A stretch of DNA of 64,000 bases. Origin: Cyanobium sp. Tous-M-B4 (GTDB lineage Bacteria; Cyanobacteriota; Cyanobacteriia; PCC-6307; Cyanobiaceae). The first letter of the stretch is position 1. Each line of letters opens with the position of its first letter. The stretch covers positions 372,001-436,000 of the forward strand of contig NZ_JAGQBA010000001.1 in NCBI RefSeq assembly GCF_024345395.1. The letters are read 5' to 3'. The notes beneath the pieces were generated by a model. The model did no database searches, was not told where the DNA came from, and worked only from the letters and a program-made list of their open reading frames with translations. Of this stretch, positions 1-64,000 are shown in pieces. The position numbers and the translations under genes were made by a program.

Positions 1-145
1 CGCCCTGGCGCAGTAGCTGTTCTCGCCGCTGCACCAGCCGGGCCAGGATGAGCTCCTGCTCCTGGGTAAGCAGGTCCACCCGACCGATGTCCTGCAGATA
101 AAGCCGCACCGGATCGGTGCTGGTGGGGGTGTGGGGCACGCCCAA
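1..145 (-). CDS. RNA polymerase sigma-70 family factor, N-terminal fragment
   Basis: Reads off the left edge; only about 48 residues are present. The translated start contains DPVRLYLQDIGRVDLLTQEQ, the region 1.2 signature of cyanobacterial group 1/2 sigma-70 factors, followed by a helix rich in Arg/Gln/Leu. The frame has a TGA just upstream, then TTG at 145 and GTG at 139; no ATG is available, so one of these is the start. It lies downstream of aspS on the same strand, after a gap of about 130 bp carrying a tandem repeat. Group 1 versus group 2 cannot be decided from this fragment. Confidence 0.85.
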   Translation of the reverse strand, partial: MGVPHTPTSTDPVRLYLQDIGRVDLLTQEQELILARLVQRREQLLRQG

Positions 146-209
146 TGCATAAGTGGTGCTTCACCGTTGCTGCGCTGGGCAGCTGCGGCGCCAAATGCCC
201 CGTTTTGTT

Positions 210-261
210 TTGGCTTTGGGTTTTGGTTTTCAGTTTTATTTTTCAGTTTTGGCTTTCAGTT
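210..261. repeat. 13-bp tandem repeat, four imperfect copies
   Basis: Four consecutive 13-base units at 210-222, 223-235, 236-248 and 249-261, with plus-strand consensus TTGGTTTTCAGTT. It sits in the gap between the aspS stop and the sigma-factor start. On the minus strand it is a purine-rich, A-rich tract in what would be the sigma-gene leader. Function unknown. Confidence 0.75.
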
Positions 262-274
262 GTGTCTTTGGGCT

Positions 275-2101
275 TCAGCTGTCGTCTTCCTCAACCCAGG
301 TGCTGGCCACATGCAGCTCGTCGAGTTGTTTGGTGGCCACACCGCCAGGGGCGCCGGTCATCAGGCAGCGGGCCTGCTGGGTCTTGGGGAAGGCGATCGT
401 GTCGCGGATCGACTCCTCACCCGCCAGCAGCATCACGATCCGATCTACGCCGTAGGCCAGGCCGCCGTGGGGTGGGGCACCCATGTCGAGGGCGTCCATC
501 AGGAAGCCGAATTGCTGGTTGGCCTCCTTCAGGGGCAGACCAATGGTTTGCAGCACCTGGCGCTGCAGGGCCGAATCATGAATGCGCAGCGAGCCGCCGC
601 CTAGCTCGAGGCCGTTGAGCACTAGGTCGTAGGCCTGGGCGCGGGCCGTGGGCAGGGTGGTGGCCCAGGCGGCGGGGTCTGCCCCAAGGTCGTCTGCGTT
701 GGGGGCGCAGAAGGGGTGGTGCAGGGCCTCGAGGCGGTTTTCGCCGGCGTTGAACTCAAACATCGGAAAATCCACCACCCAGAGGAAATTCCACTGGTCG
801 TTGTCTCGGTCGGCCGGCACCAGGCCGAGCTCGCGGGCCAGAAATTGGCGCACCCGATCGAGGGCCTTATTCACCGTGGCGGTGTCGCCGGCGCCGAACA
901 GCAGCAGGGTGCCGGGGCTGGCACCGGTGCGCTCCAGCAGTTCCGCCTTCGTGGCCTCAGAGAGGTTGTCCTTGATGGCGCCGATCGTGTCGATCTCGCC
1001 GCCCTCGCGCACCCGGATGAAGGCCAGGCCGCCTGCCCCAGCCTTCTGAGCCTCGGAAAACACATCGCCGCCGGGCTTGATGCGCACGTTGCTAATGGCG
1101 TCGTTGCCACCAGGCACGGCGATGCACTTCACGGAGCCGCCGGCGGCCACTGCGCCGCTGAATACCTTGAAGCCCATGCCGGCCACCAGGTCGGAGACAT
1201 CGGTGAGCTCCAGGCCATAGCGGGTGTCGGGGCGATCGGTGCCGTAGCGGGCCATGGCCTCATGCCAGCTGAGCCGCGGGAAGGGACGGGGCAACTCCAC
1301 CCCTTTCACGGCCTTCCAGATCGAGGCGATCAGGGCCTCGTTGAGCTCCAGGATCTGCTCCTGGTCCATGAAGCTCATTTCGATGTCCAGCTGGGTGAAT
1401 TCCGGCTGGCGATCGGCGCGCAGATCTTCGTCGCGGAAGCAGCGGGCCATCTGGTAGTAGCGCTCCAGGCCGCCCACCATCAGCAGCTGCTTAAACAGCT
1501 GGGGCGATTGGGGTAGGGCAAACCACTCACCACCGCAGACCCGGCTGGGCACCAGGTAGTCGCGGGCGCCCTCGGGGGTGGAGCGGGTCAGCACCGGCGT
1601 TTCCACCTCGATAAAGCCCTGGTCTTCCAGGAAGCGGCGCATCGCCTGCACGGTGCGGTGGCGCAGGCGCAGGTTGCTGTTCATGCGCTCGCGGCGCAGG
1701 TCGAGGTAGCGGTGGCGCAGCCGCAGCTCTTCGCGGGTGTTCTCTTCGTCGTGCACCGACACGGGGAAAGGCAGGTTGCCCTTCACGGCGTTGAGCACGG
1801 TGATGGCGCTGGCCAGCACTTCGATGCGGCCGGTGGCTAGTCGGTCGTTGATGGCATCGGCGGGTCGCTCCCGCACCTTGCCTGCCACCTGAATCACCGT
1901 TTCGTTGCGCAGGTGCTCCGCTATGGCGAACATCTCGGCGCCATTGTCGGGATCGACAGTGATCTGCACGCTGCCGCTGCTGTCGCGCAGGTCGACAAAA
2001 ATCACGCCGCCGTGGTCACGACATCGGTCTACCCAGCCGCAGAGCTGCACGGCCTGGCCGCTGGCGTCGTGACGCAGGTCGCCGCATCCGTGGCTGCGCA
2101 T
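275..2101 (-). CDS. aspS: Aspartyl-tRNA synthetase
   Basis: Charges tRNA-Asp (and possibly tRNA-Asn) with aspartate in the cytoplasm. The 608 residues match the long bacterial-type enzyme. Visible parts are an N-terminal OB-fold anticodon-binding domain (about residues 1-110), the class II core with [16 protein letters not shown], the motif 2 region [20 protein letters not shown], an inserted GAD domain (about 290-420), and the C-terminal motif 3 region [20 protein letters not shown]. The start MRSHGCG is typical of cyanobacterial AspRS. Downstream of gcvT by 65 bp on the same strand. Whether the enzyme is discriminating or not cannot be told by eye. Confidence 0.98.
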
Positions 2102-2166
2102 GCTGAGATCCGGAGTGAATGGGCGATTGTCCCACCCGGTGGCGTCAGCGCCGGGCTGTTCCCGCG

Positions 2167-3279
2167 TCAGCGCTGATAGAAGGGACGCCTCACCACCAGC
2201 GCTGGCTCGGCCTTGCTGCGAATCTGCACCGCCAGCTCGGTGCCCAGCTTGGCGGCGCTCGCTGGTACGTAGGCCAGGGCGATCGCTTCTTCGAGGCTGG
2301 GTGACCAGCTGCCGCTTGTGATTTGCCCCACCGGCTCACTAGCCACTGGAGCCCCGGCCGCCAACACCGGGTAGCCATGGCGGGCGATGGCGCGGCCCTG
2401 CAGCTTCAATCCCACCAGGCGCCGCTGGACTCCCGCGGCGCTCTGGCGCTCCAGCACTTCGCGGCCAATGAAGGCTTTGGGCATTTCCAGGTGCACCAGC
2501 CAGCCCAGGCCGGCCTCCAGGGGTGTGGTGTGCTCGTCCAGCTCGTGGCCGTAGAGGTGCATGGCGGCTTCCAGGCGCAGGGTGTCGCGGGCGCCGAGGC
2601 CGCAGGGGCTGACGCCGCTGGCCAGCAATTTGTCCCACAGGAGCAGGCCGTCTGGCCGGTTCAGCAGCAGCTCGAAGCCGTCTTCGCCGGTGTAACCAGT
2701 GCGGCCCACAAAGGCGCTGACGCCAGCCAGTTTCAGCTCCCGGTGGCCGAAGCGGGGCAGGCCGCTCAGGTCGGTACCCGCCAACTCCTCTAGCCGGGCG
2801 GCCGCCTCCGGGCCCTGCAGGGCCAGCAGCACGCCATCACCCTTGCGATCTTCAACACGGATGCCAAGGGGCTCTAGCTGGCTGCAAATCCAGGCGGTGT
2901 CGGCTGCGGCGCAGGCGGCATTGATCACGAGCAGCAGTTCGTGGCACTGGCCATTTGCCTGCCAGCCCCTGTCGTAAACGATCAGATCGTCGCGGATGCC
3001 GCCCCGCTCGTTGAGCAGCACCGTGTAGCAGGCCTCGCCGGGGCCAATGCGAAACAGGTCGGTGGGCACCAGAGACTGCAGGGCTTCTTTGGCGCCTGCG
3101 CCCCGCAGGGTCAGCACCCCCATGTGGGAGATGTCGAAGATGCCGCAGCGGCGCCGCACGGACTGGTGCTCTGCCACAAAGCCCTCAAATTGCACTGCCA
3201 TCTCCCAGCCGGCAAAGGGCACCATCCGGCCACCAGCAGCTTGGGCGGCTTCAAACAGGGGGGTGCGTTTTAAACCCAT
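2167..3279 (-). CDS. gcvT: Glycine cleavage system T protein (aminomethyltransferase)
   Basis: The tetrahydrofolate-dependent T protein takes the aminomethyl group from lipoylated H protein, releasing ammonia and methylene-THF. The 370 residues match the family. N-terminal [20 protein letters not shown] and the stretch [17 protein letters not shown] are signature segments, followed by [14 protein letters not shown] and a C-terminal beta-barrel domain. gcvH and gcvP are in the same window but 46 kb away, so the system is split. No glycine-riboswitch-like sequence was recognised in the 112 bp upstream. Confidence 0.97.
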
Positions 3280-3391
3280 GGCCGGATCCTATGCAGGCCT
3301 GCGGAATCAATAAGGAACCTGGAAGATTCGCTGTATTCGCTACCACTTTGACGAAACGTCCATACCTTGAGAGACCAGATCACTCCTTTGG

Positions 3392-3634
3392 ATGGGTCAG
3401 CGCCCTTGCTGCCGCAGCTGCCGCCATTGCGCCCCACCCAGTGGCGCTGAATTCGGCTGGTGTCAGCTGCGCCAGCTGCCGATTCATCCCGAATTGGCCC
3501 TGGAGCTGTGGTGCCACCACTGGACGGCCCGGCCGCCGCGGCTGCCTGCGATCAGCGCGGAGGCAGTTGCTGGGGGGACACCAGCCCAGCCGAACCAGCA
3601 GCTCAGTCTTGAATCAGCTTTTGGCAAAAGCTGA
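3392..3634 (+). CDS. Small Cys-rich conserved hypothetical protein
   Basis: 80 residues. The first 40 hold a Cys cluster (PCCRSCRHCAP, then GWCQLR, then LWCHHWTARPP), consistent with a small zinc- or metal-binding knuckle; the tail is Pro/Gln-rich. The pattern CxxCxxC...GWC..R...HPE...WCHHW fits short picocyanobacterial proteins of unknown function, which is why this frame is preferred over the overlapping 118-codon frame. Divergent from gcvT. The function is not known. Confidence 0.7.
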   Translation: MGQRPCCRSCRHCAPPSGAEFGWCQLRQLPIHPELALELWCHHWTARPPRLPAISAEAVAGGTPAQPNQQLSLESAFGKS

Positions 3635-3755
3635 AGAAAATCTGTAATTTGGCCTGGATTCGGGGCTTATTCGGCTTTTGTGCTCGCCATGGCTAGCGGC
3701 CTTGGGCGGCAGAGCTGTATTAAGGGATTCTGGTTTCGATTAGGGGGTATGGGGC

Positions 3756-4154
3756 ATGGTGGCTTCGGTGGCGATCACGACCCCGCTGGAGCTGATGGCG
3801 GCTCAGGTGGATTGCGAGGTTCTCACTCTGCCCACCGGCTCCAAGGTGTTTTCCAGGGGCTCTCGGGCCGATTCGATTTATGGGGTGCGCCGCGGCATCA
3901 TCGAAGTGATCGGCGAGAGCGGCGAGAAGCTTTGCTACCGCCCCGGCGAGCTGTTCAGCTATCAGGACATCCTTTGGCGCGACGGCATTTATCGCAACGA
4001 AGCCGTGGCCCGTACCCCTGTTGAGATCCTGCGGCTAGATCGCCTGCGCTTCCTCAACTTGCTGCACAACCATCCGACTCTGGCGGTGCTGCTGATCAGC
4101 CAGCAGCACGAGCGCCTGCGCGAGCAGCGCACCAGCGGCACCTGCTGCTATTGA
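3756..4154 (+). CDS. Cyclic nucleotide-binding-domain protein without HTH
   Basis: 132 residues forming a single cupin-like cNMP-binding fold of the CRP/FNR sensor type: TLPTGSKVFSRGSRADSIYGVRRG, then GEKLCYRPGELFSYQDILW. The C-terminal helix (LLISQQHERLREQR) ends where a CRP-family protein would continue into a winged helix, so no DNA-binding domain is present. The phosphate-binding cassette is not clearly canonical, so ligand binding is uncertain. The tail ends CCY. The 3' end overlaps the convergent speB by 7 bp. Confidence 0.8.
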   Translation: MVASVAITTPLELMAAQVDCEVLTLPTGSKVFSRGSRADSIYGVRRGIIEVIGESGEKLCYRPGELFSYQDILWRDGIYRNEAVARTPVEILRLDRLRFLNLLHNHPTLAVLLISQQHERLREQRTSGTCCY

Positions 4155-5023
4155 TCCAGCAGAAACAGCAGGCTGCGCACCACCTTGGCGGCCAGCACGC
4201 TGCTCACGCCGGTGGCATCCAGCATCGGCGCCAGCTCCACCACATCGGCGGCCACCAGGTTGTGGTGGCGCAGCTCCTCCACGAGTGCCGCGAAATCACC
4301 CCAAAGGAAGCCGCCGGGCTCCGGTGTGCCGGTGCCGGCCATCACCGCCGGATCAAACCAATCGAGATCCACTGTGAGATAAAGCGGCTTGCCCCGCAGG
4401 GGCTTGAGCGCCTCGGCCATCTGCTCGATCGCCACTAGCCGGCCCGACTGCCGCAGCTCGGAAAATTCCTCGCGGCTGCCGCTACGGATGGCGATCTGCA
4501 GCAGCTGCTGGCTGGGCAGCACCTCCAGGCAGCGGCGCATGGCGCAGGCGTGGCTGTGCTGCGCGCCCAGCCACTCGTGGCGAAGGTCGGCGTGAGCATC
4601 GAGCTGCACCAGCACCAGCTCCGGGTGCTGGGCCGCCACGGCCGCCACGGCGCCGGAGCTGATCGAGTGTTCGCCGCCCAGCATCAGCGGCTTGAGACCA
4701 AGGGCCAGCACGGCTTCTGTGGCCGCCTTCACAGCCGCCACTACTGGCTCAGGGGCGCCAAAGGGGATATCAACGGCGCCGAGATCGGCGAAGGCCAGGT
4801 CTTCTAGGTCGCGATCGAGCTGGGGGCAGTAGCTCTCCAGGCCGCTGCTCACCTCGCGGATTGCCGCCGGCCCGAAGCGGGTGCCGGGGCGGAAGGAGGT
4901 GGTGCCGTCGTAGGGCACGCCAAATAGGCCCACCCGGCAGCCGGCCGGATCGCGCTGGCTGGCCATGTAGATGGCGCCGTCGGTGTCAAATAAATCCGTG
5001 TCAAACAAATCGGTGTCAAACAT
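4148..5023 (-). CDS. speB: Agmatinase / ureohydrolase family protein
   Basis: Hydrolyses agmatine to putrescine and urea, or is a related ureohydrolase. The 291 residues carry all Mn-binding signatures: LGGEHSISSGAV, DAHADLRHEW and DLDWFDP. The ATG overlaps the speE stop as TGATG, indicating translational coupling. The first 14 residues are an FDTD repeat encoded by a 15-bp tandem duplication that includes the start codon; an internal Met (YMASQRDPAG) is where homologues would be expected to begin, so the extension looks recently acquired. Agmatinase versus another ureohydrolase substrate is not proven. Confidence 0.92.
   Translation of the reverse strand: MFDTDLFDTDLFDTDGAIYMASQRDPAGCRVGLFGVPYDGTTSFRPGTRFGPAAIREVSSGLESYCPQLDRDLEDLAFADLGAVDIPFGAPEPVVAAVKAATEAVLALGLKPLMLGGEHSISSGAVAAVAAQHPELVLVQLDAHADLRHEWLGAQHSHACAMRRCLEVLPSQQLLQIAIRSGSREEFSELRQSGRLVAIEQMAEALKPLRGKPLYLTVDLDWFDPAVMAGTGTPEPGGFLWGDFAALVEELRHHNLVAADVVELAPMLDATGVSSVLAAKVVRSLLFLLDQ
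4981..5023. repeat. 15-bp tandem repeat across the speE/speB junction
   Basis: Units at 4981-4995, 4996-5010 and 5011-5023 (last truncated), differing at single positions. On the minus strand each unit encodes Phe-Asp-Thr-Asp-Leu. The third unit contains the speB start codon, so the repeat has lengthened the SpeB N-terminus in frame. Confidence 0.85.
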
Positions 5024-5859
5024 CAGCCCAGCTCTCGCTCGATGGCGGCGGGGATGGCGTCGAAGGCGCCGCGCTGCCAGCGGGGACTCCAGATCTCACA
5101 GCCACAGTCGACGGCCGCGGCGCGGGCGGGATCCGGCTGCAGATACCGGCGGCCGTCTGTGGCGGCGAACGTCCAGCTCCACCAGCCGCTCGGATACATG
5201 GGCACCCAGCCATACATCGGATCGGCGTGGCCAAACACCTCGCGGATCAGGCGCACGGTGTCGATATGCACCGCTCGGAAGGCCTCGGGCGATTCGCTCT
5301 GGGTAGCGAACACACCGCCTGGCTTGAGGATGCGGCGGCAGTGCTCAAAGAAGGCCCGGTTGAACAGGCCCTCGGCCGGGCCAGCCGGGTCGGAGCCGTC
5401 CACGATGACTACGTCGTAGCTGGCATCGGCGGCATTGGCGGCCCAGGCGATGCCATCGCCGACGGTGAGGTGGAAGCGGGGATCACTCCAGCAGCCGCCG
5501 CCGATGCTGGGCAGGTGCTGCTGGCTCCACTCCACCACCAGGCCGTCGATCTCCACCAGGTCGAGGTGCTGCACGCCAGCGTGGCGCAGGCATTCGCGGG
5601 CGGTGCCGCCATCACCGCCGCCGATCACCAGCACCCGCTCGATGCTGGCGGCGCCGCACAGGGCCGGATGCACGATCGCCTCGTGGTAGTGGCGCTCCTG
5701 GCGCTCGGCCGTCATCCAGCAGCCATCGAGCAGCAGGCCCTTGCCGTAGCGCTGGCTGTCGATGATCGTCACCTTCTGGAAGGCTGAATCTTGTTCGGCG
5801 ACCACCGTGCCTTCCAGGCCGTAGCGCACGCCGTCGAAGACCTCGTCGATCCAGCCCAT
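5023..5859 (-). CDS. speE: Polyamine aminopropyltransferase (spermidine synthase)
   Basis: Transfers an aminopropyl group from decarboxylated SAM to putrescine. 278 residues with the Rossmann-fold motif [18 protein letters not shown], the acidic loop [11 protein letters not shown], and [18 protein letters not shown]. The frame stays open upstream to 6354, but that part is antisense to arfB; homology begins at [14 protein letters not shown], so ATG at 5859 is chosen (ATG at 5892 is an alternative). It is cotranscribed with speB, whose ATG overlaps this stop; together they would convert agmatine to spermidine. Confidence 0.93.
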
Positions 5860-5941
5860 GGCCAAAATTTCGCAGGCTCCAGCCTTGCGCATCGCCGGTG
5901 TGTTGGCCGTGACAGGCTGATTCCAGGGCTCCCCTGAATCC

Positions 5942-6391
5942 ATGGCTCCCCTGCGCCCCACGGCGGATCTGCGGCTGACCCCAGCGCTGGTGATCGGCGC
6001 CGCCGAGCTGGCCTGGCGTTTTTCGCGCTCCTCCGGCCCCGGCGGCCAAAACGTGAACACCACCGATTCACGGGTGGAGCTGGTGTTTGATCTGGCGGCC
6101 TCCGCTGCCCTGCCGCCCACGATCAAGGCCCGGGCCCTGGGGCGACTGGAGGGAAAGCTGGTGGAAGGTTGTGTGGTGATTGCGGCTAGTGAGCATCGCT
6201 CCCAATGGCAAAACCGGGTGGCGGCCCAGCGGCGCTTGGTGGAATTGCTGCTGGAGGCGATTAAGCCGCCGCCGCCGCCGCGCCGGGCAACTCGGCCTAC
6301 CCGCGGTTCAGTGCAGCGGCGTCTGGCGGCCAAGAAGCAGCGCGGCGCCATCAAGGGGCAGAGGGGGGCGCGTCCTCAGCCGGAGGATTGA
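5942..6391 (+). CDS. arfB: ArfB-type peptidyl-tRNA hydrolase (ribosome rescue)
   Basis: Releases peptides from ribosomes stalled without a stop codon. 149 residues with the catalytic GGQ loop in [18 protein letters not shown] and a basic C-terminal tail ([19 protein letters not shown]) that in ArfB/YaeJ enters the empty mRNA channel. It lacks the codon-recognition domains of RF1/RF2. A polyproline stretch (PPPPP) links the two parts. Divergent from speE with 82 bp between them. Confidence 0.93.
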
Positions 6392-6459
6392 GTTGTTGGC
6401 TGGCTGTCCCTAAATCTGTACAGGTTGTACGGAACTTGCGAGGCTGTTGCGCTCAAGGA

Positions 6460-7272
6460 TCAGGGACCTGGCGTTGGCGTGTTTTCAGCCCGGATTTTGG
6501 CCTTGGCCTGCTGCCAGAGGCCTTCGAGCTCGCCGATGCTGCGGCCCTTGAGGTCGCCATCTAGGGCTGTCTCCACCCGGGAGAAGCGATCGAGGAAGCG
6601 GCGGTTGGTGCCTGCCAGCCCGGCTTCCGGTTCGATGCCGCACCAGCGGGCCACATTCACCAGGGTGAACAGCACGTCGCCCAGCTCCTCCTGGGCATGG
6701 CGGCGATCCCCTGAGGCCACAGCTTCTTTGAGCTCGTCGAGTTCCTCGTGCACCTTCGCCCACACCCCTGCCATGTCGTCCCACTCGAAGCCGGCCGCGG
6801 CAGCTTGCTTGGAGATCGTCATGGCGCCGGCTAGGGCGGGCTGGCCCCGCACCTTGCCGGCCAGCCGATCGCTGAGGGGGCTGGTGGAGGCGGGTTGGGG
6901 TTTCTCGGCGGCCTTGATCTCCTCCCAGCTGGCCGGCTCGCCACCTCCGAACACATGGGGATGGCGGCGCACCAGCTTGGCGCTGATGCCTGCAGCGATC
7001 TGGGCCAGATCAAAGCTGCCTGCCTCGCTGGCGATCTGGGCGTGAAGCACCACCTGCAGCAGTAGGTCGCCCAGCTCCTCGGCCAGGTGCTGGTCGTCGC
7101 CATGGCGGATGGCATCGGCCACTTCGTGGGCCTCCTCCAGCACGTAGGGCACCAGGGAGGCGTGGGTTTGTGCCAGATCCCAGGAGCAGCCGCCCTCGGG
7201 GTCGCGTAGGCGAGCCACCACGGCGATCAGCTCAGCTAGGGCCTCAAGGTGGGCTGGGGTCTGGGAGGTCAT
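6460..7272 (-). CDS. mazG: Nucleoside triphosphate pyrophosphohydrolase
   Basis: Hydrolyses (d)NTPs to NMP and pyrophosphate. 270 residues with two MazG repeats: N-terminal EEAHEVADAIRHGDDQH and EELGDLLLQVVLHAQIA, then C-terminal HEELDELKEAV and EELGDVLFTLVNVARW. The E-E-x-x-E/E-x-x-D Mg-binding pattern is intact in both. The frame is open to 7704, but the first part is antisense-type noise; ATG at 7272 overlaps the upstream gene's stop as ATGA, which fixes the start. Third gene of a coupled run with the DUF2227-type gene and the acyltransferase. Confidence 0.95.
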   Translation of the reverse strand: MTSQTPAHLEALAELIAVVARLRDPEGGCSWDLAQTHASLVPYVLEEAHEVADAIRHGDDQHLAEELGDLLLQVVLHAQIASEAGSFDLAQIAAGISAKLVRRHPHVFGGGEPASWEEIKAAEKPQPASTSPLSDRLAGKVRGQPALAGAMTISKQAAAAGFEWDDMAGVWAKVHEELDELKEAVASGDRRHAQEELGDVLFTLVNVARWCGIEPEAGLAGTNRRFLDRFSRVETALDGDLKGRSIGELEGLWQQAKAKIRAENTPTPGP

Positions 7273-7766
7273 CGGCGGCGGCGGCGCAGCAGGCGGGGTA
7301 GGCGCGGCATCGGGTCGCCATCTTGGATCAGGTGCAGCCAGCTGCTGGCCTCCAGTCCCACCAGGGCGGCCAGCAGCAGCGGACGCTGGCCCTGCCAGAG
7401 CGCCTGGGCGGTAGCCAGGAGCTGCTGGGGTGCTGGCCCACCGAGGGGTTGCAGCAGCAAGCAGCTCAGCAGCAGCAGCGCTGCCAGGTAGGCCAGGCGC
7501 CCGCTGGTGCCCAGCAGGGGACTGTGGGAGAGCAGGGAGCGATGGCGCAGCAGGTTGCGGTAGGGCCACCAGAGCAGCCGTAACGGTCCCCAGCGGCGGG
7601 TGGGGTTGGAGCGGGTGTCGAGGTCGGGGGAGAGCAGCAGGCCACCCAGCAGAAAGCTCAGGCCGGCCACGCTTACCCCTGCCAAACCCAGCCAGGGCCA
7701 CCACAGCAGCCCAAAGGGCAGGCTCAGGAGCCAGGTGGCTCGGTCGTGGCTGCGGCCGCTGGCCAT
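7269..7766 (-). CDS. DUF2227-type putative metal-binding membrane protein
   Basis: 165 residues, strongly hydrophobic, with about three membrane segments (roughly residues 11-48, 90-107 and 120-140). Candidate metal ligands HDRATW near the N-terminus, SPDLDT at about 46 and HRSLLSHSP at about 75 fit the DUF2227 family of uncharacterised metal-binding proteins. The C-terminus is Arg-rich (LLRRRRR). Its stop overlaps the mazG start (ATGA) and it begins 3 bp after the acyltransferase stop. Function unknown. Confidence 0.78.
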   Translation of the reverse strand: MASGRSHDRATWLLSLPFGLLWWPWLGLAGVSVAGLSFLLGGLLLSPDLDTRSNPTRRWGPLRLLWWPYRNLLRHRSLLSHSPLLGTSGRLAYLAALLLLSCLLLQPLGGPAPQQLLATAQALWQGQRPLLLAALVGLEASSWLHLIQDGDPMPRLPRLLRRRRR

Positions 7767-7769
7767 CGA

Positions 7770-8696
7770 TCAGCGCCCGGGTGGGCCGATGGGCCGCAGC
7801 CGCTCACCGCTGCCATCGCCCGTTCGCCAGCGCCGGTTGATCCAGTAATACTGCTCCGGATAGGCCTGGATCAGGAGTTCGTGCCAGCGGGCTACGGCGG
7901 CAAGCTGGTCGCTCAGGGCGGCGGCACCCTGGCCGGGCCACAGCGGTGCACCAACGCTCAACCGAAAGCGGCCGTTGGCTTCCCGCACATGGGCCACGGG
8001 AAACAGGGGGCAACCCGATTTCTGCGCAAGGGCCGCTGGCCCTTTGACGAAGTTGGTGCTCAGGCCGAGGAAGTCGACCTGCACTTCCCTGCTGCGGCTG
8101 TAAAGGTCGGTCATCACAACGAGGCTGCCGCCGCGGTGCAGGCAGCGCAACATCGATCTGGCATCAGCCTGGGGTATCCAGTTGCAGTAGCTGTTGGCCT
8201 GGCGGGCCCGGTTCAGCAGCACGTCGCTGTAGGGGTTGCGGGCGGGGCGATAAACGACAGACGGGGTGTCGAGCTGTTCGCTTAGCCAGCGCAGCCCCAG
8301 ATCCCAGCAACCCAGGTGCAGCGATCCCACGATCACCCCCTGGCCTTGGCGATGCAGCCGCAACAGTTCGTCGAGCCCCTCCCCCTCGGCGCTGATCAAG
8401 GAGGCGTCAACCGGTTGGATGATCGATTCGAGGCAGGAGAGAAAAAAGCTGTTGATCGACTGCTCGGCGATGGCCTCACGCTCTCCCTGGCTGAGCTGCT
8501 CGCCATACACCCGCGTCAGGTTGGCGATCGCCGTGGTGTGGCGGCGCCGCAGCAAGGGCCTGGCTAGTCGGTGGGCTTGGGCAATGCCGCGGCCCATGCT
8601 GCGGTGGGAGCGCCCCCGCAGCGCCAGCAGCAGCAGCCGCACCCCGAGGGCCTCAAGTTGCCAGCGCAGCTTGCGTTGAAGTGGGGCCTGAGCCAT
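7770..8696 (-). CDS. Lipid A-type acyltransferase (LpxL/HtrB family)
   Basis: Family members move an acyl chain from acyl-ACP to a lipid A precursor at the inner membrane. 308 residues; the catalytic HxxxxD is visible as H127-D132 in GSLHLGCWDLG, followed by the conserved VYRPARNPYSDVLLNRAR. The N-terminal 30 residues are amphipathic/hydrophobic, as in the family. Cyanobacterial lipid A is unusually simple, so the true acceptor may differ. First gene of the run leading to mazG, and divergent from tRNA-Val by about 20 bp. Confidence 0.88.
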   Translation of the reverse strand: MAQAPLQRKLRWQLEALGVRLLLLALRGRSHRSMGRGIAQAHRLARPLLRRRHTTAIANLTRVYGEQLSQGEREAIAEQSINSFFLSCLESIIQPVDASLISAEGEGLDELLRLHRQGQGVIVGSLHLGCWDLGLRWLSEQLDTPSVVYRPARNPYSDVLLNRARQANSYCNWIPQADARSMLRCLHRGGSLVVMTDLYSRSREVQVDFLGLSTNFVKGPAALAQKSGCPLFPVAHVREANGRFRLSVGAPLWPGQGAAALSDQLAAVARWHELLIQAYPEQYYWINRRWRTGDGSGERLRPIGPPGR

Positions 8697-8717
8697 GGGG
8701 TGTATTTTGCCTATGGC

Positions 8718-8789
<72 letters not shown>

Positions 8790-8916
8790 TTTTTAATCTT
8801 TAGGGGCGCAATGTTCCAGGTTCGGATGATTCTCTAGCGACTCAGTCTGGGGACAAAGAGCCCCGGGGGTGAGCTGCAGCTAGTCGCCGCCCAGCAGTTC
8901 TGAGCACAATGGATCT

Positions 8917-9231
8917 ATGAGCGTCCTCTTCCCCCAGCCCCAACTCGACGCCATTGCCGCAGCCTGCAAGCGCCACCACGTGGCCCGGCTACATGCGTTT
9001 GGCTCGGTGCTCAGGCCGGACTACCGGCCAGGGGAGAGCGATATCGACCTGCTGGTGGAATTCCAGCCGCTCGACGCCTCCAGTCTTTACAAGAACTACT
9101 TCGCCTTGCTCAACGACCTTCGGCAGAGCCTGGCCTCTCAAGTTGATCTGGTTATGGCGGATGCCGTGCGCAACCCCTACATCCGGCAGTCGATCGAAGC
9201 CAGCAAGCGCCAGATCTATGTCGAAGCGTGA
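8917..9231 (+). CDS. MNT-type nucleotidyltransferase (HEPN/MNT antitoxin)
   Basis: 104 residues of the minimal nucleotidyltransferase fold. The signature HAFGSVLRPDYRPGESDIDL gives the GS...DxD active site, with a third carboxylate likely in QVDLVMAD. In MntA/HepT systems this enzyme neutralises its partner by AMPylating the HEPN ribonuclease. It overlaps the HEPN frame by 14 bp, the usual arrangement. The enzyme itself looks intact although the partner gene is frameshifted. Confidence 0.9.
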   Translation: MSVLFPQPQLDAIAAACKRHHVARLHAFGSVLRPDYRPGESDIDLLVEFQPLDASSLYKNYFALLNDLRQSLASQVDLVMADAVRNPYIRQSIEASKRQIYVEA

Positions 9232-9573
9232 TCCCAGTGCCTACCTGAGCGACATCCAGGAGGCGGCGGCAGCCATCCAGGAGGCCACCGGGTCCATCGA
9301 CGAAGCCACGTACACAGCTACCCGCCTGATCCGCTCTGCCGTGGAACGGGAATTCACCGTTATCGGCGAAGCCCTCAAAGTGATCGCTCAGCGAAATCCA
9401 GAGCTTTCGCCGCTATTCCGGAAGGAAGGCAGATCATCGACTTTCGGAACCTGCTCACCCACGAATACCTGAAGGTGAGCGACCGCGTGGTCTGGGGTGC
9501 GATCCAGACCGATCTGCCGGTGCTCGTGGAGCACTGCACCCAGCAGCTAGTTCGCCTGTCGCAAAGGCCATGA
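9218..9573 (+). pseudogene. HEPN (DUF86/HepT-like) toxin, frameshifted
   Basis: Starts with ATG at 9218 inside the MNT gene and reads MSKRDPSAYLSDIQEAAAAI, the usual HepT start. After ELSPLF the frame breaks and runs to a stop at 9472. The missing half is intact one frame back: PEGRQIIDFRNLLTHEYLKV and onward to TGA at 9573. Restoring one C in the TTCCGG at 9416-9421 (to TTCCCGG) would rejoin them exactly. The catalytic Rx4H (RNLLTH) lies after the break, so the truncated 84-residue product would lack nuclease activity. A sequencing error is the main alternative. Confidence 0.85.
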
Positions 9574-9620
9574 TCGGCGGGCTCGGCATTCCTGGCATCA
9601 AGCACTAGCGCTACTAAGGG

Positions 9621-12245
9621 TTAGCTGTCTAGGCGCTCCGCCAGCCAGGCCACAGGCACCATTACCAGTAGGGCGATGCCGCACACCAGCCACTGCTGGG
9701 GCTCTAGGGGGGCGGTGGCGAAGAAGCGGTTCATCCAGCCCAGCTGGCTAAAGCTCAGCTGCAGCACCACCGCTAAGGCGATGCCAGCCGCAAGCCAGGG
9801 GGATTGGTGCCAGTGGCGCCATCCCATTTTGCTGGCTTGGCTGATGCTCACCAGATAGGCGATCTGGGCCAGCACCAGGGCCTGGATTGCCATCGTGCGC
9901 GCTTGGGCCAGATTGCTGCCGTGGGAGCGGGCCCAGAGGAATACCCCGAAGATGAAGCACCAGTAGAAAACCGACACCAGCAGCACCTTGCGCACCAAGC
10001 CGCGGTTGAGCAGGGGCTGGGCCGGTGGCCGCGGCGGCTGCCGCATCAGCCCGGGCGGCCGCGGCTCAAAGGCCAGTGGTACCGACAGGCTGAGGGAGCA
10101 AACCATGTTCAGCCACAGCACCTGCAGGGCTGTGACTGGAAGTTCCAGGCCCAGGACCGCCCCCAGCAGGATCGTCATTGAGGCGCTGCCATTCACCGGC
10201 AACACAAAAGCCAGGGCTTTGCGCAGGTTGAGGTAGACCACCCGGCCCTCTTCCACGGCCGCTTCGATGGTGGCGAAGTTGTCGTCGGTGAGCAGCATGT
10301 CGGCCGCCTCCCGCGCCACCTCGGTGCCGCCTCGGCCCATGGCGATACCGATGTCGGCCTGCTTAAGCGCCGGTGCGTCATTGACGCCATCGCCAGTCAT
10401 CGCCACCACTTCCCCTTGGCGCTGCAGCGCTCGCACCAGGGCCAGCTTCTGGGCCGGTGCCACCCGGGCAAATACGTCGCTGTCCCTGGCGATTTGGCTC
10501 AGCTCGTCGTCGCTGCGCTGATCCAGGTCGCGGCCCTCAATGGCACGGACCCTGCCGTTTTTACCCAGCCCCAGCTGGAGGGCGATGGTGCGGGCGGTCT
10601 CTAGGTGGTCGCCCGTGATCATTTTTACGGTCACACCTGCCTGCTGGCAGGCGGCCACGGCGGCCACTGCCTCCGGCCGCGGCGGATCGAGCATGCCTTG
10701 TAAACCCAGAAAATCCAGGCCGCCCTCGACCAGCTCGGGGTGCAGCTGCTGAGCTTGATTGCCGCTACTGCCGATCGCAAAGGCCAGCACCCGCTGGCCC
10801 CGTACGGCCATGGCTGTTACCGCCGCTTCGATGGCGACGACGTCGAGGGGTTCGGCTTGGCCATCTGGCCTGAGTTGGCGGCTGCAGCGGGCCAGCACCG
10901 CTTCAGCCGAGCCCTTAATCAAGATCCGGTTGCCGCCGTGCAGGGTGGCCATGTACTGCTGCTCCGATTCGAATGGAATCGCATCGCGGCGCGGATGGGC
11001 CTCAAGGGCCAGCTGCCTGTCCAGGCCTGCGGTTTGGGCTGCCTGCAGTAGGGCCGTTTCGGTGGGGTCGCCCACCAGCCCGTCGCGTTGACTAGGCCGG
11101 GCATCGTTGCAGAGCAGCCCCGCCAGCAAGGTTTCGTGTAAGGCCACGTTGGCGGCTGCTTCATTGCCCGGCCCCAGCGCCTCGAGGGGGACCAGGGCGC
11201 CGCCGGCGTAGATCTCCTGCACCGTCATCCGGTTTTGGGTGAGGGTGCCGGTCTTGTCGGAGCAGATCACCGTGGTGCTGCCTAGGGCCTCTACGGCCGG
11301 CAGCTTGCGGATGATGGCGTTGCGAAGGGCCATGCGGTTGACGCCGATAGCCAGGGTGATGGTCACGATCGCCGGCAACTCCTCCGGGATGGCCCCCACG
11401 GCCAGGGCCACGGCGCCATCGAACATTTCGGCTGCACCGCGGCCCCGCAGGATTCCCACCAGGAAGGTGAGCCCGGCCAGCACCAGCACCACCTGCAGCA
11501 GGGTTTGGCTGAAGCGGCGAATCTTGCGGGTCAGGGGGGTACTGAGGTTCACCTGCTTCTGCAGGGAGTCGGAGATCTGACCGACTTCGGTGGTGGCGCC
11601 GGTGGCCACCACCACTCCCTGCCCTTGGCCGCCACTCACGAAGCAGCCGGCGTAAGCCATACCCACCCGCTCTGCCAGGGGGCTTGCCGCTGCAACGGCC
11701 TCGCTGTTTTTAGCGGCAGGCAGGGATTCCCCTGTAAGGCTCGATTCATCGAGCTGCAGGTTGCGGGTTTGGAGCAGGCGCAGATCTGCGGGCACCTTGT
11801 TGCCGGCCTCCAGGCACACCAGATCCCCGGGCACCAGCTGCTCCGAGACCAGCCTTTGGCGCCGGCCTTCGCGGACCACTTCCACCTCGGTGCGCACCGA
11901 ACGGGCCAGGGCGGCAATGGCCGTTTCGGCCTTGCTTTCCTGGATGTACCCAATGGTGGCGTTGATCAGGGTGACGCTCCAGATAACCAGCGCTTCGCCC
12001 GGCTCGTGCAGCAGCAACTTGATCGCTCCCACCACCAGGAGCGTGTACAGAAGGGGATCGTGAAATTGCCCTAAAAATCGGCGCCAGACAGGCGGACCAC
12101 CGCCTGCTTCCAGGGCGTTTGCGCCGTAGCTGAGCAGCCGCTGCTTTGCCTCCAGTTCGGATAGGCCTTGTTCTGGGTGACTACCAAGATCGGCAGCCAC
12201 CAGGGAAGCCTGGTGACTGTGGGCCTCTGCAAAAGGAATGGGCAT
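9621..12245 (-). CDS. Cation-translocating P-type ATPase (Pma1/PacL-like)
   Basis: 874 residues. Actuator TGES (SSLTGESLPAA), phosphorylation site CSDKTGTLTQNRMTV, nucleotide-binding KGSAEAVLARC, hinge MTGDGVNDAPALKQADIG, and about ten membrane segments. The M4 motif is PEELPAIVTI rather than the PEGLP of SERCA-type pumps, and M6 reads NMVCSLSLSVPLAFEP without the Asp typical of calcium pumps. That points to the cyanobacterial Pma1-like group; the ion (H+, Na+/K+ or Ca2+) is not settled. It begins 18 bp below a small acidic-protein gene on the same strand. Confidence 0.93.
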   Translation of the reverse strand: MPIPFAEAHSHQASLVAADLGSHPEQGLSELEAKQRLLSYGANALEAGGGPPVWRRFLGQFHDPLLYTLLVVGAIKLLLHEPGEALVIWSVTLINATIGYIQESKAETAIAALARSVRTEVEVVREGRRQRLVSEQLVPGDLVCLEAGNKVPADLRLLQTRNLQLDESSLTGESLPAAKNSEAVAAASPLAERVGMAYAGCFVSGGQGQGVVVATGATTEVGQISDSLQKQVNLSTPLTRKIRRFSQTLLQVVLVLAGLTFLVGILRGRGAAEMFDGAVALAVGAIPEELPAIVTITLAIGVNRMALRNAIIRKLPAVEALGSTTVICSDKTGTLTQNRMTVQEIYAGGALVPLEALGPGNEAAANVALHETLLAGLLCNDARPSQRDGLVGDPTETALLQAAQTAGLDRQLALEAHPRRDAIPFESEQQYMATLHGGNRILIKGSAEAVLARCSRQLRPDGQAEPLDVVAIEAAVTAMAVRGQRVLAFAIGSSGNQAQQLHPELVEGGLDFLGLQGMLDPPRPEAVAAVAACQQAGVTVKMITGDHLETARTIALQLGLGKNGRVRAIEGRDLDQRSDDELSQIARDSDVFARVAPAQKLALVRALQRQGEVVAMTGDGVNDAPALKQADIGIAMGRGGTEVAREAADMLLTDDNFATIEAAVEEGRVVYLNLRKALAFVLPVNGSASMTILLGAVLGLELPVTALQVLWLNMVCSLSLSVPLAFEPRPPGLMRQPPRPPAQPLLNRGLVRKVLLVSVFYWCFIFGVFLWARSHGSNLAQARTMAIQALVLAQIAYLVSISQASKMGWRHWHQSPWLAAGIALAVVLQLSFSQLGWMNRFFATAPLEPQQWLVCGIALLVMVPVAWLAERLDS

Positions 12246-12263
12246 GGGCGCTCCGGGGGGGCG

Positions 12264-12521
12264 TCAGCCTTCTGGGAACAGCAGGCTGGCGAGTTCGTCG
12301 GCATCTACGTCGTAGACACGGGCGAGGCTGGTTTCGATGGCGCTGGTCACTTCGCCGGGTAGAAAGCGCATGGCGTTGAGGGCGTCGTCAGCGATCTCGT
12401 CGGTGAGCAGGGTTTCTTCGCCGCCGAGCTTTTCGTCGTTGATCACTGCCATTACCCAGCTCTGGTAGGCGTACACGAGATCGCTGAACTCCAAATCGGG
12501 GTCGTTGAAGTCGAGGGCCAT
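12264..12521 (-). CDS. Small acidic conserved hypothetical protein
   Basis: 85 residues, very acidic (MALDFNDPDLEFSDLVYAYQ at the start, DVDADELASLLF at the end), predicted mostly helical, with no Cys and no membrane segment. It lies immediately upstream of the P-type ATPase on the same strand and divergent from the 12578 gene. Composition and codon use match the surroundings. No function recognised. Confidence 0.75.
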   Translation of the reverse strand: MALDFNDPDLEFSDLVYAYQSWVMAVINDEKLGGEETLLTDEIADDALNAMRFLPGEVTSAIETSLARVYDVDADELASLLFPEG

Positions 12522-12577
12522 GGTTGCGGCAGTCGCATGCCTGTGCAGTCTGCCGGCAGCTGGGCAGGATGGCAGGC

Positions 12578-13018
12578 ATGAATGCCATCAACCTGCAGGC
12601 AACCCTGTTTGATTTCGCCATTGGCGAGTTGGTGCGGCAGCACCGTGAGAGCTTTCAGCCCCTCTGGACCGCTGATAGCTGGGCCAAGCTGCTGATCTGG
12701 CTGGCGCTCAATTGCGGATGCAGCGCTGAGCGTGACTCGCTGGAGGCCTATGCCGAGGCGCTGGGGCCAGGGCTCACCGGCCGCATGCGGCGAATTTTCT
12801 TTGAGCGCGAGCTGGAGGATTTGGAGCTGCGGGTGCTTGCCGATCCCGCCGAGCCCCAGGTGTTGGTGCTGCCCTTAGGGCCTGCTGGCCCCCTTGATCA
12901 TGGGCGGGTGGTGGCGGCGCTGGAGCGGCTGGGTCTGCTGGCAAGGGTCGCGGCGGAGCCGCAGCGCTGGCAGCAGTTGGAGGCGGCCCTGGCCCTTCCC
13001 TGGCAGGAGCTCTGCTGA
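12578..13018 (+). CDS. Conserved hypothetical protein
   Basis: 146 residues starting MNAINLQATLFDFAIGELVR, with HRESFQPLWTADSWAKLLIW and an all-helical first half. The second half has a short winged-helix look (HGRVVAALERLGLLARV), which is inference only. ATG at 12578 is preferred over 12569 and over the longer frame from 12524, because conservation seems to begin at MNAIN. The stop overlaps the next start as TGATG, so it is cotranslated with the 2OG oxygenase. Confidence 0.75.
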   Translation: MNAINLQATLFDFAIGELVRQHRESFQPLWTADSWAKLLIWLALNCGCSAERDSLEAYAEALGPGLTGRMRRIFFERELEDLELRVLADPAEPQVLVLPLGPAGPLDHGRVVAALERLGLLARVAAEPQRWQQLEAALALPWQELC

Positions 13019-13644
13019 TGAATCTGCTCGCTACCTATCGCAATGCCGGCTTCGAGGCCCTCGCCGATGGGGTGATGGCCTTTTATGAGCGCCGCGTTGA
13101 CCTGCGGCGGCCCGGGGTGGCCTTTGGCCCTGGCGGCAAAACTGAGCCCGCCAAAATTTCCACCGACATCAGCCTGGTGGCCATCGACCGCTCCGATCCT
13201 GAGGCCTTCGCCCTGGCGGAGGTGATCCTGCGCGGCGTCACGGCTGGGCTGGAGCGCTACCTGCAGGAGCGGGCCCTCTTTCGCCAGTGCTGCCCGGAGC
13301 AGGAATTGTTCGTAAATCCGATCTTCAACCTGCAGCGCTACGCCCCTGGCGAGGGTTTCAAGCGCTGGCACTGCGACTGGACAATCAGCGACGAGGCCAC
13401 CGAGCCGGTACATCGCGTGCTGGCCTGGATTCTCTATTGCAACGACGTGCCCAAAGGGGGCACCGAGTTTCATTGGCAGGATCACCACGAGCCGGCTGAG
13501 CGGGGCAAGCTCGTGATCTTTCCGGCTGGCCCGTCCCACATCCACCGGGGCAGGGTGAGCGAGGAGCACACCAAAACGATCGCTACCGGCTGGATCAATG
13601 CCGGCAGCTATCAGAGCTACCTGGCTCGGCTCGCTCAGGCCTGA
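13018..13644 (+). CDS. 2-oxoglutarate/Fe(II) oxygenase, prolyl 4-hydroxylase-like
   Basis: 208 residues. The double-stranded beta-helix core shows the iron ligands HxD in KRWHCDWTISD and the distal His in FPAGPSHIHRGRVS; HTKTIATGW supplies the region that normally binds 2-oxoglutarate. Such enzymes hydroxylate protein prolines or small molecules; the substrate here is unknown. Coupled by TGATG to the preceding hypothetical gene. The 3' end overlaps the convergent Nif11 gene by 10 bp. Confidence 0.85.
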   Translation: MNLLATYRNAGFEALADGVMAFYERRVDLRRPGVAFGPGGKTEPAKISTDISLVAIDRSDPEAFALAEVILRGVTAGLERYLQERALFRQCCPEQELFVNPIFNLQRYAPGEGFKRWHCDWTISDEATEPVHRVLAWILYCNDVPKGGTEFHWQDHHEPAERGKLVIFPAGPSHIHRGRVSEEHTKTIATGWINAGSYQSYLARLAQA

Positions 13645-13898
13645 TCAGCTAGCTCCCAGGTTTTGGCGGTCCAGGCCAACTCACCCACATCCCAACCGAG
13701 GTTGTCGAAGTTACGCAGGGCCAAGGCGTCGTCGCTGGCAAGCAGCAGCTGAGCAAAGCCTTTCACTAGGGCGGCGGCTTCGATGTTGAGGCCAGCCTGG
13801 GCGGCTACCTCTGCTAGACCAGCAGCAGTTGTGACACCGCGCAGCTGGCGTTGCAGATCTTCGTTGCTACGAACTGCGCGCAAGAAATCTTCAACCAT
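13635..13898 (-). CDS. Nif11-domain peptide
   Basis: 87 residues. The first 50 (MVEDFLRAVRSNEDLQRQLR, then AAGLAEVAAQAGLNIEAAAL) match the Nif11 leader domain, which in picocyanobacteria also precedes ribosomally made modified peptides. There is no GG or GA cleavage site followed by a Cys/Ser/Thr-rich core; the tail is Trp/Asp-rich (NLGWDVGELAWTAKTWELA). So it is more likely a stand-alone Nif11 protein than a prochlorosin-type precursor. No LanM-type enzyme or peptidase transporter is nearby. Confidence 0.75.
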   Translation of the reverse strand: MVEDFLRAVRSNEDLQRQLRGVTTAAGLAEVAAQAGLNIEAAALVKGFAQLLLASDDALALRNFDNLGWDVGELAWTAKTWELADQA

Positions 13899-14018
13899 GG
13901 CTTCGTGGAGCTTTTAAATTAATTTAGGGCCCAAGGTGCAGTGCGAGCACCAGCTTGTGTTCTGCAATACCTGTGGAGGGAGGGGAGAGCTGTAATTCTC
14001 ATTGAAACGGAATAAACT

Positions 14019-14843
14019 TTGGCATCTGATCCGCGTCAAATCAAAAAATTGCCTTTGATTAGGTTTTCAGCTGCAAGGCTCAGGCGTCTTCGCAAGGTGC
14101 GTGGCGTCTTTATGCAGGTCCTAGTGCTTTGTGCTGTCAAAGTTGCAGTTCATTTTTGTGGTCTTGAGCGAATAAGCGTTAATCAATTGTTTTCGGCTAT
14201 GGTTGCATCGACTATTTTTTTGTTGGGCTTTTTGTTGAATGGTGTGCTTACCGACTTTAAGGAAAGTGAGAAAATACCTGCTGAATTAGCGACCTCTCTT
14301 CAGACGCTCAATTTGGAAATCCAGGCGATTCAGATCTATCACCCTGAGGCTCAGATTGCTCCAGCCCTCTCCGCGGTAACTGGCCTTGGCCAGTCTTTGC
14401 TGGATTGGTTGAAGGAGCGGATCAGTACTGAGCAAATGCTGGCGTGCCACACTCAAGCTCATGCAGCGGTGGTGGGTGCTGCGCTGCAGATCAAGGGTGA
14501 TGCGTCTACTTTGAGGGGAAGGCTTATGCAGGATTTAGCGGTAGTTCTTGCAAAGGTTAATCGGGTCCAAGCCATACGAGATACATCATTTGTGCCGCTT
14601 GTCTATTGGATGGCAGACATAGCCGCAGTGCTCCTCTTTGCGGGTTTGGTAATGGCAAAAGCTGAAAACCTTCCCGAGTCTGTATTTTTTCTTGCAGTAA
14701 TTTCCTTTATTGTAATTTTGTTGTTGCGCTTGATCGACGATATTGATAATCCTTTCGGCCTGTCTGACATAAATTCGGCAGAGGACGTGTCGATCGAATT
14801 GTTGGAAAAGGCGGTTGATCGCCTTAGGGTTGCCTCTAAGTAA
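14019..14843 (+). CDS. Four-TM membrane protein, bestrophin/DUF4239-like
   Basis: 274 residues from a TTG start (an internal ATG, MQVLVLCAV, is the alternative). Hydrophobic segments at about residues 30-50, 60-80, 188-208 and 215-238 form two hairpins around a soluble helical middle, the layout of DUF4239 proteins. Assignment is by layout only. The gene is clearly richer in A/T than its neighbours, with more TTT, AAA and ATT codons, suggesting recent acquisition. The 3' end overlaps the convergent mscS by 8 bp. Confidence 0.6.
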   Translation: MASDPRQIKKLPLIRFSAARLRRLRKVRGVFMQVLVLCAVKVAVHFCGLERISVNQLFSAMVASTIFLLGFLLNGVLTDFKESEKIPAELATSLQTLNLEIQAIQIYHPEAQIAPALSAVTGLGQSLLDWLKERISTEQMLACHTQAHAAVVGAALQIKGDASTLRGRLMQDLAVVLAKVNRVQAIRDTSFVPLVYWMADIAAVLLFAGLVMAKAENLPESVFFLAVISFIVILLLRLIDDIDNPFGLSDINSAEDVSIELLEKAVDRLRVASK

Positions 14844-16062
14844 ATTTGTTGGTTTGATGTTGCTCAGGCGGCCATTGCATAGAATATTCCACATGTTGTG
14901 GGAAAGGAATTTCGATGTTGTTATTGCGGAAGGCCTGCCAAATCGCCTGGTTCACCTCGCTACAGATGCCCACGTTATCCATCGGGTTGGCAATCCAGAA
15001 GCGCAGGCCGTAATTAATGGCGGAGTCGCCATAGTTCAGCAGTAGGGCTTTCGGGGCTGGCTGGGGAAGGACCCTTGCCACTTCCAGAGCTGTGGCCTCG
15101 AGCAGGGCAATCACTTCTGCTGGGTTGTGGTGATAGGCGGCGCCAATGCTTACCTGGCTGCGGCGCATGCGGTCGCTAGCGGTGTAGGTGGTGGCCGCCT
15201 CGGTGAAGAAGGTCTGGTTGGGGATCAGTAGTTCGGCATTGTCACGATCACGCCAAAGCAAGGTGGCACGCAGTCCAAGACTTCGAACTTCGCAGGGATC
15301 GCCGTCGAGCATCAGCACTTCGCCTGGACGTACGGATCCTTCAAACAGCAGCCAGATGCCACTTACAAAGTTGGAAAATACCTCCTTGATGCCAAAGCCC
15401 AGGCCTACCGATAGGCCGCCCGCCACGGCAATTAATGCTGTGGTGTTGATGCCTAGGTGCATGGCTACGCCCACCAGCCCCAGGCTCACCACCAGGTAGC
15501 GCAGCATCAGCTCCATGGCCTTGCGGCTGCCGTCGCTCAGGCCCAGGCTGCGCTGGGCCAGCCAGGCCACACCGGCCGCCGGTGGTCCGCAGCCCACCAG
15601 CACCAGATAGATCACCACCAGGGCGTTGAACAGCTTGCCGAAGCTCACCGACACCCCCAGCACCTCGCCCAGCTGGATCACGGCGATGTCGTTGAAGTTG
15701 TCGACCTCCCGGATCAGCAGCAGGGCAGATCCCATCAGGTAGGCCGGCCGCAGCAGCCGGGATTCGAGTTGATGCAGCCGCTGGGGTAGCAGGCTGATTC
15801 CGTACCAGCCCAGCCATTGCAGCCCCAGCAGGCTCGCTAGCCCCTGGGGCAGTCCCAGGGCGGCCAGGGCCCCGCAGCCCAAGGCCAGGGCCAATATCCC
15901 CACGGGTGTATAGGCGAGCAGCGGCAGCGCCGGCAGCCAGCGGCGGCGCCGCGCCCGTCGGGTGAGCAGCACCACGGCGATCACCAGGCCCAGCTGCAGC
16001 AGCACAGTGGGCCGTTCCAGGTAGCCCAGCCAGCCGAAGATCTCCAGCAGCAGCTCTTTCAT
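14836..16062 (-). CDS. MscS-family mechanosensitive channel
   Basis: 408 residues with an N-terminal set of extra membrane helices (about residues 15-165) and a C-terminal MscS core. The pore helix and following segment read AVAGGLSVGLGFGIKEVFSN, then a beta domain with VRPGEVLMLDGDPCEV and LLIPNQTFFTEAATTY. It opens under membrane tension to release osmolytes. ATG overlaps the stop of the upstream solute-binding lipoprotein gene as ATGA, so the two are translationally coupled, which is unusual for a channel. Confidence 0.93.
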   Translation of the reverse strand: MKELLLEIFGWLGYLERPTVLLQLGLVIAVVLLTRRARRRRWLPALPLLAYTPVGILALALGCGALAALGLPQGLASLLGLQWLGWYGISLLPQRLHQLESRLLRPAYLMGSALLLIREVDNFNDIAVIQLGEVLGVSVSFGKLFNALVVIYLVLVGCGPPAAGVAWLAQRSLGLSDGSRKAMELMLRYLVVSLGLVGVAMHLGINTTALIAVAGGLSVGLGFGIKEVFSNFVSGIWLLFEGSVRPGEVLMLDGDPCEVRSLGLRATLLWRDRDNAELLIPNQTFFTEAATTYTASDRMRRSQVSIGAAYHHNPAEVIALLEATALEVARVLPQPAPKALLLNYGDSAINYGLRFWIANPMDNVGICSEVNQAIWQAFRNNNIEIPFPQHVEYSMQWPPEQHQTNKFT

Positions 16063-17327
16063 GGGCGTGCCTGCAGGATCTTGATCAGCTCGGTGCTGGC
16101 GCCCTCGGGGCTGCTCTCCCCGAACACCAGCTCGGTCAGCAGGGTCTGCACGCGGGGAAGGCGGGGGTCATTTGTGTGCACCAGGGTCACCAGGCTGTTG
16201 GCCTGGAGGCCCTGGTTGGCGGCGGCCACCATGGCGGCCAGCACCTGGGAGCTCTGCACCGGCACGGTGACGAAGCGATTGGCGGGTAGCACCGTCTGGG
16301 ATCCCAGGGTGAGGGTGCGCTGGGTGAGCGGGTTGACGTTGTAGAGGCTGAAGGCCAGGGCGCGGCGACGCCCCGCCGCGCTCGAGCTGCGGCCCAGGGC
16401 CAGCACCCGCAGCCGGTTGATCGGGCTGGCCATGTGACCTTCCCCATCCGGCAGAGGGGCCACCCCGAGGGCGCTCCCCATCACCCGGCGCAGCTGGGGC
16501 AGCACGGTGCTGCGACAGGGGATCCAGTCGAGCCGGCCGGCCTTGAATTCGGCTTCGGCGGTTGGCTGGTCGGGGAAGAAGGTGACCCGCTGCTGGTTGC
16601 TGGCGTTCTGCATCCAGGCCAGCCAGCCCGTCAGGGCCTGGCGATCGGCCGGGTTGAGCGAGTGTCCCAGCACGGCTTGGTCCATGGCGGGAAGGGCTCC
16701 GGTGCTGCCCACGATCCAGAACAGGTAATAGACGTCCAGCGACAGGCCCATGGGGTGACCGTTGGCACTGGCATTGAGCAGCTCCTGCAAGGTCGCCGGC
16801 GGTTCGCTCAGGCGCTGGCGGTTGAAGCAGCTCAACTGGGTCTGCACCAGCAAAGGCAAGCCTGCCAGTTGCCCATCCGGGCTGCGCAACCGCCTCACCT
16901 CTTCTTCGTTGAAGATGGCCAGTTGGTCCTTGCGGATGGGGAATGGATCCACCAGGCCGGCCTGTCGCAAGCGCAGGGCCGTGTCGCCATTCACCAGCAG
17001 CAGATCCGGGGCGAGTCCACTCCGGCTGCGCCGGCGCATGACCTCCACCATCTCATCTTCGGGGTAAATGCCGAACTGAAAATGGGTGTCGGGGTGGATC
17101 TGGCGGAATCGCGCTCCCACCTTTACCAATTGATCCTGAAATTGCTCTTTCAGCTCCGCGGTGATGAGCTGGTCTTTGTTGGCTCCGATCGCCACGTAAA
17201 CCACGTTGGGCCACTCACGGCCCAGGGTGCAGCCCCCGAGGGGGGCGAGCAGGGCCAGGCCGCCCAGCAGGCTGAGCAGGCGGTCGCGCCGGCGTTGGGA
17301 TTTATGAGCGGCAGGGGGCGGGGCCAT
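16059..17327 (-). CDS. ABC-type solute-binding lipoprotein
   Basis: Family 1 extracellular solute-binding fold (sugar or iron type), 422 residues from ATG 17327; GTG at 17336 is an alternative. [20 protein letters not shown] followed by GC is a lipoprotein signal with the lipobox Cys at about residue 33. The body shows [19 protein letters not shown] and [20 protein letters not shown]. No permease or ATPase gene is adjacent; the only partner is mscS, joined by ATGA. It is divergent from valS with about 75 bp between the chosen starts. Ligand unknown. Confidence 0.85.
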
Positions 17328-17401
17328 GGATGGCACGAGCTAACCCATCATCCCGCTGCGGTGGCTCTTTGCGAGCATGGCCACCCAGCCCCAGCTACGC
17401 C

Positions 17402-20188
17402 GTGACCGACGCCTTGCCCAAGACCTACGACCCGGCGGGCACGGAAAGCCGCTGGCAGCAAGCCTGGGAGAGCAGCGGCGCCTTCCACCCGGATCCCGCT
17501 GCCCCCGGCGAGCCCTTCAGCGTGGTGATCCCGCCGCCGAACGTGACCGGCAGCCTGCACATGGGCCATGCCTTCAACACGGCCCTGATCGATACGATCG
17601 TGCGCTTCCAGCGCCTGCGCGGCAAAAACGTTCTGTGCTTGCCCGGCACTGATCACGCCTCGATCGCCGTGCAGACGATCCTTGAGAAGCAGCTCAAAGC
17701 CGAAGGCAAACGCAAAGAAGACCTAGGCCGCGAAGCTTTTCTGGAGCAGGCCTGGGCCTGGAAGACCGAGAGCGGCGGCACGATCGTGGGCCAGCTGCGG
17801 CGCCTGGGCTACTCGGTGGACTGGCAGCGCGAGCGCTTCACCCTCGACGCCGGCTGCAGCGCCGCCGTGATCGAGGCCTTTAACCGCCTGCACGAGCAGG
17901 GGCTGATCTACCGGGGCGAATACCTGGTGAATTGGTGCCCCGCCTCGGGATCTGCGGTGAGCGATCTGGAGGTGGAGATGAAGGAGGTGGACGGCCATCT
18001 TTGGCACTTCCGCTATCCACTCACGACCGGCAACGGCTTCCTGGAAGTGGCCACCACCCGTCCCGAAACCCTGCTGGGCGATACGGCCGTGGCGGTGAAT
18101 CCCAAGGATCCGCGCTACGCCGAGCTAGTGGGCCAGACCCTGACCCTGCCCCTGGTGGGCCGCGAGATCCCGATCGTGGCTGACGACCACGTGGATGCGG
18201 AGTTCGGTACCGGCTGCGTGAAAGTCACCCCGGCCCACGATCCCAACGACTTCGCGATCGGCCAGCGCCACAACCTGCCGCTGATCACGGTGATGGCCAA
18301 GGACGGCTCGATGAACGAGGCCGCCGGCCGCTTCCAGGGCCTCGATCGTTTCGAGGCCCGCCAGGCCGTGGTGGCTGCCATGGAGGAAGGCGGTTTCCTG
18401 GCGAAGGTGGAGGACTACCGCCACAGCGTGCCCTTCTCAGATCGCGGCAAGGTGCCGGTGGAGCCGCTGCTCTCCACCCAGTGGTTTGTGAAAACCGAGC
18501 CCCTGGCGGCCCGCTGCCGGGAGGCCCTCGAGAACGCCGATCCCCGTTTCGTGCCGGAGCGCTGGAGCAAGGTGTACCGCGACTGGCTCACCGACATCCG
18601 CGACTGGTGCATCTCCCGCCAGCTGTGGTGGGGTCACCGCATCCCCGCCTGGTTTGTGGTGAGCGAAACCGGCGGTGCCATCACCGACACCACGCCCTAT
18701 GTGGTGGCCCGTGATGAGTCAGAAGCCATGGCGAAGGCGGAAGCCCAATTTGGCGGCGGCACCCACGCCCATCCCGTGGTGCTGGAGCAGGACCCCGACG
18801 CCCTCGATACCTGGTTTTCCAGCGGCCTCTGGCCCTTCTCAACCCTGGGCTGGCCTCATGCCGATGCTGCCGACCTGGAGCGCTGGTATCCCACCAGCGT
18901 GCTGGTGACGGGCTTCGACATCATCTTCTTCTGGGTGGCCCGGATGACGATGATGGCCGGCGCCCTGATGAGTGGCCGGGAAGGTTCTGGAACCCCTTGG
19001 ATTCCATTCAGAGACGTGTACATCCACGGCCTGGTGCGGGATGAACAGAACCGCAAGATGAGCAAGTCCTCTGGCAACGGTATCGACCCGCTGCTGCTGA
19101 TTGAGCGCTATGGCGCCGATGCCCTGCGCTTTGCCCTGGTGCGTGAGGTGGCGGGGGCCGGCCAGGACATCCGCCTCGACTACGACCGCAAATCCGACAC
19201 CTCTGCCACGGTGGAGGCCTCGCGCAACTTCGCCAACAAGCTCTGGAACGTCACCCGTTTCGCCTTGATGAACCTGGGGGGCGAGATGCCCGCTTCGCTG
19301 GGCGAGCCGGATCCGGCGGCGCTGCAGCTGGCGGATCGCTGGATCCTGTCGCGGCTGGCGCGAGTCAACCTTGATACGGCTGAGCGCTATGGCAATTACG
19401 GCCTGGGCGAGGCGGCCAAGGGGCTTTATGAGTTCGCCTGGAACGAGGTGTGCGATTGGTATGTGGAGCTGATCAAGCGGCGGCTCAACCCAGGTGAAAA
19501 CCCGAGCCCAGCAGCCCTTGCCGACCAGCGCACCGCCCGCGCCGTGTTGACTAAGGTTCTTGGCGAGTTGCTGGTGATGCTGCATCCGCTGATGCCTCAC
19601 CTGAGTGAGGAGCTTTGGCACGGCCTCACTGGCCAGCCAGAGAGCAGCTTTCTGGCCCTGCAGAGCTGGCCGGCGCTTGATCAGGCTGCTCTAAACGGCC
19701 AGCTTGAAGCCCAGTTTGCCGAGCTGATCGAGGCGATTCGGGTGGTGCGCAACCTGCGGGCTTTGGCGGGGCTCAAGCCCAATCAGAGCGCGCCGGTGTC
19801 GTTTGTGACTGGCCGCGTTGAGCTGGCAGCCCTGCTGCAGGAGGCCAGCCCCGACATCACGGCTCTTACCCGAGCGGAAAGGGTGGAGGTGCTCGATCCC
19901 GCCGCCGCCGCCGCCAGCCCTGCCGCGCGGGCCCTGGCCGGCGTGAGTGGTGAGCTGCAGGTGCTGCTGCCCATTGAGGGCCTAGTGGATCTCGATGCCT
20001 TGCGCGGCCGCCTGGAGAAGGACATCGCCAAGGCAGATAGGGAGATCAAGGGCCTGGCGGGTCGCCTTGCCAATCCCAACTTTGCAGATAAGGCCCCACC
20101 TGAGGTGGTGCTGGAGTGCAAGGCAAACCTGGCCGAAGCCGAAGCCCAGGCGGCCCTGGCCCGCAGGCGCCTGGGGGATTTGGGCTGA
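17402..20188 (+). CDS. valS: Valyl-tRNA synthetase
   Basis: Charges tRNA-Val. About 928 residues from GTG 17402 ([13 protein letters not shown]), which matches the expected N-terminus; the open frame extends to ATG 17330, but that overlaps the divergent lipoprotein start. HIGH-type motif in [15 protein letters not shown], editing domain around [24 protein letters not shown] in [13 protein letters not shown], and a C-terminal coiled-coil arm ([20 protein letters not shown]). The stop is followed by the convergent dehydrogenase gene 7 bp later. Confidence 0.97.
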
Positions 20189-20194
20189 TCTGGC

Positions 20195-21055
20195 CTAGTC
20201 GCAGCCTCCCGTGAGTCGATGCAGGGCGCTGTAGTCGAGGTCGTCTAGGCCGGCTGCGGTGGATCGCTCCAGCAGCTGGGCCAGGCCGCTGAGCCCCTCG
20301 CTGTTTATTCCTGCGTCAGCTGCAGCAAGTAAAAACAGTTGCAGGTCCTTGCGTAGATGGGCGGTGGGGAAGTTGGGGTTGACGTAGTCGTCGGCTAGTT
20401 CCTTGGCCAGCTTCTTGTCGAAGGTGGGGGCGTAGAGGGCGCTGGCCCGCAGGATCGCCATGAATTTCTCCACATCCACGCCCGCCCTCTGCACCAGGTG
20501 CAAGCTGAGGCTGAAGCTATGGGTGAGGCTGGCAATCAATTGATTGAGGGCCAGCTTGGTAGTGAGGGCGGCTCCCACCGGCCCCAGGTGGTGGGAGCCG
20601 CCGCCCAGGTGGGCGAGCACGGGCCGGGCCCGCTCCAGGGCCGCGGCGCTGCCGCCGACCATCAGCTGTAAGCAGCCGGAGAGAGCTTCTGGCTTGCTGC
20701 CCAGCACCGGCGTCTCCAGCAGTTCGGCACCAAGCTCAGCCAAGCCAGTTGCCAAAGCCTCGCTTTCCCCAGGGGCGATCGTGGCCACTTGCAGCACAAG
20801 CTTGCCCGCCAGGGCCATGCCGGCCTGCTCCAGCAGAACGGAGCTGGTGGTGGGGCCGTCGTTGAGCACGGTGATCACCAGCTCGCCGGCGGCTACGGCC
20901 TCAGCGGGGCTGGCGGCGGCCCGGGCGCCCAGGGCCAGCAGGGGCTTGCAGCGCTTGGGGTTGCGGTTCCACACCGTGAGCCGGTGGCCGCAGGCCAGCA
21001 GCCGCTCGCTGATCGCGCCGCCCAGCAGTCCGGTGCCCAGCAGGCTGATCTCCAT
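20195..21055 (-). CDS. NAD(P)-dependent beta-hydroxyacid dehydrogenase family
   Basis: 286 residues. Rossmann N-terminus MEISLLGTGLLGGAISERLL, a modified signature segment VATIAPGESEALATGL, and the helical C-terminal domain with the family's catalytic Lys region in GAALTTKLALNQLIASLTHS. Relatives are 3-hydroxyisobutyrate, tartronate-semialdehyde and glyoxylate/succinic-semialdehyde reductases; the substrate cannot be chosen from sequence alone. It lies 55 bp downstream of devA on the same strand and may be in the same transcript. Confidence 0.88.
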   Translation of the reverse strand: MEISLLGTGLLGGAISERLLACGHRLTVWNRNPKRCKPLLALGARAAASPAEAVAAGELVITVLNDGPTTSSVLLEQAGMALAGKLVLQVATIAPGESEALATGLAELGAELLETPVLGSKPEALSGCLQLMVGGSAAALERARPVLAHLGGGSHHLGPVGAALTTKLALNQLIASLTHSFSLSLHLVQRAGVDVEKFMAILRASALYAPTFDKKLAKELADDYVNPNFPTAHLRKDLQLFLLAAADAGINSEGLSGLAQLLERSTAAGLDDLDYSALHRLTGGCD

Positions 21056-21110
21056 TGGCAGGATGGGGTGGCGGCGCTCAAGCTACCGGGGGCAGGCTCA
21101 GGGCCTGGGC

Positions 21111-21824
21111 TCAGGCGCTCGCCACCAGTCGGCCGTCCTCCAGGCTCACCACTCGGTCAGCGATGTCAATGATCTTGTTGTCGTGGGTCACCATCACGAT
21201 CGCCGCCCGCTGCTCGTCGGCCAGCTGGCGGAACAGCTCCACCGCCATCCGGCCGGAATCCTTGTCGAGGGCGGCAGTGGGCTCATCGGCCAGTAGCAGC
21301 TGGGGCTGGGGCGCCAGGGCACGGGCGATCGCCACCCGCTGCTTCTGGCCGCCGGAGAGCTTCTCGGGGTAGTAGCTGCTCCGCTCGGCCAGGTCCACCT
21401 CGGCCAGCATGACCGCGCAGCGTTCGTCCATCGCCGGCCGGCCTCGCTCCAGCCAGTTGGGGTGTACCTCCAGGCCTACCCGTACGTTTTCGAGCGCATT
21501 GAGATAGGGCAGCAGGTTGTGGGCCTGGAAGATGAAACCCACCTGGCGACGCAGCCGGGTGAGGGTGGTCCGATCAGCGTGCAGAAGCTCCGATCCCAGG
21601 ATGCGCAGGCTGCCGCACTGGGCCGCCCGCAACCCGCCCAGCATGGTGAGCAGGGTGGTTTTGCCCGAACCTGAGGGGCCGGTGAGGATCAGGATCTCGC
21701 CTGGCTGCACGGTCAGGCTGATGTCGTGGAGCACCGGCTTGGCCGCACCAGCCTCCACGAAGGCGTGGTCGAGGTGCTCGACCGTAATCAGGGGTGTGAT
21801 TGGTGGCGTGATTGGTGGCGCCAT
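21111..21824 (-). CDS. devA: DevA-family ABC transporter ATP-binding protein
   Basis: 237 residues with Walker A GPSGSGKTT, signature LSGGQKQRVAIARAL, Walker B LLLADEPTAALD and the switch His in VMVTHD. Together with DevC and DevB it would form a MacB-like exporter; the Anabaena homologue exports heterocyst glycolipids, but in a unicellular strain the cargo is unknown. ATG 21824 sits 2 bp after the devC stop. The N-terminus carries an ITPP repeat from a 12-bp tandem duplication. Confidence 0.92.
   Translation of the reverse strand: MAPPITPPITPLITVEHLDHAFVEAGAAKPVLHDISLTVQPGEILILTGPSGSGKTTLLTMLGGLRAAQCGSLRILGSELLHADRTTLTRLRRQVGFIFQAHNLLPYLNALENVRVGLEVHPNWLERGRPAMDERCAVMLAEVDLAERSSYYPEKLSGGQKQRVAIARALAPQPQLLLADEPTAALDKDSGRMAVELFRQLADEQRAAIVMVTHDNKIIDIADRVVSLEDGRLVASA
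21796..21819. repeat. 12-bp perfect tandem repeat at the devA 5' end
   Basis: GTGATTGGTGGC occurs twice back to back, 2 bp inside the devA start codon on the opposite strand. It encodes the repeated Ile-Thr-Pro-Pro at residues 4-11. A degenerate third copy follows (ITPL/LITV). Confidence 0.8.
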
Positions 21825-21826
21825 AG

Positions 21827-23020
21827 TCAGAAGATGTCGGCTGGATCGAGGCGGCGCAGCTTGGCGGTGGCCAGCCAGCCCGACACGCCGCACACGCCCA
21901 GGGTGAAGGCGAACACCAGCACCGCTCGGCCGGCGCTCATCACCACCATCAGTGAGGTGGAGCGGGCCAGGAAGCCGTAGAGCCCCAGCGAGAGCAACAG
22001 GCTGGGGGCGAAGGCCAGCAGGGCCAGGATCAGCGACTCCTGCATGATGATCCCCACCACAAAGCCGTCGTCGTAGCCAATCGCCTTGAGGGTGGCGTAC
22101 TCCGTTAGGTGATCGCTCACGTCGGAGTAGAGGATCTGATAAACAATGATGCCGCTTACCACCAGACCCACCAGCACTCCCAGGCCGAAGATCAGGCCGA
22201 AGGAGCTGTTGCGGCGCCAGTAAGCCTCCTCGGCGGCGGCTAGCTCCTCAATTGTGAATACCTTCACCGAGGGATCGAGGAAGGTGGCCAGGGTGGTCTT
22301 CACCCGCAGCGGGTCTACGCCTGGCTGCAGTTGAATCACGCCCATCTGGATGTCGTCGGCGCTCTGGTTGGGGAAATAGTTTTTGAAGTTGGTGGCCGAT
22401 GTCACCAGGTTGATATCGGCAGCGAAGGTGAGTCCCAGCGAGAAAAGACCGGTCACCACCGACCGCACGCCGCCCAGCTCGGTCTCGTAGCTGCCCTCGC
22501 GCCGCACCGTGGCAGCCACCGGACCGGCGTTGGCCTTGGATCGCACATCGAACAGCAGGGCATCGCCGCGTTGCAGCAGCAGCCGATCGTTGGCCAGCTC
22601 GGGCAGTCGCAGAGCCGGGTTCTCCGGCGCGATGCCGAAGACCAGCGCCTGTTTCTGCTGGCGGGTGTCGCTGTTGAGCCACTGGCTCAGGCCCAAATAC
22701 AGCGGTGTCACGGCCTTCACCCCTTCCACCCCTAGGGCCTGGGTGAGACGGGCACGGGGAAAGTTCACCTGCTCACCCAGGTAGAGGTAGCGGCCGCTAA
22801 CCATCACCAATTCGCCGTTGATCTGCTGGATCGGGCGCTTCTGGCTGTCGTAGAGGCCGCCGGAGAGCCCTAACTGGAAGAACACCAGCACGTTGGCGAA
22901 GCTGACCCCGGCGATGGCGGCGGCCAGGCGCATTGGCCGGTGGATCGCCTGGCGCCAGGCCAGGGGCGTGCGGCGCAGCACCAAGGGCAAAGGTGGCAGG
23001 CGCGGGATCTTTTGGCTCAT
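21827..23020 (-). CDS. devC: DevC-family ABC exporter permease
   Basis: 397 residues with the FtsX/MacB topology: one membrane helix near residues 32-55, a large extracytoplasmic domain (about 60-270), then three helices at about 280-305, 330-355 and 365-385. GYDDGFVVGIIMQESLILAL and LRRLDPADIF are typical of DevC proteins. ATGA overlap with the devB stop upstream, and devA follows after 2 bp, so the three genes form one operon. Confidence 0.93.
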   Translation of the reverse strand: MSQKIPRLPPLPLVLRRTPLAWRQAIHRPMRLAAAIAGVSFANVLVFFQLGLSGGLYDSQKRPIQQINGELVMVSGRYLYLGEQVNFPRARLTQALGVEGVKAVTPLYLGLSQWLNSDTRQQKQALVFGIAPENPALRLPELANDRLLLQRGDALLFDVRSKANAGPVAATVRREGSYETELGGVRSVVTGLFSLGLTFAADINLVTSATNFKNYFPNQSADDIQMGVIQLQPGVDPLRVKTTLATFLDPSVKVFTIEELAAAEEAYWRRNSSFGLIFGLGVLVGLVVSGIIVYQILYSDVSDHLTEYATLKAIGYDDGFVVGIIMQESLILALLAFAPSLLLSLGLYGFLARSTSLMVVMSAGRAVLVFAFTLGVCGVSGWLATAKLRRLDPADIF

Positions 23021-24120
23021 CGTGGGCTCGGCTGCGACAGGCCGCTCTGTTCGCGCCGCTGCTGGTCCACCAGCTGCTCCAACCGCTGGCGCTGCTCGCG
23101 CTGCTGTTCGGGCGTGAGTGGCTCGAACAGCACGTTCACCTGCAGGTAGTTGATGGCGCTGGCCATCGCGGCCGCCTCCGGCCCCAGGCCGATCTTCACC
23201 TCGAATACCCGCCGGTCGAGGTTTTCGCCTGCTTGACCGCTGAACACGCTCTGGCGGCTCACCTGGCGGGCGATCTCCACCACCTTGCCCTCCATCTGTT
23301 TGTTGGGGAAGCCGTCGGCGCTGATCACCGCCCGCTGGCCCAGGGTGATGCCGCCCCGGTCGGTCTGGTACACCTCGGCGATGACCCCCATGCGGCTGCT
23401 GTCGCCCAACTCGAGAATGCCCTCATCTCCCACCTTGTCGCCCGGGTAGGCATTGATCTTGAACACCGTGCCGCCGAAGGGCGCACGGATCGTGGCCTTG
23501 GCCAGTTCGGCCTGATTGCGGGCCAGGGTCGCCCGCGATTCGTCCCGTTCGGCTCGCAGGGTGGCCTCGTCGCTGAGGGCCTGCTCCAGGTTGGCCCGGC
23601 TGGTGCTTTCGATCGTGATCCGCCGGTCGCGCACCTCGGCGCTGCTGGCCCCTTGGGCGTAGAGCTGGCTGTAGCGCCGCAGCTCCACCGTCGCCTGGGT
23701 CAGCTCGGCCCGGTAGCGGCTGATCACACTGGCCTGGGCCGTCACCTTGCGCTCCGCGACCTGCACCGCTGCCTGGGCTTCCCGCACGCTGCGATCGAGG
23801 CTTTGGGCGCTGTCCATCACCGCCAGCACCTGGCCCTTGCTCACCTGCTGGCCCTCCTTCACCCGCAGCTCGCGCACGGCATCGTTGCTGAGCGAGGCCG
23901 GCACCGACAGCTTCACCACCCGATCGAGCGGCTCCACCCTCCCCAGGGCGGCGATCCGCCGCGGCAGGGGCTGCTGCTGCTGGGTCTGCTCAGCCTGGTG
24001 CCGCTGGTTCTGCCGCACCGCCAGCCCGATCCCCACACCGGCCAGGGCCAGGGCTGCCAGGCCGGGCACCAGCCAGCGGGGCCACGGTCGACTCGGTGCA
24101 CCCGAGGGGCGGATTGCCAT
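23017..24120 (-). CDS. devB: DevB-family membrane fusion protein
   Basis: 367 residues of the HlyD/adaptor type: membrane anchor at about 16-35, lipoyl-like half motif GRVEPLDRVVKLSVP, a long coiled coil (about 105-215, rich in Ala/Arg/Glu), the second half motif IRAPFGGTVFKINAYPGDKV, and a beta-barrel. The C-terminus is Gln/Arg-rich (QREQRQRLEQLVDQQRREQ). It bridges the inner-membrane exporter to an outer-membrane channel. First gene of devBCA, divergent from the TVP38-type gene. Confidence 0.93.
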   Translation of the reverse strand: MAIRPSGAPSRPWPRWLVPGLAALALAGVGIGLAVRQNQRHQAEQTQQQQPLPRRIAALGRVEPLDRVVKLSVPASLSNDAVRELRVKEGQQVSKGQVLAVMDSAQSLDRSVREAQAAVQVAERKVTAQASVISRYRAELTQATVELRRYSQLYAQGASSAEVRDRRITIESTSRANLEQALSDEATLRAERDESRATLARNQAELAKATIRAPFGGTVFKINAYPGDKVGDEGILELGDSSRMGVIAEVYQTDRGGITLGQRAVISADGFPNKQMEGKVVEIARQVSRQSVFSGQAGENLDRRVFEVKIGLGPEAAAMASAINYLQVNVLFEPLTPEQQREQRQRLEQLVDQQRREQSGLSQPSPR

Positions 24121-24228
24121 GGCAGCTTTTCTTTCTTTACCCGTTGTAGAGCGAGTGGCGGCCGCCGACTAGGACCAGCTGATTAACGCTTCACGCTGCA
24201 GGATGGCTACTGCAGCTTCCGTTCATCC

Positions 24229-24855
24229 ATGCCCCTCCCCGGCGACTGGCTGAATCCTGAGACGACAGCCAAGTTGCTTGACCTCCTGCGCTCCCCTGCA
24301 GGTGCCCTGGCCTTTGTGCCCCTTTACGCGCTCTGGGTAACCCTGTTGCTGCCGGGGGTATGGGCTTCGATGCTGGCTGGCGCCCTGTATGGCACCTGGT
24401 GGGGCAGCTTGATCGTGTTTGTAGGGGCCTGCCTGGGGGCCGAGGCCGCTTTCCTGCTCGGCCGCACCTGGATGCGCAATTGGGCCCGCCGGCGGCTGGC
24501 GGTGGTGCCGAAGCTGCTGGCGATCGAGCAGGCGGTGAGCCGGGAGGGGCTGAAGTTGGTGCTGCTCACCCGCCTCTCACCGGCCTTTCCCTTCTCCCTG
24601 CTCAATTTCGCCTATGGCCTCAGTGAGGTGAGCCTGCGCGACTACACCATTGGCTTGATCGGCATCCTGCCCGGCACGATCCTGTTTTGCGGCCTGGGCG
24701 CCTTGGCCGGCGATGTGGCCCGCTTCGGCGAAGTGCTCTCAGGCCAGGCCGATGCCGGCACCTGGGCCCTGCGGATTGTGGGCCTGCTGGCCACCGTGGT
24801 CTCGGTGTGGGTGGCTGGCAAGGCGGCGCAGCGGGCACTTCAAGTTAAGGATTGA
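24229..24855 (+). CDS. TVP38/TMEM64 (VTT domain) membrane protein
   Basis: 208 residues with about five membrane segments. The VTT/SNARE-associated core is visible as LAGALYGTWWGSLIVFVGACLG, EGLKLVLLTRLSPAFPFSLL and IGLIGILPGTILFCGLGA. DedA-superfamily members of this type are proposed lipid scramblases or flippases. It stands alone, divergent from devB, with a 108-bp shared upstream region. The start at 24229 is the only ATG that keeps the family length. Confidence 0.92.
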   Translation: MPLPGDWLNPETTAKLLDLLRSPAGALAFVPLYALWVTLLLPGVWASMLAGALYGTWWGSLIVFVGACLGAEAAFLLGRTWMRNWARRRLAVVPKLLAIEQAVSREGLKLVLLTRLSPAFPFSLLNFAYGLSEVSLRDYTIGLIGILPGTILFCGLGALAGDVARFGEVLSGQADAGTWALRIVGLLATVVSVWVAGKAAQRALQVKD

Positions 24856-24983
24856 TTGTGATTAGAGGGGCTTTGTGATGAGCTATGCGGTGCACTTGTT
24901 GCCTTTACGACATTACTGCCAATTTTGCCTAAATTCCTAACCAGGCCATAAACAGCGGGGGCTGGTGCTCAAGCCACGGTGAT

Positions 24984-25004
24984 GTCAGACCGAATTTGTC
25001 TGAC
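24984..25004. promoter_or_regulatory. Perfect inverted repeat immediately before the 25007 start codon
   Basis: GTCAGAC (24984-24990), a 7-base spacer, then GTCTGAC (24998-25004), ending 2 bp before ATG. No purine-rich Shine-Dalgarno is visible elsewhere upstream. In RNA this would fold a 7-bp hairpin over the ribosome-loading region; in DNA it could be a dimeric operator. Which of these applies is unknown. Confidence 0.55.
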
Positions 25005-25006
25005 CC

Positions 25007-28000
25007 ATGGCTCCCGCCCCCAAGGCCAAATCCAGCGTCAATTTCGAAGTCCAGGCATCTGCCCGCAAATCTGAGAGTGCCGTTCAAGTAGCAGCATCTG
25101 CAGTCGCACCAGCACCTGCAGCCGCACCAGTATCAGTGCCTGTTGCCGCACCAGCAGCAGTGCCTGCTGCCCCGGCTCTGGCCAACAGCAATGCATTCCC
25201 TGGTCAGCCTGCAGAAGCTCCCGCAGCTCCCCTGCTGGGAACTCTCAACCTGACGCCCACTGGCACCTCGGGCGAACAGTTCCAGACCGAAATTTCCGCC
25301 ACCGTCACGATCGGCGGCAAGTTGTTTGTGCTCTCCAGCGGCGGCGGCAGCACCCTGCAGGTGACTGATGCCACCGATGCCACCCAGCCAGAGCTGGTGG
25401 GCCGTGAGTCCTATGGCGACGGCTACGTCTCCACATCAGTAGCCAGCTACGGCGATCTCCTGGCTGTGGCCCTGTCGCCGGCCGACTACGACACCACCGG
25501 CGGCAAGGGCCTGGTGCGCTTCTATCGCGTCGGCGTCAACGGCACGCTCACCCAGATTGCCGATGTTGTTGTTGGCTATCTGCCTGATGGGATCGCCTTC
25601 AATGAAACTGGCACCAAGCTGGTGATTGCCAATGAAGGTCAGCCTGCGGCTGGCTACACCCTGGATCGCCCTGGCAGCATCGGCATCATTGACATTCAGG
25701 GTCGCGTGAACCCTGTTTTCACCTATACCGATCTTCTCTTTGATAATGTTGCCCTGCCGGAGGGCATCCGCATCTCCGGCCCCACGGGTACCACCCAGGC
25801 CACCGACATCGAGCCTGAATACGTCGCGATCCAGGGCATCTACGCCTACGTGACGTTGCAAGAGAACAATGGCGTGGCAAAGGTGAATCTGGCCACCAAC
25901 ACGATCGAGAAGATCTTCTCCCTGGGAACGGTCGACTACAGCACCCAGTTGGTGGATCTGAGCGACAAGGATGGTGGTTTCAAGCCCATGCTGGGCCAGG
26001 ACTATGAGGGCCTGCGCATGGCCGACGGCATCGCTGCCTACAGCGTCAAGGGTAAGGACTACTTCATCACCGCCAACGAGGGTGATGGCCGTGAGTACGG
26101 CACCTACACAGACGAAGCCCGCGGTTCCGGCAACGCCAATCGGGTCAAGCGTCTGACGGATGACGCCAATGTCGGTACTGATCTCACCACCACCTTCGGC
26201 AGCCGCAGCATCACCATCTTCGATGCCGACACCGGTGCCATGCTCTGGGACAGCGGCAACACCCTGCAGACGATTGCCTTCGCTGCCGGTGTGTACGACG
26301 ACGGCCGCAGTGACGACAAGGGCGCGGAACCCGAGGGCGTGGTGGTCGCCAAGGTGGACGGCCGCACCTACGCCATCGTCTCGCTGGAGCGGGGCGTCAG
26401 CTCGATGCTGGCCGTGTTCGACGTGAGCGATCCCACCGCCGGTCAGTTTGTGACCAGCACGGTGATCGCCGGAAGTATTTCACCTGAAGGCCTGCTGGTG
26501 GTAGATGCCAAGCAGAGCCCCACGGGCCGCACGCAGTTGGTGGTGTCTAACGAAATCTCCAACACTCTCAACATCTTCGACCTCGAGGCCCTGATCGCGG
26601 CGCCTCCTGTGGCCGGTGCCGGCACCTTCACCAGCACCATGCTCAAGGATGTGGAGGGTGGCCCGGAGCTGCAGATCACCAGCCTGCTCACGGCCGGTGA
26701 ATTCACCAATGGCCTAAACCCGGGCGACAGCGTCTACGCTCCCACCAGCATCTTTGATGGCCAGGGTGCTTACGACAATGGCGATGGCACCTATACCCTC
26801 CTGGTCAATAGCGAGCTCGGTTCCACCAGCGGCTATGGCTACCTGCTGCCTGGGGTTGAGGGTGGCTTCACTGGCGCCCGCGTTAGCAGCCTGGTGATCG
26901 ATAAGGACGTCGACGATGACGCCAGCAACGGCTACCAGAGTGCCGTGATTGCCGGTGGCCTGGCCTACGACAGCATCTACCTCGATGGCTCAGACACGGC
27001 GATCGATGAGGCTGCCGATCTTGGTGCCGGATTCAAGCGCTTCTGCGCCGCAAATCTGGTGGAAGCCAACAGCTTTGGTGCAGACATGGGCTTTGCCGAT
27101 CGCATCTACTTAGTGGGTGAAGAGGAGTTCGTGGGTGCTGGTGGCTCCTTCTTTGCCCTTGATGTGAATGGCCGCGCCATCCACGAGGTGTTGGGCTTCG
27201 GCAAGGGCACCTGGGAGTCGGCCACAAGCATCGACACCGGCAGCACCGACACGGTGGCCGTGCTGCTGTTTGACGATGCCAAGGCGCCTCTCTACATGTG
27301 GGTGGGCACCAAGAGCGCGGCTGCGGATGCCAGCTTCCTGGAGCGCAATGGCCTGGCAGCTAGCCAGGGGACGCTTTACACCTACGTCACCACGGCGCTC
27401 GATGGTTACGAGACTGGTGCGAGCACAGGCCCGGACTCTTCCGATCTGTTCGCCTTCACCGAGGTGAATGGCATCAATACAGCCATCAACGGCAGCTGGG
27501 TTGATCTGGCAAGCCTTAATGCCGATTACGCCAGTCTGGGCGCTCCCGCCCTGCGCGAATTGGCGGTCAATGCCGGTGCGTTGCAGCTCAGCCGGATCGA
27601 AGACGGCGAGGTGAATCCTCTCAACAGCCAGCAGGCGGTGTTCGTATCCACCGGTACGGCTGATTTCAACAAGGGTGATCTTTACGGCAACGTCTACACC
27701 CTGGATTTCAGTGCCGCCTTCGGCAGTGATGGCTTGGTTGCCGCCTCTGGTGAATCGGTGCTCAAGGTTGTCTATGACGGCGATCTGCTGGATGACCCCA
27801 CCACGGGTCTCCGCAACCCCGACAACATGACCATCAGTGCCGATGGTTTTGCCTACCTCCAGGAGGACCGGGCCAACGGCGGCGGCACTGACATCAGCGC
27901 CGGCAACTTCGGCACCCAGGAGGCCTCGATCTGGCAGCTGGAAATCGACTCGATCACCGGTGACTCCATTGGGGATCCCACCCGCTGGGCCCAGATCGAC

Positions 28001-28240
28001 CGCACCGTCTTTCCTACGGATTATGGGCAGACCCAGCCCACCTACACCAACCCAGACACCAATGGCGTTGGCAACTGGGAGTCTTCGGGCATTATCGATG
28101 TCTCGGCGATTTACGACTCCACAGCTGGGTCTTACTTCCTGGCCAATGTTCAGGCCCACAGCATCAAGGACGGCAACATCGGCGGCTCCGGCTACTTGGG
28201 GGAAGGTGGTCAGATCGATCTGATTCAACAAACCATCTGA
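25007..28240 (+). CDS. Two-domain secreted/surface-type protein: choice-of-anchor I domain plus PhoX/DUF839-like domain
   Basis: 1077 residues. Residues 1-75 are a low-complexity Ala/Pro/Val linker with no hydrophobic signal peptide. Residues 75-540 form a beta-propeller-like region (SSGGGSTLQVTDATDATQPE, DYFITANEGDGREYGTYTDE, DKGAEPEGVVVAKVDGRTYA) as in choice-of-anchor I proteins. Residues 550-1077 resemble DUF839/PhoX-like proteins (DGQGAYDNGDGTYTLLVNSE, NPDNMTISADGFAYLQED). Many Asp-rich turns suggest calcium binding. Cyanobacterial proteins of this type are often exported by type I secretion; that is inference here. Phosphatase or phytase activity is possible but unproven. Monocistronic, with its own terminator. 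Confidence 0.85.
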   Translation: MAPAPKAKSSVNFEVQASARKSESAVQVAASAVAPAPAAAPVSVPVAAPAAVPAAPALANSNAFPGQPAEAPAAPLLGTLNLTPTGTSGEQFQTEISATVTIGGKLFVLSSGGGSTLQVTDATDATQPELVGRESYGDGYVSTSVASYGDLLAVALSPADYDTTGGKGLVRFYRVGVNGTLTQIADVVVGYLPDGIAFNETGTKLVIANEGQPAAGYTLDRPGSIGIIDIQGRVNPVFTYTDLLFDNVALPEGIRISGPTGTTQATDIEPEYVAIQGIYAYVTLQENNGVAKVNLATNTIEKIFSLGTVDYSTQLVDLSDKDGGFKPMLGQDYEGLRMADGIAAYSVKGKDYFITANEGDGREYGTYTDEARGSGNANRVKRLTDDANVGTDLTTTFGSRSITIFDADTGAMLWDSGNTLQTIAFAAGVYDDGRSDDKGAEPEGVVVAKVDGRTYAIVSLERGVSSMLAVFDVSDPTAGQFVTSTVIAGSISPEGLLVVDAKQSPTGRTQLVVSNEISNTLNIFDLEALIAAPPVAGAGTFTSTMLKDVEGGPELQITSLLTAGEFTNGLNPGDSVYAPTSIFDGQGAYDNGDGTYTLLVNSELGSTSGYGYLLPGVEGGFTGARVSSLVIDKDVDDDASNGYQSAVIAGGLAYDSIYLDGSDTAIDEAADLGAGFKRFCAANLVEANSFGADMGFADRIYLVGEEEFVGAGGSFFALDVNGRAIHEVLGFGKGTWESATSIDTGSTDTVAVLLFDDAKAPLYMWVGTKSAAADASFLERNGLAASQGTLYTYVTTALDGYETGASTGPDSSDLFAFTEVNGINTAINGSWVDLASLNADYASLGAPALRELAVNAGALQLSRIEDGEVNPLNSQQAVFVSTGTADFNKGDLYGNVYTLDFSAAFGSDGLVAASGESVLKVVYDGDLLDDPTTGLRNPDNMTISADGFAYLQEDRANGGGTDISAGNFGTQEASIWQLEIDSITGDSIGDPTRWAQIDRTVFPTDYGQTQPTYTNPDTNGVGNWESSGIIDVSAIYDSTAGSYFLANVQAHSIKDGNIGGSGYLGEGGQIDLIQQTI

Positions 28241-28262
28241 GTTCTCCAGCTCGGATTCACTT

Positions 28263-28286
28263 GCCCCCCGAAAGGGGGGCTTTTTT
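28263..28286 (+). terminator. Rho-independent terminator of the 25007 gene
   Basis: Stem GCCCCCC (28263-28269), tetraloop GAAA, GGGGGGC (28274-28280), then six T. It is one of the two clear intrinsic terminators in the window. It also lies just downstream of the minus-strand 51-codon gene, but has no T-run in that direction. Confidence 0.95.
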
Positions 28287-28296
28287 ATTGCCTGCC

Positions 28297-28452
28297 TTAG
28301 GGCAGCCGCCAATCGCGCAGCGCTGCGATCAGCACAAACCAAGCCAGCCTCAGCTTTGCCAGCAGCCCCTGCTGGGCGGCGAGCTGGTCGTATTTGGCGC
28401 GGCCGCACTCCGTTTTGATCCAGCGGTAGGCCTGCGGCAGGGGATGGTCCAT
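28297..28452 (-). CDS. Small hypothetical protein (51 aa)
   Basis: ATG 28452 to TAA 28297. The product begins MDHPLPQAYRWIKTECGRAK and contains one hydrophobic stretch (LAWFVLIAALRDW). Codon use matches neighbouring genes and the frame fills the gap left by the convergent 25007 gene. Recognition rests on coding character only; the Shine-Dalgarno is weak. Confidence 0.55.
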   Translation of the reverse strand: MDHPLPQAYRWIKTECGRAKYDQLAAQQGLLAKLRLAWFVLIAALRDWRLP

Positions 28453-28531
28453 GAAGCCATCTTGCCGCGCAGCCCCTTAGGGGAACTGTGGTTCGCTTTT
28501 GGGCCTTAAGTGGGTAGAGCGCTCACAGCTG

Positions 28532-28909
28532 ATGAAACCCCCGCAACCCAGCGCCTGGGATTGGCTGGCTATCGATCGAGCCCCCCAGCCCCCGGATCTA
28601 AGTCAGATCGGCTCGCCGGAGGCCCTCACTGCCTACCTAGTAGGCGTTGAGGAGCGCATGCAGCGGCTTGCCCTCATCGTTGAGGCGCTGAGGCAAAGCT
28701 TGGCGGCTGGAGGGCTGCTCAGTGAAGCCCAGCTGCTGGAGAAGGTGGCCGAGCTTGATTTGAGCGATGGGGTTGCCGATGGGCGCAATGTGGCGCCTGT
28801 GCTGCAGGTATGCGGCAAGTGCGGTTACAGCCAAACGGGCCAGCACCGCTTTTGTGTGCGCTGCGGCAGTGATGCGTTGCGGCCCGCCGAAGCGCTGTCT
28901 GATCCCTAA
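28532..28909 (+). CDS. Conserved hypothetical protein with C-terminal zinc ribbon
   Basis: 125 residues from ATG 28532; the frame is open from TTG 28499. The middle is a helical coiled-coil-like stretch (GVEERMQRLALIVEALRQSL). The C-terminus has two Cys pairs (VCGKCGYSQTGQHRFCVRCG), a rubredoxin-like zinc ribbon. Possibly a nucleic-acid or protein adaptor; no function can be assigned. It precedes the TerB-like gene by about 44 bp on the same strand. Confidence 0.75.
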   Translation: MKPPQPSAWDWLAIDRAPQPPDLSQIGSPEALTAYLVGVEERMQRLALIVEALRQSLAAGGLLSEAQLLEKVAELDLSDGVADGRNVAPVLQVCGKCGYSQTGQHRFCVRCGSDALRPAEALSDP

Positions 28910-28953
28910 TCTTTGCCCATAACTTTTTCCTGCTTGGGGCTAGGGCCATCGAC

Positions 28954-29687
28954 TTGCTTTTGTGGTTACTGGGTGCTCGGCGTTCACGCCGCCGGCCCCG
29001 AGGCGGGCAACCTCTAGCCGAGCAACCCCTAGCCGAGAAAACTTTTGCTGCGCCAACCTCCTTCGATTTAGGGCAATGGCAGCCCGATCGACCGATTAAT
29101 CTGTTGCTGGAGGTTGATCACCTTCAGCTTGATGGCACAACTTTGAGGGGGCAGATCCGCGTCAAGCGCTATCGCCTTAGCAAGCAGGGAGATCAGGCAA
29201 TTCTGGGAGCTCACTGTCAGCTACTTAAGCGTTTTCTGGATTTCAATAGCCAGTCGCTGCAGCGCTGTTTGGATTTGCAGAGTGGCGAACGGATCGATGA
29301 TCTGCCCGCCTTTCTTGAGGCCAGCCATGCTGCTAGTCAGCAGGGACAGCTTGACCGTCTCTATCAAAGCCACCAAGATGAATTGGCCGTTCTTTTATAT
29401 GTGGGGCGTGCCGATGGAGTTTTGCAGCGGCGCGAAAAAGAACTAATTGCCCACTACCTGGCGGGCCGATTTACAGGTGGAGCCTTGCAAGTTGAAGAGA
29501 TCGCCCATGATCTGGCCTGGAAGCCTGTGCCAAATCGCGATGATTTCAGGCTGGCCACGCAACGGCTTGCGCTGCTGGATGCATCGCTAAAAAATCAGAT
29601 CGTGCAGCTTTGCAGGCAGCTCATTGAGGTGAAGGAAACCCTTGATGGCGATGAGGAGGGATCTATGGCTGAAGTGATCGCCCTGCT

Positions 29688-29697
<10 letters not shown>
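28954..29697 (+). CDS. TerB-like domain protein
   Basis: 247 residues from a TTG start; no ATG or GTG is available in frame. A short hydrophobic or basic N-terminus leads into a repeat-derived segment (residues about 18-28), then a WYL-like beta region (LEVDHLQLDGTTLRGQIRVK). The C-terminal half is TerB-like: DELAVLLYVGRADGVLQRRE for the first helix pair with its acidic metal-type residues. TerB proteins are linked to metal or stress responses. The stop lies inside a 16-bp tandem repeat shared with the ligA stop. Confidence 0.65.
29007..29036. repeat. 15-bp tandem repeat near the 5' end of the TerB-like gene
   Basis: Two 15-base units, 29007-29021 and 29022-29036, with one mismatch, encoding the repeat QPLAE. 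It keeps the frame. Same character as the repeats at other gene ends in this window. Confidence 0.75.
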
Positions 29698-32203
<2,506 letters not shown>

Positions 32204-32284
32204 CTCGATTCCAGCTGCGCTTGAGAGGTGCAGAGTCTGACCGACGACCCTGCAGCTTGAGACCTGGCGCCTGGGCTCGGCACA

Positions 32285-32860
32285 ATGCGCCCAGCCCCTG
32301 TGCAGCCTGGTGGCATGCCCCTTGAGCCTCTCTTGCCGCTGTTTCACCGGCTCGACCGGGAATGGTTTGACGGCAGCCTGGCGCCTGCTGGTCAGCGGTT
32401 AGTGGATCTGCGCTGGAGCGACGGCCGCATGCGCCGCACCGCCGGGCTCTACCGGCGCGGACGCCATGCCGATGGCCGGCCCCTGTGCGAAATCGTGCTT
32501 TCGCGGCCCCTGCTTGATCCCCTGCCCCAGGAAGCCACCCTCAGCACCCTCTGCCACGAAATGATCCATGCCTGGGTGGATCGGGTGGTGGGTGTCGAGG
32601 AGGCCCATGGCCCCCACTTCCGCGCCCGCATGGCCGCTATCAACGGCGCCCAGGCTGGCTTCAAGGTGAGCATCCGCCACCGCTATCCCGTGCCCGCCAG
32701 CACCAGGGCGCCCCGCTGGCTGGCCTGTTGCCCCAATTGCGGCGTCAGCGCCCCCTACCGCCGCCGGGTGCAGGGTTTGGCCTGCCGCTTCTGTTGCGAT
32801 CGGCTGCACGGCGGCCGTTGGCACGCCAGTTGTCTGTTGCGATTTGAGCAGGCGACCTAA
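32285..32860 (+). CDS. SprT-like zinc metalloprotease-domain protein
   Basis: 191 residues; ATG 32315 (MPLEPLLPLFHRLD) is an equally good start. The HExxH motif is in CHEMIHAWVDRV, with a downstream His in GPHFRARM as the likely third ligand. A C-terminal zinc ribbon follows (CCPNCGVSAPYRRR, CRFCCD). SprT/Spartan relatives act on DNA-protein crosslinks in eukaryotes; the bacterial role is unclear. Confidence 0.88.
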   Translation: MRPAPVQPGGMPLEPLLPLFHRLDREWFDGSLAPAGQRLVDLRWSDGRMRRTAGLYRRGRHADGRPLCEIVLSRPLLDPLPQEATLSTLCHEMIHAWVDRVVGVEEAHGPHFRARMAAINGAQAGFKVSIRHRYPVPASTRAPRWLACCPNCGVSAPYRRRVQGLACRFCCDRLHGGRWHASCLLRFEQAT

Positions 32861-32883
32861 GGTCCCGGCAGCACGGCACTGCC

Positions 32884-32979
32884 ATGGGCGTTTTCCTCTG
32901 GACCCTGGAATTCGGAGGCCTCACCATTGCCTTGGTGGGGATGGGCCGGGAGCGCTGGCTGGCGAGTCGTCGTCGCTAG
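32884..32979 (+). CDS. Possible 31-aa membrane peptide
   Basis: ATG to TAG, product MGVFLWTLEFGGLTIALVGM plus a basic tail (GRERWLASRRR). It has one hydrophobic helix and positive-inside character, and sits alone in a 140-bp gap. No clear Shine-Dalgarno. Cyanobacteria encode many such single-helix peptides, but the evidence here is composition only. Confidence 0.35.
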   Translation: MGVFLWTLEFGGLTIALVGMGRERWLASRRR

Positions 32980-33000
32980 CTGGATCTTTAGCCTGGGACC

Positions 33001-33453
33001 ATGCCTGAATCCTGGAAAGACCTAGATCGCCTGGTGAGTGCGGGCCGCCAGCTGGTAGATGGCGTCTCGGGCGCCCGCCCAGGCTCTCGCAGCGGCAACC
33101 GGGGTGAAGGCCGCCGGCTCGATGGCCTGGGTCGTTGGGTGGAAAACAAGCTCGATTGGATCCTTGAAGACGAGGACGACTGGCGAGAGCCCTGGCAGGA
33201 GACTCGCCCTGAACTGGGTTCCCAGGACCGGCCGCGCCGCCGCCTTGATGCCATTTCTCGTCGCAGTGCCGCGCCACCCCAGGGCCAGCCCAGGCAAGCA
33301 AGGGAGCAGGAAGAATGGCCCGAAGATGACGCTTTCGTCCTGCCCCGTTGGCAGCGGCAGCCGCCCAGTGCGCCCCAAACCCAGCCCCCAGCTCAGTCCC
33401 AGCTCACGGGGCGGGCCATGCCCCGCTCCAGCAGACGCCGAGCTGGTGGCTGA
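33001..33453 (+). CDS. Charged conserved hypothetical protein
   Basis: 150 residues, largely disordered and rich in Arg, Gln, Pro and acidic residues. A short conserved-looking core RWVENKLDWILEDEDDWREP separates a basic Gly/Ser/Arg stretch from a Pro/Gln-rich tail ending SSRRRAGG. It could be a nucleic-acid- or protein-binding linker protein; nothing more can be said. It precedes the DUF1269 gene by 49 bp. Confidence 0.7.
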   Translation: MPESWKDLDRLVSAGRQLVDGVSGARPGSRSGNRGEGRRLDGLGRWVENKLDWILEDEDDWREPWQETRPELGSQDRPRRRLDAISRRSAAPPQGQPRQAREQEEWPEDDAFVLPRWQRQPPSAPQTQPPAQSQLTGRAMPRSSRRRAGG

Positions 33454-33502
33454 GGGCCCACTCCGGCAAGCTGGTTAGGTTGGCCTCAAATGCATTTACA
33501 AG

Positions 33503-34024
33503 ATGGGCAGCCTTGTGGTGGTTGGCTTTCCGAAGGCGGAAGAAGCCGAACAGGTGCGGCGCGAGCTGGTGGACATTCAGCGTGAGCAGCTGATTGCCCT
33601 AGAGGATGCGGTGGTGCTGGAGCACGACAGCGAGGGCCAGGTGCACCTGCGTCAGGCCATCAATCTCACCGCTGCTGGCGCCCTAGGCGGTGGCTTTTGG
33701 GGCACCTTGGTGGGCCTGTTGTTTCTCAATCCCCTGCTGGGTGCTGCGGTGGGCGCGGGCGTGGGCGCAGCCTCGGGCTCCCTTTCCGACATCGGCATCA
33801 ACGATGGCTTCATGCGCGAGCTGGGCGAGACCCTGCCCCGAGGCAGCGCGGCCCTGTGCCTGCTGGTACGGGAAGCCACGCCTGATCGGGTGATTGAGCG
33901 CCTGCGCGCCCATGCTCCCCACGCCAAGTTGCTACGCAGCAACCTCAGCCATACCGACGAGGATCAGTTGCGGGAGCTGCTGGAGCGGGCGCGCCTGCAG
34001 GCAGAGGCCCTGCGCTTGGGTTGA
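33503..34024 (+). CDS. DUF1269 family membrane-associated protein
   Basis: 173 residues. N-terminal GSLVVVGFPKAEEAEQVRRE, then a Gly/Ala-rich hydrophobic hairpin (GALGGGFWGTLVGLLFLNPL, LGAAVGAGVGAASGSLSDIG), then DGFMRELGETLPRGSAALCL, all typical of DUF1269. The function is unknown; members are often stress-induced. The 3' end overlaps the convergent 33964 gene by 61 bp. Confidence 0.9.
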   Translation: MGSLVVVGFPKAEEAEQVRRELVDIQREQLIALEDAVVLEHDSEGQVHLRQAINLTAAGALGGGFWGTLVGLLFLNPLLGAAVGAGVGAASGSLSDIGINDGFMRELGETLPRGSAALCLLVREATPDRVIERLRAHAPHAKLLRSNLSHTDEDQLRELLERARLQAEALRLG

Positions 34025-34455
34025 GCCGATGGGCTGGGGGTGCGGGCTCCCACCTGAAAGTTGCAGCCCCGCTGGCGCAGCTCCTGATTCACCTGGGTAA
34101 CCAGATTTGCAGGTAGGTCGCTGGCCATTTCCTCGGCGGAGGTGTTGATCGAGGGTGACCCCTGCTCCAAGGCGCTGAGCAGGTCTGCCCATTGGTCGAT
34201 CAGGTTGCGCTCGGCCATGGGCCGCAGACCCTGCTCCTGCAGCAGGGTTGCGCAGCCTTCCCCGTTCCAAACGGCGTTGGGGCAGCTGGTATGGGGATGG
34301 TGTTGATAGGCCAGGCCCTGTTGCAGGGCCGTACTGCTGGGGGCACCGTTCTGCTGGCGCAGGCCGGCATCGCTGAGTAGCCGGCCGCAATGAACGGCGG
34401 ATATGCCGTAGATGCGGCCGAGGTCGGTGAGGCTCAACCAGAGGCTTGTAGTCAT
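33964..34455 (-). CDS. Conserved hypothetical protein
   Basis: 163 residues from ATG 34455 (MTTSLWLSLTDLGRIYGISA). The N-terminus looks like a small helix-turn-helix-type domain, followed by a His/Cys-containing middle (HHPHTSCPNAVWNGEGCATL). The conserved part seems to end near RQRGCNFQV; the last 25 residues are Ser/Arg-rich and antisense to the DUF1269 gene, so the C-terminal extension may have grown into it. Function unknown. Confidence 0.7.
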   Translation of the reverse strand: MTTSLWLSLTDLGRIYGISAVHCGRLLSDAGLRQQNGAPSSTALQQGLAYQHHPHTSCPNAVWNGEGCATLLQEQGLRPMAERNLIDQWADLLSALEQGSPSINTSAEEMASDLPANLVTQVNQELRQRGCNFQVGARTPSPSAQPKRRASACRRARSSSSRN

Positions 34456-34539
34456 GGCCAGGCTCCCCGGCGCAAGTGGCCCCATGCTGGGCACAGCACT
34501 AGGCGCGTCAATCCGTCAACCTCGAATTGCTGTAAGCCG

Positions 34540-35169
34540 TTACTGAGTTTGTAAATCGTGACAAAGCTTGGCTGGGCCCAGCCAGTGCTCAAGGGCTGGT
34601 GAGAACACCTCCCGAATCACGGTGAGCTCCTTGCCGCCGCGGAAGAAGCGGTAGTGGCGACTCCAGAAGGGGCCCGGCAAGCCAAAGCGCTGCTCCAGCC
34701 AGGGAGCAGCAACAAGGGCCAGGCCATCCACCTCGCGGAACAGTTCAGCTCGCTTGACCGTCAGGCTGCGCCAGATCGGCAGCTCCCGCTGCTGCAGGTA
34801 GGCGTCGGCCTGGCTTTGATTCCACCAGCTCTCTGCCCAGGCCAGGGTCTTGTCGCCGCAGCGCAGCCATACCTGACGCCGCAGCAGGGGGCCATCGAGC
34901 TCGACGATTTCGGGGGGCGGTGGCGCGCCGGTGCTGGGGCCGGCTGGCTCAGGCGCCATGGCGATCAGCTCGATCTCCACCGGCTTGCCCGTGAGCGACT
35001 CCAGGTGCCGGGTGGGGCTGCCATCACCCAGCAGCAGCAGCCGCCAGGGGCCGCTGAGCCTGGCCGCAAGCGTGGAGCCCAGCAGGTTTTCCTGCCCCCA
35101 GCCGTCAACTGGAACGGGCGAGGCCATCAGGGAATTGCCGGGATTCACGCCGGAGGGCTCCGCAATCAT
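34540..35169 (-). CDS. Chorismate lyase-like protein (DUF98)
   Basis: Converts chorismate to 4-hydroxybenzoate and pyruvate, the first step of plastoquinone synthesis in cyanobacteria. 209 residues with the family segments LLLLGDGSPTRHLESLTGKP, a conserved Arg region in LPIWRSLTVKRAELFRE, and LTVIREVFSPALEHWLG near the C-terminus. It is the cyanobacterial DUF98 type rather than E. coli UbiC. Divergent from the glycosyltransferase island. Confidence 0.85.
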   Translation of the reverse strand: MIAEPSGVNPGNSLMASPVPVDGWGQENLLGSTLAARLSGPWRLLLLGDGSPTRHLESLTGKPVEIELIAMAPEPAGPSTGAPPPPEIVELDGPLLRRQVWLRCGDKTLAWAESWWNQSQADAYLQQRELPIWRSLTVKRAELFREVDGLALVAAPWLEQRFGLPGPFWSRHYRFFRGGKELTVIREVFSPALEHWLGPAKLCHDLQTQ

Positions 35170-35242
35170 CTGGGCCCATCCTGATCAGGCTCGCTAGCCC
35201 AGCGTGAACGCTGCCCGTTCGTCAGAATCTTTGCAACTGCCT

Positions 35243-35250
35243 GGAGGAGG
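35243..35250 (+). promoter_or_regulatory. Strong Shine-Dalgarno of the 35259 gene
   Basis: GGAGGAGG, eight bases before ATG 35259. This is far stronger than most ribosome sites in the window and fixes the start. Confidence 0.75.
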
Positions 35251-35258
35251 CGAACTGC

Positions 35259-36317
35259 ATGCTTCCAGACGTGGTCGTGCTCAACCTGCATCGCCGCTAC
35301 ACGGGCGTTTCGGCCACGGTGAAGGCACTGCTGCCGCGTCAGCGCCAGACCCTGGCAATTGGGCTCTGGGATCAAGGCAACCTGGAATTGCCCGACCGTT
35401 TGGGTCTCTGGGCCCTGCTGCGCTGGGGCTGGACTAGTCCCCACAAAGGGCCCTGGCGTATCTGGCACGCGCGTCGTGACAATGAGATCTTGCTGGGTTT
35501 GGTCCTGCGCTCCCTACTGCGTCAGCCCTGGCAGGTGATCTTCACCTCTGCAGCGCCAAAGCGACCAGGTTGGTGGTTGCGCCAGTTGATCCGCTGCACT
35601 GATTTGGTGATCGCAACATCGCCCCGATCAGCTGGCTTTCTTGAGCGTTGTGATGCCGTGATTTTTCACGGTGTCGATTGCGAGCAGTTTCAGCCTGCAG
35701 CAAACCGAGAGGCAGCTCTGGCCGAAGTGGGGATGGAAGGCCTCAAGTGCATAGCCAGCTTTGGCCGAATCCGACCCAGCAAGGGCACTGATTTGCTGGT
35801 GGAGGCATTGGTTGCGTTATTGCCCGAGTTTCCTGGCTGGGTGGGGGTGATTACGGGCCTTTGTCAACGCCGTGATCAGGCTTATCTTGCCGCTTTAAGA
35901 CGGCAGATTGCCTTGGCTGGCCTAGAGCAAAGAATTCATTTTGTGGGAGATCTTGATCCTGTCGATATACGGCGTTGGTATCAACGGGCCTCGATTTGTG
36001 TTGCAGCATCGCGCCGTGAAGGGTTTGGCCTCACCCCGCTGGAGGCTATGGCCAGTGGTTGTGTACCGGTCACATCCCAGGCTGGAGCTTGGCCGTGGAT
36101 TGTGCGGCCTGAATTTGGTCTTATTTTCGAAAACGGTGACCACCTGCAGTTGGCAGCCGCACTTCGCGACTTGATGAGTGATGAAGGGCGTCTCCAGGTA
36201 ATGTCAGCGAAAGCCCGCATGGTCGCGCTTCAGGAGTTCTCTATTGAAGAGGAGGCGGCTCAGATCAATTCCCTGTACTCCACGTCCTTAACCAAATCGA
36301 GGAGTCAGCAGCAATGA
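35259..36317 (+). CDS. Glycosyltransferase family 4-type (GT-B)
   Basis: 352 residues. The C-terminal nucleotide-sugar half is canonical: SFGRIRPSKGTDLLVEAL, IHFVGDLDPVDIRRWYQRAS, and the E-x7-E motif in REGFGLTPLEAMASGCVPV. The N-terminal acceptor half is shorter than usual. Comparable enzymes build lipopolysaccharide core or exopolysaccharide at the inner membrane. GC content begins to fall in its 3' half. The stop overlaps the next start as ATGA. Confidence 0.92.
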   Translation: MLPDVVVLNLHRRYTGVSATVKALLPRQRQTLAIGLWDQGNLELPDRLGLWALLRWGWTSPHKGPWRIWHARRDNEILLGLVLRSLLRQPWQVIFTSAAPKRPGWWLRQLIRCTDLVIATSPRSAGFLERCDAVIFHGVDCEQFQPAANREAALAEVGMEGLKCIASFGRIRPSKGTDLLVEALVALLPEFPGWVGVITGLCQRRDQAYLAALRRQIALAGLEQRIHFVGDLDPVDIRRWYQRASICVAASRREGFGLTPLEAMASGCVPVTSQAGAWPWIVRPEFGLIFENGDHLQLAAALRDLMSDEGRLQVMSAKARMVALQEFSIEEEAAQINSLYSTSLTKSRSQQQ

Positions 36318-37150
36318 GAGCGGCTGCCAGGCCAGATGTAAGCGTCATTATTTCCACATATAATTCGCCGAGTTGGCTTAAATTTGTATTAGAGGGCTAT
36401 TTTCTGCAAAGCTTTAATGGTTCCTTTGAGATTATTGTTGCCGATGACGGTTCGACCGCCGAAACGGGCCGACTGATTGAAGCTCTGAGTCGCCGCAGTC
36501 CAGTGCCTTTAATACACGTCTGGCAGCCTGATCAAGGATTTCAGAAATGTAGAATTCTCAATAAAGCAATTGCCAAGTCCGCCGGTGAGCTGCTGCTATT
36601 GACTGATGGCGACTGCGTGCCCCAACCTCATATGGTGAAGCTGCATGCTGAGCGGGCGCGCTTTGGCAGTTTTCTCACTGGTGGCTATTTTAAGTTGCCA
36701 GAATCGCTTTCGCACCTGATTTCGCTCGAGGATATTAAGCAGGGTCGCGTATTTAAGCCGGCTTGGCTGGTCAGTAATGGTTTGCAGCCATCTGCATCGC
36801 TACTCAAGCTAATGCTTGTGGCGCCATTCGATCGACTTGCTAATCGTCTTACTCCCACGAAGCGAACTTGGAACGGACACAATTCCTCCTGCTATCGAGC
36901 AGATGCTATTGCCGTTAATGGATTTAATGAGCAGATGCAATATGGAGGCGAAGACGTGGAATTTGGCTGGCGACTTAATTTCTCTGGCATTAGGGGGCGC
37001 CATCTAAGATTTTCTACGGTGCCTGTGCATTTGTTTCATCGCCATAGTTATGTCACACCTGAAATGCTGGATCGCAGCAAGGAGTTACGTGCCGAGACCC
37101 GCAGGTTGCGTATCAAGCGAGCTGAGCTTGGCTTAGATCAGTGGCTATGA
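36314..37150 (+). CDS. Glycosyltransferase family 2
   Basis: 278 residues, GT-A fold: DVSVIISTYNSPSWLKFVLE at the N-terminus, the first acidic pair in IIVADDGSTAETG, the DxD-type metal site in LLLTDGDCVP, and the catalytic ED in MQYGGEDVEFGWRL. The GxxD-like QGFQKCRILNKAIAKS resembles chondroitin-synthase/galactosyltransferase-type GT2 enzymes. Cotranslated with the preceding GT4 gene. Noticeably AT-richer than the chromosome around it. Its 3' end overlaps the convergent pyruvyltransferase gene by 6 bp. Confidence 0.93.
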   Translation: MRAAARPDVSVIISTYNSPSWLKFVLEGYFLQSFNGSFEIIVADDGSTAETGRLIEALSRRSPVPLIHVWQPDQGFQKCRILNKAIAKSAGELLLLTDGDCVPQPHMVKLHAERARFGSFLTGGYFKLPESLSHLISLEDIKQGRVFKPAWLVSNGLQPSASLLKLMLVAPFDRLANRLTPTKRTWNGHNSSCYRADAIAVNGFNEQMQYGGEDVEFGWRLNFSGIRGRHLRFSTVPVHLFHRHSYVTPEMLDRSKELRAETRRLRIKRAELGLDQWL

Positions 37151-38356
37151 CTTATTTCTCAAACCACTAAGAGTTCGTTGAATTAATTGTTTCGAGCCGC
37201 CAGGCCAGCAAGTGCTCAATTCATTAAAGTCATAGGAGGTGGCATCTTTAGGGCTAGCCTTAGTTAATTGGCCGAGCGAAAAAATCTCGGCAAATTTTGA
37301 TACTTCCAGGGTGTGCTTTTTGCCTAGCTGGCGCATCCCTTGCATAACGTCGCCGTGTGAAAGCTTTTGCAGCTCTACTTCGATTGTTTCTGCTATTGGG
37401 CCTGTATTCGCCAGGAGGGTAATTCCCTGGGAATCGCGAGCTAGCCACTCATTTTTGTGGGTATTGGCAGCAACTAGAAAAGAGGGTACATCCATGCAGG
37501 CGCATAGAATTGCCATGTGATAGCGACCGCCGATATGAAGCCGGCATTTAGAGATTTTTTCTGCTGCATCTTCCAGTTCTTCATAATAGCAAAATTCACC
37601 GCCAAGCTCTAAAATTGTATCTCGTAAAGGCAGTAGATCTTGCCATTGCTTTGTGAGCACGAGTGGCAAATGACCGGAGTGCTTGCAGTAGTCGATTGCC
37701 CGCCTTGCAGTTTCAATATTGGCCTGTCGGTTAAGGCCGGCGCTGGTGGTTATCAGTAGATGGGTGCGATCAGATAGTGGTTTGATATTTGCGCGCTGCC
37801 ACGAGCAGGCGGCATCGGGAACAAAGTTGACTTTGTAAGTCTCTGCGCTGAATTGATCGCGCACGGAGAAGTGTGCTGACCAGTTTATTAGTGTTTTAAT
37901 GAGCTGCGATCTTTCGTCGCTAAATAGTGGGAAGGTTCCGTTTATTGTAATTAGGGGTGCCGTATATGCCTTGCCAAATAAAAGGGGGAGGGAGAGTAGT
38001 CTGAGCATGCGCATCGGCCCATCCCACTCGTTAACTGTTCCCTCTGGCTGGAAGATGGCTAAATCATAAGACCCTAGTGTTCTAACGCAATATTCGCCAT
38101 ATTCATGGGCCGCAAGGGCGTTCATTCCGGCAAGACTTGGTTTTCTCATGTCTGCCATGAGGAGCCTAGATGCTATTTGAATCCCAACACTTCGCCCAAA
38201 TCGCCATGGCGCTGGGATTAGCTGAAGTTCTAAGCCATTGAGCGCAAAAGCCTGAGTCAGATTTCGCTTAAGTAAGCGGCTTGTTAGCCGGCAGCCGACA
38301 TTCTCTCGGCCGTCCGTATCATTAATGAATAGGGCCTTAATTCGACGCATTGGCAT
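37145..38356 (-). CDS. Polysaccharide pyruvyl transferase family protein
   Basis: 403 residues, GT-B-like fold of the CsaB/WcaK group. N-terminal FINDTDGRENVGCRLTSRLL, then YDLAIFQPEGTVNEWDGPMR, and the diagnostic HIGGRYHMAILCACMDVPSF near residue 300. Such enzymes add a pyruvate ketal to a surface sugar. ATG overlaps the upstream stop as TAATG. AT-rich and part of the island. Confidence 0.88.
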   Translation of the reverse strand: MPMRRIKALFINDTDGRENVGCRLTSRLLKRNLTQAFALNGLELQLIPAPWRFGRSVGIQIASRLLMADMRKPSLAGMNALAAHEYGEYCVRTLGSYDLAIFQPEGTVNEWDGPMRMLRLLSLPLLFGKAYTAPLITINGTFPLFSDERSQLIKTLINWSAHFSVRDQFSAETYKVNFVPDAACSWQRANIKPLSDRTHLLITTSAGLNRQANIETARRAIDYCKHSGHLPLVLTKQWQDLLPLRDTILELGGEFCYYEELEDAAEKISKCRLHIGGRYHMAILCACMDVPSFLVAANTHKNEWLARDSQGITLLANTGPIAETIEVELQKLSHGDVMQGMRQLGKKHTLEVSKFAEIFSLGQLTKASPKDATSYDFNELSTCWPGGSKQLIQRTLSGLRNKS

Positions 38357-38961
38357 TAGTTAAGGTTTAGTACTTGGTTCGCTGCTAAATTTTCAATGTA
38401 CGCTCTTTCGCGGCTCCAGTCGTGTCGCTTCCAGCCTTGGAAGCCAAAGCCAAATAGTCTGATATTGGATCTCTTTGCATGCAGGTCAACAATATGCCTT
38501 ACGGCTAACAAGCCGCTGCTTGGGAATCTGCTGCGTAGCCCCATGCCCTCAATCTGAAGGGCCTGGCAAGCTTTCTGGTAGGCCTCTGCGCTCAGAGTTA
38601 TGCAAGGCTTTTGGTGCTGGCTTGCCAGGTCTTTACATTGCTGAGTGAGGTCGGCCCGTCTCCCCTTTAGCCAGGAAACGGGATTTGGTTTTGGCATGTA
38701 TTTAGCAATTATTTGGGGGTGATAGGGAAGCATTAGGGATTTAGCTTGTCTAAATATTGGTCCTTTGATGTATTGGCTGCATCCTAAAAGCTGACTGGTT
38801 TGCTTGGATGAATTCGAAAGTACGAGGATGTCGGTTTTCGCGGCTCCGTATATATGGCTCGGGGGGGGTGAGTTGAAGCGAACTATCAGATTTGCCTGCT
38901 CGATTGCGGTTAGATCAGCTTGTTTTAGTGCGCCATTGCCAACAATGGCTATCTCATCCAT
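38356..38961 (-). CDS. Sialyltransferase-like (GT29-type) protein
   Basis: 201 residues. The N-terminus IAIVGNGALKQADLTAIEQA followed by NLIVRFN resembles the L-sialylmotif of GT29 enzymes, and RFPSSGLLAVRHIVDLHAKR with IRLFGFGFQG resembles the S motif. It ends with KRHDWSRERAYIENLA, a pattern seen in bacterial GT29-like proteins. The donor sugar is unknown and need not be CMP-sialic acid. Coupled to the pyruvyltransferase by TAATG. AT-rich. Confidence 0.65.
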   Translation of the reverse strand: MDEIAIVGNGALKQADLTAIEQANLIVRFNSPPPSHIYGAAKTDILVLSNSSKQTSQLLGCSQYIKGPIFRQAKSLMLPYHPQIIAKYMPKPNPVSWLKGRRADLTQQCKDLASQHQKPCITLSAEAYQKACQALQIEGMGLRSRFPSSGLLAVRHIVDLHAKRSNIRLFGFGFQGWKRHDWSRERAYIENLAANQVLNLN

Positions 38962-38996
38962 GTCTGGCTACTTGGTGGGACTTGGGGAAAGGGTTC

Positions 38997-39980
38997 TTAG
39001 TAGCCGCTGCTGATGCTGATGCGGCGTTGTTCGCCGCCCTTTTCAATGACCGCCGTATCACCACTGGCAGAGCGCAAGCGCCAGCCGCTGCTGCCGATGC
39101 TCTCGCCCACGGCGGCGCTGGTAGAGCTGCCGCCCAATTGAAAGATTGCTGAGCCGCTTTGCCCTGGCACCTGCACCACTCCCACGAGCTGGGGAGCGTT
39201 ACCACCACCGCCACTATTTCCACCACCACCACTCGAGGCGCTGCCCCCAGTGCTGCTGGCTGAGCCGGTGGCAGCCGGTGCCGGACTGGTGATGCGGCTA
39301 TTGATGGGCACTTTGAGTACGTCGGCTGCTGGGGCGCTGCTGGCTGGCAGGGTTGCCAGCTCTTCCATCCAGGGTTCGCCTGGCGGCGGTGGGGGCAGCT
39401 CTCCGTCTTCCCCTGCCCCAACTGCGACGGCTGCCTGGGCGGGCTCGTTTGCTTGGGCTGGGGTTGTGCCGGGCCCCATGGTGCGCAGCCGCTCGATCAG
39501 CAGCATGTTGCGCTCCTGGCGGATGGCCTGCTGGCTCTGGTTCCAGAGGCCGAGCACGGCCAGGGCCATCCCTGCTACCACCATCACCGTCACACTGGCT
39601 CCTGCCAGCAGCAGGCTGGGCTGGCGGCCAACCTGATCTGCAAGCCGCTGCAAGGGTTTGGCCGCCGAGGCTGGGCGGCGCCTTGCTGAAGCTGGCTTTG
39701 GTTTGGAAGTTGGTTGTTTAGCTGGGGCTGGCCTGGAGGCAGGGGGCTTAGACGCAGCAGAATGAGACGCATCAGAATTAGACGGAGCAGCGTTAGAGAC
39801 TGCTGCTGGCGGCAGGTCATGCAGCTCTACGGGGATGCTGCCGGCATCGGAAAATGCTGCAGGCGTGTCGCAGACCTCCACCTCAATCGGCTTTTCGGGT
39901 TCGAACACCCGATTGAGCACCTGCTCTGCCTTGAGCTCCCAGTAGGCCCGGGAGGTAGGGATGCCTCGTACCGGACTCAC
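38997..39980 (-). CDS. Membrane protein with PilP/GspC-like C-terminal domain
   Basis: 327 residues from a GTG start (SPVRGIPTSRAYWELKAEQV). Residues 65-105 are a Ser/Ala/Pro/Lys linker containing a degenerate 15-bp repeat, followed by one membrane helix at about 122-145, a Gly/Ser-rich linker, and a C-terminal beta domain: PQLVGVVQVPGQSGSAIFQL and VGESIGSSGWRLRSASGDTA. That arrangement matches inner-membrane PilP/GspC periplasmic domains of type IV pilus or type II secretion systems. Located between mnmG and the sugar island. Function inferred only. Confidence 0.7.
   Translation of the reverse strand: MSPVRGIPTSRAYWELKAEQVLNRVFEPEKPIEVEVCDTPAAFSDAGSIPVELHDLPPAAVSNAAPSNSDASHSAASKPPASRPAPAKQPTSKPKPASARRRPASAAKPLQRLADQVGRQPSLLLAGASVTVMVVAGMALAVLGLWNQSQQAIRQERNMLLIERLRTMGPGTTPAQANEPAQAAVAVGAGEDGELPPPPPGEPWMEELATLPASSAPAADVLKVPINSRITSPAPAATGSASSTGGSASSGGGGNSGGGGNAPQLVGVVQVPGQSGSAIFQLGGSSTSAAVGESIGSSGWRLRSASGDTAVIEKGGEQRRISISSGY
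39751..39795. repeat. Degenerate 15-bp triple repeat inside the 38997 gene
   Basis: Units at 39751-39765, 39766-39780 and 39781-39795 share GACG-AGCAGAAT-A type sequence. On the minus strand they encode the low-complexity SNSDASHSAASK linker. In-frame expansion of a disordered linker is the simplest explanation. Confidence 0.6.
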
Positions 39981-39993
39981 TTGCTGCTACCTC

Positions 39994-41964
39994 TTACCTA
40001 ATGAGATCAAGATTACCGGCCCTTTGCTGACTTGACGAGTTTTGGCGTTTGCGTAGCTCCAGCCAGAGCAGCAGGGCCGTGACGTCGGCAGGGCTAACCC
40101 CGGGGATGCGGGCGGCTTGGCCGAGGCTGAGGGGTTGGATTGAGTTGAGTTTTTCGCGGGCTTCCTTTGAAAGGGTGGCAATGGTGGCGTAATCCACGTC
40201 TGCTGGTAAGGCCCGGTGCTCCTGCTTTTTCACCTGGTCGATCTGCTGCTGCTGACGGGCCAGGTAGCCGCTGTATTTGATGTCGATCTCAGCGCCCTCA
40301 CGCACGTCGCTTGGCAACTCCGCCGGCGCCAGGCCTAGCCGCACCAGATCGCTGCTGTGGAAGCCGGAGCGGCGCAGCAGGTCGGCCAAGGTTATCGATC
40401 CCCTGATGGGCGCTTGGGTCTGGGCCTCCACGGCGGCGGCGGCCGGGTCGCTGCCCTTGAGCCGCACCGATTCCAGGCGCTGTTTTTCGCCGCTGATGGC
40501 TTGTTGTTTGGCGGTGTAGATGGCCCAGCGCTGCTCGTCGATCAGGCCCAGCTCCCGCCCTAGGGGGGTGAGGCGCCGGTCGGCGTTGTCGCCCCGCAAC
40601 ACCAGCCGGTATTCGCTGCGGCTGGTGAGTACGCGGTAGGGCTCGCGCAGATCCTTGCTGATCAGGTCGTCGATCATGGTGCCGATGTAGCTGCCCTCCC
40701 TGGGGAAGTGCACCGGCGCTTGGTCGCGCACCAGGCGGGCGGCGTTGAGGCCAGCCACCAGGCCCTGGGCCGCGGCTTCCTCGTAGCCGGTGGTGCCGTT
40801 GAGCTGGCCGGCGCAAAACAGCCCGGCTACCCGCTTGGTTTCCAGCGACGGCTTGAGCTGGGTGGCGGGCAGGTAGTCGTAGTCGACGGCGTAGGCGGGC
40901 CGCAGCATCACGCATTGCTCCAGGCCCGGCAGGGTGCGCAGCAGCTCGAGCTGCAGCCGCTCCGGCAGGCCGGTGGAGAAGCCCTGCACGTAAATCTCAG
41001 GCGTGTCGCGGCCCTCGGGTTCGAGAAAGATCTGGTGGCTTTCCTTGTCGGCGAAGCCCACGATTTTGTCTTCGATTGAGGGGCAGTAGCGGGGGCCCTT
41101 GCTGTCGATGAAGCCGCCGTAGATGGGGGTGAGGTGCAGGTTGTCGCGGATTAGCTGGTGGGTGGCTGCCGTGGTGCGGGTCATGTGGCAGCTCATCTGC
41201 TCGCCGCTCACCCAGGAGGCCGGATCAAAGGAGAAGAAGCGATCTACGGCATCGCTTGGCTGCTCTTCAAGTTGGTCGAGGGCGATGCTGCGCCGGTCTA
41301 CCCGGGCTGGGGTGCCAGTTTTGAGCCGGCCCATCTGGAAGCCCAGCGCCTCGAGGGCTTCGCTGAGGCCAACGGCGGCCTGCTCTCCTGCCCGGCCGGC
41401 GCTCATCGACTGGTTGCCCACCCAGATCTGACCGCCCAGGAAGGTGCCGGTGGTGAGGATTACGGCGGCGGCGCCGTAGCTGCTGCCGAAGTAGGTGCTG
41501 ATGCCGCTGATGCGGGCGTCCTCGCCGGGGGTGCCCGCCACCACCAGCCCGGTCACCATCGCTTCGCGCAGGGCCAGGTTTGGCGTGTGCTGCAGCAGCT
41601 GCAGCATCTGGCGGGCGTACTGGCGCTTGTCGGTTTGGGCGCGTAGGGCCCACACAGCAGGGCCGCGGCTGGCATTGAGCACCCGCTTCTGCAGGGCCGT
41701 GGCATCGGCCAGCCGGCCGATCACGCCGCCGAGGGCATCCACCTCGTGCACCAGCTGGCTCTTGGCTGGACCGCCCACCGCCGGGTTGCAAGGCTGCCAG
41801 GCGATGCGATCGAGGTTGAGCGAAAACAGGGCCGTGTTTAGCCCTAGGCGAGCGGCGGTGATGGCGGCCTCACAGCCGGCGTGGCCGCCGCCCACCACGA
41901 TCAAGTCGAAGTGCTCGGTGCAGGGTTCGACGCACGTCTGGCTGGCTGGGGTGCTGAACGGCAT
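39994..41964 (-). CDS. mnmG: tRNA uridine-5-carboxymethylaminomethyl modification enzyme
   Basis: With MnmE it modifies U34 in several tRNAs. 656 residues: FAD-binding [20 protein letters not shown], then [20 protein letters not shown], the conserved [15 protein letters not shown] and FYSFDPASW-like region, and the C-terminal helical domain with [20 protein letters not shown]. Length and motifs match the family. In the rplI-dnaB-mnmG neighbourhood, with a glycosyltransferase gene inserted upstream. Confidence 0.97.
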
Positions 41965-41994
41965 TTGTTTATTTAAGAGCCAAGCCTGCCTTTT

Positions 41995-42774
41995 TCAGTG
42001 CCAGTGTTTGCGGATCTCGCCGGCGAGGTAGCCCCAGAGCTTGGGCTGGAGTGGATGGCGCAGGATCGTGCGGTGGGGATGGCGCCAGGGGTGCAGCACT
42101 TCCTCGGGCTTGGGCCGGCCGTGGAATTTGAGGATGGTGCAGGCTTCCAGCTGGCTTTGGGCGGCGGCGGCATCGCGGCTGGCGAGCTTGCGCAGGACCT
42201 TGTAGGAGCGCACCAGCTCTTCAGGCCAATAGGCAAGAGCTGCCGGCGCCAGCTCCTGGAAGACACGGAAGATGAAGTTCTGGTCGCCAGCAAAATACGC
42301 TCCGGCGTAGCGGCCCTCCTGCCAGCACTGCCATACCGCCTGGGTGTGGGCGTCGGGCCGGCACCACAGCACCGAGGAATTGAGGATCGGGTAGTTCCAG
42401 TCGCGCACGCCCATCAGGCTGGCGCTTGCGTTGCGGCCGAGCTCCACTAGGGGGGCTAGGTCGGCCCTGATCACCAGCGTGGAGTCGAGAAACAGGAAGG
42501 GATCGCTGCCCGTGAGGGCCTGATCAAACAGGCGCAGCTTGCTGAAATAGCCCCGCAGCCTGCCCTCCTCTAGGTCCTGTTGCACCAGCTGTTGATGGCT
42601 GGCGGACGGCTCGCCAAAGCGACCTGGTTCGGGCCTTTCGGTGTAGATGATGAAGTGATGGGGTTCACCCAACTGCCTGGCCACCATCGCCGCCAGCCGG
42701 CTCACCCAAAGATCGGGGTAGCGATCGCCGGTTTGCACCGTCACTACTTTGAGGGGCGCTTGCGTAGGCGGCAC
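41995..42774 (-). CDS. GT-A glycosyltransferase-like protein
   Basis: 259 residues from GTG 42774. KVVTVQTGDRYPDLWVSRLA at the N-terminus, PHHFIIYTERPEPGRF, and the acidic metal site in DPFLFLDSTLVIRADL suggest a GT8-like or related GT-A fold. The downstream NSSVLWCRPDAHTQAVWQCW and FHGRPKPEEVLHPW fit sugar transferases of this class. The start is 3 bp after the dnaB stop, so it belongs to the same transcript. Donor and acceptor are unknown. Confidence 0.78.
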   Translation of the reverse strand: MPPTQAPLKVVTVQTGDRYPDLWVSRLAAMVARQLGEPHHFIIYTERPEPGRFGEPSASHQQLVQQDLEEGRLRGYFSKLRLFDQALTGSDPFLFLDSTLVIRADLAPLVELGRNASASLMGVRDWNYPILNSSVLWCRPDAHTQAVWQCWQEGRYAGAYFAGDQNFIFRVFQELAPAALAYWPEELVRSYKVLRKLASRDAAAAQSQLEACTILKFHGRPKPEEVLHPWRHPHRTILRHPLQPKLWGYLAGEIRKHWH

Positions 42775-42777
42775 CGC

Positions 42778-44172
42778 TCAAGCCGCCAGGTTGCGGAAGC
42801 GGGTGAACTGCGGCTCAAACAACAGCTTGACTGTGCCCACCGGGCCGTTGCGGTGCTTGGTCACGATCACTTCGGTGATGCCCCGGTCGGGGGTTTCCGG
42901 GTTGTAGTACTCGTCTCGGTAGATCATCAGCACCAGGTCGGCGTCCTGCTCGATCGAGCCCGATTCGCGCAGGTCACTGAGCATCGGGCGCTTGTTGGTG
43001 CGCGATTCGACGCCGCGGCTCAGCTGGGAAAGGGCGATCACCGGCACGTTGAGCTCGCGGGCCATGCCCTTGAGGCCCCGGGTGATGCGGCTGAGCTCCT
43101 GCACCCGGTTGTCGGGGGTGGAGCCCTCCATCAGCTGCAGGTAGTCGATCACGATCAGGCCCAGCTCCTTGCCTGTTTCGGCCATGAGCCTGCGGCAGAG
43201 GGAACGCATCTCCAGCACGCCGGAGTTGGGTTTGTCGTCGAGGAAAAGGGGCAGCTGGCCGAGGCTGTTAATGCCCTGGCCCAGCAGGGGCCACTCCTCC
43301 TGTTGCAGCCGGCCGGTGCGCAGCCGTCCGCTTTCGATGCCCACCTCCATCGACAGCAGGCGGTAGGTGAGCTGCTCCTTGCTCATCTCCAGGGAGAACA
43401 CACACACCGGCAGCTGGTGCAGCTGGGCGACGTTTTTGGCGATGTTGAGCACGATTGAGGTTTTGCCCATCGCCGGCCGGCCGGCCACAATAATGAGGTC
43501 GCTGCGCTGTAGGCCCTGGGTGATGGCATCAAGGTCGTAGAAGTTGCACGGGATGCCGGCCACGGCGGTGCCCAGTGAGCGGCTCTCGATCTCGTTGAAG
43601 GTGCTGGTGAGGATCTCGGCTGTGGGGGTGAGGCCGGTGCTGGGCTTCTCCTGGCTGATCGCGAAGATCTTTTGCTCGGCCTCATCGAGCACCTGCTCCA
43701 TCGGCTTGCTCTGATCAAAGCCCAGGGCGATCACCTCGTTACCGGAGCGAATCAACTGGCGCCGCAAAAACTTGTCCATCACCAGGCGAGCCACCTGGTC
43801 GATCGAGGCTGTCGAGGTGATGCGCTCCACCAGCTCCACCAGCCGGCCCTGACCGCCAACCTTCTCCAGGACACCGGTGTCCGCCAACCAGGCGCACATC
43901 GCCGTGAGGTCGGTGGGTTTGCCCTGGCTGTGCAACATCACCGCCGTGCGGTAGATCTCGCGGTGGGCGCCGAGATAAAAGGCCTCGGCCTGCAGCACGT
44001 CGGCGATGCGGCCGATGGCGTCTGGGTCCAGCAGGATGCCGCCCAGCACGGCCTCTTCGGCTTCGAGGTTCTGGGGCGGCACCGAATCGGGCAGGGCCTC
44101 AAAACGGGCTTCCGAGCGCCCGTCTGAACGGGATTCGCGGCTGCTGGATTGGTTGAGGGGAACGCTCACCAT
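42778..44172 (-). CDS. dnaB: Replicative DNA helicase
   Basis: Hexameric helicase of the replication fork. About 464 residues from ATG 44172 (MVSVPLNQSSS); TTG at 44202 is a poor alternative. N-terminal DnaB domain PPQNLEAEEAVLGGILLDPD, Walker A AGRPAMGKTSIVLNIAKNVA, Walker B VIDYLQLM, and the C-terminal HRNGPVGTVKLLFEPQFTRF. No intein is present. It lies 133 bp downstream of rplI on the same strand, a common bacterial pairing. Confidence 0.97.
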   Translation of the reverse strand: MVSVPLNQSSSRESRSDGRSEARFEALPDSVPPQNLEAEEAVLGGILLDPDAIGRIADVLQAEAFYLGAHREIYRTAVMLHSQGKPTDLTAMCAWLADTGVLEKVGGQGRLVELVERITSTASIDQVARLVMDKFLRRQLIRSGNEVIALGFDQSKPMEQVLDEAEQKIFAISQEKPSTGLTPTAEILTSTFNEIESRSLGTAVAGIPCNFYDLDAITQGLQRSDLIIVAGRPAMGKTSIVLNIAKNVAQLHQLPVCVFSLEMSKEQLTYRLLSMEVGIESGRLRTGRLQQEEWPLLGQGINSLGQLPLFLDDKPNSGVLEMRSLCRRLMAETGKELGLIVIDYLQLMEGSTPDNRVQELSRITRGLKGMARELNVPVIALSQLSRGVESRTNKRPMLSDLRESGSIEQDADLVLMIYRDEYYNPETPDRGITEVIVTKHRNGPVGTVKLLFEPQFTRFRNLAA

Positions 44173-44305
44173 GATCTTGGGGGCGCTTAGCCAGGAGGGC
44201 AATCTTGAGCGCCGCGGCGCTATTTGGCCACCCCACGGGCCCTACCGGTGGGGGTTCAACACACAAGCTGCCCTATCCCTGGGGTTTCAACTGCTGACTT
44301 TGGCC

Positions 44306-44764
44306 TCAGAAGCTGGCGACTTCCAGGTTGAGCTCGGCGGTGACTTCGGGGTGGAGTTTCACCTGGACCTTGTAGGAGCCGGTGCGGTGGATTTCGGGCA
44401 CCGTGATGTCGCGGCGATCGACCTCTTTCTTGGTGGCAGCTTCGATCGCTTCGGCCACGTCACCGTTGGTAACGGTGCCAAACAGCACGTCGTCGCCGCC
44501 AGTCTGCTTCTTGACCGTGAAGCGGCCGATCGTGTCGAGGGCGGTGCGGAAGGCGATCGCCTCAGCCTTGAGGGCAGCCTGACGCTCCGCCTCCTTGGCG
44601 CGGCGCGCTTCCACCTGGCGCAGCACAGCTGCAGTGACGGGCTGGGCCTTGCCGGTGGGAACCAGGAAGTTGCGGGCGTAGCCGGGGGCTACTTCCACCA
44701 GATCACCGTTCTTTCCCAGGCTGAGAACGTCGGCGTTGAGGACGACTTGAACGCGCTTAGCCAT
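44306..44764 (-). CDS. rplI: 50S ribosomal protein L9
   Basis: 152 residues. N-terminal [20 protein letters not shown] with [20 protein letters not shown], the central connecting helix ([19 protein letters not shown]), and the C-terminal RNA-binding domain ending [15 protein letters not shown]. Length and architecture are standard. First gene of the rplI-dnaB-GT-mnmG run. Confidence 0.97.
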
Positions 44765-44828
44765 GGCAAATAATTAGGAGATTGATCAAGACCCGATCTA
44801 ACACCTTAAATCAGGGGGTGATCAGGCC

Positions 44829-45800
44829 TCAGGTCCGCTGAGGTGCAGCGGCTGCGGGCAGGCGTACGTGCTTGGCCAGGCCCAGGAAGCGCATCAGGCG
44901 GATGTGCTGCCAGGTGAGATCGATTTGGGGGCCAAAGCCGTGGCGAGCCGAGTGGGGAAAGGCGTGGTGGTTGTTGTGCCAGCCCTCGCCGAAGGTGAGC
45001 GCCGCGACCCACCAGTTGTTTTTGGAGCCGTCACCGCTGTCGTGGGCAACGCTGCCCCAAAGGTGGGTTGCTGAATTCACCAGCCAGGTGCAGTGGTAAA
45101 CAACGACCAGGCGCAGGGGGATGCCCCAGAGCACCAGGGCCCAGCCACCAGCGCCAGTGGCGGTGCCGATCCAAAACAGCAGGGCCGCTAGGGGCGCCTG
45201 CAGCAACAGGAAATTGGTGTTCAACCAGCGGTAGTAGGGATCTCTGGCGATATCGCCGGTGAACCTGGGCACGGCAGCCATGGCGGGGATGGGCTGGAGC
45301 ATCCAGGCCATGTGGCTCCACCAGAAGCCCTTCAGGCTGGTGTGGTGGTCCACTTCCGTATCGGAAAACTTGTGGTGGTGGCGGTGCAGGCCCACCCAGT
45401 CGATCGGACCGTGCTGGCAGCTGAGGGCGCCGCAGGTGGCGAAGAAACGCTCCAGCCACTGGGGTACCCGGAAGGCACGGTGGCTGAGCATGCGGTGGTA
45501 GCCGATCGTCACGCCCAGGCAGGCGGTGACCCAATAGAGCACCAGGAAGCTGGCCAAGGCCGGCACGCTCCAGAACTGGGGCAGCAGGGCAACCAGCGCC
45601 AGCACATGGATGACGGCCATGAAGCCGATGGTGACCCAGGGGGTGGTTTTCGACCCCTGGGTGCTAGCGGCTTCGCCATGGCGCGGCCGGTGCAGGGCCT
45701 CGGCGCGGCGCTGGCCGCTGACGCCTTGGTTGATGAAGGCGGGCTTGCGGGTGGCAAGGCGCTGGGTGGCTGGTGCGCTGGGACTAACTGGTGCGGCCAT
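44829..45800 (-). CDS. desC: Acyl-lipid delta-9 desaturase
   Basis: Introduces the first double bond into membrane-lipid acyl chains. 323 residues from ATG 45800; the open frame continues to 46070, but that part is antisense to the next gene. The three His boxes are HRMLSH, HRHHH and HNNHH (in FGEGWHNNHHAFPHSARHG). Four membrane segments flank them. A second, related desaturase lies 850 bp away with an HTH-like gene between, suggesting tandem duplication. Confidence 0.93.
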   Translation of the reverse strand: MAAPVSPSAPATQRLATRKPAFINQGVSGQRRAEALHRPRHGEAASTQGSKTTPWVTIGFMAVIHVLALVALLPQFWSVPALASFLVLYWVTACLGVTIGYHRMLSHRAFRVPQWLERFFATCGALSCQHGPIDWVGLHRHHHKFSDTEVDHHTSLKGFWWSHMAWMLQPIPAMAAVPRFTGDIARDPYYRWLNTNFLLLQAPLAALLFWIGTATGAGGWALVLWGIPLRLVVVYHCTWLVNSATHLWGSVAHDSGDGSKNNWWVAALTFGEGWHNNHHAFPHSARHGFGPQIDLTWQHIRLMRFLGLAKHVRLPAAAAPQRT

Positions 45801-45855
45801 AACGGACCGACTCCATACTGATCGGTAGAATAGTAGCAATACGGATCCATATCGC

Positions 45856-46665
45856 GTGGGATACCGGGAAGATCTCCTATCGGGCCGGGTCGCTTTTGCC
45901 CATCTGATCAAGGTGTGGCACGAGCGCAACGGCTGGTCGCACCGGGTGTTGCCGGCCCTGGCTGAGGTCCTCGATCTGGGCCGGGTCCACAACTCCCAGC
46001 TCTCAATGCTGCGCAACGGCAAGCTGGCCTCCCCCGGCCCGGAGGTGTTCCTGGCCCTTGGTCGTATCAATCAGCTGCTGGCCCGCGAGGTGCGTGGCGG
46101 CAGCCTGGGCGACGGCCTGCGCCAGCGCCTGGCCGACAGCCCCGAGCTGGTGGCGGCCCTGGAAACCTCCGCCCTGCCCGTGCAGGACGAGGGCGCTCCG
46201 GTGCTGGGGCCCGGCGAACTGCTGGAGGTGTTTGTGGGCCTGCGCCAGCCGCCGGTGGCCTTTGATCTGCGTATCGATGAAGCCGAGGCGGTGCCCTTGA
46301 GTGCGGCCCTGGCCCAGTTGTTCACGGCGGGGCGGCCCTGGCGTTTGTGCCGCGAGCCGGTGCTGGCTGCCTATACGGTCGAGAAGCGGCAGCGGCGGGA
46401 GCGGTTTGCCGAAGTGATGGCAGGCCAGCGCGATTTTTCGGCAGCTGAGCTCGATAGCGAACTCCCAGATCTGCGCCTCACCCTGGCTCGGCTTGGGGCG
46501 ACGGGTGAGGCGGAGCTGGAGCCGGATCAGTTTCTTGAGCTGCTGCGCCAGCAGGCCAAAGCCATGGGTTTAACGGCTACCGGCGCCATGGCAAAACTGG
46601 ATCTAGCCGCTGCAATTAGGCAGCAGCTCCAGGCTCCGCCAGTCAGCCCTCAGGAGGGGTTGTAG
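45856..46665 (+). CDS. HTH-like conserved hypothetical protein between two desaturases
   Basis: 269 residues from GTG 45856. Residues 20-75 include WSHRVLPALAEVLDLGRVHN and SQLSMLRNGKLASPGPEVFL, which has the spacing of an XRE-like helix-turn-helix. The rest is helical, ending with a Leu-rich segment. Divergent from desC across only 55 bp, and its 3' end overlaps the second desaturase by 16 bp. It is a candidate regulator of the desaturases, by position and HTH character only. Confidence 0.65.
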   Translation: MGYREDLLSGRVAFAHLIKVWHERNGWSHRVLPALAEVLDLGRVHNSQLSMLRNGKLASPGPEVFLALGRINQLLAREVRGGSLGDGLRQRLADSPELVAALETSALPVQDEGAPVLGPGELLEVFVGLRQPPVAFDLRIDEAEAVPLSAALAQLFTAGRPWRLCREPVLAAYTVEKRQRRERFAEVMAGQRDFSAAELDSELPDLRLTLARLGATGEAELEPDQFLELLRQQAKAMGLTATGAMAKLDLAAAIRQQLQAPPVSPQEGL

Positions 46666-47585
46666 CTCGCTTCCCGCACTCGCTTGGCCCAGCCCAGCTT
46701 GCGCAGCAGCTTGATGTGCTGCCAGGTGATGTCGAACTCAAACCAGCGCAGGCCGTGGCGCGCTGAGTGGGGGAAGGCGTGGTGGTTGTTGTGCCAGCCC
46801 TCGCCGAAGCTCAAGATTGCCACCCACCAGCAATTGCGCGATAGATCCGGTGAATTGAAGTTGCGGTAGCCGCAGAAGTGGGTGGCGGAATTCACCAGCC
46901 AGGTGACGTGATATACGATCACCAGGCGCAGCGGGATGGCCCAGAGCACCAGGCCCAGGCCGCCGCCATGGACGCCGGCCAGCTCGCCATACCAATAAAG
47001 AGCGGCGCCGAGGGGCAGTTGCAGCAGCAGAAACCAGCGATCCAGCCAGCGGTAGAAGGGGTCGCGCTGCAGGTCGCCGGTGAGCCTGCCCACGTGTTGC
47101 AGGGCCGGGATTTCGTGCAGCATCCAGTCGCTGTGGGCCCACCACAGGCCCCGGGCCGCGTCGTGGTGGTCGTTGGGTTGGTCGGAATACTTGTGGTGGT
47201 GGCGGTGCAGTCCCACCCATTCGATCGGGCCGCTCTGGCAGGCCAGGGCTCCCATCAGCACCAGGAGGTGCTCCAGCCACAGGGGGGCACTGAAGCTGCG
47301 GTGGGTCAGCATCCGGTGCAGACCCAGGGTCACCCCCAGCACGGTGGTCCAATAGAGCACCGCCAGCACCACCACGGCCTGCCAGCTCCAGAAGCGCGGC
47401 AGCAGGGCAAACACCGCACCCACGTGCATCGCCAGCATGAAGCTGGTGGTGCCCCCCTTGAACTTGCGCTGGCGGCCCGGCAGGGGTTGGCGCCTTTCGG
47501 ATACAGCAGCGCGGATGCGCTGATCCTCAAGCGCGCTGGGTGTGGCCGCACCCAAAACTTGGGCCGAATCGGTGCTGACTACCAA
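46650..47585 (-). CDS. Acyl-lipid delta-9-type desaturase, second copy
   Basis: 311 residues from a TTG start with CGGAGAG just upstream. His boxes HRMLTH, HRHHH and HNNHH are intact; FGEGWHNNHHAFPHSARHGL is nearly identical to the first copy, while the N-termini differ. It likely arose by duplication and may act at a different acyl position or temperature. Convergent with the HTH-like gene and divergent from the methionine gamma-lyase-family gene. Confidence 0.92.
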   Translation of the reverse strand: MVVSTDSAQVLGAATPSALEDQRIRAAVSERRQPLPGRQRKFKGGTTSFMLAMHVGAVFALLPRFWSWQAVVVLAVLYWTTVLGVTLGLHRMLTHRSFSAPLWLEHLLVLMGALACQSGPIEWVGLHRHHHKYSDQPNDHHDAARGLWWAHSDWMLHEIPALQHVGRLTGDLQRDPFYRWLDRWFLLLQLPLGAALYWYGELAGVHGGGLGLVLWAIPLRLVIVYHVTWLVNSATHFCGYRNFNSPDLSRNCWWVAILSFGEGWHNNHHAFPHSARHGLRWFEFDITWQHIKLLRKLGWAKRVREASYNPS

Positions 47586-47685
47586 AGAACTCTCCGGGTG
47601 GTGCTCGCCCGATTCACGCCTGGGCAGCGGAGGAAATCTAGCTAGGCGTCGCCCGGCAACATGGGACTCCCTGAGGGATAGGCAG

Positions 47686-48954
47686 ATGGCGGATGCAGCG
47701 GAGGCCTTGGCCCGTCAGGCCGCCGAGCGGGTGGCCGCTGCCGTGGCCGCCACTGCCGCTGCCGCCGCCCACCACACCAGCCAGGTGCAGCCGCGGCTGG
47801 CCCGGGTGCTTGAGGCTTTCGCCGCTGAGCGGCTCGGCACCCAGCACTTCGCTTCGGTGAGCGGCTACGGCCATGGCGACCAGGGCCGGGAGGTAATCGA
47901 TCGGGTGTTTGCCCGGGTGCTGCAGGCGGAAGCCGCGGCCGTGCGACTCCAATTTGTCAGTGGTACCCACGCCATAGCAGCGGCGTTGTTTGGTGTGCTG
48001 CGCCCCGGCGACCGCCTGCTGGCCCTCACCGGCCGCCCCTACGACACCCTCGAAGAGGTGATTGGCATCCGCGGTAGCGGCCAGGGCTCCCTGGCGGAAT
48101 TCGGCATCGCCTACGCCGAGCTGGCGCTCACCGATGCAGGCCTGGTCGATTTCGACGGCCTGGAGGAGGCCCTGGCGCTGCCCACCCGCATGGTGCTGAT
48201 CCAGCGCAGTTGCGGCTACAGCTGGCGGCCGTCCCTGTCGGTGGCCCAGATCGGCCTGCTCTGCGAGCGGGTAAAAGCGCTCCAGCCCGGCTGCGTCGTG
48301 TTTGTCGACAACTGCTACGGCGAGCTGGTGGAGGCCCAGGAACCCACGGCGGTGGGGGCCGATCTGATTGCCGGCTCCTTGATCAAAAACCTCGGCGGCA
48401 CCATCGCCCCCACCGGCGGTTACGTGGCCGGCCGGGCTGAGTTGGTCGAGCAGGCCTGCTGCCGGCTCACGGCGCCCGGCATCGGCGGCGAAGGGGGCAC
48501 CAGCTTCGACCTCAACCGCCTGCTGGCCCAGGGGCTTTTCCTGGCTCCCCAGATGGTGGCTGAGGCCCTGATCTGCAGCGAGCTGGTGGCGGCCGTGTTC
48601 TCGGATCTGGGCTACGCGGTGCAGCCCCTGCCCGGTGCCCCCCGCAGCGATGTGATCCAGGCGGTGCGGCTCGGCGATCCCGAGCGGCTCAAAACCGTTT
48701 GCCGGGCCTTCCAGGCCGCATCACCGGTGGGCGCCTACCTCGATCCGGTGCCGGCGCCGATGCCCGGCTACGCCAGTGCCCTGGTGATGGCGGGCGGCAC
48801 CTTCATCGACGGCAGCACCAGCGAGTTTTCCGCCGATGCGCCGCTGCGGGAGCCCTACGTGCTGTTTGCCCAGGGCGGCACCCACCGCGCCCATGCCCAG
48901 ATCGCCCTGGAACGGGCCCTGGTGGCACTGGCGCAGGCAGGCCACCAGGTCTGA
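47686..48954 (+). CDS. Methionine gamma-lyase family protein (aluminium-resistance type)
   Basis: PLP fold-type I enzyme, 422 residues from ATG 47686. LQFVSGTHAIAAALFGVLRP, VFVDNCYGELVEAQEPTAVG, the PLP Lys in GSLIKNLGGTIAPTGGYVAG, and a C-terminal GGTFIDGSTSEFSADAPLRE define the family. Substrates may be methionine or other sulfur amino acids. It lies 67 bp upstream of gcvH on the same strand and may share a transcript with gcvH-gcvP. Confidence 0.9.
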   Translation: MADAAEALARQAAERVAAAVAATAAAAAHHTSQVQPRLARVLEAFAAERLGTQHFASVSGYGHGDQGREVIDRVFARVLQAEAAAVRLQFVSGTHAIAAALFGVLRPGDRLLALTGRPYDTLEEVIGIRGSGQGSLAEFGIAYAELALTDAGLVDFDGLEEALALPTRMVLIQRSCGYSWRPSLSVAQIGLLCERVKALQPGCVVFVDNCYGELVEAQEPTAVGADLIAGSLIKNLGGTIAPTGGYVAGRAELVEQACCRLTAPGIGGEGGTSFDLNRLLAQGLFLAPQMVAEALICSELVAAVFSDLGYAVQPLPGAPRSDVIQAVRLGDPERLKTVCRAFQAASPVGAYLDPVPAPMPGYASALVMAGGTFIDGSTSEFSADAPLREPYVLFAQGGTHRAHAQIALERALVALAQAGHQV

Positions 48955-49021
48955 TTACGCAGATCTCGCCGCTGGTTATCACTCCAGGGCCGACAGACTG
49001 GCGCCACCTTGCTGCTGCGTG

Positions 49022-49411
49022 ATGGCGCTCCCCATCCCCGGTGATTGCCGCTACGCCGACAGCCACGAATACGTGCGCCCTGAGGGCGAGAGGCTGCGGC
49101 TGGGTCTGAGTGCCTTCGCCGTCGACCAGCTCGGCGACATCGTGTTTGTCGAGCTGCCTGCAGTGGGCGCCAGCCTTGTTCAGGGGGCCAGTTTTGGCAC
49201 CGTTGAATCGGTGAAGGCGGTGGAAGATCTGCTGGCGCCGGTGAGCGGTGTGGTGCTGGCCCGCAATGAGGCGGTGCTCGCTAGCCCGGAGGAGCTGCAG
49301 AACGATCCCTACGGCGAGGGTTGGCTGCTGGTGCTCCAGCCAGCTGATCCGGCCCAGCTCGCTGGCCTGCTGGATCCGGCCACCTACTCGGCCAAGGTGC
49401 AAGGCGCCTGA
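49022..49411 (+). CDS. gcvH: Glycine cleavage system H protein
   Basis: 129 residues from ATG 49022. The lipoyl-bearing Lys lies in [20 protein letters not shown], between the beta strands typical of lipoyl domains. It carries the aminomethyl group between P and T proteins. The stop overlaps the gcvP start as TGATG, so the two are translationally coupled. Confidence 0.97.
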
Positions 49412-52335
49412 TGGCAGCTGCGGACGCACCAGACCTCTCTTTTATTGGGCGCCATATCGGTCCGAGCGCCGCTGAGCAGCAGCGGATGTTGGCGGAACTC
49501 GGAGCGTCCAGCCTCGAGGCCCTGGCCGCCCAGGTGGTGCCCGCCGATTTGCTTCTAGATCCGGCGGCCTCGGCTGCGGGTTTGCCCGAGCCCTGCAGTG
49601 AGGCCCAGGCCCTGGCCGAACTTGCCGAGATCGCTGCGGCCAACCAGCTGCAGCGCAGCTTGATCGGCCAGGGCTACTACGGCACCGCCACGCCGGCGCT
49701 GATCCAGCGCCAGGTGTTTGAAAACCCCGCCTGGTACACCGCCTACACCCCCTATCAGGCCGAAATTGCCCAGGGCCGGCTTGAGGCCCTGCTGAATTTT
49801 CAGACCCTGATCAGCGAGCTCACCGGCCTGCCGATCGCCAATGCCTCCTTATTGGATGAGGCCACCGCCGCGGCCGAAGCCATGGCTATGGCCAGCGCTG
49901 TCTGCAAGCGCCCCGCTGCAGTGCGCTTTCTGGTGGATCGGGCCGTGTTCCCCCAGACCCTGGCGGTGCTGCAAACCCGGGCCGAGCCCCTGGGCATCCA
50001 GCTCGAGCTGGTGGCAGCCGAGTCGCTGGCTGCAGCCCCCCTGCCAGCGGATGCTTTTGGTTTGCTGATCCAGCTGCCTGGCCGCCAGGGCCGGCTCTGG
50101 GATCCCAGCGAACTGCTGGCTAGCGCCCGCCAAGCCGGGCTGATCACGGCTGTGGCGATCGATCCCCTGGCCCAGGTGCTGCTGGAGCCGGTGGGTCACC
50201 TCGGCGCTGATATCGCCGTCGGCAGCGCCCAGCGCCTGGGGGTGCCGCTCGGTTTTGGTGGTCCCCATGCCGCTTTTTTTGCCACGGGCGAGCAGTTCAA
50301 GCGCCAGATCCCCGGCCGCCTGGTGGGGCGCTCGCTGGATGCGGCAGGCCAGCCGGCCCTGCGCCTGGCCCTGCAGACCCGCGAACAGCACATCCGCCGC
50401 GACAAGGCCACCAGCAACATCTGCACCGCCCAGGTGCTGTTGGCTGTGATGGCTGGCTTCTATGCCGTGCACCATGGCCCTGATGGCCTCGAGGCGATCG
50501 CCCGGCGCTTGCTCAGCCTGCGGGCGGACCTTGTGGCTGGCCTGGAGGCCCTCACTCTGCCGGTGTTGCCGGGCCAGGGTTTTGACACGGTGTGGCTGCC
50601 CCTGCCTCCGGATCAGGCCGAGGTGCTGGTGGCCGCTGCCCTGGCGGCCGGCTTCAACCTGCACCAGGCAGAAGATGGCGTTGGCATCAGCCTTGATGAG
50701 CTGAGCAGCGCCGCGGAGCTGGAGCGGCTGCTGCTGGCGCTGGCTGGCTGCGCTGAGCCCTGGCGGGAGCTGGGCAACAGCCCGCCTGCTGGCCCGGCCA
50801 TGCCCCTGCGCCAGCAGCCCTGGTTGCGGCAGAGCGTCTTCCACCGCTACCGCAGTGAAACCGAGCTGTTGCGCTACATCCAGCGCCTTTCAGCCAAGGA
50901 TCTATCTCTGGTGCACGGGATGATCCCCCTTGGCAGCTGCACCATGAAGCTCAATGCCGCCGCCGAGCTGGCGCCGGTGAGCTGGCCGGCCTTCAGCCAG
51001 CTGCACCCCTTCGCCCCGGCTGAGCAGGCCGCCGGATACCAGCTTCTGGCGGCGGATCTGGAGCGCTGGCTGGCGCTGATCACCGGTTTTGCCGGTGTGT
51101 CGCTGCAGCCCAATGCCGGCTCCCAGGGGGAATATGCCGGCCTGCTGGCGATCCGGGCCTGGCACCGCAGCCGGGGGGAAGCCCATCGCACCGTTTGTTT
51201 GATTCCCACCAGCGCCCATGGCACAAACCCAGCCAGCGCCGTGATGGCTGGCCTGCAGGTGGTGGCGGTGGCCTGCGACGAGGCCGGCAACATCGATCTC
51301 GCCGACCTGGAGGCCAAGGCCGCTGCCCACGCCGAGCAGCTGGCGGCGCTGATGGTCACCTATCCCTCCACCCACGGCGTGTTTGAGCCGGCTATTCGCC
51401 GTATCTGCGAGCTGGTGCACGCCCGCGGCGGCCAGGTGTACCTCGATGGTGCCAACCTCAACGCCCAGGTGGGCCTGTGCAAGCCAGGCCTCTACGGCGC
51501 CGATGTCTGCCACCTCAACCTGCACAAGACCTTCTGCATTCCCCACGGCGGCGGCGGCCCCGGCGTGGGCCCGATTGCGGTGGCATCCCATCTACTGCCT
51601 TTCTTGCCGGGTGCCGTAGGGGTTGAGTGCGGAGGGGTGGGGCCTGTGGCTGCGGCACCCCTGGGCAGTGCTTCGATTCTGACTATCAGCTGGATGTACA
51701 TCCGCATGATGGGCGGCGCGGGCCTGCGCCAGGCCAGCCAGGTGGCCCTGCTGGCCGCCAACCTGCTGGCCGCCCGCCTGGAGCCCCACTTCCCCGTGCT
51801 CTACCGGGGCATGGGCGGGCGCGTGGCCCACGAGTGCATCCTCGATCTGCGGCCGCTCAAGCGCAGCTGCGGCCTGGAGGTCGATGACCTGGCCAAGCGT
51901 CTGATGGACTACGGCTTCCATGCCCCCACGGTGAGCTGGCCAGTGGCGGGCACGGTGATGGTGGAACCCACGGAAAGCGAGTCGCTCGCTGAGCTCGACC
52001 GCTTCTGCGCGGCCATGGTGGCGATCCGCCAGGAGGCCGCGGCGCTGGAGGCCGGCAGCGCCGATCCCCTCAACAACCCCCTCAAGCGAGCCCCCCACAC
52101 CCTGGCCGCCGTGACTGCCGACCACTGGGACAGGCCCTATACCCGCCAACAGGCGGCATTTCCGGCTGGTGAGGATCAGCGCCTATCGAAGTTTTGGCCG
52201 GCGGTGGCCCGGATTGACAACGCCTACGGCGATCGCAACCTGGTGTGCACCTGCCCGAGCATGGAGGAGCTTGCAGGGCAGGCGCTGGCAGAGCAGGAAC
52301 TGGCCCAAGTGGTGCCAGCTGCCACTGTTCTTTAG
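49411..52335 (+). CDS. gcvP: Glycine dehydrogenase (P protein)
   Basis: PLP-dependent decarboxylating subunit. 974 residues, the usual single-chain form. N-terminal [20 protein letters not shown], then the C-terminal half with [20 protein letters not shown] and the PLP Lys in [20 protein letters not shown]. Central to photorespiration and one-carbon supply. It follows gcvH directly; gcvT is at the other end of the window. Confidence 0.98.
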
Positions 52336-52415
52336 TGCCGTCATGACGCACACTGTGCGGGCTTGACGCCTCTTAACAGGCAAAATCAGCGCCTAAGCCA
52401 TTCATCTTCGGGACC

Positions 52416-52610
52416 ATGAAGGGCAGCAACGACGGAACTGGTACAGGAACGGGCCAGGTGCTTCGGGTGGAGGGCACCAACGTGGTGCGTGTTCCTTTTG
52501 GTGTGCGTCGCTCCCGCCGCCCCCGTCCCCAGCGCCCCGATCACTGGGCCACCCTGGTGCTGCCTTTTCATATCCACCACGATCCAACGCCACCCCCCCA
52601 GGCAGCTTGA
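52416..52610 (+). CDS. Small conserved hypothetical protein (64 aa)
   Basis: 64 residues beginning MKGSNDGTGTGTGQVLRVEG, then TNVVRVPFGVRRSRRPRPQR and PDHWATLVLPFHIHHD. Basic centre, Pro-rich tail, no membrane helix. The run VLRVEGTNVVRVPFGVRRSR reads like a conserved coding segment. Located 80 bp after gcvP on the same strand, possibly in the same transcript. Function unknown. Confidence 0.72.
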   Translation: MKGSNDGTGTGTGQVLRVEGTNVVRVPFGVRRSRRPRPQRPDHWATLVLPFHIHHDPTPPPQAA

Positions 52611-52636
52611 AGTCGGGTTTGGCTAAATCAAGCTGC

Positions 52637-52882
52637 TTAAATTGCTTCGCCCAAGCGCCAATCAACTAGGGCTTTGACGTCAGCCAGCGAGCTGGCGGGG
52701 GCCCGAAATGGCAGCAGATGCATGGGACTGCGCTCCGGGCGCACCAGCCAGGTGAAATCGGCCTGGGGAATTAGCACGAACCCCCGATAACGCACCGTTG
52801 CCCGCACCCCGCGGGGATGGTTGCCAGTTGAGGCGATAGCTGTGCTGGCGCTGGCCATCCCTGGGGTCAAAACTGCAGCCAT
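52637..52882 (-). CDS. Conserved hypothetical protein (81 aa)
   Basis: 81 residues from ATG 52882; the open frame continues to TTG 52951, but the extra part is low-complexity. GVRATVRYRGFVLIPQADFT, then WLVRPERSPMHLLPFRAP and SLADVKALVDWRLGEAI form a compact alpha+beta unit. Convergent with the 64-aa gene. No function recognised. Confidence 0.72.
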   Translation of the reverse strand: MAAVLTPGMASASTAIASTGNHPRGVRATVRYRGFVLIPQADFTWLVRPERSPMHLLPFRAPASSLADVKALVDWRLGEAI

Positions 52883-53083
52883 TGCAGCGGGCTTGCGGCA
52901 AATTTGCGGCCGTTTACTGAATTGCTTTGGGATTGCCGTTACACCCTGCAAAAAGCCTGGGCGGGTCTAGTCCTAGACCCCTGAAACCCCTTTGGAGCAC
53001 TGGGTTTTTGTTCTGTTGCCCTCGTCGTAGCGATAGGTGAAGAAGGTGTGCTGGGCTACAAAAATTGCAGCCCGGTTGGGGTA

Positions 53084-53797
53084 TCAAACGCCCAGAAGTT
53101 GGGGTTCCCGGTAGGGCACGAAGCTGGCCTTGCGGGCGCCGCAGATCGGGCAACGCCAGTCGTCGGGGATCGCTTCAAAGGGGGTGCCCGGAGCGATGCC
53201 GGAATCGGGGTCGCCGGCGGTGGGGTCGTAAATCATCGAGCACAGTTTGCAGATCCACTTGCCCGCTACGGGCTCGTCTGCCTCTCCGGCCACCCCCTTG
53301 CCCTGCAGGGCTTCGAGGGCGATGCCGTAGCGCTCGGCGTGGTGCTGCTCGATCGGCGTCAGCAGGCCGAAGTTTTTGGCGGCGGTGCGAAAGATGCCGG
53401 CGTGCTGCTGTGATTCGTCGATCTGCTCCTGGAATTCAGCTGCGGCTTCGCCATCGCGATCGATGCGGGCCTGGTCGGCAAACTCCGGATACATGGTGGT
53501 GTACTCGTAGGTTTCGCCCTCGATTGCGAGCTCCAGGCAGCGGCTGAGCAGGGCCTGCTTCTGCTCGCCGGAGAGGTTGGCGGGATCGTCGATGACGAGT
53601 TCGGGATGGAGCAGCCGGAAGTGGGCGAAGGCGTGCTCTGTTTCCTGGGCAGCGGTATCGCGAAATAGCTTGGCCAGCTCGGGGTTGCCGACCTGCTTGG
53701 CCACCTCCGCGAAAAATAGGTATTTGCGATTGGCCATGCTCTCGCCGCCAAAAGCAGCTTCAAGATTGGCCTTGGTGCTGGGCTTGGCGATATCCAT
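53084..53797 (-). CDS. Rubrerythrin
   Basis: Reduces hydrogen peroxide to water with electrons from NADH via rubredoxin-type partners. 237 residues from ATG 53797. The four-helix ferritin-like domain shows E-x6-Y ([18 protein letters not shown]), [10 protein letters not shown] and [10 protein letters not shown]; the C-terminal rubredoxin domain has [12 protein letters not shown] and [13 protein letters not shown]. Downstream of flv1 on the same strand by 106 bp. The stop is TGA, and 36 further codons follow in frame before TAG. Confidence 0.95.
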
Positions 53798-53903
53798 GGC
53801 TTGGCAGGTGTTGCAGTTGATGGAGAGTTTAGCTTGCCCGAAGTCGAAACGACTATGAGTTAGCCCTGCTGGCGTGGCTCGATGGCCCCGGGACTTGCGG
53901 TTC

Positions 53904-55700
53904 TCAGTAGTTGGCGCCGCTGCGGCGCTGGTGCACGGCCGTGGTGGCACTGGCATCTAGCACGCCGCCCTGGCTCACCTGGGCATACAGCAGCCAGTGG
54001 TCGCCGCATTCCATGCGCTGCTGCACCGTGGCGTCCAGCCAGGCGAGGGCCTCAGGTAGAAGCGGTTGGCCGCTGGGGCTGTGCTCGAGCTCCAGGCCGG
54101 CGAAGCGGTCGGCGCCTGGGGCAAACGGCTGCAAAAACTGTTTCATCGGTCCGGTTTCACGCCCTGCGGCCAGCACGTTGAGAGCAAAGCAATCGCCGAC
54201 GTGCAGTAGGGCCTCCACCGCCCGGTCTTTCGCTACGGCCACGGTGAAGCCTGGTGGCGAGAAGCTGGCCTGGCTCACCCAGCTGGCTACCATGGCGCTG
54301 CTGAGGCGGTTCCCCCCCTCCCCTTTGCTGGTGGTGAGCACGCACAGGGAGCCCACCACCCGGCCCAGGGCCTGCACTGCTGGATTGCTGCGGCTCTCGC
54401 TGAGGCCGCCACTGGCGCTTCGGCGTTGCACCTTGCGCTGTTCGCTCTGCAGTTGGCGGCCCAGGGCGGTGCCGGTTTCTTCGATGGCTTTGAGGCTGGC
54501 CGCATCGGGGCTGAACTTCACCTTGATCGGTTCAAAGGCGAAGTGGAAGCCGCCATCGCGCAGCTTGCTCTCCAGCAGATCCAGGGCTTCACCGCTCCAG
54601 CCAAAGCTGCCAAAGACCCCAACCGGCTTGCTGCGGTCGCCCTCAGCTAGCACCGTGCCCAGGGCTGACACGATCGGTGTGGGGGCATGGCCGCCGAGGG
54701 TGGGAGAGCCGATCAAGATTGCATCGCAGCTGCGGATCGCCGCCAGCAGCTGCTCAGGTGGCGTGAACTCGCAGTTGATGCTCTCCACCCGCACGCCGGT
54801 GCGGGCGACCCCCTGGGCGAGGGTATCGGCGATGGCGGCCGTGTTGCCGTAGGCGCTGGCAAATAGCAGTGCCACCGATAGGCGCGCCCGCTCCTGGGTT
54901 GCGCCCCAGCGGTGGTAGTCGTTGAGCAGGCTGCGCCAGCTCTCGCTGATCGCCGGCCCGTGGCCGGGGGCAATGGTGCGGATGTCGAGTGCTTCGAGCC
55001 GCTCCACCACCGACTCCACCTGGCGCGCCATCGGTGCCATCAGGCAGTCGTAGAAGTAGCGGCGGTCTTCCTCACTGCTGCTGCGGTTGGCTTCAGCGAA
55101 GCTCTCGCTGCAGAGGTGGGCCGCGAAAAATTTGCCGCTCATCAGCAGGCCGCTGGTCTCCTCGAAGGCCATCAGCGCCCCGGGCCAGCGGGGGGTGGGG
55201 GTGGGAATCAGGCGCAGCACGTGGCCATCGACGAGGTTGCGGCTGGCCTCCTGCTTCACCACATCGATCCGAGGCAGCGCTGGGATCGGCTCTGGGGTTG
55301 TTTCGCTGCCGGGGGCGGCCGGTTTCTGCAGGTTCCAAAGCTCTTCGAGCAGCTTGGCGCCGGCGTTGGAGCTAACCAGCAGCAGCTTGGGCCAGCGGGC
55401 CGCCAGTTGGTGCAGCAGAGCTACCCGATTGGGGTTGACGTGACCCACCACCACCTTCAAGGGGGCCTCGGCCGGCACCAGCTTCGCCAGCTCCGCCAGG
55501 AAGGGCTCGGCAAAGGAGGCCCCGGGGGGATGGACCAGCAGGGGCACCTGCTGGAACAGGAAGCTGTTGGCGGTGGTGCCGCGCTCCAGGCCGTATTCCA
55601 CCTCGAAGCGCAGCCGGGTGGGGCTCAGCCCCTTGAGGCAGATCAGCCCCGGCTCGATGGGGAGCTGGATCACCCGACGCTCCAGGTTTTTTGCGCCCAT
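53904..55700 (-). CDS. flv1: Flavodiiron protein, Flv1 type
   Basis: Partner of Flv3 in the light-dependent reduction of O2 to water by photosystem I electrons. 598 residues: beta-lactamase-like N-domain (1-260), flavodoxin domain ([20 protein letters not shown], about 275-415) and a flavin-reductase domain ([20 protein letters not shown]). The diiron ligands are replaced: GHVNPNR stands where HxExDH is expected, and the later His is Arg (PTPRWPGA). That is the Flv1/Flv2 hallmark. Rubrerythrin follows on the same strand. Confidence 0.93.
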
Positions 55701-55971
55701 GGTTCGCCCTTTGGGGAGGAGAGGACTCTAGAAAGACAGTCCGACCGATTTGTTTACTTGCCCCATCGATGGAGCGTCCTTAACGTTCTGGTAGCAGGCT
55801 CGACTTTTCATCGAAGAACCATTTTCCTTTGGCGATAGTTTTCTCCTTACAGGGGATGCAAGTCGTTCCAATGGCGGCTTCTCTGAACGGCATGCCTGGT
55901 CGCGCCCTGATCCCCTGCTGATTGGACTGGAAGCCCCCCTGAGTGGGGACCAACGTGCCAATGGTCGCGAC

Positions 55972-56943
55972 ATGTGGCGTGGCGCCAAGCTCGCGGCGGA
56001 GCAGATCAACCTTGAGGGAGGCATCCTCGGCCGGCGCGTCAAGCTGCTGCGTGCTGACGACCAAGCCGATCCTGAGCGGGCCCTACCGGTAGCGCGTAGC
56101 CTGCGGCGCCGTGGCGCCGATGCCGTGATCGGTCCCTACAACTCAGGTCTGGGCGTGATCAACCTGCCCTGGTATGTGGATCAAAAGATCCTGCCGGTAC
56201 ATCTCACCTCCACTAACCAGACAGATGGCCTGGGGGTGACTGTGCAGCCTAAGAATGATCAGATTGCACCTGTTGATATTGCCTACATCACCTCCCGCCA
56301 GGTGAAGCGTGTGTCGATGTTGGTGGATCCCTCTGATTTCACCAGCGACCTGGCCGATCAGGTGGAGAAGGGGCTCAAGGCCGATGGGGTCGAGGTGAAG
56401 CGCTTCAGCATCACGCCCGGTAGTGCCGACTACCAGGCCGAGATCGCCCAAGCCCTCGCCAGCAATCCCCAGCTGGTTTATTCGAGCAGCTACTACCCGG
56501 AGGGCAGCAAGATCGCCCGCGCCCTGGTGGCCAGCGGTACCTCTGCTGAGCCCTTCATGTGCCTCAGCAATGTGGATGCGGCCTTTGTGACTGAAGCGGG
56601 CCTGAAGGTGGCCCGCCGCTGCACCTTCAGCGGCACGCCTGAGTCGGCCCAGCTCCCCGACGCCCAGAACTATGTGAACGCGTACAGGGAACGTTTCGAT
56701 CGCGAACCCAACGTTTGGGGTGCCTTCACTTACGACTCACTCAAGCTTCTGGATAAAACGATGGAGGAGGTCGGTAGCACCCGCTACAAGACGGTTCTGG
56801 ACCAGTTGCGGCAGACCAAGGGATACGAGGGGCAGACCGGACGCATCAGCATCGACCCGATCACGGGCAACCGCGTGAAGGTGCCGGTGTTCGCCTTGAG
56901 GGTCAACGGGCAGGGTGACTACGTTATTAAGGACGACACCTAA
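55972..56943 (+). CDS. Branched-chain amino acid/urea-type ABC substrate-binding protein, N-terminally truncated
   Basis: Peripla_BP_6 fold, 323 residues from ATG 55972. The frame extends upstream without ATG, GTG or TTG to a TAG at 55792-55794, and those codons read LLIGLEAPLSGDQRANGRDM, the expected first beta strand of the mature protein. No signal peptide or lipobox exists in this or a neighbouring frame. So the 5' end has been lost or replaced, and the product could not be exported as drawn. It lies on the opposite strand between flv3 and flv1. The last 18 bp, including the stop, are duplicated. Probably a pseudogene. Confidence 0.7.
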   Translation: MWRGAKLAAEQINLEGGILGRRVKLLRADDQADPERALPVARSLRRRGADAVIGPYNSGLGVINLPWYVDQKILPVHLTSTNQTDGLGVTVQPKNDQIAPVDIAYITSRQVKRVSMLVDPSDFTSDLADQVEKGLKADGVEVKRFSITPGSADYQAEIAQALASNPQLVYSSSYYPEGSKIARALVASGTSAEPFMCLSNVDAAFVTEAGLKVARRCTFSGTPESAQLPDAQNYVNAYRERFDREPNVWGAFTYDSLKLLDKTMEEVGSTRYKTVLDQLRQTKGYEGQTGRISIDPITGNRVKVPVFALRVNGQGDYVIKDDT

Positions 56944-56961
56944 ATCAAGGACGACACCTGA
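56926..56961. repeat. 18-bp tandem repeat at the 3' end of the substrate-binding gene
   Basis: Units at 56926-56943 and 56944-56961 with two mismatches. Each encodes IKDDT followed by a stop (TAA, then TGA), so the real stop codon has been duplicated along with the last five codons. Confidence 0.85.
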
Positions 56962-56964
56962 GCA

Positions 56965-58767
56965 TCAGTAGTGGTTCCCCACTTTGCGGTGGTGCACCGC
57001 GGTGCTGGCTTCGGTGTCGGCCACGTTGCCCTGCTCCACCTCGGCATAGATGATCCAGTGGTCGGGGCCTTCTAGGCGTTGCACCACGCGGCAGCCCAGG
57101 TAGGCCAGGGCATCACCGAGCACCGGCCCGCCAGTGGCGGCGCCCTCGAGGGTGCTTACGCCGGCGAAGCGGTCGGCGCCGGGCGGGAAGCGCTTGAGGA
57201 AATGGCGCAGCAGCTCCTGGTGGTTGTCCTCCCGCAGGATGTTGAGCACGAAGCGATCATCTACTTGCAGCAGCGCCTCGATGGCCCGGTCTTTGGCTAC
57301 CGCCACCGTGAGGCCGGGGGGCTCGAAACTTGCCTGGCTAACCCAGCTGGCCACCATCGCTGAGCTGCGCGTCCCCTCCGGTGTCTCCTGCCGCGCTGTC
57401 ACCACATACAACCCCCCGGATAGGCGACCCAGCGCCTTGTCGAGATCGGCATCGAGAGACTTCATCGCGGCGATTGTCTTCTCCTTGGTGAGCAGCTGAC
57501 CCAGGTCAGTGCCGGCTTCCTCGCAGCGCTGATAATCGTTTCCGCCAGGCACCTGGCGCACCCGCAACGGTTCAAAGGCAGTTTTCTGGCCGAGGCTGCG
57601 CAGCTGGCTTGCCACGGTGTCGATTGGTTCGTCGTCGCCGCCGAAGGCGTCGTAGCTGCCCACCCACTGCTTTGGCTTGAGGGCCGCCAGCAGGGTGCCG
57701 ATCGCAGCCTGCAGCTCGGCATCGGGCCGGGCTGGCCAGGTGGGCACCACCACGGCGCTGGCTTCACCGATCAGAGCACTGAGCTCCTGGGCGTCGGTGG
57801 CGCGCAGATCCACCAGCTGCACTGCAGCGCCGGCCTTGCCGATGCCGCGGGCAATCGCCTGGCTGAGCCGGTCACAGAAGCCGTATTGGCTCAGATAGCA
57901 AACGGCTGCATAGTTTTCGCCCGTGCTGCGCCGAGAACTCCACTCGCGGTAGTCGCCCAGCCACAGGCCAAGGTGGTGGCGCAGCAGCGGCCCATGGCCC
58001 ACCGCCACTGTGCTGATCTCCGGCAGGCCATCCATGCGCTTCAAGGCCTGCAGCACGCTGCGGGCGTTGGGGCCCATCAGGCAGTCGTAATAGAAGCGAA
58101 AGTCGGGCGCGATCGCCCCCGGATCCACATCAAATAGGTCATCGGAGCAGTAGTGCAGGCCGAAGGCATCGCAGGTGTAGAGGATGCCGGTGCCGTGGTC
58201 GAAGGAAAAGATCGTGTCGGGCCAGTGCAGGTTGGGGGCGCTGAGAAACTCGAAGCGGTGGGCCACGCCACTGGTGGGGTTGGTGCCCAGATCGAGCTCT
58301 TCGCCGCTTTTCACCGCCCGGCTTTTGAAGGGCCGGTGCACCTGATTCTCAAGAAACTGGATCGCCACCTTGGAGCCCACGATCTCGATCTCGGGGTTGA
58401 GCTCGAGCAGGTGGGCGATCAGGCCCGAGTGGTCGGGCTCTGTGTGGGAAACGATCAGGTGATCGATTGCTTTTGGGTCGATCTGCTCCTGCAGCAGCGG
58501 CAGCCAGGTGCCTTCAAATTTGAGGTGGCTGGTGTCGATCAGGGCGGTGCGCTCGCCCCGCACCAGGAAGCTGTTGTAGGTGGTGCCGTTGCGTAAGCCA
58601 AACTCAATATCGAAGCGGGAGCGCTCCCAGTCGAGCGAGCGGATCGCGGTGGTGTCCGGGCCGATCGGCTCGCACTGCAGGCTGAGGCGGCTGCCACCCA
58701 CCGCAGCAGGCGTGCTGCCGTTAACGGTGCCACTGGCCTGATTGGTGCCGTGGCTGGCTACTTCCAT
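56965..58767 (-). CDS. flv3: Flavodiiron protein, Flv3 type
   Basis: 600 residues from ATG 58767; the longer open frame to 58917 adds an unconserved charged segment. The diiron site is canonical: VSHTEPDHSGL, the His in SAPNLHWPDT, and the Asp in YTCDAFGLHY, with AVGHGPL later. The flavodoxin domain (NYAAVCYLSQYGFCDRLSQA) and flavin-reductase domain ([20 protein letters not shown]) follow. With Flv1 it forms the Mehler-like heterodimer. Upstream by about 250 bp is the Fe-S/cNMP protein gene on the same strand. Confidence 0.95.
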   Translation of the reverse strand: MEVASHGTNQASGTVNGSTPAAVGGSRLSLQCEPIGPDTTAIRSLDWERSRFDIEFGLRNGTTYNSFLVRGERTALIDTSHLKFEGTWLPLLQEQIDPKAIDHLIVSHTEPDHSGLIAHLLELNPEIEIVGSKVAIQFLENQVHRPFKSRAVKSGEELDLGTNPTSGVAHRFEFLSAPNLHWPDTIFSFDHGTGILYTCDAFGLHYCSDDLFDVDPGAIAPDFRFYYDCLMGPNARSVLQALKRMDGLPEISTVAVGHGPLLRHHLGLWLGDYREWSSRRSTGENYAAVCYLSQYGFCDRLSQAIARGIGKAGAAVQLVDLRATDAQELSALIGEASAVVVPTWPARPDAELQAAIGTLLAALKPKQWVGSYDAFGGDDEPIDTVASQLRSLGQKTAFEPLRVRQVPGGNDYQRCEEAGTDLGQLLTKEKTIAAMKSLDADLDKALGRLSGGLYVVTARQETPEGTRSSAMVASWVSQASFEPPGLTVAVAKDRAIEALLQVDDRFVLNILREDNHQELLRHFLKRFPPGADRFAGVSTLEGAATGGPVLGDALAYLGCRVVQRLEGPDHWIIYAEVEQGNVADTEASTAVHHRKVGNHY

Positions 58768-59013
58768 GGCTCCCTGATGGCTTTGATAGTGCAACTTTAG
58801 GCAGGCTCCATTGGGCTCGGTTTGTCCCAGGCCAAACCCAGCCCTGGGCCGGGGTTGGTTGCCAGGATCGCTAAGGATCTCCATCTCTATTTCCACTTTC
58901 ACTTCCAAGCGGGTCACGGCCTGGATTGTCGATGCTGTGGCCCGCCTCCGCCTTTGTTGCCGGCGGGATCAGGTTTGAATTCTCGGCCCCCCAGGCTCGC
59001 TGGCTCAACACCG

Positions 59014-61818
59014 CTATGGCCTTGTGTCCTCGGGCGATCGGCCCAGTTGCTCGCTGTCCATGCGCCGCATGCGCTGGTGCTGTTGTTGCTGCCGTTCGGA
59101 CTGGAGCGTGCGTTGAAGGGATTCACACTGCAAGGCCAATTCGCGGATCAGCGCTTGCTCGAAGATCGGCGACACATCGATGAGTTCACTGAAGCCGGTG
59201 TGACTGAACACCAGGGCGCTGCAGCCCTGGGAGGCGGCCACGAATCTGGCCTTCGCCGCACTGCCGTGATCACCGAAGTAATCGGCCAGCCCAACGATCG
59301 AGCCCCCGCGATGCTCGGCGAGCGTTTTCGGGGCCGAACCCGGCACCAGGCTCTCCCGTTGCTCGCAGCAGCCATCGAGAATTATCAGAACCCCAGCGCT
59401 TGGTAGCTCGATGGGATCCCCCTGACGCCACTGCTGCAGGCTGCAGAGGCGATGGAGGGCCAGCAGGGCGCCGGGTTCGAGGCGCTGGATCAGGGGCTGT
59501 TCGGCGATCAGCGTGAGGATCTCGCGGCTCGCCAGCTGCTCGCCCTGCAGAAAGGCCGTCAGCGTTGCGCTGGTCGGCAGGCCGGTGCGGGGTGCCTGAG
59601 TCAGGCGTTCGGAGCGCGGGGCGTCTAGCTGGCGCAGCACCATCAGGGCCCACAGCGACACGCTGGGGTCGGTATCCAGCCAGAGCCCTTCCAGTATTTC
59701 CCCTGCTGCTGGTAAGGGGGACAGCTGGAGGGGGCTCAACGTCACTCCATCGAGCCAGGTGTTGATCGCCGTGGTGGTGTCATCCTCAGCGGCCAGGAAG
59801 GCCAGCACATTGGGCGAGAGGCCGCGCAATAGGGCTAGGCAGGCTTCATCGGGCCGGTGCTCCTCACGGGCGGTAAGGCCACTGCGGATCAGGGCCACCA
59901 GGTCGGGGAGGAAACGGGCGATCTGGCGGTCGAGACTGAGTACCAGCGGCGCGGCCAGGGGCAGCCGCTGGCTCATTTCAGCGAGGCTCTCTCTGCGGGC
60001 CATGGCCTGGTTCACGAGCTGCAATCGCTGGCTGAGCTGCCGTTCGCCGAATTGGGATCCGGGGCCGAAGTCGTTCAGCAGCTGGGCCCAGCTGTCGTCA
60101 TCGAGACCACTCTCGATCTGGATGCGGTTGAGCCGCCCGCGTCCGTGGGCATCGAGGCGATCGATATGCAGAACCGTGGATCCGCTCAGGAGCAGCAGGT
60201 CTTCGATCTCCTGGGCGGCAGCGTTGCGGCAGAGGTTGAGGCCGGCAAGGTCCTCGGCACTCAGGCTGGTGATTCGTGCGTCTTCGCTGGTAAGGATCTC
60301 CAGGGCGCTCTGGTGATCGGCATCATCGAGCCCCAGGCTGGTGCGTAGGTCGACCAGGGCCTTGAGGGAGGCGGTGCGATCCAGGCGCCCCTGGCTGATC
60401 AGATCCCTCAGCACATCGAGGTAGATGCTGCGGCGTTGGGAGGTTTCCTGCACCGGCAGGGCATTGGCCAACACGAACACCTCCCCCGGGCTGAGATCGT
60501 CCAGTTGGCGCCCGGCCAGCAGGGGTTGAAGATCAGGTCCGAGCCTGGCCAGCCGCCGCCGCAGGCTGGTGCTGGTGCTCTCCCGTTCGTAGAGGCCGCG
60601 GTCGCGATCCCAGTTGCGATAAAGCCACACCGAGCTGATAGCCACGATCACCAGATTCAGCGAGAGCAGCGTTGTGCCGCTGTCGAGCAGATTGCCCTTG
60701 AAGAAGAAGTAGGTGTTGATCGCCGTGAAGGTGGCCAGCAGCCGGGTGCGGTGGATCGCCCGTTCCTTCGCCAGCTCAGGGGCGGCGGAGCTGAGCTGGT
60801 TCCGTTGCAGCTGTTCGATCTGGTGGAACAGCCGTTCCGACACGACGCCCCCCGCGCTGAGCAGGGCCGGCACGGCAAGCAATCGCGGCAGCTGGGGCCA
60901 GCCCGCCGGCAGCAGCGATTGCCACGCCATGGCTGCCAGGCGGCCGTCGTAGGTGTACAGGTTGCTGCGCAGGTAGTCGATCCCATGGCCGCTGGCTTCG
61001 GCTGGGGCGTCGCTCTGGATCAGCAGAAAGAACGCCAGGATCAGGCCTGGGTAGGAGTACCAGGCCCAGGCCATGCCCCGCTTGCCGCTCAGGCTCTGCC
61101 AGTAGGTGCGCTCGGCATCGATATCGAAACAGGGTTTGGCGCAGGCCACGCAGGTACTGATGTCCTGGCCCTGGGCTCCCACCGTGCGGCACATCGACTG
61201 GGTCGTTTTGCTGCCGCCGCTCAAGTGGGCCTGGGAGCTGAGCAGGCTGCGCGGTCCGCTGAGGATCTGCTGGGCCGGAGCGAACGGACAGAGGTACTGG
61301 CAGAAGGTTTTGCCGCCGTAGGCCCAGCCGCTGATCAGGGCGGCCAGCAGGGAGGCTGCAAACAGCAGGGCCATGATCGGCCCGTTGCTGTTGGCGATCA
61401 GCAGCCGCAGGCTCAGGCCGGCGATCAGCAGGCTCCACTGCAGCTGGATGTGGTGGCGCGCCAGCCAGGACGACTCCGAAATCGCCGCCACCTGGGGCTT
61501 GCCGGCGCGGTTCAGCACCGTGCGCTGCCATCCCAGCGCCCGGAATAGCTGGGAAACAAAGGACAGCGGGCAGATGCGCCGCCAGAGTTCATGGCTGAGC
61601 AGCACCGCCAGGATCACCAGCGGCAGGCCGACATTCCAGAAGAGGTCGTTGCCGATGCCGGGACGGCAGATGGTCGCCTCCCGGCAGGCGATGGAGCGAT
61701 AGGCAGGGCCTAGTTCCGGCCTCAGCAACAGAGCGAGCAGCCCGAGCCAGCCGAGTAGCAGGGCCCAGCGGGCGATCCGCGCCTGCGCTTCAGGCCAGCG
61801 GTTGAACCAAGTGATCAA
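59014..61818 (-). CDS. Polyferredoxin-like membrane protein fused to a cNMP-binding domain
   Basis: 934 residues. Residues 1-290 form a NapH/NosR/CcoG-like membrane unit with about six helices and Cys at 45, 51, 83, 173, 177, 210, 223, 226 and 230; the motifs FCQYLCPFAPAQ and CVACAKPCFDID are of the 4Fe-4S type. More helices follow near 255-275 and 360-395. The middle (about 410-770) is a soluble helical region, partly TerB- or HEAT-like. The C-terminus (about 790-920) is a cNMP/CRP-type sensor (LRPGALLALHRLC-like, then GGSIVGLADYFGDHGSAAKA) with a Gln-rich coiled coil. Redox input plus ligand sensing is inferred. Upstream of flv3 on the same strand. Confidence 0.8.
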   Translation of the reverse strand: MITWFNRWPEAQARIARWALLLGWLGLLALLLRPELGPAYRSIACREATICRPGIGNDLFWNVGLPLVILAVLLSHELWRRICPLSFVSQLFRALGWQRTVLNRAGKPQVAAISESSWLARHHIQLQWSLLIAGLSLRLLIANSNGPIMALLFAASLLAALISGWAYGGKTFCQYLCPFAPAQQILSGPRSLLSSQAHLSGGSKTTQSMCRTVGAQGQDISTCVACAKPCFDIDAERTYWQSLSGKRGMAWAWYSYPGLILAFFLLIQSDAPAEASGHGIDYLRSNLYTYDGRLAAMAWQSLLPAGWPQLPRLLAVPALLSAGGVVSERLFHQIEQLQRNQLSSAAPELAKERAIHRTRLLATFTAINTYFFFKGNLLDSGTTLLSLNLVIVAISSVWLYRNWDRDRGLYERESTSTSLRRRLARLGPDLQPLLAGRQLDDLSPGEVFVLANALPVQETSQRRSIYLDVLRDLISQGRLDRTASLKALVDLRTSLGLDDADHQSALEILTSEDARITSLSAEDLAGLNLCRNAAAQEIEDLLLLSGSTVLHIDRLDAHGRGRLNRIQIESGLDDDSWAQLLNDFGPGSQFGERQLSQRLQLVNQAMARRESLAEMSQRLPLAAPLVLSLDRQIARFLPDLVALIRSGLTAREEHRPDEACLALLRGLSPNVLAFLAAEDDTTTAINTWLDGVTLSPLQLSPLPAAGEILEGLWLDTDPSVSLWALMVLRQLDAPRSERLTQAPRTGLPTSATLTAFLQGEQLASREILTLIAEQPLIQRLEPGALLALHRLCSLQQWRQGDPIELPSAGVLIILDGCCEQRESLVPGSAPKTLAEHRGGSIVGLADYFGDHGSAAKARFVAASQGCSALVFSHTGFSELIDVSPIFEQALIRELALQCESLQRTLQSERQQQQHQRMRRMDSEQLGRSPEDTRP

Positions 61819-61928
61819 TCTGGCTTCCCGCCGATGGCAAGGGTTTCAGTTCATCCTGATTTGTTTTTTGGGATTGGCAATTAGCCGAGTGTCTGCAGGG
61901 CCCAACAGTCGTCGCAGGCGACGGCCAT

Positions 61929-61957
61929 AAAAAAGGCCCGGCGGGTCGGCCGGGCCT
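61929..61957 (-). terminator. Rho-independent terminator after hsp20
   Basis: On the minus strand: GGCCCGGC, six-base loop, GCCGGGCC, then a T-run (A-run at 61929-61934 on the plus strand). It lies 40 bp beyond the hsp20 stop, separating it from the Fe-S/cNMP gene. Confidence 0.92.
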
Positions 61958-61996
61958 GGGAGGGTTCTCTTCTCTCTCGTGTCCGCTCGGCCCTGA

Positions 61997-62410
61997 TCAG
62001 CCCTCCACCTGCACCTGAACCGTGGTGAGGTTCTGGGCCTTTGGTGCCGTCACGGTGAGCAGGCCATCGCGGTAGTGGGCTTGCAGGCTTTCGCGGTTGA
62101 TGCCGCCGGGAAAGCGGAAGCTGCGGCTCCAGGTGCCGTAGCGGAATTCGCTGATCAAGGAGGTCTGTTTGGCGACCGGGGGAGAGCCATCGGGGCTTGG
62201 CTGGCGGCGCTCGGCGTTGATCACCAGGCTGCGGTCGGTGGCCTTGACGTCGATCGAGGTCTTATCGACACCGGGAAGCTCCAGGGCGATTACATAGGTG
62301 TCGTCGGTTTCGTGCACCTCGGCGGCCGGCACTCGCTCGGCGGCGGGACGCTCGGCAGCGCGCAGTTGTTGCTCGAGTAACTCGAAGGGGTGTTGGTGCA
62401 GGGTGAGCAT
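61997..62410 (-). CDS. Small heat shock protein (Hsp20 / alpha-crystallin family)
   Basis: ATP-independent holdase, 137 residues from ATG 62410. The alpha-crystallin domain runs from VHETDDTYVIALELPGVDKT to SFRFPGGINRESLQAHYRDG, with the A-x-x-x-D/N-G-V-L motif present as YRDGLLTVTAPKAQ. The C-terminal IxI motif is weak (TVQVQVEG). A clear intrinsic terminator follows. Longer upstream frame has no conserved content. Confidence 0.95.
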   Translation of the reverse strand: MLTLHQHPFELLEQQLRAAERPAAERVPAAEVHETDDTYVIALELPGVDKTSIDVKATDRSLVINAERRQPSPDGSPPVAKQTSLISEFRYGTWSRSFRFPGGINRESLQAHYRDGLLTVTAPKAQNLTTVQVQVEG

Positions 62411-62492
62411 CGGATGTTCTCCGGGACACAGCCAATGTGCTGCGGCCAGCCGGGCGACGGCAGGGGGCAGACCGCCCGATTTGGTTCGGCCC

Positions 62493-62957
62493 TTACGGCC
62501 CCGTTCGGTTGGCACCACTGGCAGGTAGGGGCAACCGGCAGCGCTGCTTTAAGGCGGCGATCACCCGGCCGGTGGCGTCGGGATGGCCCTGCACGCTGAA
62601 GGCTTCCCGCTCCAGTTGCCGCTTGCCGTGGTGGTATCGGGTGGTGAGGATGCCGCTGATTTCCTGCTCCACCACCGGGTTGAGCCGCACGCTCCAGCCC
62701 AAGGGCTGCAGCACGCCGGTGGGACAGCTCTGGGCTGCGTGAATGGCCTCATGCAGCAACACCTGCCGGCCGATGCCCAGCTCGAAGGCCACCGGCGCGA
62801 TCCAGAGGGTGCGCGTTTTGGCTTGGAACAGGCCGTAGGCGCCGCGTACTGGCGGCGGGGCCAGCCGCACCTGAAAGCCTCGCTGCTGCAGGGTGGTAAC
62901 CAGGGGGCGCAGCTCGGCGGGCAGCTGGGGCGGCGGCGCTGGGATGGCGGCGATCAC
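62493..62957 (-). CDS. HEAIH-motif putative metalloprotein
   Basis: 154 residues from GTG 62957, the best start available; the open frame runs further but upstream codons are the Cys-rich read-through of a tandem repeat. VLLHEAIHAAQSCPTGVL is an HExxH-type zinc site, preceded by AYGLFQAKTRTLWIAPVAF and followed by VVEQEISGILTTRYHHGKRQ with a candidate third ligand Glu. It may be a peptidase or structural metalloprotein; no family name is claimed. It follows the MEKHLA gene on the same strand. Confidence 0.7.
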   Translation of the reverse strand: MIAAIPAPPPQLPAELRPLVTTLQQRGFQVRLAPPPVRGAYGLFQAKTRTLWIAPVAFELGIGRQVLLHEAIHAAQSCPTGVLQPLGWSVRLNPVVEQEISGILTTRYHHGKRQLEREAFSVQGHPDATGRVIAALKQRCRLPLPASGANRTGP

Positions 62958-62970
62958 AACAGGTTTGACT

Positions 62971-63016
62971 TCACAACAGCTGGGTGCATCACAACAGCTG
63001 GGTGCATCACAACAGC
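62971..63016. repeat. 18-bp tandem repeat at the MEKHLA 3' end
   Basis: Unit TCACAACAGCTGGGTGCA at 62971-62988 and 62989-63006 (identical), with a partial third copy 63007-63016 and a related TCACAACAG at 62954. The third copy supplies the stop of the MEKHLA gene; the other copies repeat that stop in the same frame. Confidence 0.88.
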
Positions 63017-63516
63017 CACCAGCGGCTGAAGCGGGCGGCTTGGCCGCAGGGCTGACCGCTGCCGTCGCGCAGGGTCCAGAGGCGGGCGGCTTCGATGGCA
63101 AAGCGGCGGCCGCGGCTGTCGATGCGGATGCCCCGGTAGCCCGCGATCGCTTCTTTGGCTTGGGCTGCCACCAACGCCTGGCGGCGGCTGGCCCGCTCGG
63201 CTGGCTCGGCGGTGAGCCGCGACGGCATGCCCACCATCTCGGCCCAGGGGCGCTGCCACAGGCGCAGGGCCGCCCGGTTGGCATAGATCAGCCGGGGCCC
63301 TGGATCGCTGCTGGGATCGGCGCCGTCATGGGCCAGCAGCACCAGTTCGGCGGCAAACAGCTCTTGGGCCACCAGCAGGGGCGACGCGTCGGCGGCTAGG
63401 CCGGCGATCAGGGGGGTGCCGAAGGCGCGCTGGTAATTGCTGAGCAGGCACAGGGCCAGGCCTTGGGCCGCCGGCGTCAGCCAGGGGGGCGGGCTAGGGA
63501 GCTCAGCTGTCATCAC
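63007..63516 (-). CDS. MEKHLA (PAS-like) domain protein
   Basis: 169 residues. PAS-type fold: PRLIYANRAALRLWQRPWAE, then EMVGMPSRLTAEPAERASRR, GYRGIRIDSRGRRFAIEAAR and GQPCGQAARFSRWWLL at the C-terminus, the pattern of MEKHLA proteins (PAS-related). No kinase or output domain, so it would be a stand-alone sensor. The start overlaps the upstream SWIM gene's end by 14 bp. Confidence 0.85.
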   Translation of the reverse strand: MMTAELPSPPPWLTPAAQGLALCLLSNYQRAFGTPLIAGLAADASPLLVAQELFAAELVLLAHDGADPSSDPGPRLIYANRAALRLWQRPWAEMVGMPSRLTAEPAERASRRQALVAAQAKEAIAGYRGIRIDSRGRRFAIEAARLWTLRDGSGQPCGQAARFSRWWLL

Positions 63517-64000
63517 CGTTGGCCGGGCCCATGGCCTTGGCCATGGCTAGGGCCGCCAGCTGCTGGCCGTGGGCCTTGAGGTGCTCCAGGAAGTGGAGAT
63601 TGGCCTCGGGGAAGCGGGGTTCTTCCGCAAGGGGCAGGGGACCGGCGGCATCGAGGCCGGTGTCGCCCTCCAGGGCTGGAGTGATCACAACCAGATCCGA
63701 ATCGAGGGCTGCGCCGTAGCGCCACCAGCGGTTTGGGTCCTTGATGGCTGGATGCACCGGTTGCAGGGCCACCGCGGCGACCGTCTGGGAGCCCTGTTTG
63801 GCGGCAGCCTGTCTGGCCTGTTTTGCCAGCGCCTTGCGGCGTCGCTTGGCCAGGTCGGCCAGCAGTTGGGCCCGGGTGCGGCCGCGCATTTGGAACAACA
63901 CAAAGGGGTCTTCGCTGAAGCGATCGCCCATCAGGTAATAAACGGCGCTGACGTGTTTGCAGGGGTTCGCCTTATCGGGGCAGCTGCATTCGCTGCGCAC
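63503..64000 (-). CDS. SWIM zinc-finger domain protein (partial)
   Basis: Runs off the right edge; 165 C-terminal residues are present. The first visible segment MRSECSCPDKANPCKHVSAV carries CxCx..CxH, the SWIM zinc motif, followed by YYLMGDRFSEDPFVLFQMRG, a common continuation in cyanobacterial SWIM proteins (often next to SNF2 helicase genes, though none is visible here). The rest is a basic helical region and an acidic tail. The stop overlaps the MEKHLA start. Confidence 0.88.
   Translation of the reverse strand: MRSECSCPDKANPCKHVSAVYYLMGDRFSEDPFVLFQMRGRTRAQLLADLAKRRRKALAKQARQAAAKQGSQTVAAVALQPVHPAIKDPNRWWRYGAALDSDLVVITPALEGDTGLDAAGPLPLAEEPRFPEANLHFLEHLKAHGQQLAALAMAKAMGPANGDDS

Follow-up and report, generated by a model that had tools for sequence, protein, structure and literature searches.

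The four genes of the island

In the window (the whole stretch of 64,000 nucleotides of Cyanobium sp. Tous-M-B4 that was analysed), four glycan-related genes fill a slot between the chorismate lyase gene and a small hypothetical gene adjoining what its sequence suggests to be mnmG (Table 1). An earlier note had described the four genes as coupled; all four ORFs are where it placed them, but they form two convergent pairs and not a single four-gene unit. On the plus strand, the GT4 and GT2 ORFs overlap by 4 nt, and on the minus strand the GT29-like gene is followed by the pyruvyltransferase gene, the stop of the one and the start of the other having one base in common.

Table 1. Features of the island and its flanks (positions in the window)
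Feature	Position	Strand	Evidence or remark
Left flank: cyanobacterial chorismate lyase	34540..35169	-	NF037993 248.4 bits, cut-off 175
Variable slot, differing among relatives with alignable flanks	35060..38990	.	blastn block ends
GT4-family glycosyltransferase, 352 aa	35259..36317	+	PF00534 102.8 bits; chorismate-lyase end of slot, semi-resident gene
GT2-family glycosyltransferase, 278 aa, with Glyco_transf_7C segment	36314..37150	+	PF00535 58.4 bits, PF02709 27.1 bits
Polysaccharide pyruvyltransferase-family protein, 403 aa	37145..38356	-	PF04230 62.1 bits, cut-off 25.3
Minimal GT29-like glycosyltransferase (predicted sialyltransferase fold), 201 aa	38356..38961	-	PF00777 13.6 bits, below cut-off; fold match
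Right flank: hypothetical gene, same strand, ends 35 nt before GT29-like start	38997..39980	-	homologs in genus
Right flank: mnmG (gidA), presumed	39994..41964	-	homolog beside slot in genus genomes

Regarding base composition, the GC contents of the GT4, GT2, pyruvyltransferase and GT29-like genes (0.576, 0.493, 0.481 and 0.486) were set against the 44 other non-overlapping window ORFs of at least 150 aa (mean 0.655, sd 0.040), giving z-scores of -2.0, -4.1, -4.3 and -4.2, which bears out the low GC that had been noticed in the last three genes. One further ORF of the window, at 14019-14843, is equally low in GC (z = -4.6). Promoter-like sites number 4, vs. 3.0 (sd 1.8) in shuffled sequences, and terminator-like sites 2, vs. 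5.1 (sd 2.3). As for integrase-type island marks, Pfam assigns each gene in the slot to a glycan enzyme family, though with a score below cut-off for the GT29-like gene; besides, no tRNA gene lies at the slot, the two in the window being at 8.7 and 20.9 kb, and no convincing direct repeats flank its edges, where only weak two-copy matches occur.

A fixed site with changing contents

The blastn blocks shared with five genomes of the genus break off at 35048-35059 on the left side and resume at 38991-39002 on the right, and since these alignments stop within the chorismate lyase ORF, the true start of that gene may be further in than the ORF start at 35169. In the genus (16 genomes, one per species, so that all comparisons here are between species), chorismate lyase was detected in 14 genomes and a homolog of the right-flank hypothetical gene in 12, and the slot is filled in all 11 genomes that carry both flanks on one contig. 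Its size is about 2.0-5.7 kb and its contents vary, including sulfotransferases, a methyltransferase, glycosyltransferases and an O-antigen ligase, as seen in a Pfam scan that took in the slots other than those of G014, G007 and G004, and those of G002 and G009 in part. The scanned slot proteins include no product of a mobility gene. The locus is a hypervariable surface-glycan island, with conserved flanks and glycan genes that differ among relatives. An island conserved at normal GC in most relatives, the outcome that the earlier note had set against its own reading, was not what was found: the genus keeps the position, not the contents. Of note, mnmG itself has a GC content of 0.51-0.54 in G013, G002 and G009, and low GC is therefore no marker of the slot in these genomes.

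Beyond the genus, no homolog of the island genes was found at the site in 20 selected genomes that belong to the same family but to other genera. The distance from chorismate lyase to mnmG is 33-1969 bp in all 20, and the hypothetical gene between the two was detected in 16; the gap contains a hypothetical ORF alone in 15 genomes, no ORF of 100 aa in four, and an M23 peptidase besides the hypothetical ORF in G165.

The GT29-like protein and the pyruvyltransferase

The assignment of the pyruvyltransferase by the earlier note is confirmed by its Pfam score (Table 1), while the CsaB equivalog TIGR03609 is matched at 31.0 bits, under its cut-off of 213.1. The protein is 37% identical over 317 columns to one encoded on Sinorhizobium meliloti pSymB, within 10 kb of which are KpsF/GutQ and CMP-Kdo synthetase genes. 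Across 151 genomes of the family it matched two, its own and, weakly and over a short stretch, G123 (E 8.7e-5, in a frame with stops), a match that was not counted; no relatives were found in viral contigs.

The GT29-like assignment fared less simply, as the window protein stays under the PF00777 gathering cut-off of 23 bits, but a Rhizobium homolog 37% identical to it passes (29.4 bits) and the predicted fold agrees. Of the seven relatives scored, five others reached 15.8-22.3 bits and one from Sinorhizobium gave no match; identities to the alphaproteobacterial homologs are 33-42%. The AlphaFold model (pLDDT 81.9, pTM 0.82) superimposes on the mammalian sialyltransferase 2wnf with Z 11.6 and rmsd 2.9 over 155 residues. 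VIA-align has a sialyltransferase in each of its best 24 rows, at Z 9.1-11.6 as against 7.5 for the row that follows, and Foldseek gave 16 matches at E 0.001 or lower, every one of them a mammalian sialyltransferase. A profile from the alignment weakly matched ST6Gal1 and ST3Gal1 in the PDB (E 0.002-0.011), as well as an unrelated tRNA ligase (0.34); searched there as single sequences, neither this protein nor the pyruvyltransferase had a match. By its model, the protein has a GT29/GT42-type fold and is predicted to be a minimal GT29-fold enzyme of 201 aa. In an alignment of nine homologs, 34 columns are invariant, including R28, N30, P147-S148, G150, H180 and E185; set against the sialylmotifs L, S, III and VS, L-like (I.GN, RFN) and S-like (FPS.G, GF) stretches and H180-x4-E185 are kept, with no separate motif III established, and their correspondence to the sialylmotifs is putative.

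Over the 151 family genomes, Pfam GT29 gave no match even in 14 control genomes or with the window's own gene, and the protein and its homolog alignment were therefore used as queries instead. The gene was then found only in its own genome among 79 (own included), and a full-length profile match only there among 386 cyanobacteria. Three partial profile matches in other cyanobacteria, which span about 50 positions within open frames of 344-429 aa (E 1.6e-4 to 4e-4), were not counted as homologs. Of the strain-specific surface sugar proposed earlier, a lineage-specific acidic-glycan island is supported by the distribution of both genes, strain specificity being judged between species only. No phage or viral relatives of the GT29-like gene were found. 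The clade looks rare, since a sample of 385 alphaproteobacterial genomes gave no match at E 1e-10 apart from G529, with which the search had begun. Homologs in L006, L007, L009 and on a Phyllobacterium plasmid adjoin GT25, polysaccharide deacetylase or other glycosyltransferase genes, and the Rhizobium homolog passing PF00777 (L004) has DUF1402 and GDPD neighbours, with no pointer to glycans. Some distant homologs on plasmids are annotated as 'Urease operon accessory protein', a phrase without a match in the literature search; weighed as a rival function, it was set aside as a carried-over name, no urease gene being annotated in the one such region read.

Cassette exchange and the putative sugar donor

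The island is probably what this genome at present carries in a changeable surface-glycan slot peculiar to the genus, whose cassettes would be swapped via homologous recombination through the conserved flanks. In keeping with such an exchange, the flank blocks next to the slot show 91.5-94.0% identity to the three nearest relatives (G005, G012 and G001), and the edges at which they stop are the same. The resident-type GT4 and the GT2 would extend a glycan, to which the GT29-like enzyme, using a CMP-activated donor, would attach an acidic ulosonic sugar and the pyruvyltransferase a pyruvate ketal from phosphoenolpyruvate, the donor of the polysaccharide pyruvyltransferase family; the minus-strand pair is probably transcribed by read-through from mnmG and the hypothetical gene. 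The surface glycan so formed would carry negative charge, and an exchange of the cassette would alter it in a single step.

Vertical inheritance with fast decay, in which the genus ancestor gained the slot genes a single time and these then diverged or were lost with no cassette exchange, would account for the GT4 homolog that lies at the end towards chorismate lyase in 8 of the 10 other contiguous genus genomes (9/11 with the window's own) and for GT4 identities (51-66%, where MnmG has 76-95%, G009 being absent from the MnmG table) that broadly track those of MnmG. It nevertheless appears improbable, as against G001, which has a 60% identical GT2 gene in the same position, MnmG is 95% identical but GT4 only 66%, as the slots of G005 and G012 cannot be aligned to the window despite abutting flanks of 91.5-93.5% identity, and as unrelated gene families occupy the same place. 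A reading of the GT29-like and pyruvyltransferase genes as defunct remnants of a transfer could draw on the rarity of both among the relatives searched; we give this still less credence, both frames being intact with overlapping stop and start, and no invariant site being broken in the GT29-like protein, although its sharing all 34 columns holds by definition.

Regarding the donor, a search for CMP-sialic or nonulosonic acid genes, as the earlier note had advised, did uncover, on contig C6 and with about 3.7 kb between them, a NeuB-type synthase (PF03102 261.1 bits; best NCBIfam match NeuB_NnaB, 305.5 bits, under the cut-off of 399.65) and a PseF-like cytidylyltransferase (104.5 bits, against a cut-off of 205.7), adjoining a Capsule_synth (PF05159) protein, so that this genome may have a nonulosonate donor available as well. 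True sialylation, with a CMP-nonulosonic acid of sialic, legionaminic or pseudaminic type supplied by this capsule-type locus, would suit a fold that is that of sialyltransferases. It is not the best reading and seems rather unlikely, because the eight genomes with close GT29-like homologs (completeness unstated) yielded no NeuB, vs. 9 of the 14 control genomes; moreover, G005 carries the same two C6 genes without the GT29-like gene, and three putative transferases (DUF6716) already belong to the C6 locus itself. A KdsB-type CTP_transf_3 match of at least 128 bits occurs in seven of the eight, the two checked both exceeding the KdsB cut-off, while six of the eight have a second, weak match (21-30 bits) and G527 yielded neither NeuB nor KdsB; five of the eight being Rhizobium, about four lineages stand behind this comparison. 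On these gene contents, CMP-Kdo is more likely the donor than CMP-sialic acid, and kdsA-kdsC-kdsB are present in the window's genome. We tentatively suggest that a rare bacterial clade of minimal GT29-fold enzymes of about 200 residues might transfer not sialic acid but Kdo or another ulosonic acid like it, one copy having entered a cyanobacterium via the genus-specific glycan slot together with a pyruvyltransferase.

Capsule or O-antigen types, e.g. in pneumococcal cps, are exchanged between fixed flanking genes, and the slot resembles such systems in its fixed flanks, changing contents and likely recombination through the flanks; unlike them, the slots scanned hold few transfer and tailoring genes and no full polymerisation and export set. 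Marine Synechococcus islands, as described in the parts of PMC2441476 drawn on here, are hypervariable and deviant in composition, with glycosyltransferases as the leading class among genes of known function, and a role in grazer and phage avoidance was suggested for them. Deviant composition and glycosyltransferases in a hypervariable region are shared, whereas the present case is a single slot at one fixed site, with two conserved flanks, in one genus. For picocyanobacteria it offers a source of surface variation that is confined to one defined locus, and related genera provide a slot-free arrangement for comparison, so that removing or swapping a few kilobases would show whether sensitivity to phages or grazers depends on it.

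Compared with the GT29 sialyltransferases, proteobacterial ones included, of the passages used from PMC5811610, the window protein shares the predicted fold and has motif-like stretches (I.GN, RFN, FPS.G and H-x4-E) that may correspond to sialylmotifs, and differs in its size and in having its closest relatives in genomes yielding no NeuB; the bacterial GT29 holders named in those passages do not include cyanobacteria, whereas the host here is one. The clade provides a small bacterial enzyme for asking whether GT29 uses Kdo as well as sialic acid, a question that bears on plant GT29 proteins annotated as sialyltransferases. According to the portion of PMC11288761 considered, the plant GT29 protein RCKT1 is a proposed CMP-Kdo transferase of rhamnogalacturonan II; as a GT29-type protein with Kdo as proposed donor it is like the present enzyme by description, and unlike it RCKT1 is a plant Golgi enzyme.

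Slot contents in the genus

The four island genes, all present where the earlier note had placed them, form two convergent pairs with overlapping genes, namely GT4 and GT2 on the forward strand and the GT29-like gene followed by the pyruvyltransferase on the reverse strand. The fall in GC content that had been noticed in the last three genes was confirmed, with z-scores of -4.1 to -4.3 relative to the 44 other non-overlapping window ORFs of at least 150 aa (mean 0.655, sd 0.040), GT4 being mildly low (z -2.0). Since an unrelated, isolated ORF is equally low in GC, low GC by itself is not unique to the island.

Coordinates of the island genes and of other features (positions without prefix refer to the window)
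Feature	Position	Strand	Match or GC content
GT4	35259-36317	+	PF00534, 102.8 bits
GT2	36314-37150	+	PF00535, 58.4 bits, plus Glyco_transf_7C segment
Pyruvyltransferase	37145-38356	-	PF04230, 62.1 bits (cut-off 25.3)
GT29-like	38356-38961	-	PF00777, 13.6 bits (cut-off 23)
Isolated ORF	14019-14843		GC 0.471; weak bestrophin-like match, under cut-off
Stretch poorly aligned with relatives	26000-28300
ORF near that stretch	28954-29697		GC 0.549
259-aa gene between mnmG and dnaB	41995-42774		No Pfam family
NeuB, window's genome	C6:84528-85235
761-aa protein containing this NeuB	L067:9410-11695		CBS-NeuB-SAF-TIM (xylose-isomerase-like)
Second, more distant GT29-like gene in an alphaproteobacterial genome	L094 (G529:C58:148798-149334)		81 bits
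Plasmid relative named urease accessory protein	L120:6013-6600

The comparison across relatives suggested by the earlier note revealed a slot that is filled in every genome with both flanks on one contig and whose contents differ. Of the 16 genus genomes, 14 gave chorismate lyase, the left flank, and 12 the hypothetical gene of the right flank; both lie on one contig in 11 genomes, that of the window included, and all 11 hold about 2.0-5.7 kb with other genes between them. Twenty slot proteins were compared with Pfam; they come from G010, whose slot is split over two contigs, and from seven of the other ten contiguous genomes.

Slot contents in the ten other genomes with both flanks on one contig
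Genome	Contents	Source
G005	Two sulfotransferases	Pfam
G012	FkbM methyltransferase, sulfotransferase, ORF without Pfam assignment	Pfam
G001	GT4, GT2, ORF without Pfam assignment, Stf0 sulfotransferase, Wzy_C ligase	Pfam
G015	GT4 and GT2	Pfam
G013	Two further GT-family 1/4 proteins and GT2	Pfam
G002	Second GT4-type protein	Pfam
G009	Two small ORFs without Pfam assignment	Pfam
G014, G007	GT4 and <1 kb	Outside Pfam set
G004	GT4 and 300-aa ORF	Outside Pfam set

On its lyase side, G010 has a GT4 match (67%) and, on its mnmG side, GT8, GT10 and GT11 family proteins, a weak GT-D-like one and a weak GT4-like one (17.8 bits, below cut-off). GT4 matches also occur in G008 (55%) and G011 (32%, partial length), seen on the lyase side only; G003 and G006, where chorismate lyase was not detected, are uninformative on the slot. 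Slot ORFs have a GC content of 0.40-0.54 vs. 0.62-0.68 for the flanks in G005, G012, G001 and G010. In G013, G002 and G009, mnmG itself has a GC content of 0.51-0.54, so that the slot is not marked out by low GC there, and GT4 is just mildly low (about 0.60) in G014 and G007.

Slot edges and the same site outside the genus

The blocks abutting the slot share 91.5-94.0% DNA identity between the window and G005, G012 and G001, and the alignments end at 35048-35059 to restart at 38991-39002, with identical edges in the more distant G014 and G015. Inside the slot, no DNA alignment was found with G005 or G012, just pieces of ~90-110 bp at the GT4 start with G014 and G015, and 70% (GT4) and 64% (GT2) DNA identity with G001. 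As MnmG is 95% identical between the window and G001 but GT4 only 66%, even this common gene either changes fast or has been exchanged. Were the slot swapped through recombination in its flanks, the surface decoration would be replaced.

Chorismate lyase is found in 120 of 121 family genomes that are at least 95% complete, a set that also includes members of the genus. Twenty genomes of 19 other genera in which the contig extends far enough around this gene were hand-picked, as a non-random sample; in each of them, mnmG lies 33-1969 bp from chorismate lyase, and tblastn (E 1e-6, roughly 20 kb around the site) found homologs of the four island genes in none. The hypothetical gene is detectable in 16, its ORF filling most of the gap; the remaining four have a gap of 33-170 bp. 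G165 alone has an additional gene at the site, which encodes a 213-aa M23 peptidase (PF01551, 90.2 bits). Given the lack of island homologs in these 20 genomes, the glycan slot is, on this sample, a feature of one genus.

A second variable spot is that of the 259-aa gene, which is kept in G010, G014 and G015 (72-75% identical) and absent from G005 and G012; in these two, some 1.57 kb of different DNA takes its place (with a PMT_2-family protein in G005). The 26000-28300 stretch, which in the fetched regions does not align with G012 and hardly aligns with G001, the DNA to its right aligning, is possibly another one.

The GT29-like protein

A search of the genome contig collection gave eight homologs, 33-42% identical and all labelled as alphaproteobacterial in their records (five Rhizobium, one Salipiger, one Hyphomicrobiales MAG and one 'Rhizobiales bacterium'). 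Seven relatives were compared with Pfam: five of these eight, one encoded on a Phyllobacterium plasmid and a distant one from Sinorhizobium. A single Rhizobium protein passed the PF00777 cut-off (29.4 bits), five scored 15.8-22.3 below it, and the Sinorhizobium one had no match. The AlphaFold model from a nine-sequence alignment (pLDDT 81.9, pTM 0.82) had 16 Foldseek matches in the PDB at E <=0.001, every one a mammalian sialyltransferase, followed by Campylobacter CstII (E 0.0011). With VIA-align, the top 24 rows were all sialyltransferases (Z 11.6 to 9.1; following row 7.5), mammalian ones leading (11.6-9.2), with Pasteurella multocida (10.1) and Campylobacter CstI/CstII (9.1-9.8) enzymes among them. 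Positions invariant in all nine sequences include G8, N9, R28, F29, N30, F146-P147-S148, G150, G171-F172, H180 and E185, which presumably correspond to sialylmotifs L, S and VS; no distinct motif III emerged. Bacterial GT29 sequences have been reported from alpha-, gamma- and epsilonproteobacteria, cyanobacteria not being among the groups named in the available text (PMC5811610); no report of the slot or of a cyanobacterial GT29 appeared among the papers listed in searches of an open-access library. Ten of 20 plasmid relatives (25-28% identical) bear a urease accessory product name, but the annotation around the one examined contains no urease gene.

Proposed glycan and candidate donors

On the reverse strand, mnmG is closely followed by the hypothetical gene and this, after 35 nt, by the start of the GT29-like gene, and promoter-like sites do not exceed the shuffled-sequence number; read-through transcription from mnmG and the hypothetical gene into the GT29-like gene is thus plausible. 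Both gene pairs together would extend a surface glycan, then capped with an ulosonic acid and a pyruvate ketal, all chemical steps being those we infer from gene families.

Regarding the donor, the search for CMP-sialic or nonulosonic acid genes proposed in the earlier note did uncover NeuB and a PseF-like cytidylyltransferase on contig C6, together with three DUF6716 proteins, sulfotransferase-family proteins and a Capsule_synth protein, which we take to be KpsC-type. A NeuB-type protein is present in G005 too. CMP-Kdo is the other candidate: kdsA, kdsC and kdsB are clustered in the window's genome, KdsA and KdsB scoring above the equivalog cut-off and KdsC above the subfamily but below the equivalog one. 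Among the eight genomes with close GT29-like homologs, which represent about four lineages as five are Rhizobium, NeuB was found in none, the same search being positive in 9/14 control genomes, and seven have a CTP_transf_3 match of at least 128 bits (none in G527), both of the two checked passing the KdsB equivalog cut-off; a second, weak match (21-30 bits) occurs in six. The homologs neighbour GT25 and polysaccharide deacetylase genes in L007 and L009 and a GT25-containing protein in L006, by contrast with DUF1402 and GDPD genes in the Rhizobium locus L004; the gene after the Phyllobacterium homolog bears a glycosyltransferase annotation (weak GT8 match). Plant RCKT1 offers a precedent for a Kdo donor: this GT29 protein has been proposed to be a CMP-Kdo transferase because mutants lose Kdo, without in vitro assay (PMC11288761). 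As Kdo is reported to be absent from the LPS of two marine Synechococcus strains (PMC4515613), Kdo may here enter a capsule-type or other glycan.

The CsaB equivalog score of the pyruvyltransferase (31.0 bits) is far under the 213.1 cut-off. The protein matches 61 records of the plasmid collection, 60 of them Sinorhizobium, with none at 80% query coverage or more among the matches listed. The S. meliloti pSymB homolog, 37% identical over 317 columns, passes PF04230 (85.4 bits), and its annotated neighbours in the one region concerned, namely KpsF/GutQ, CMP-Kdo synthetase, a sulfotransferase and several glycosyltransferases, agree with an acidic, Kdo-related glycan as candidate product context.
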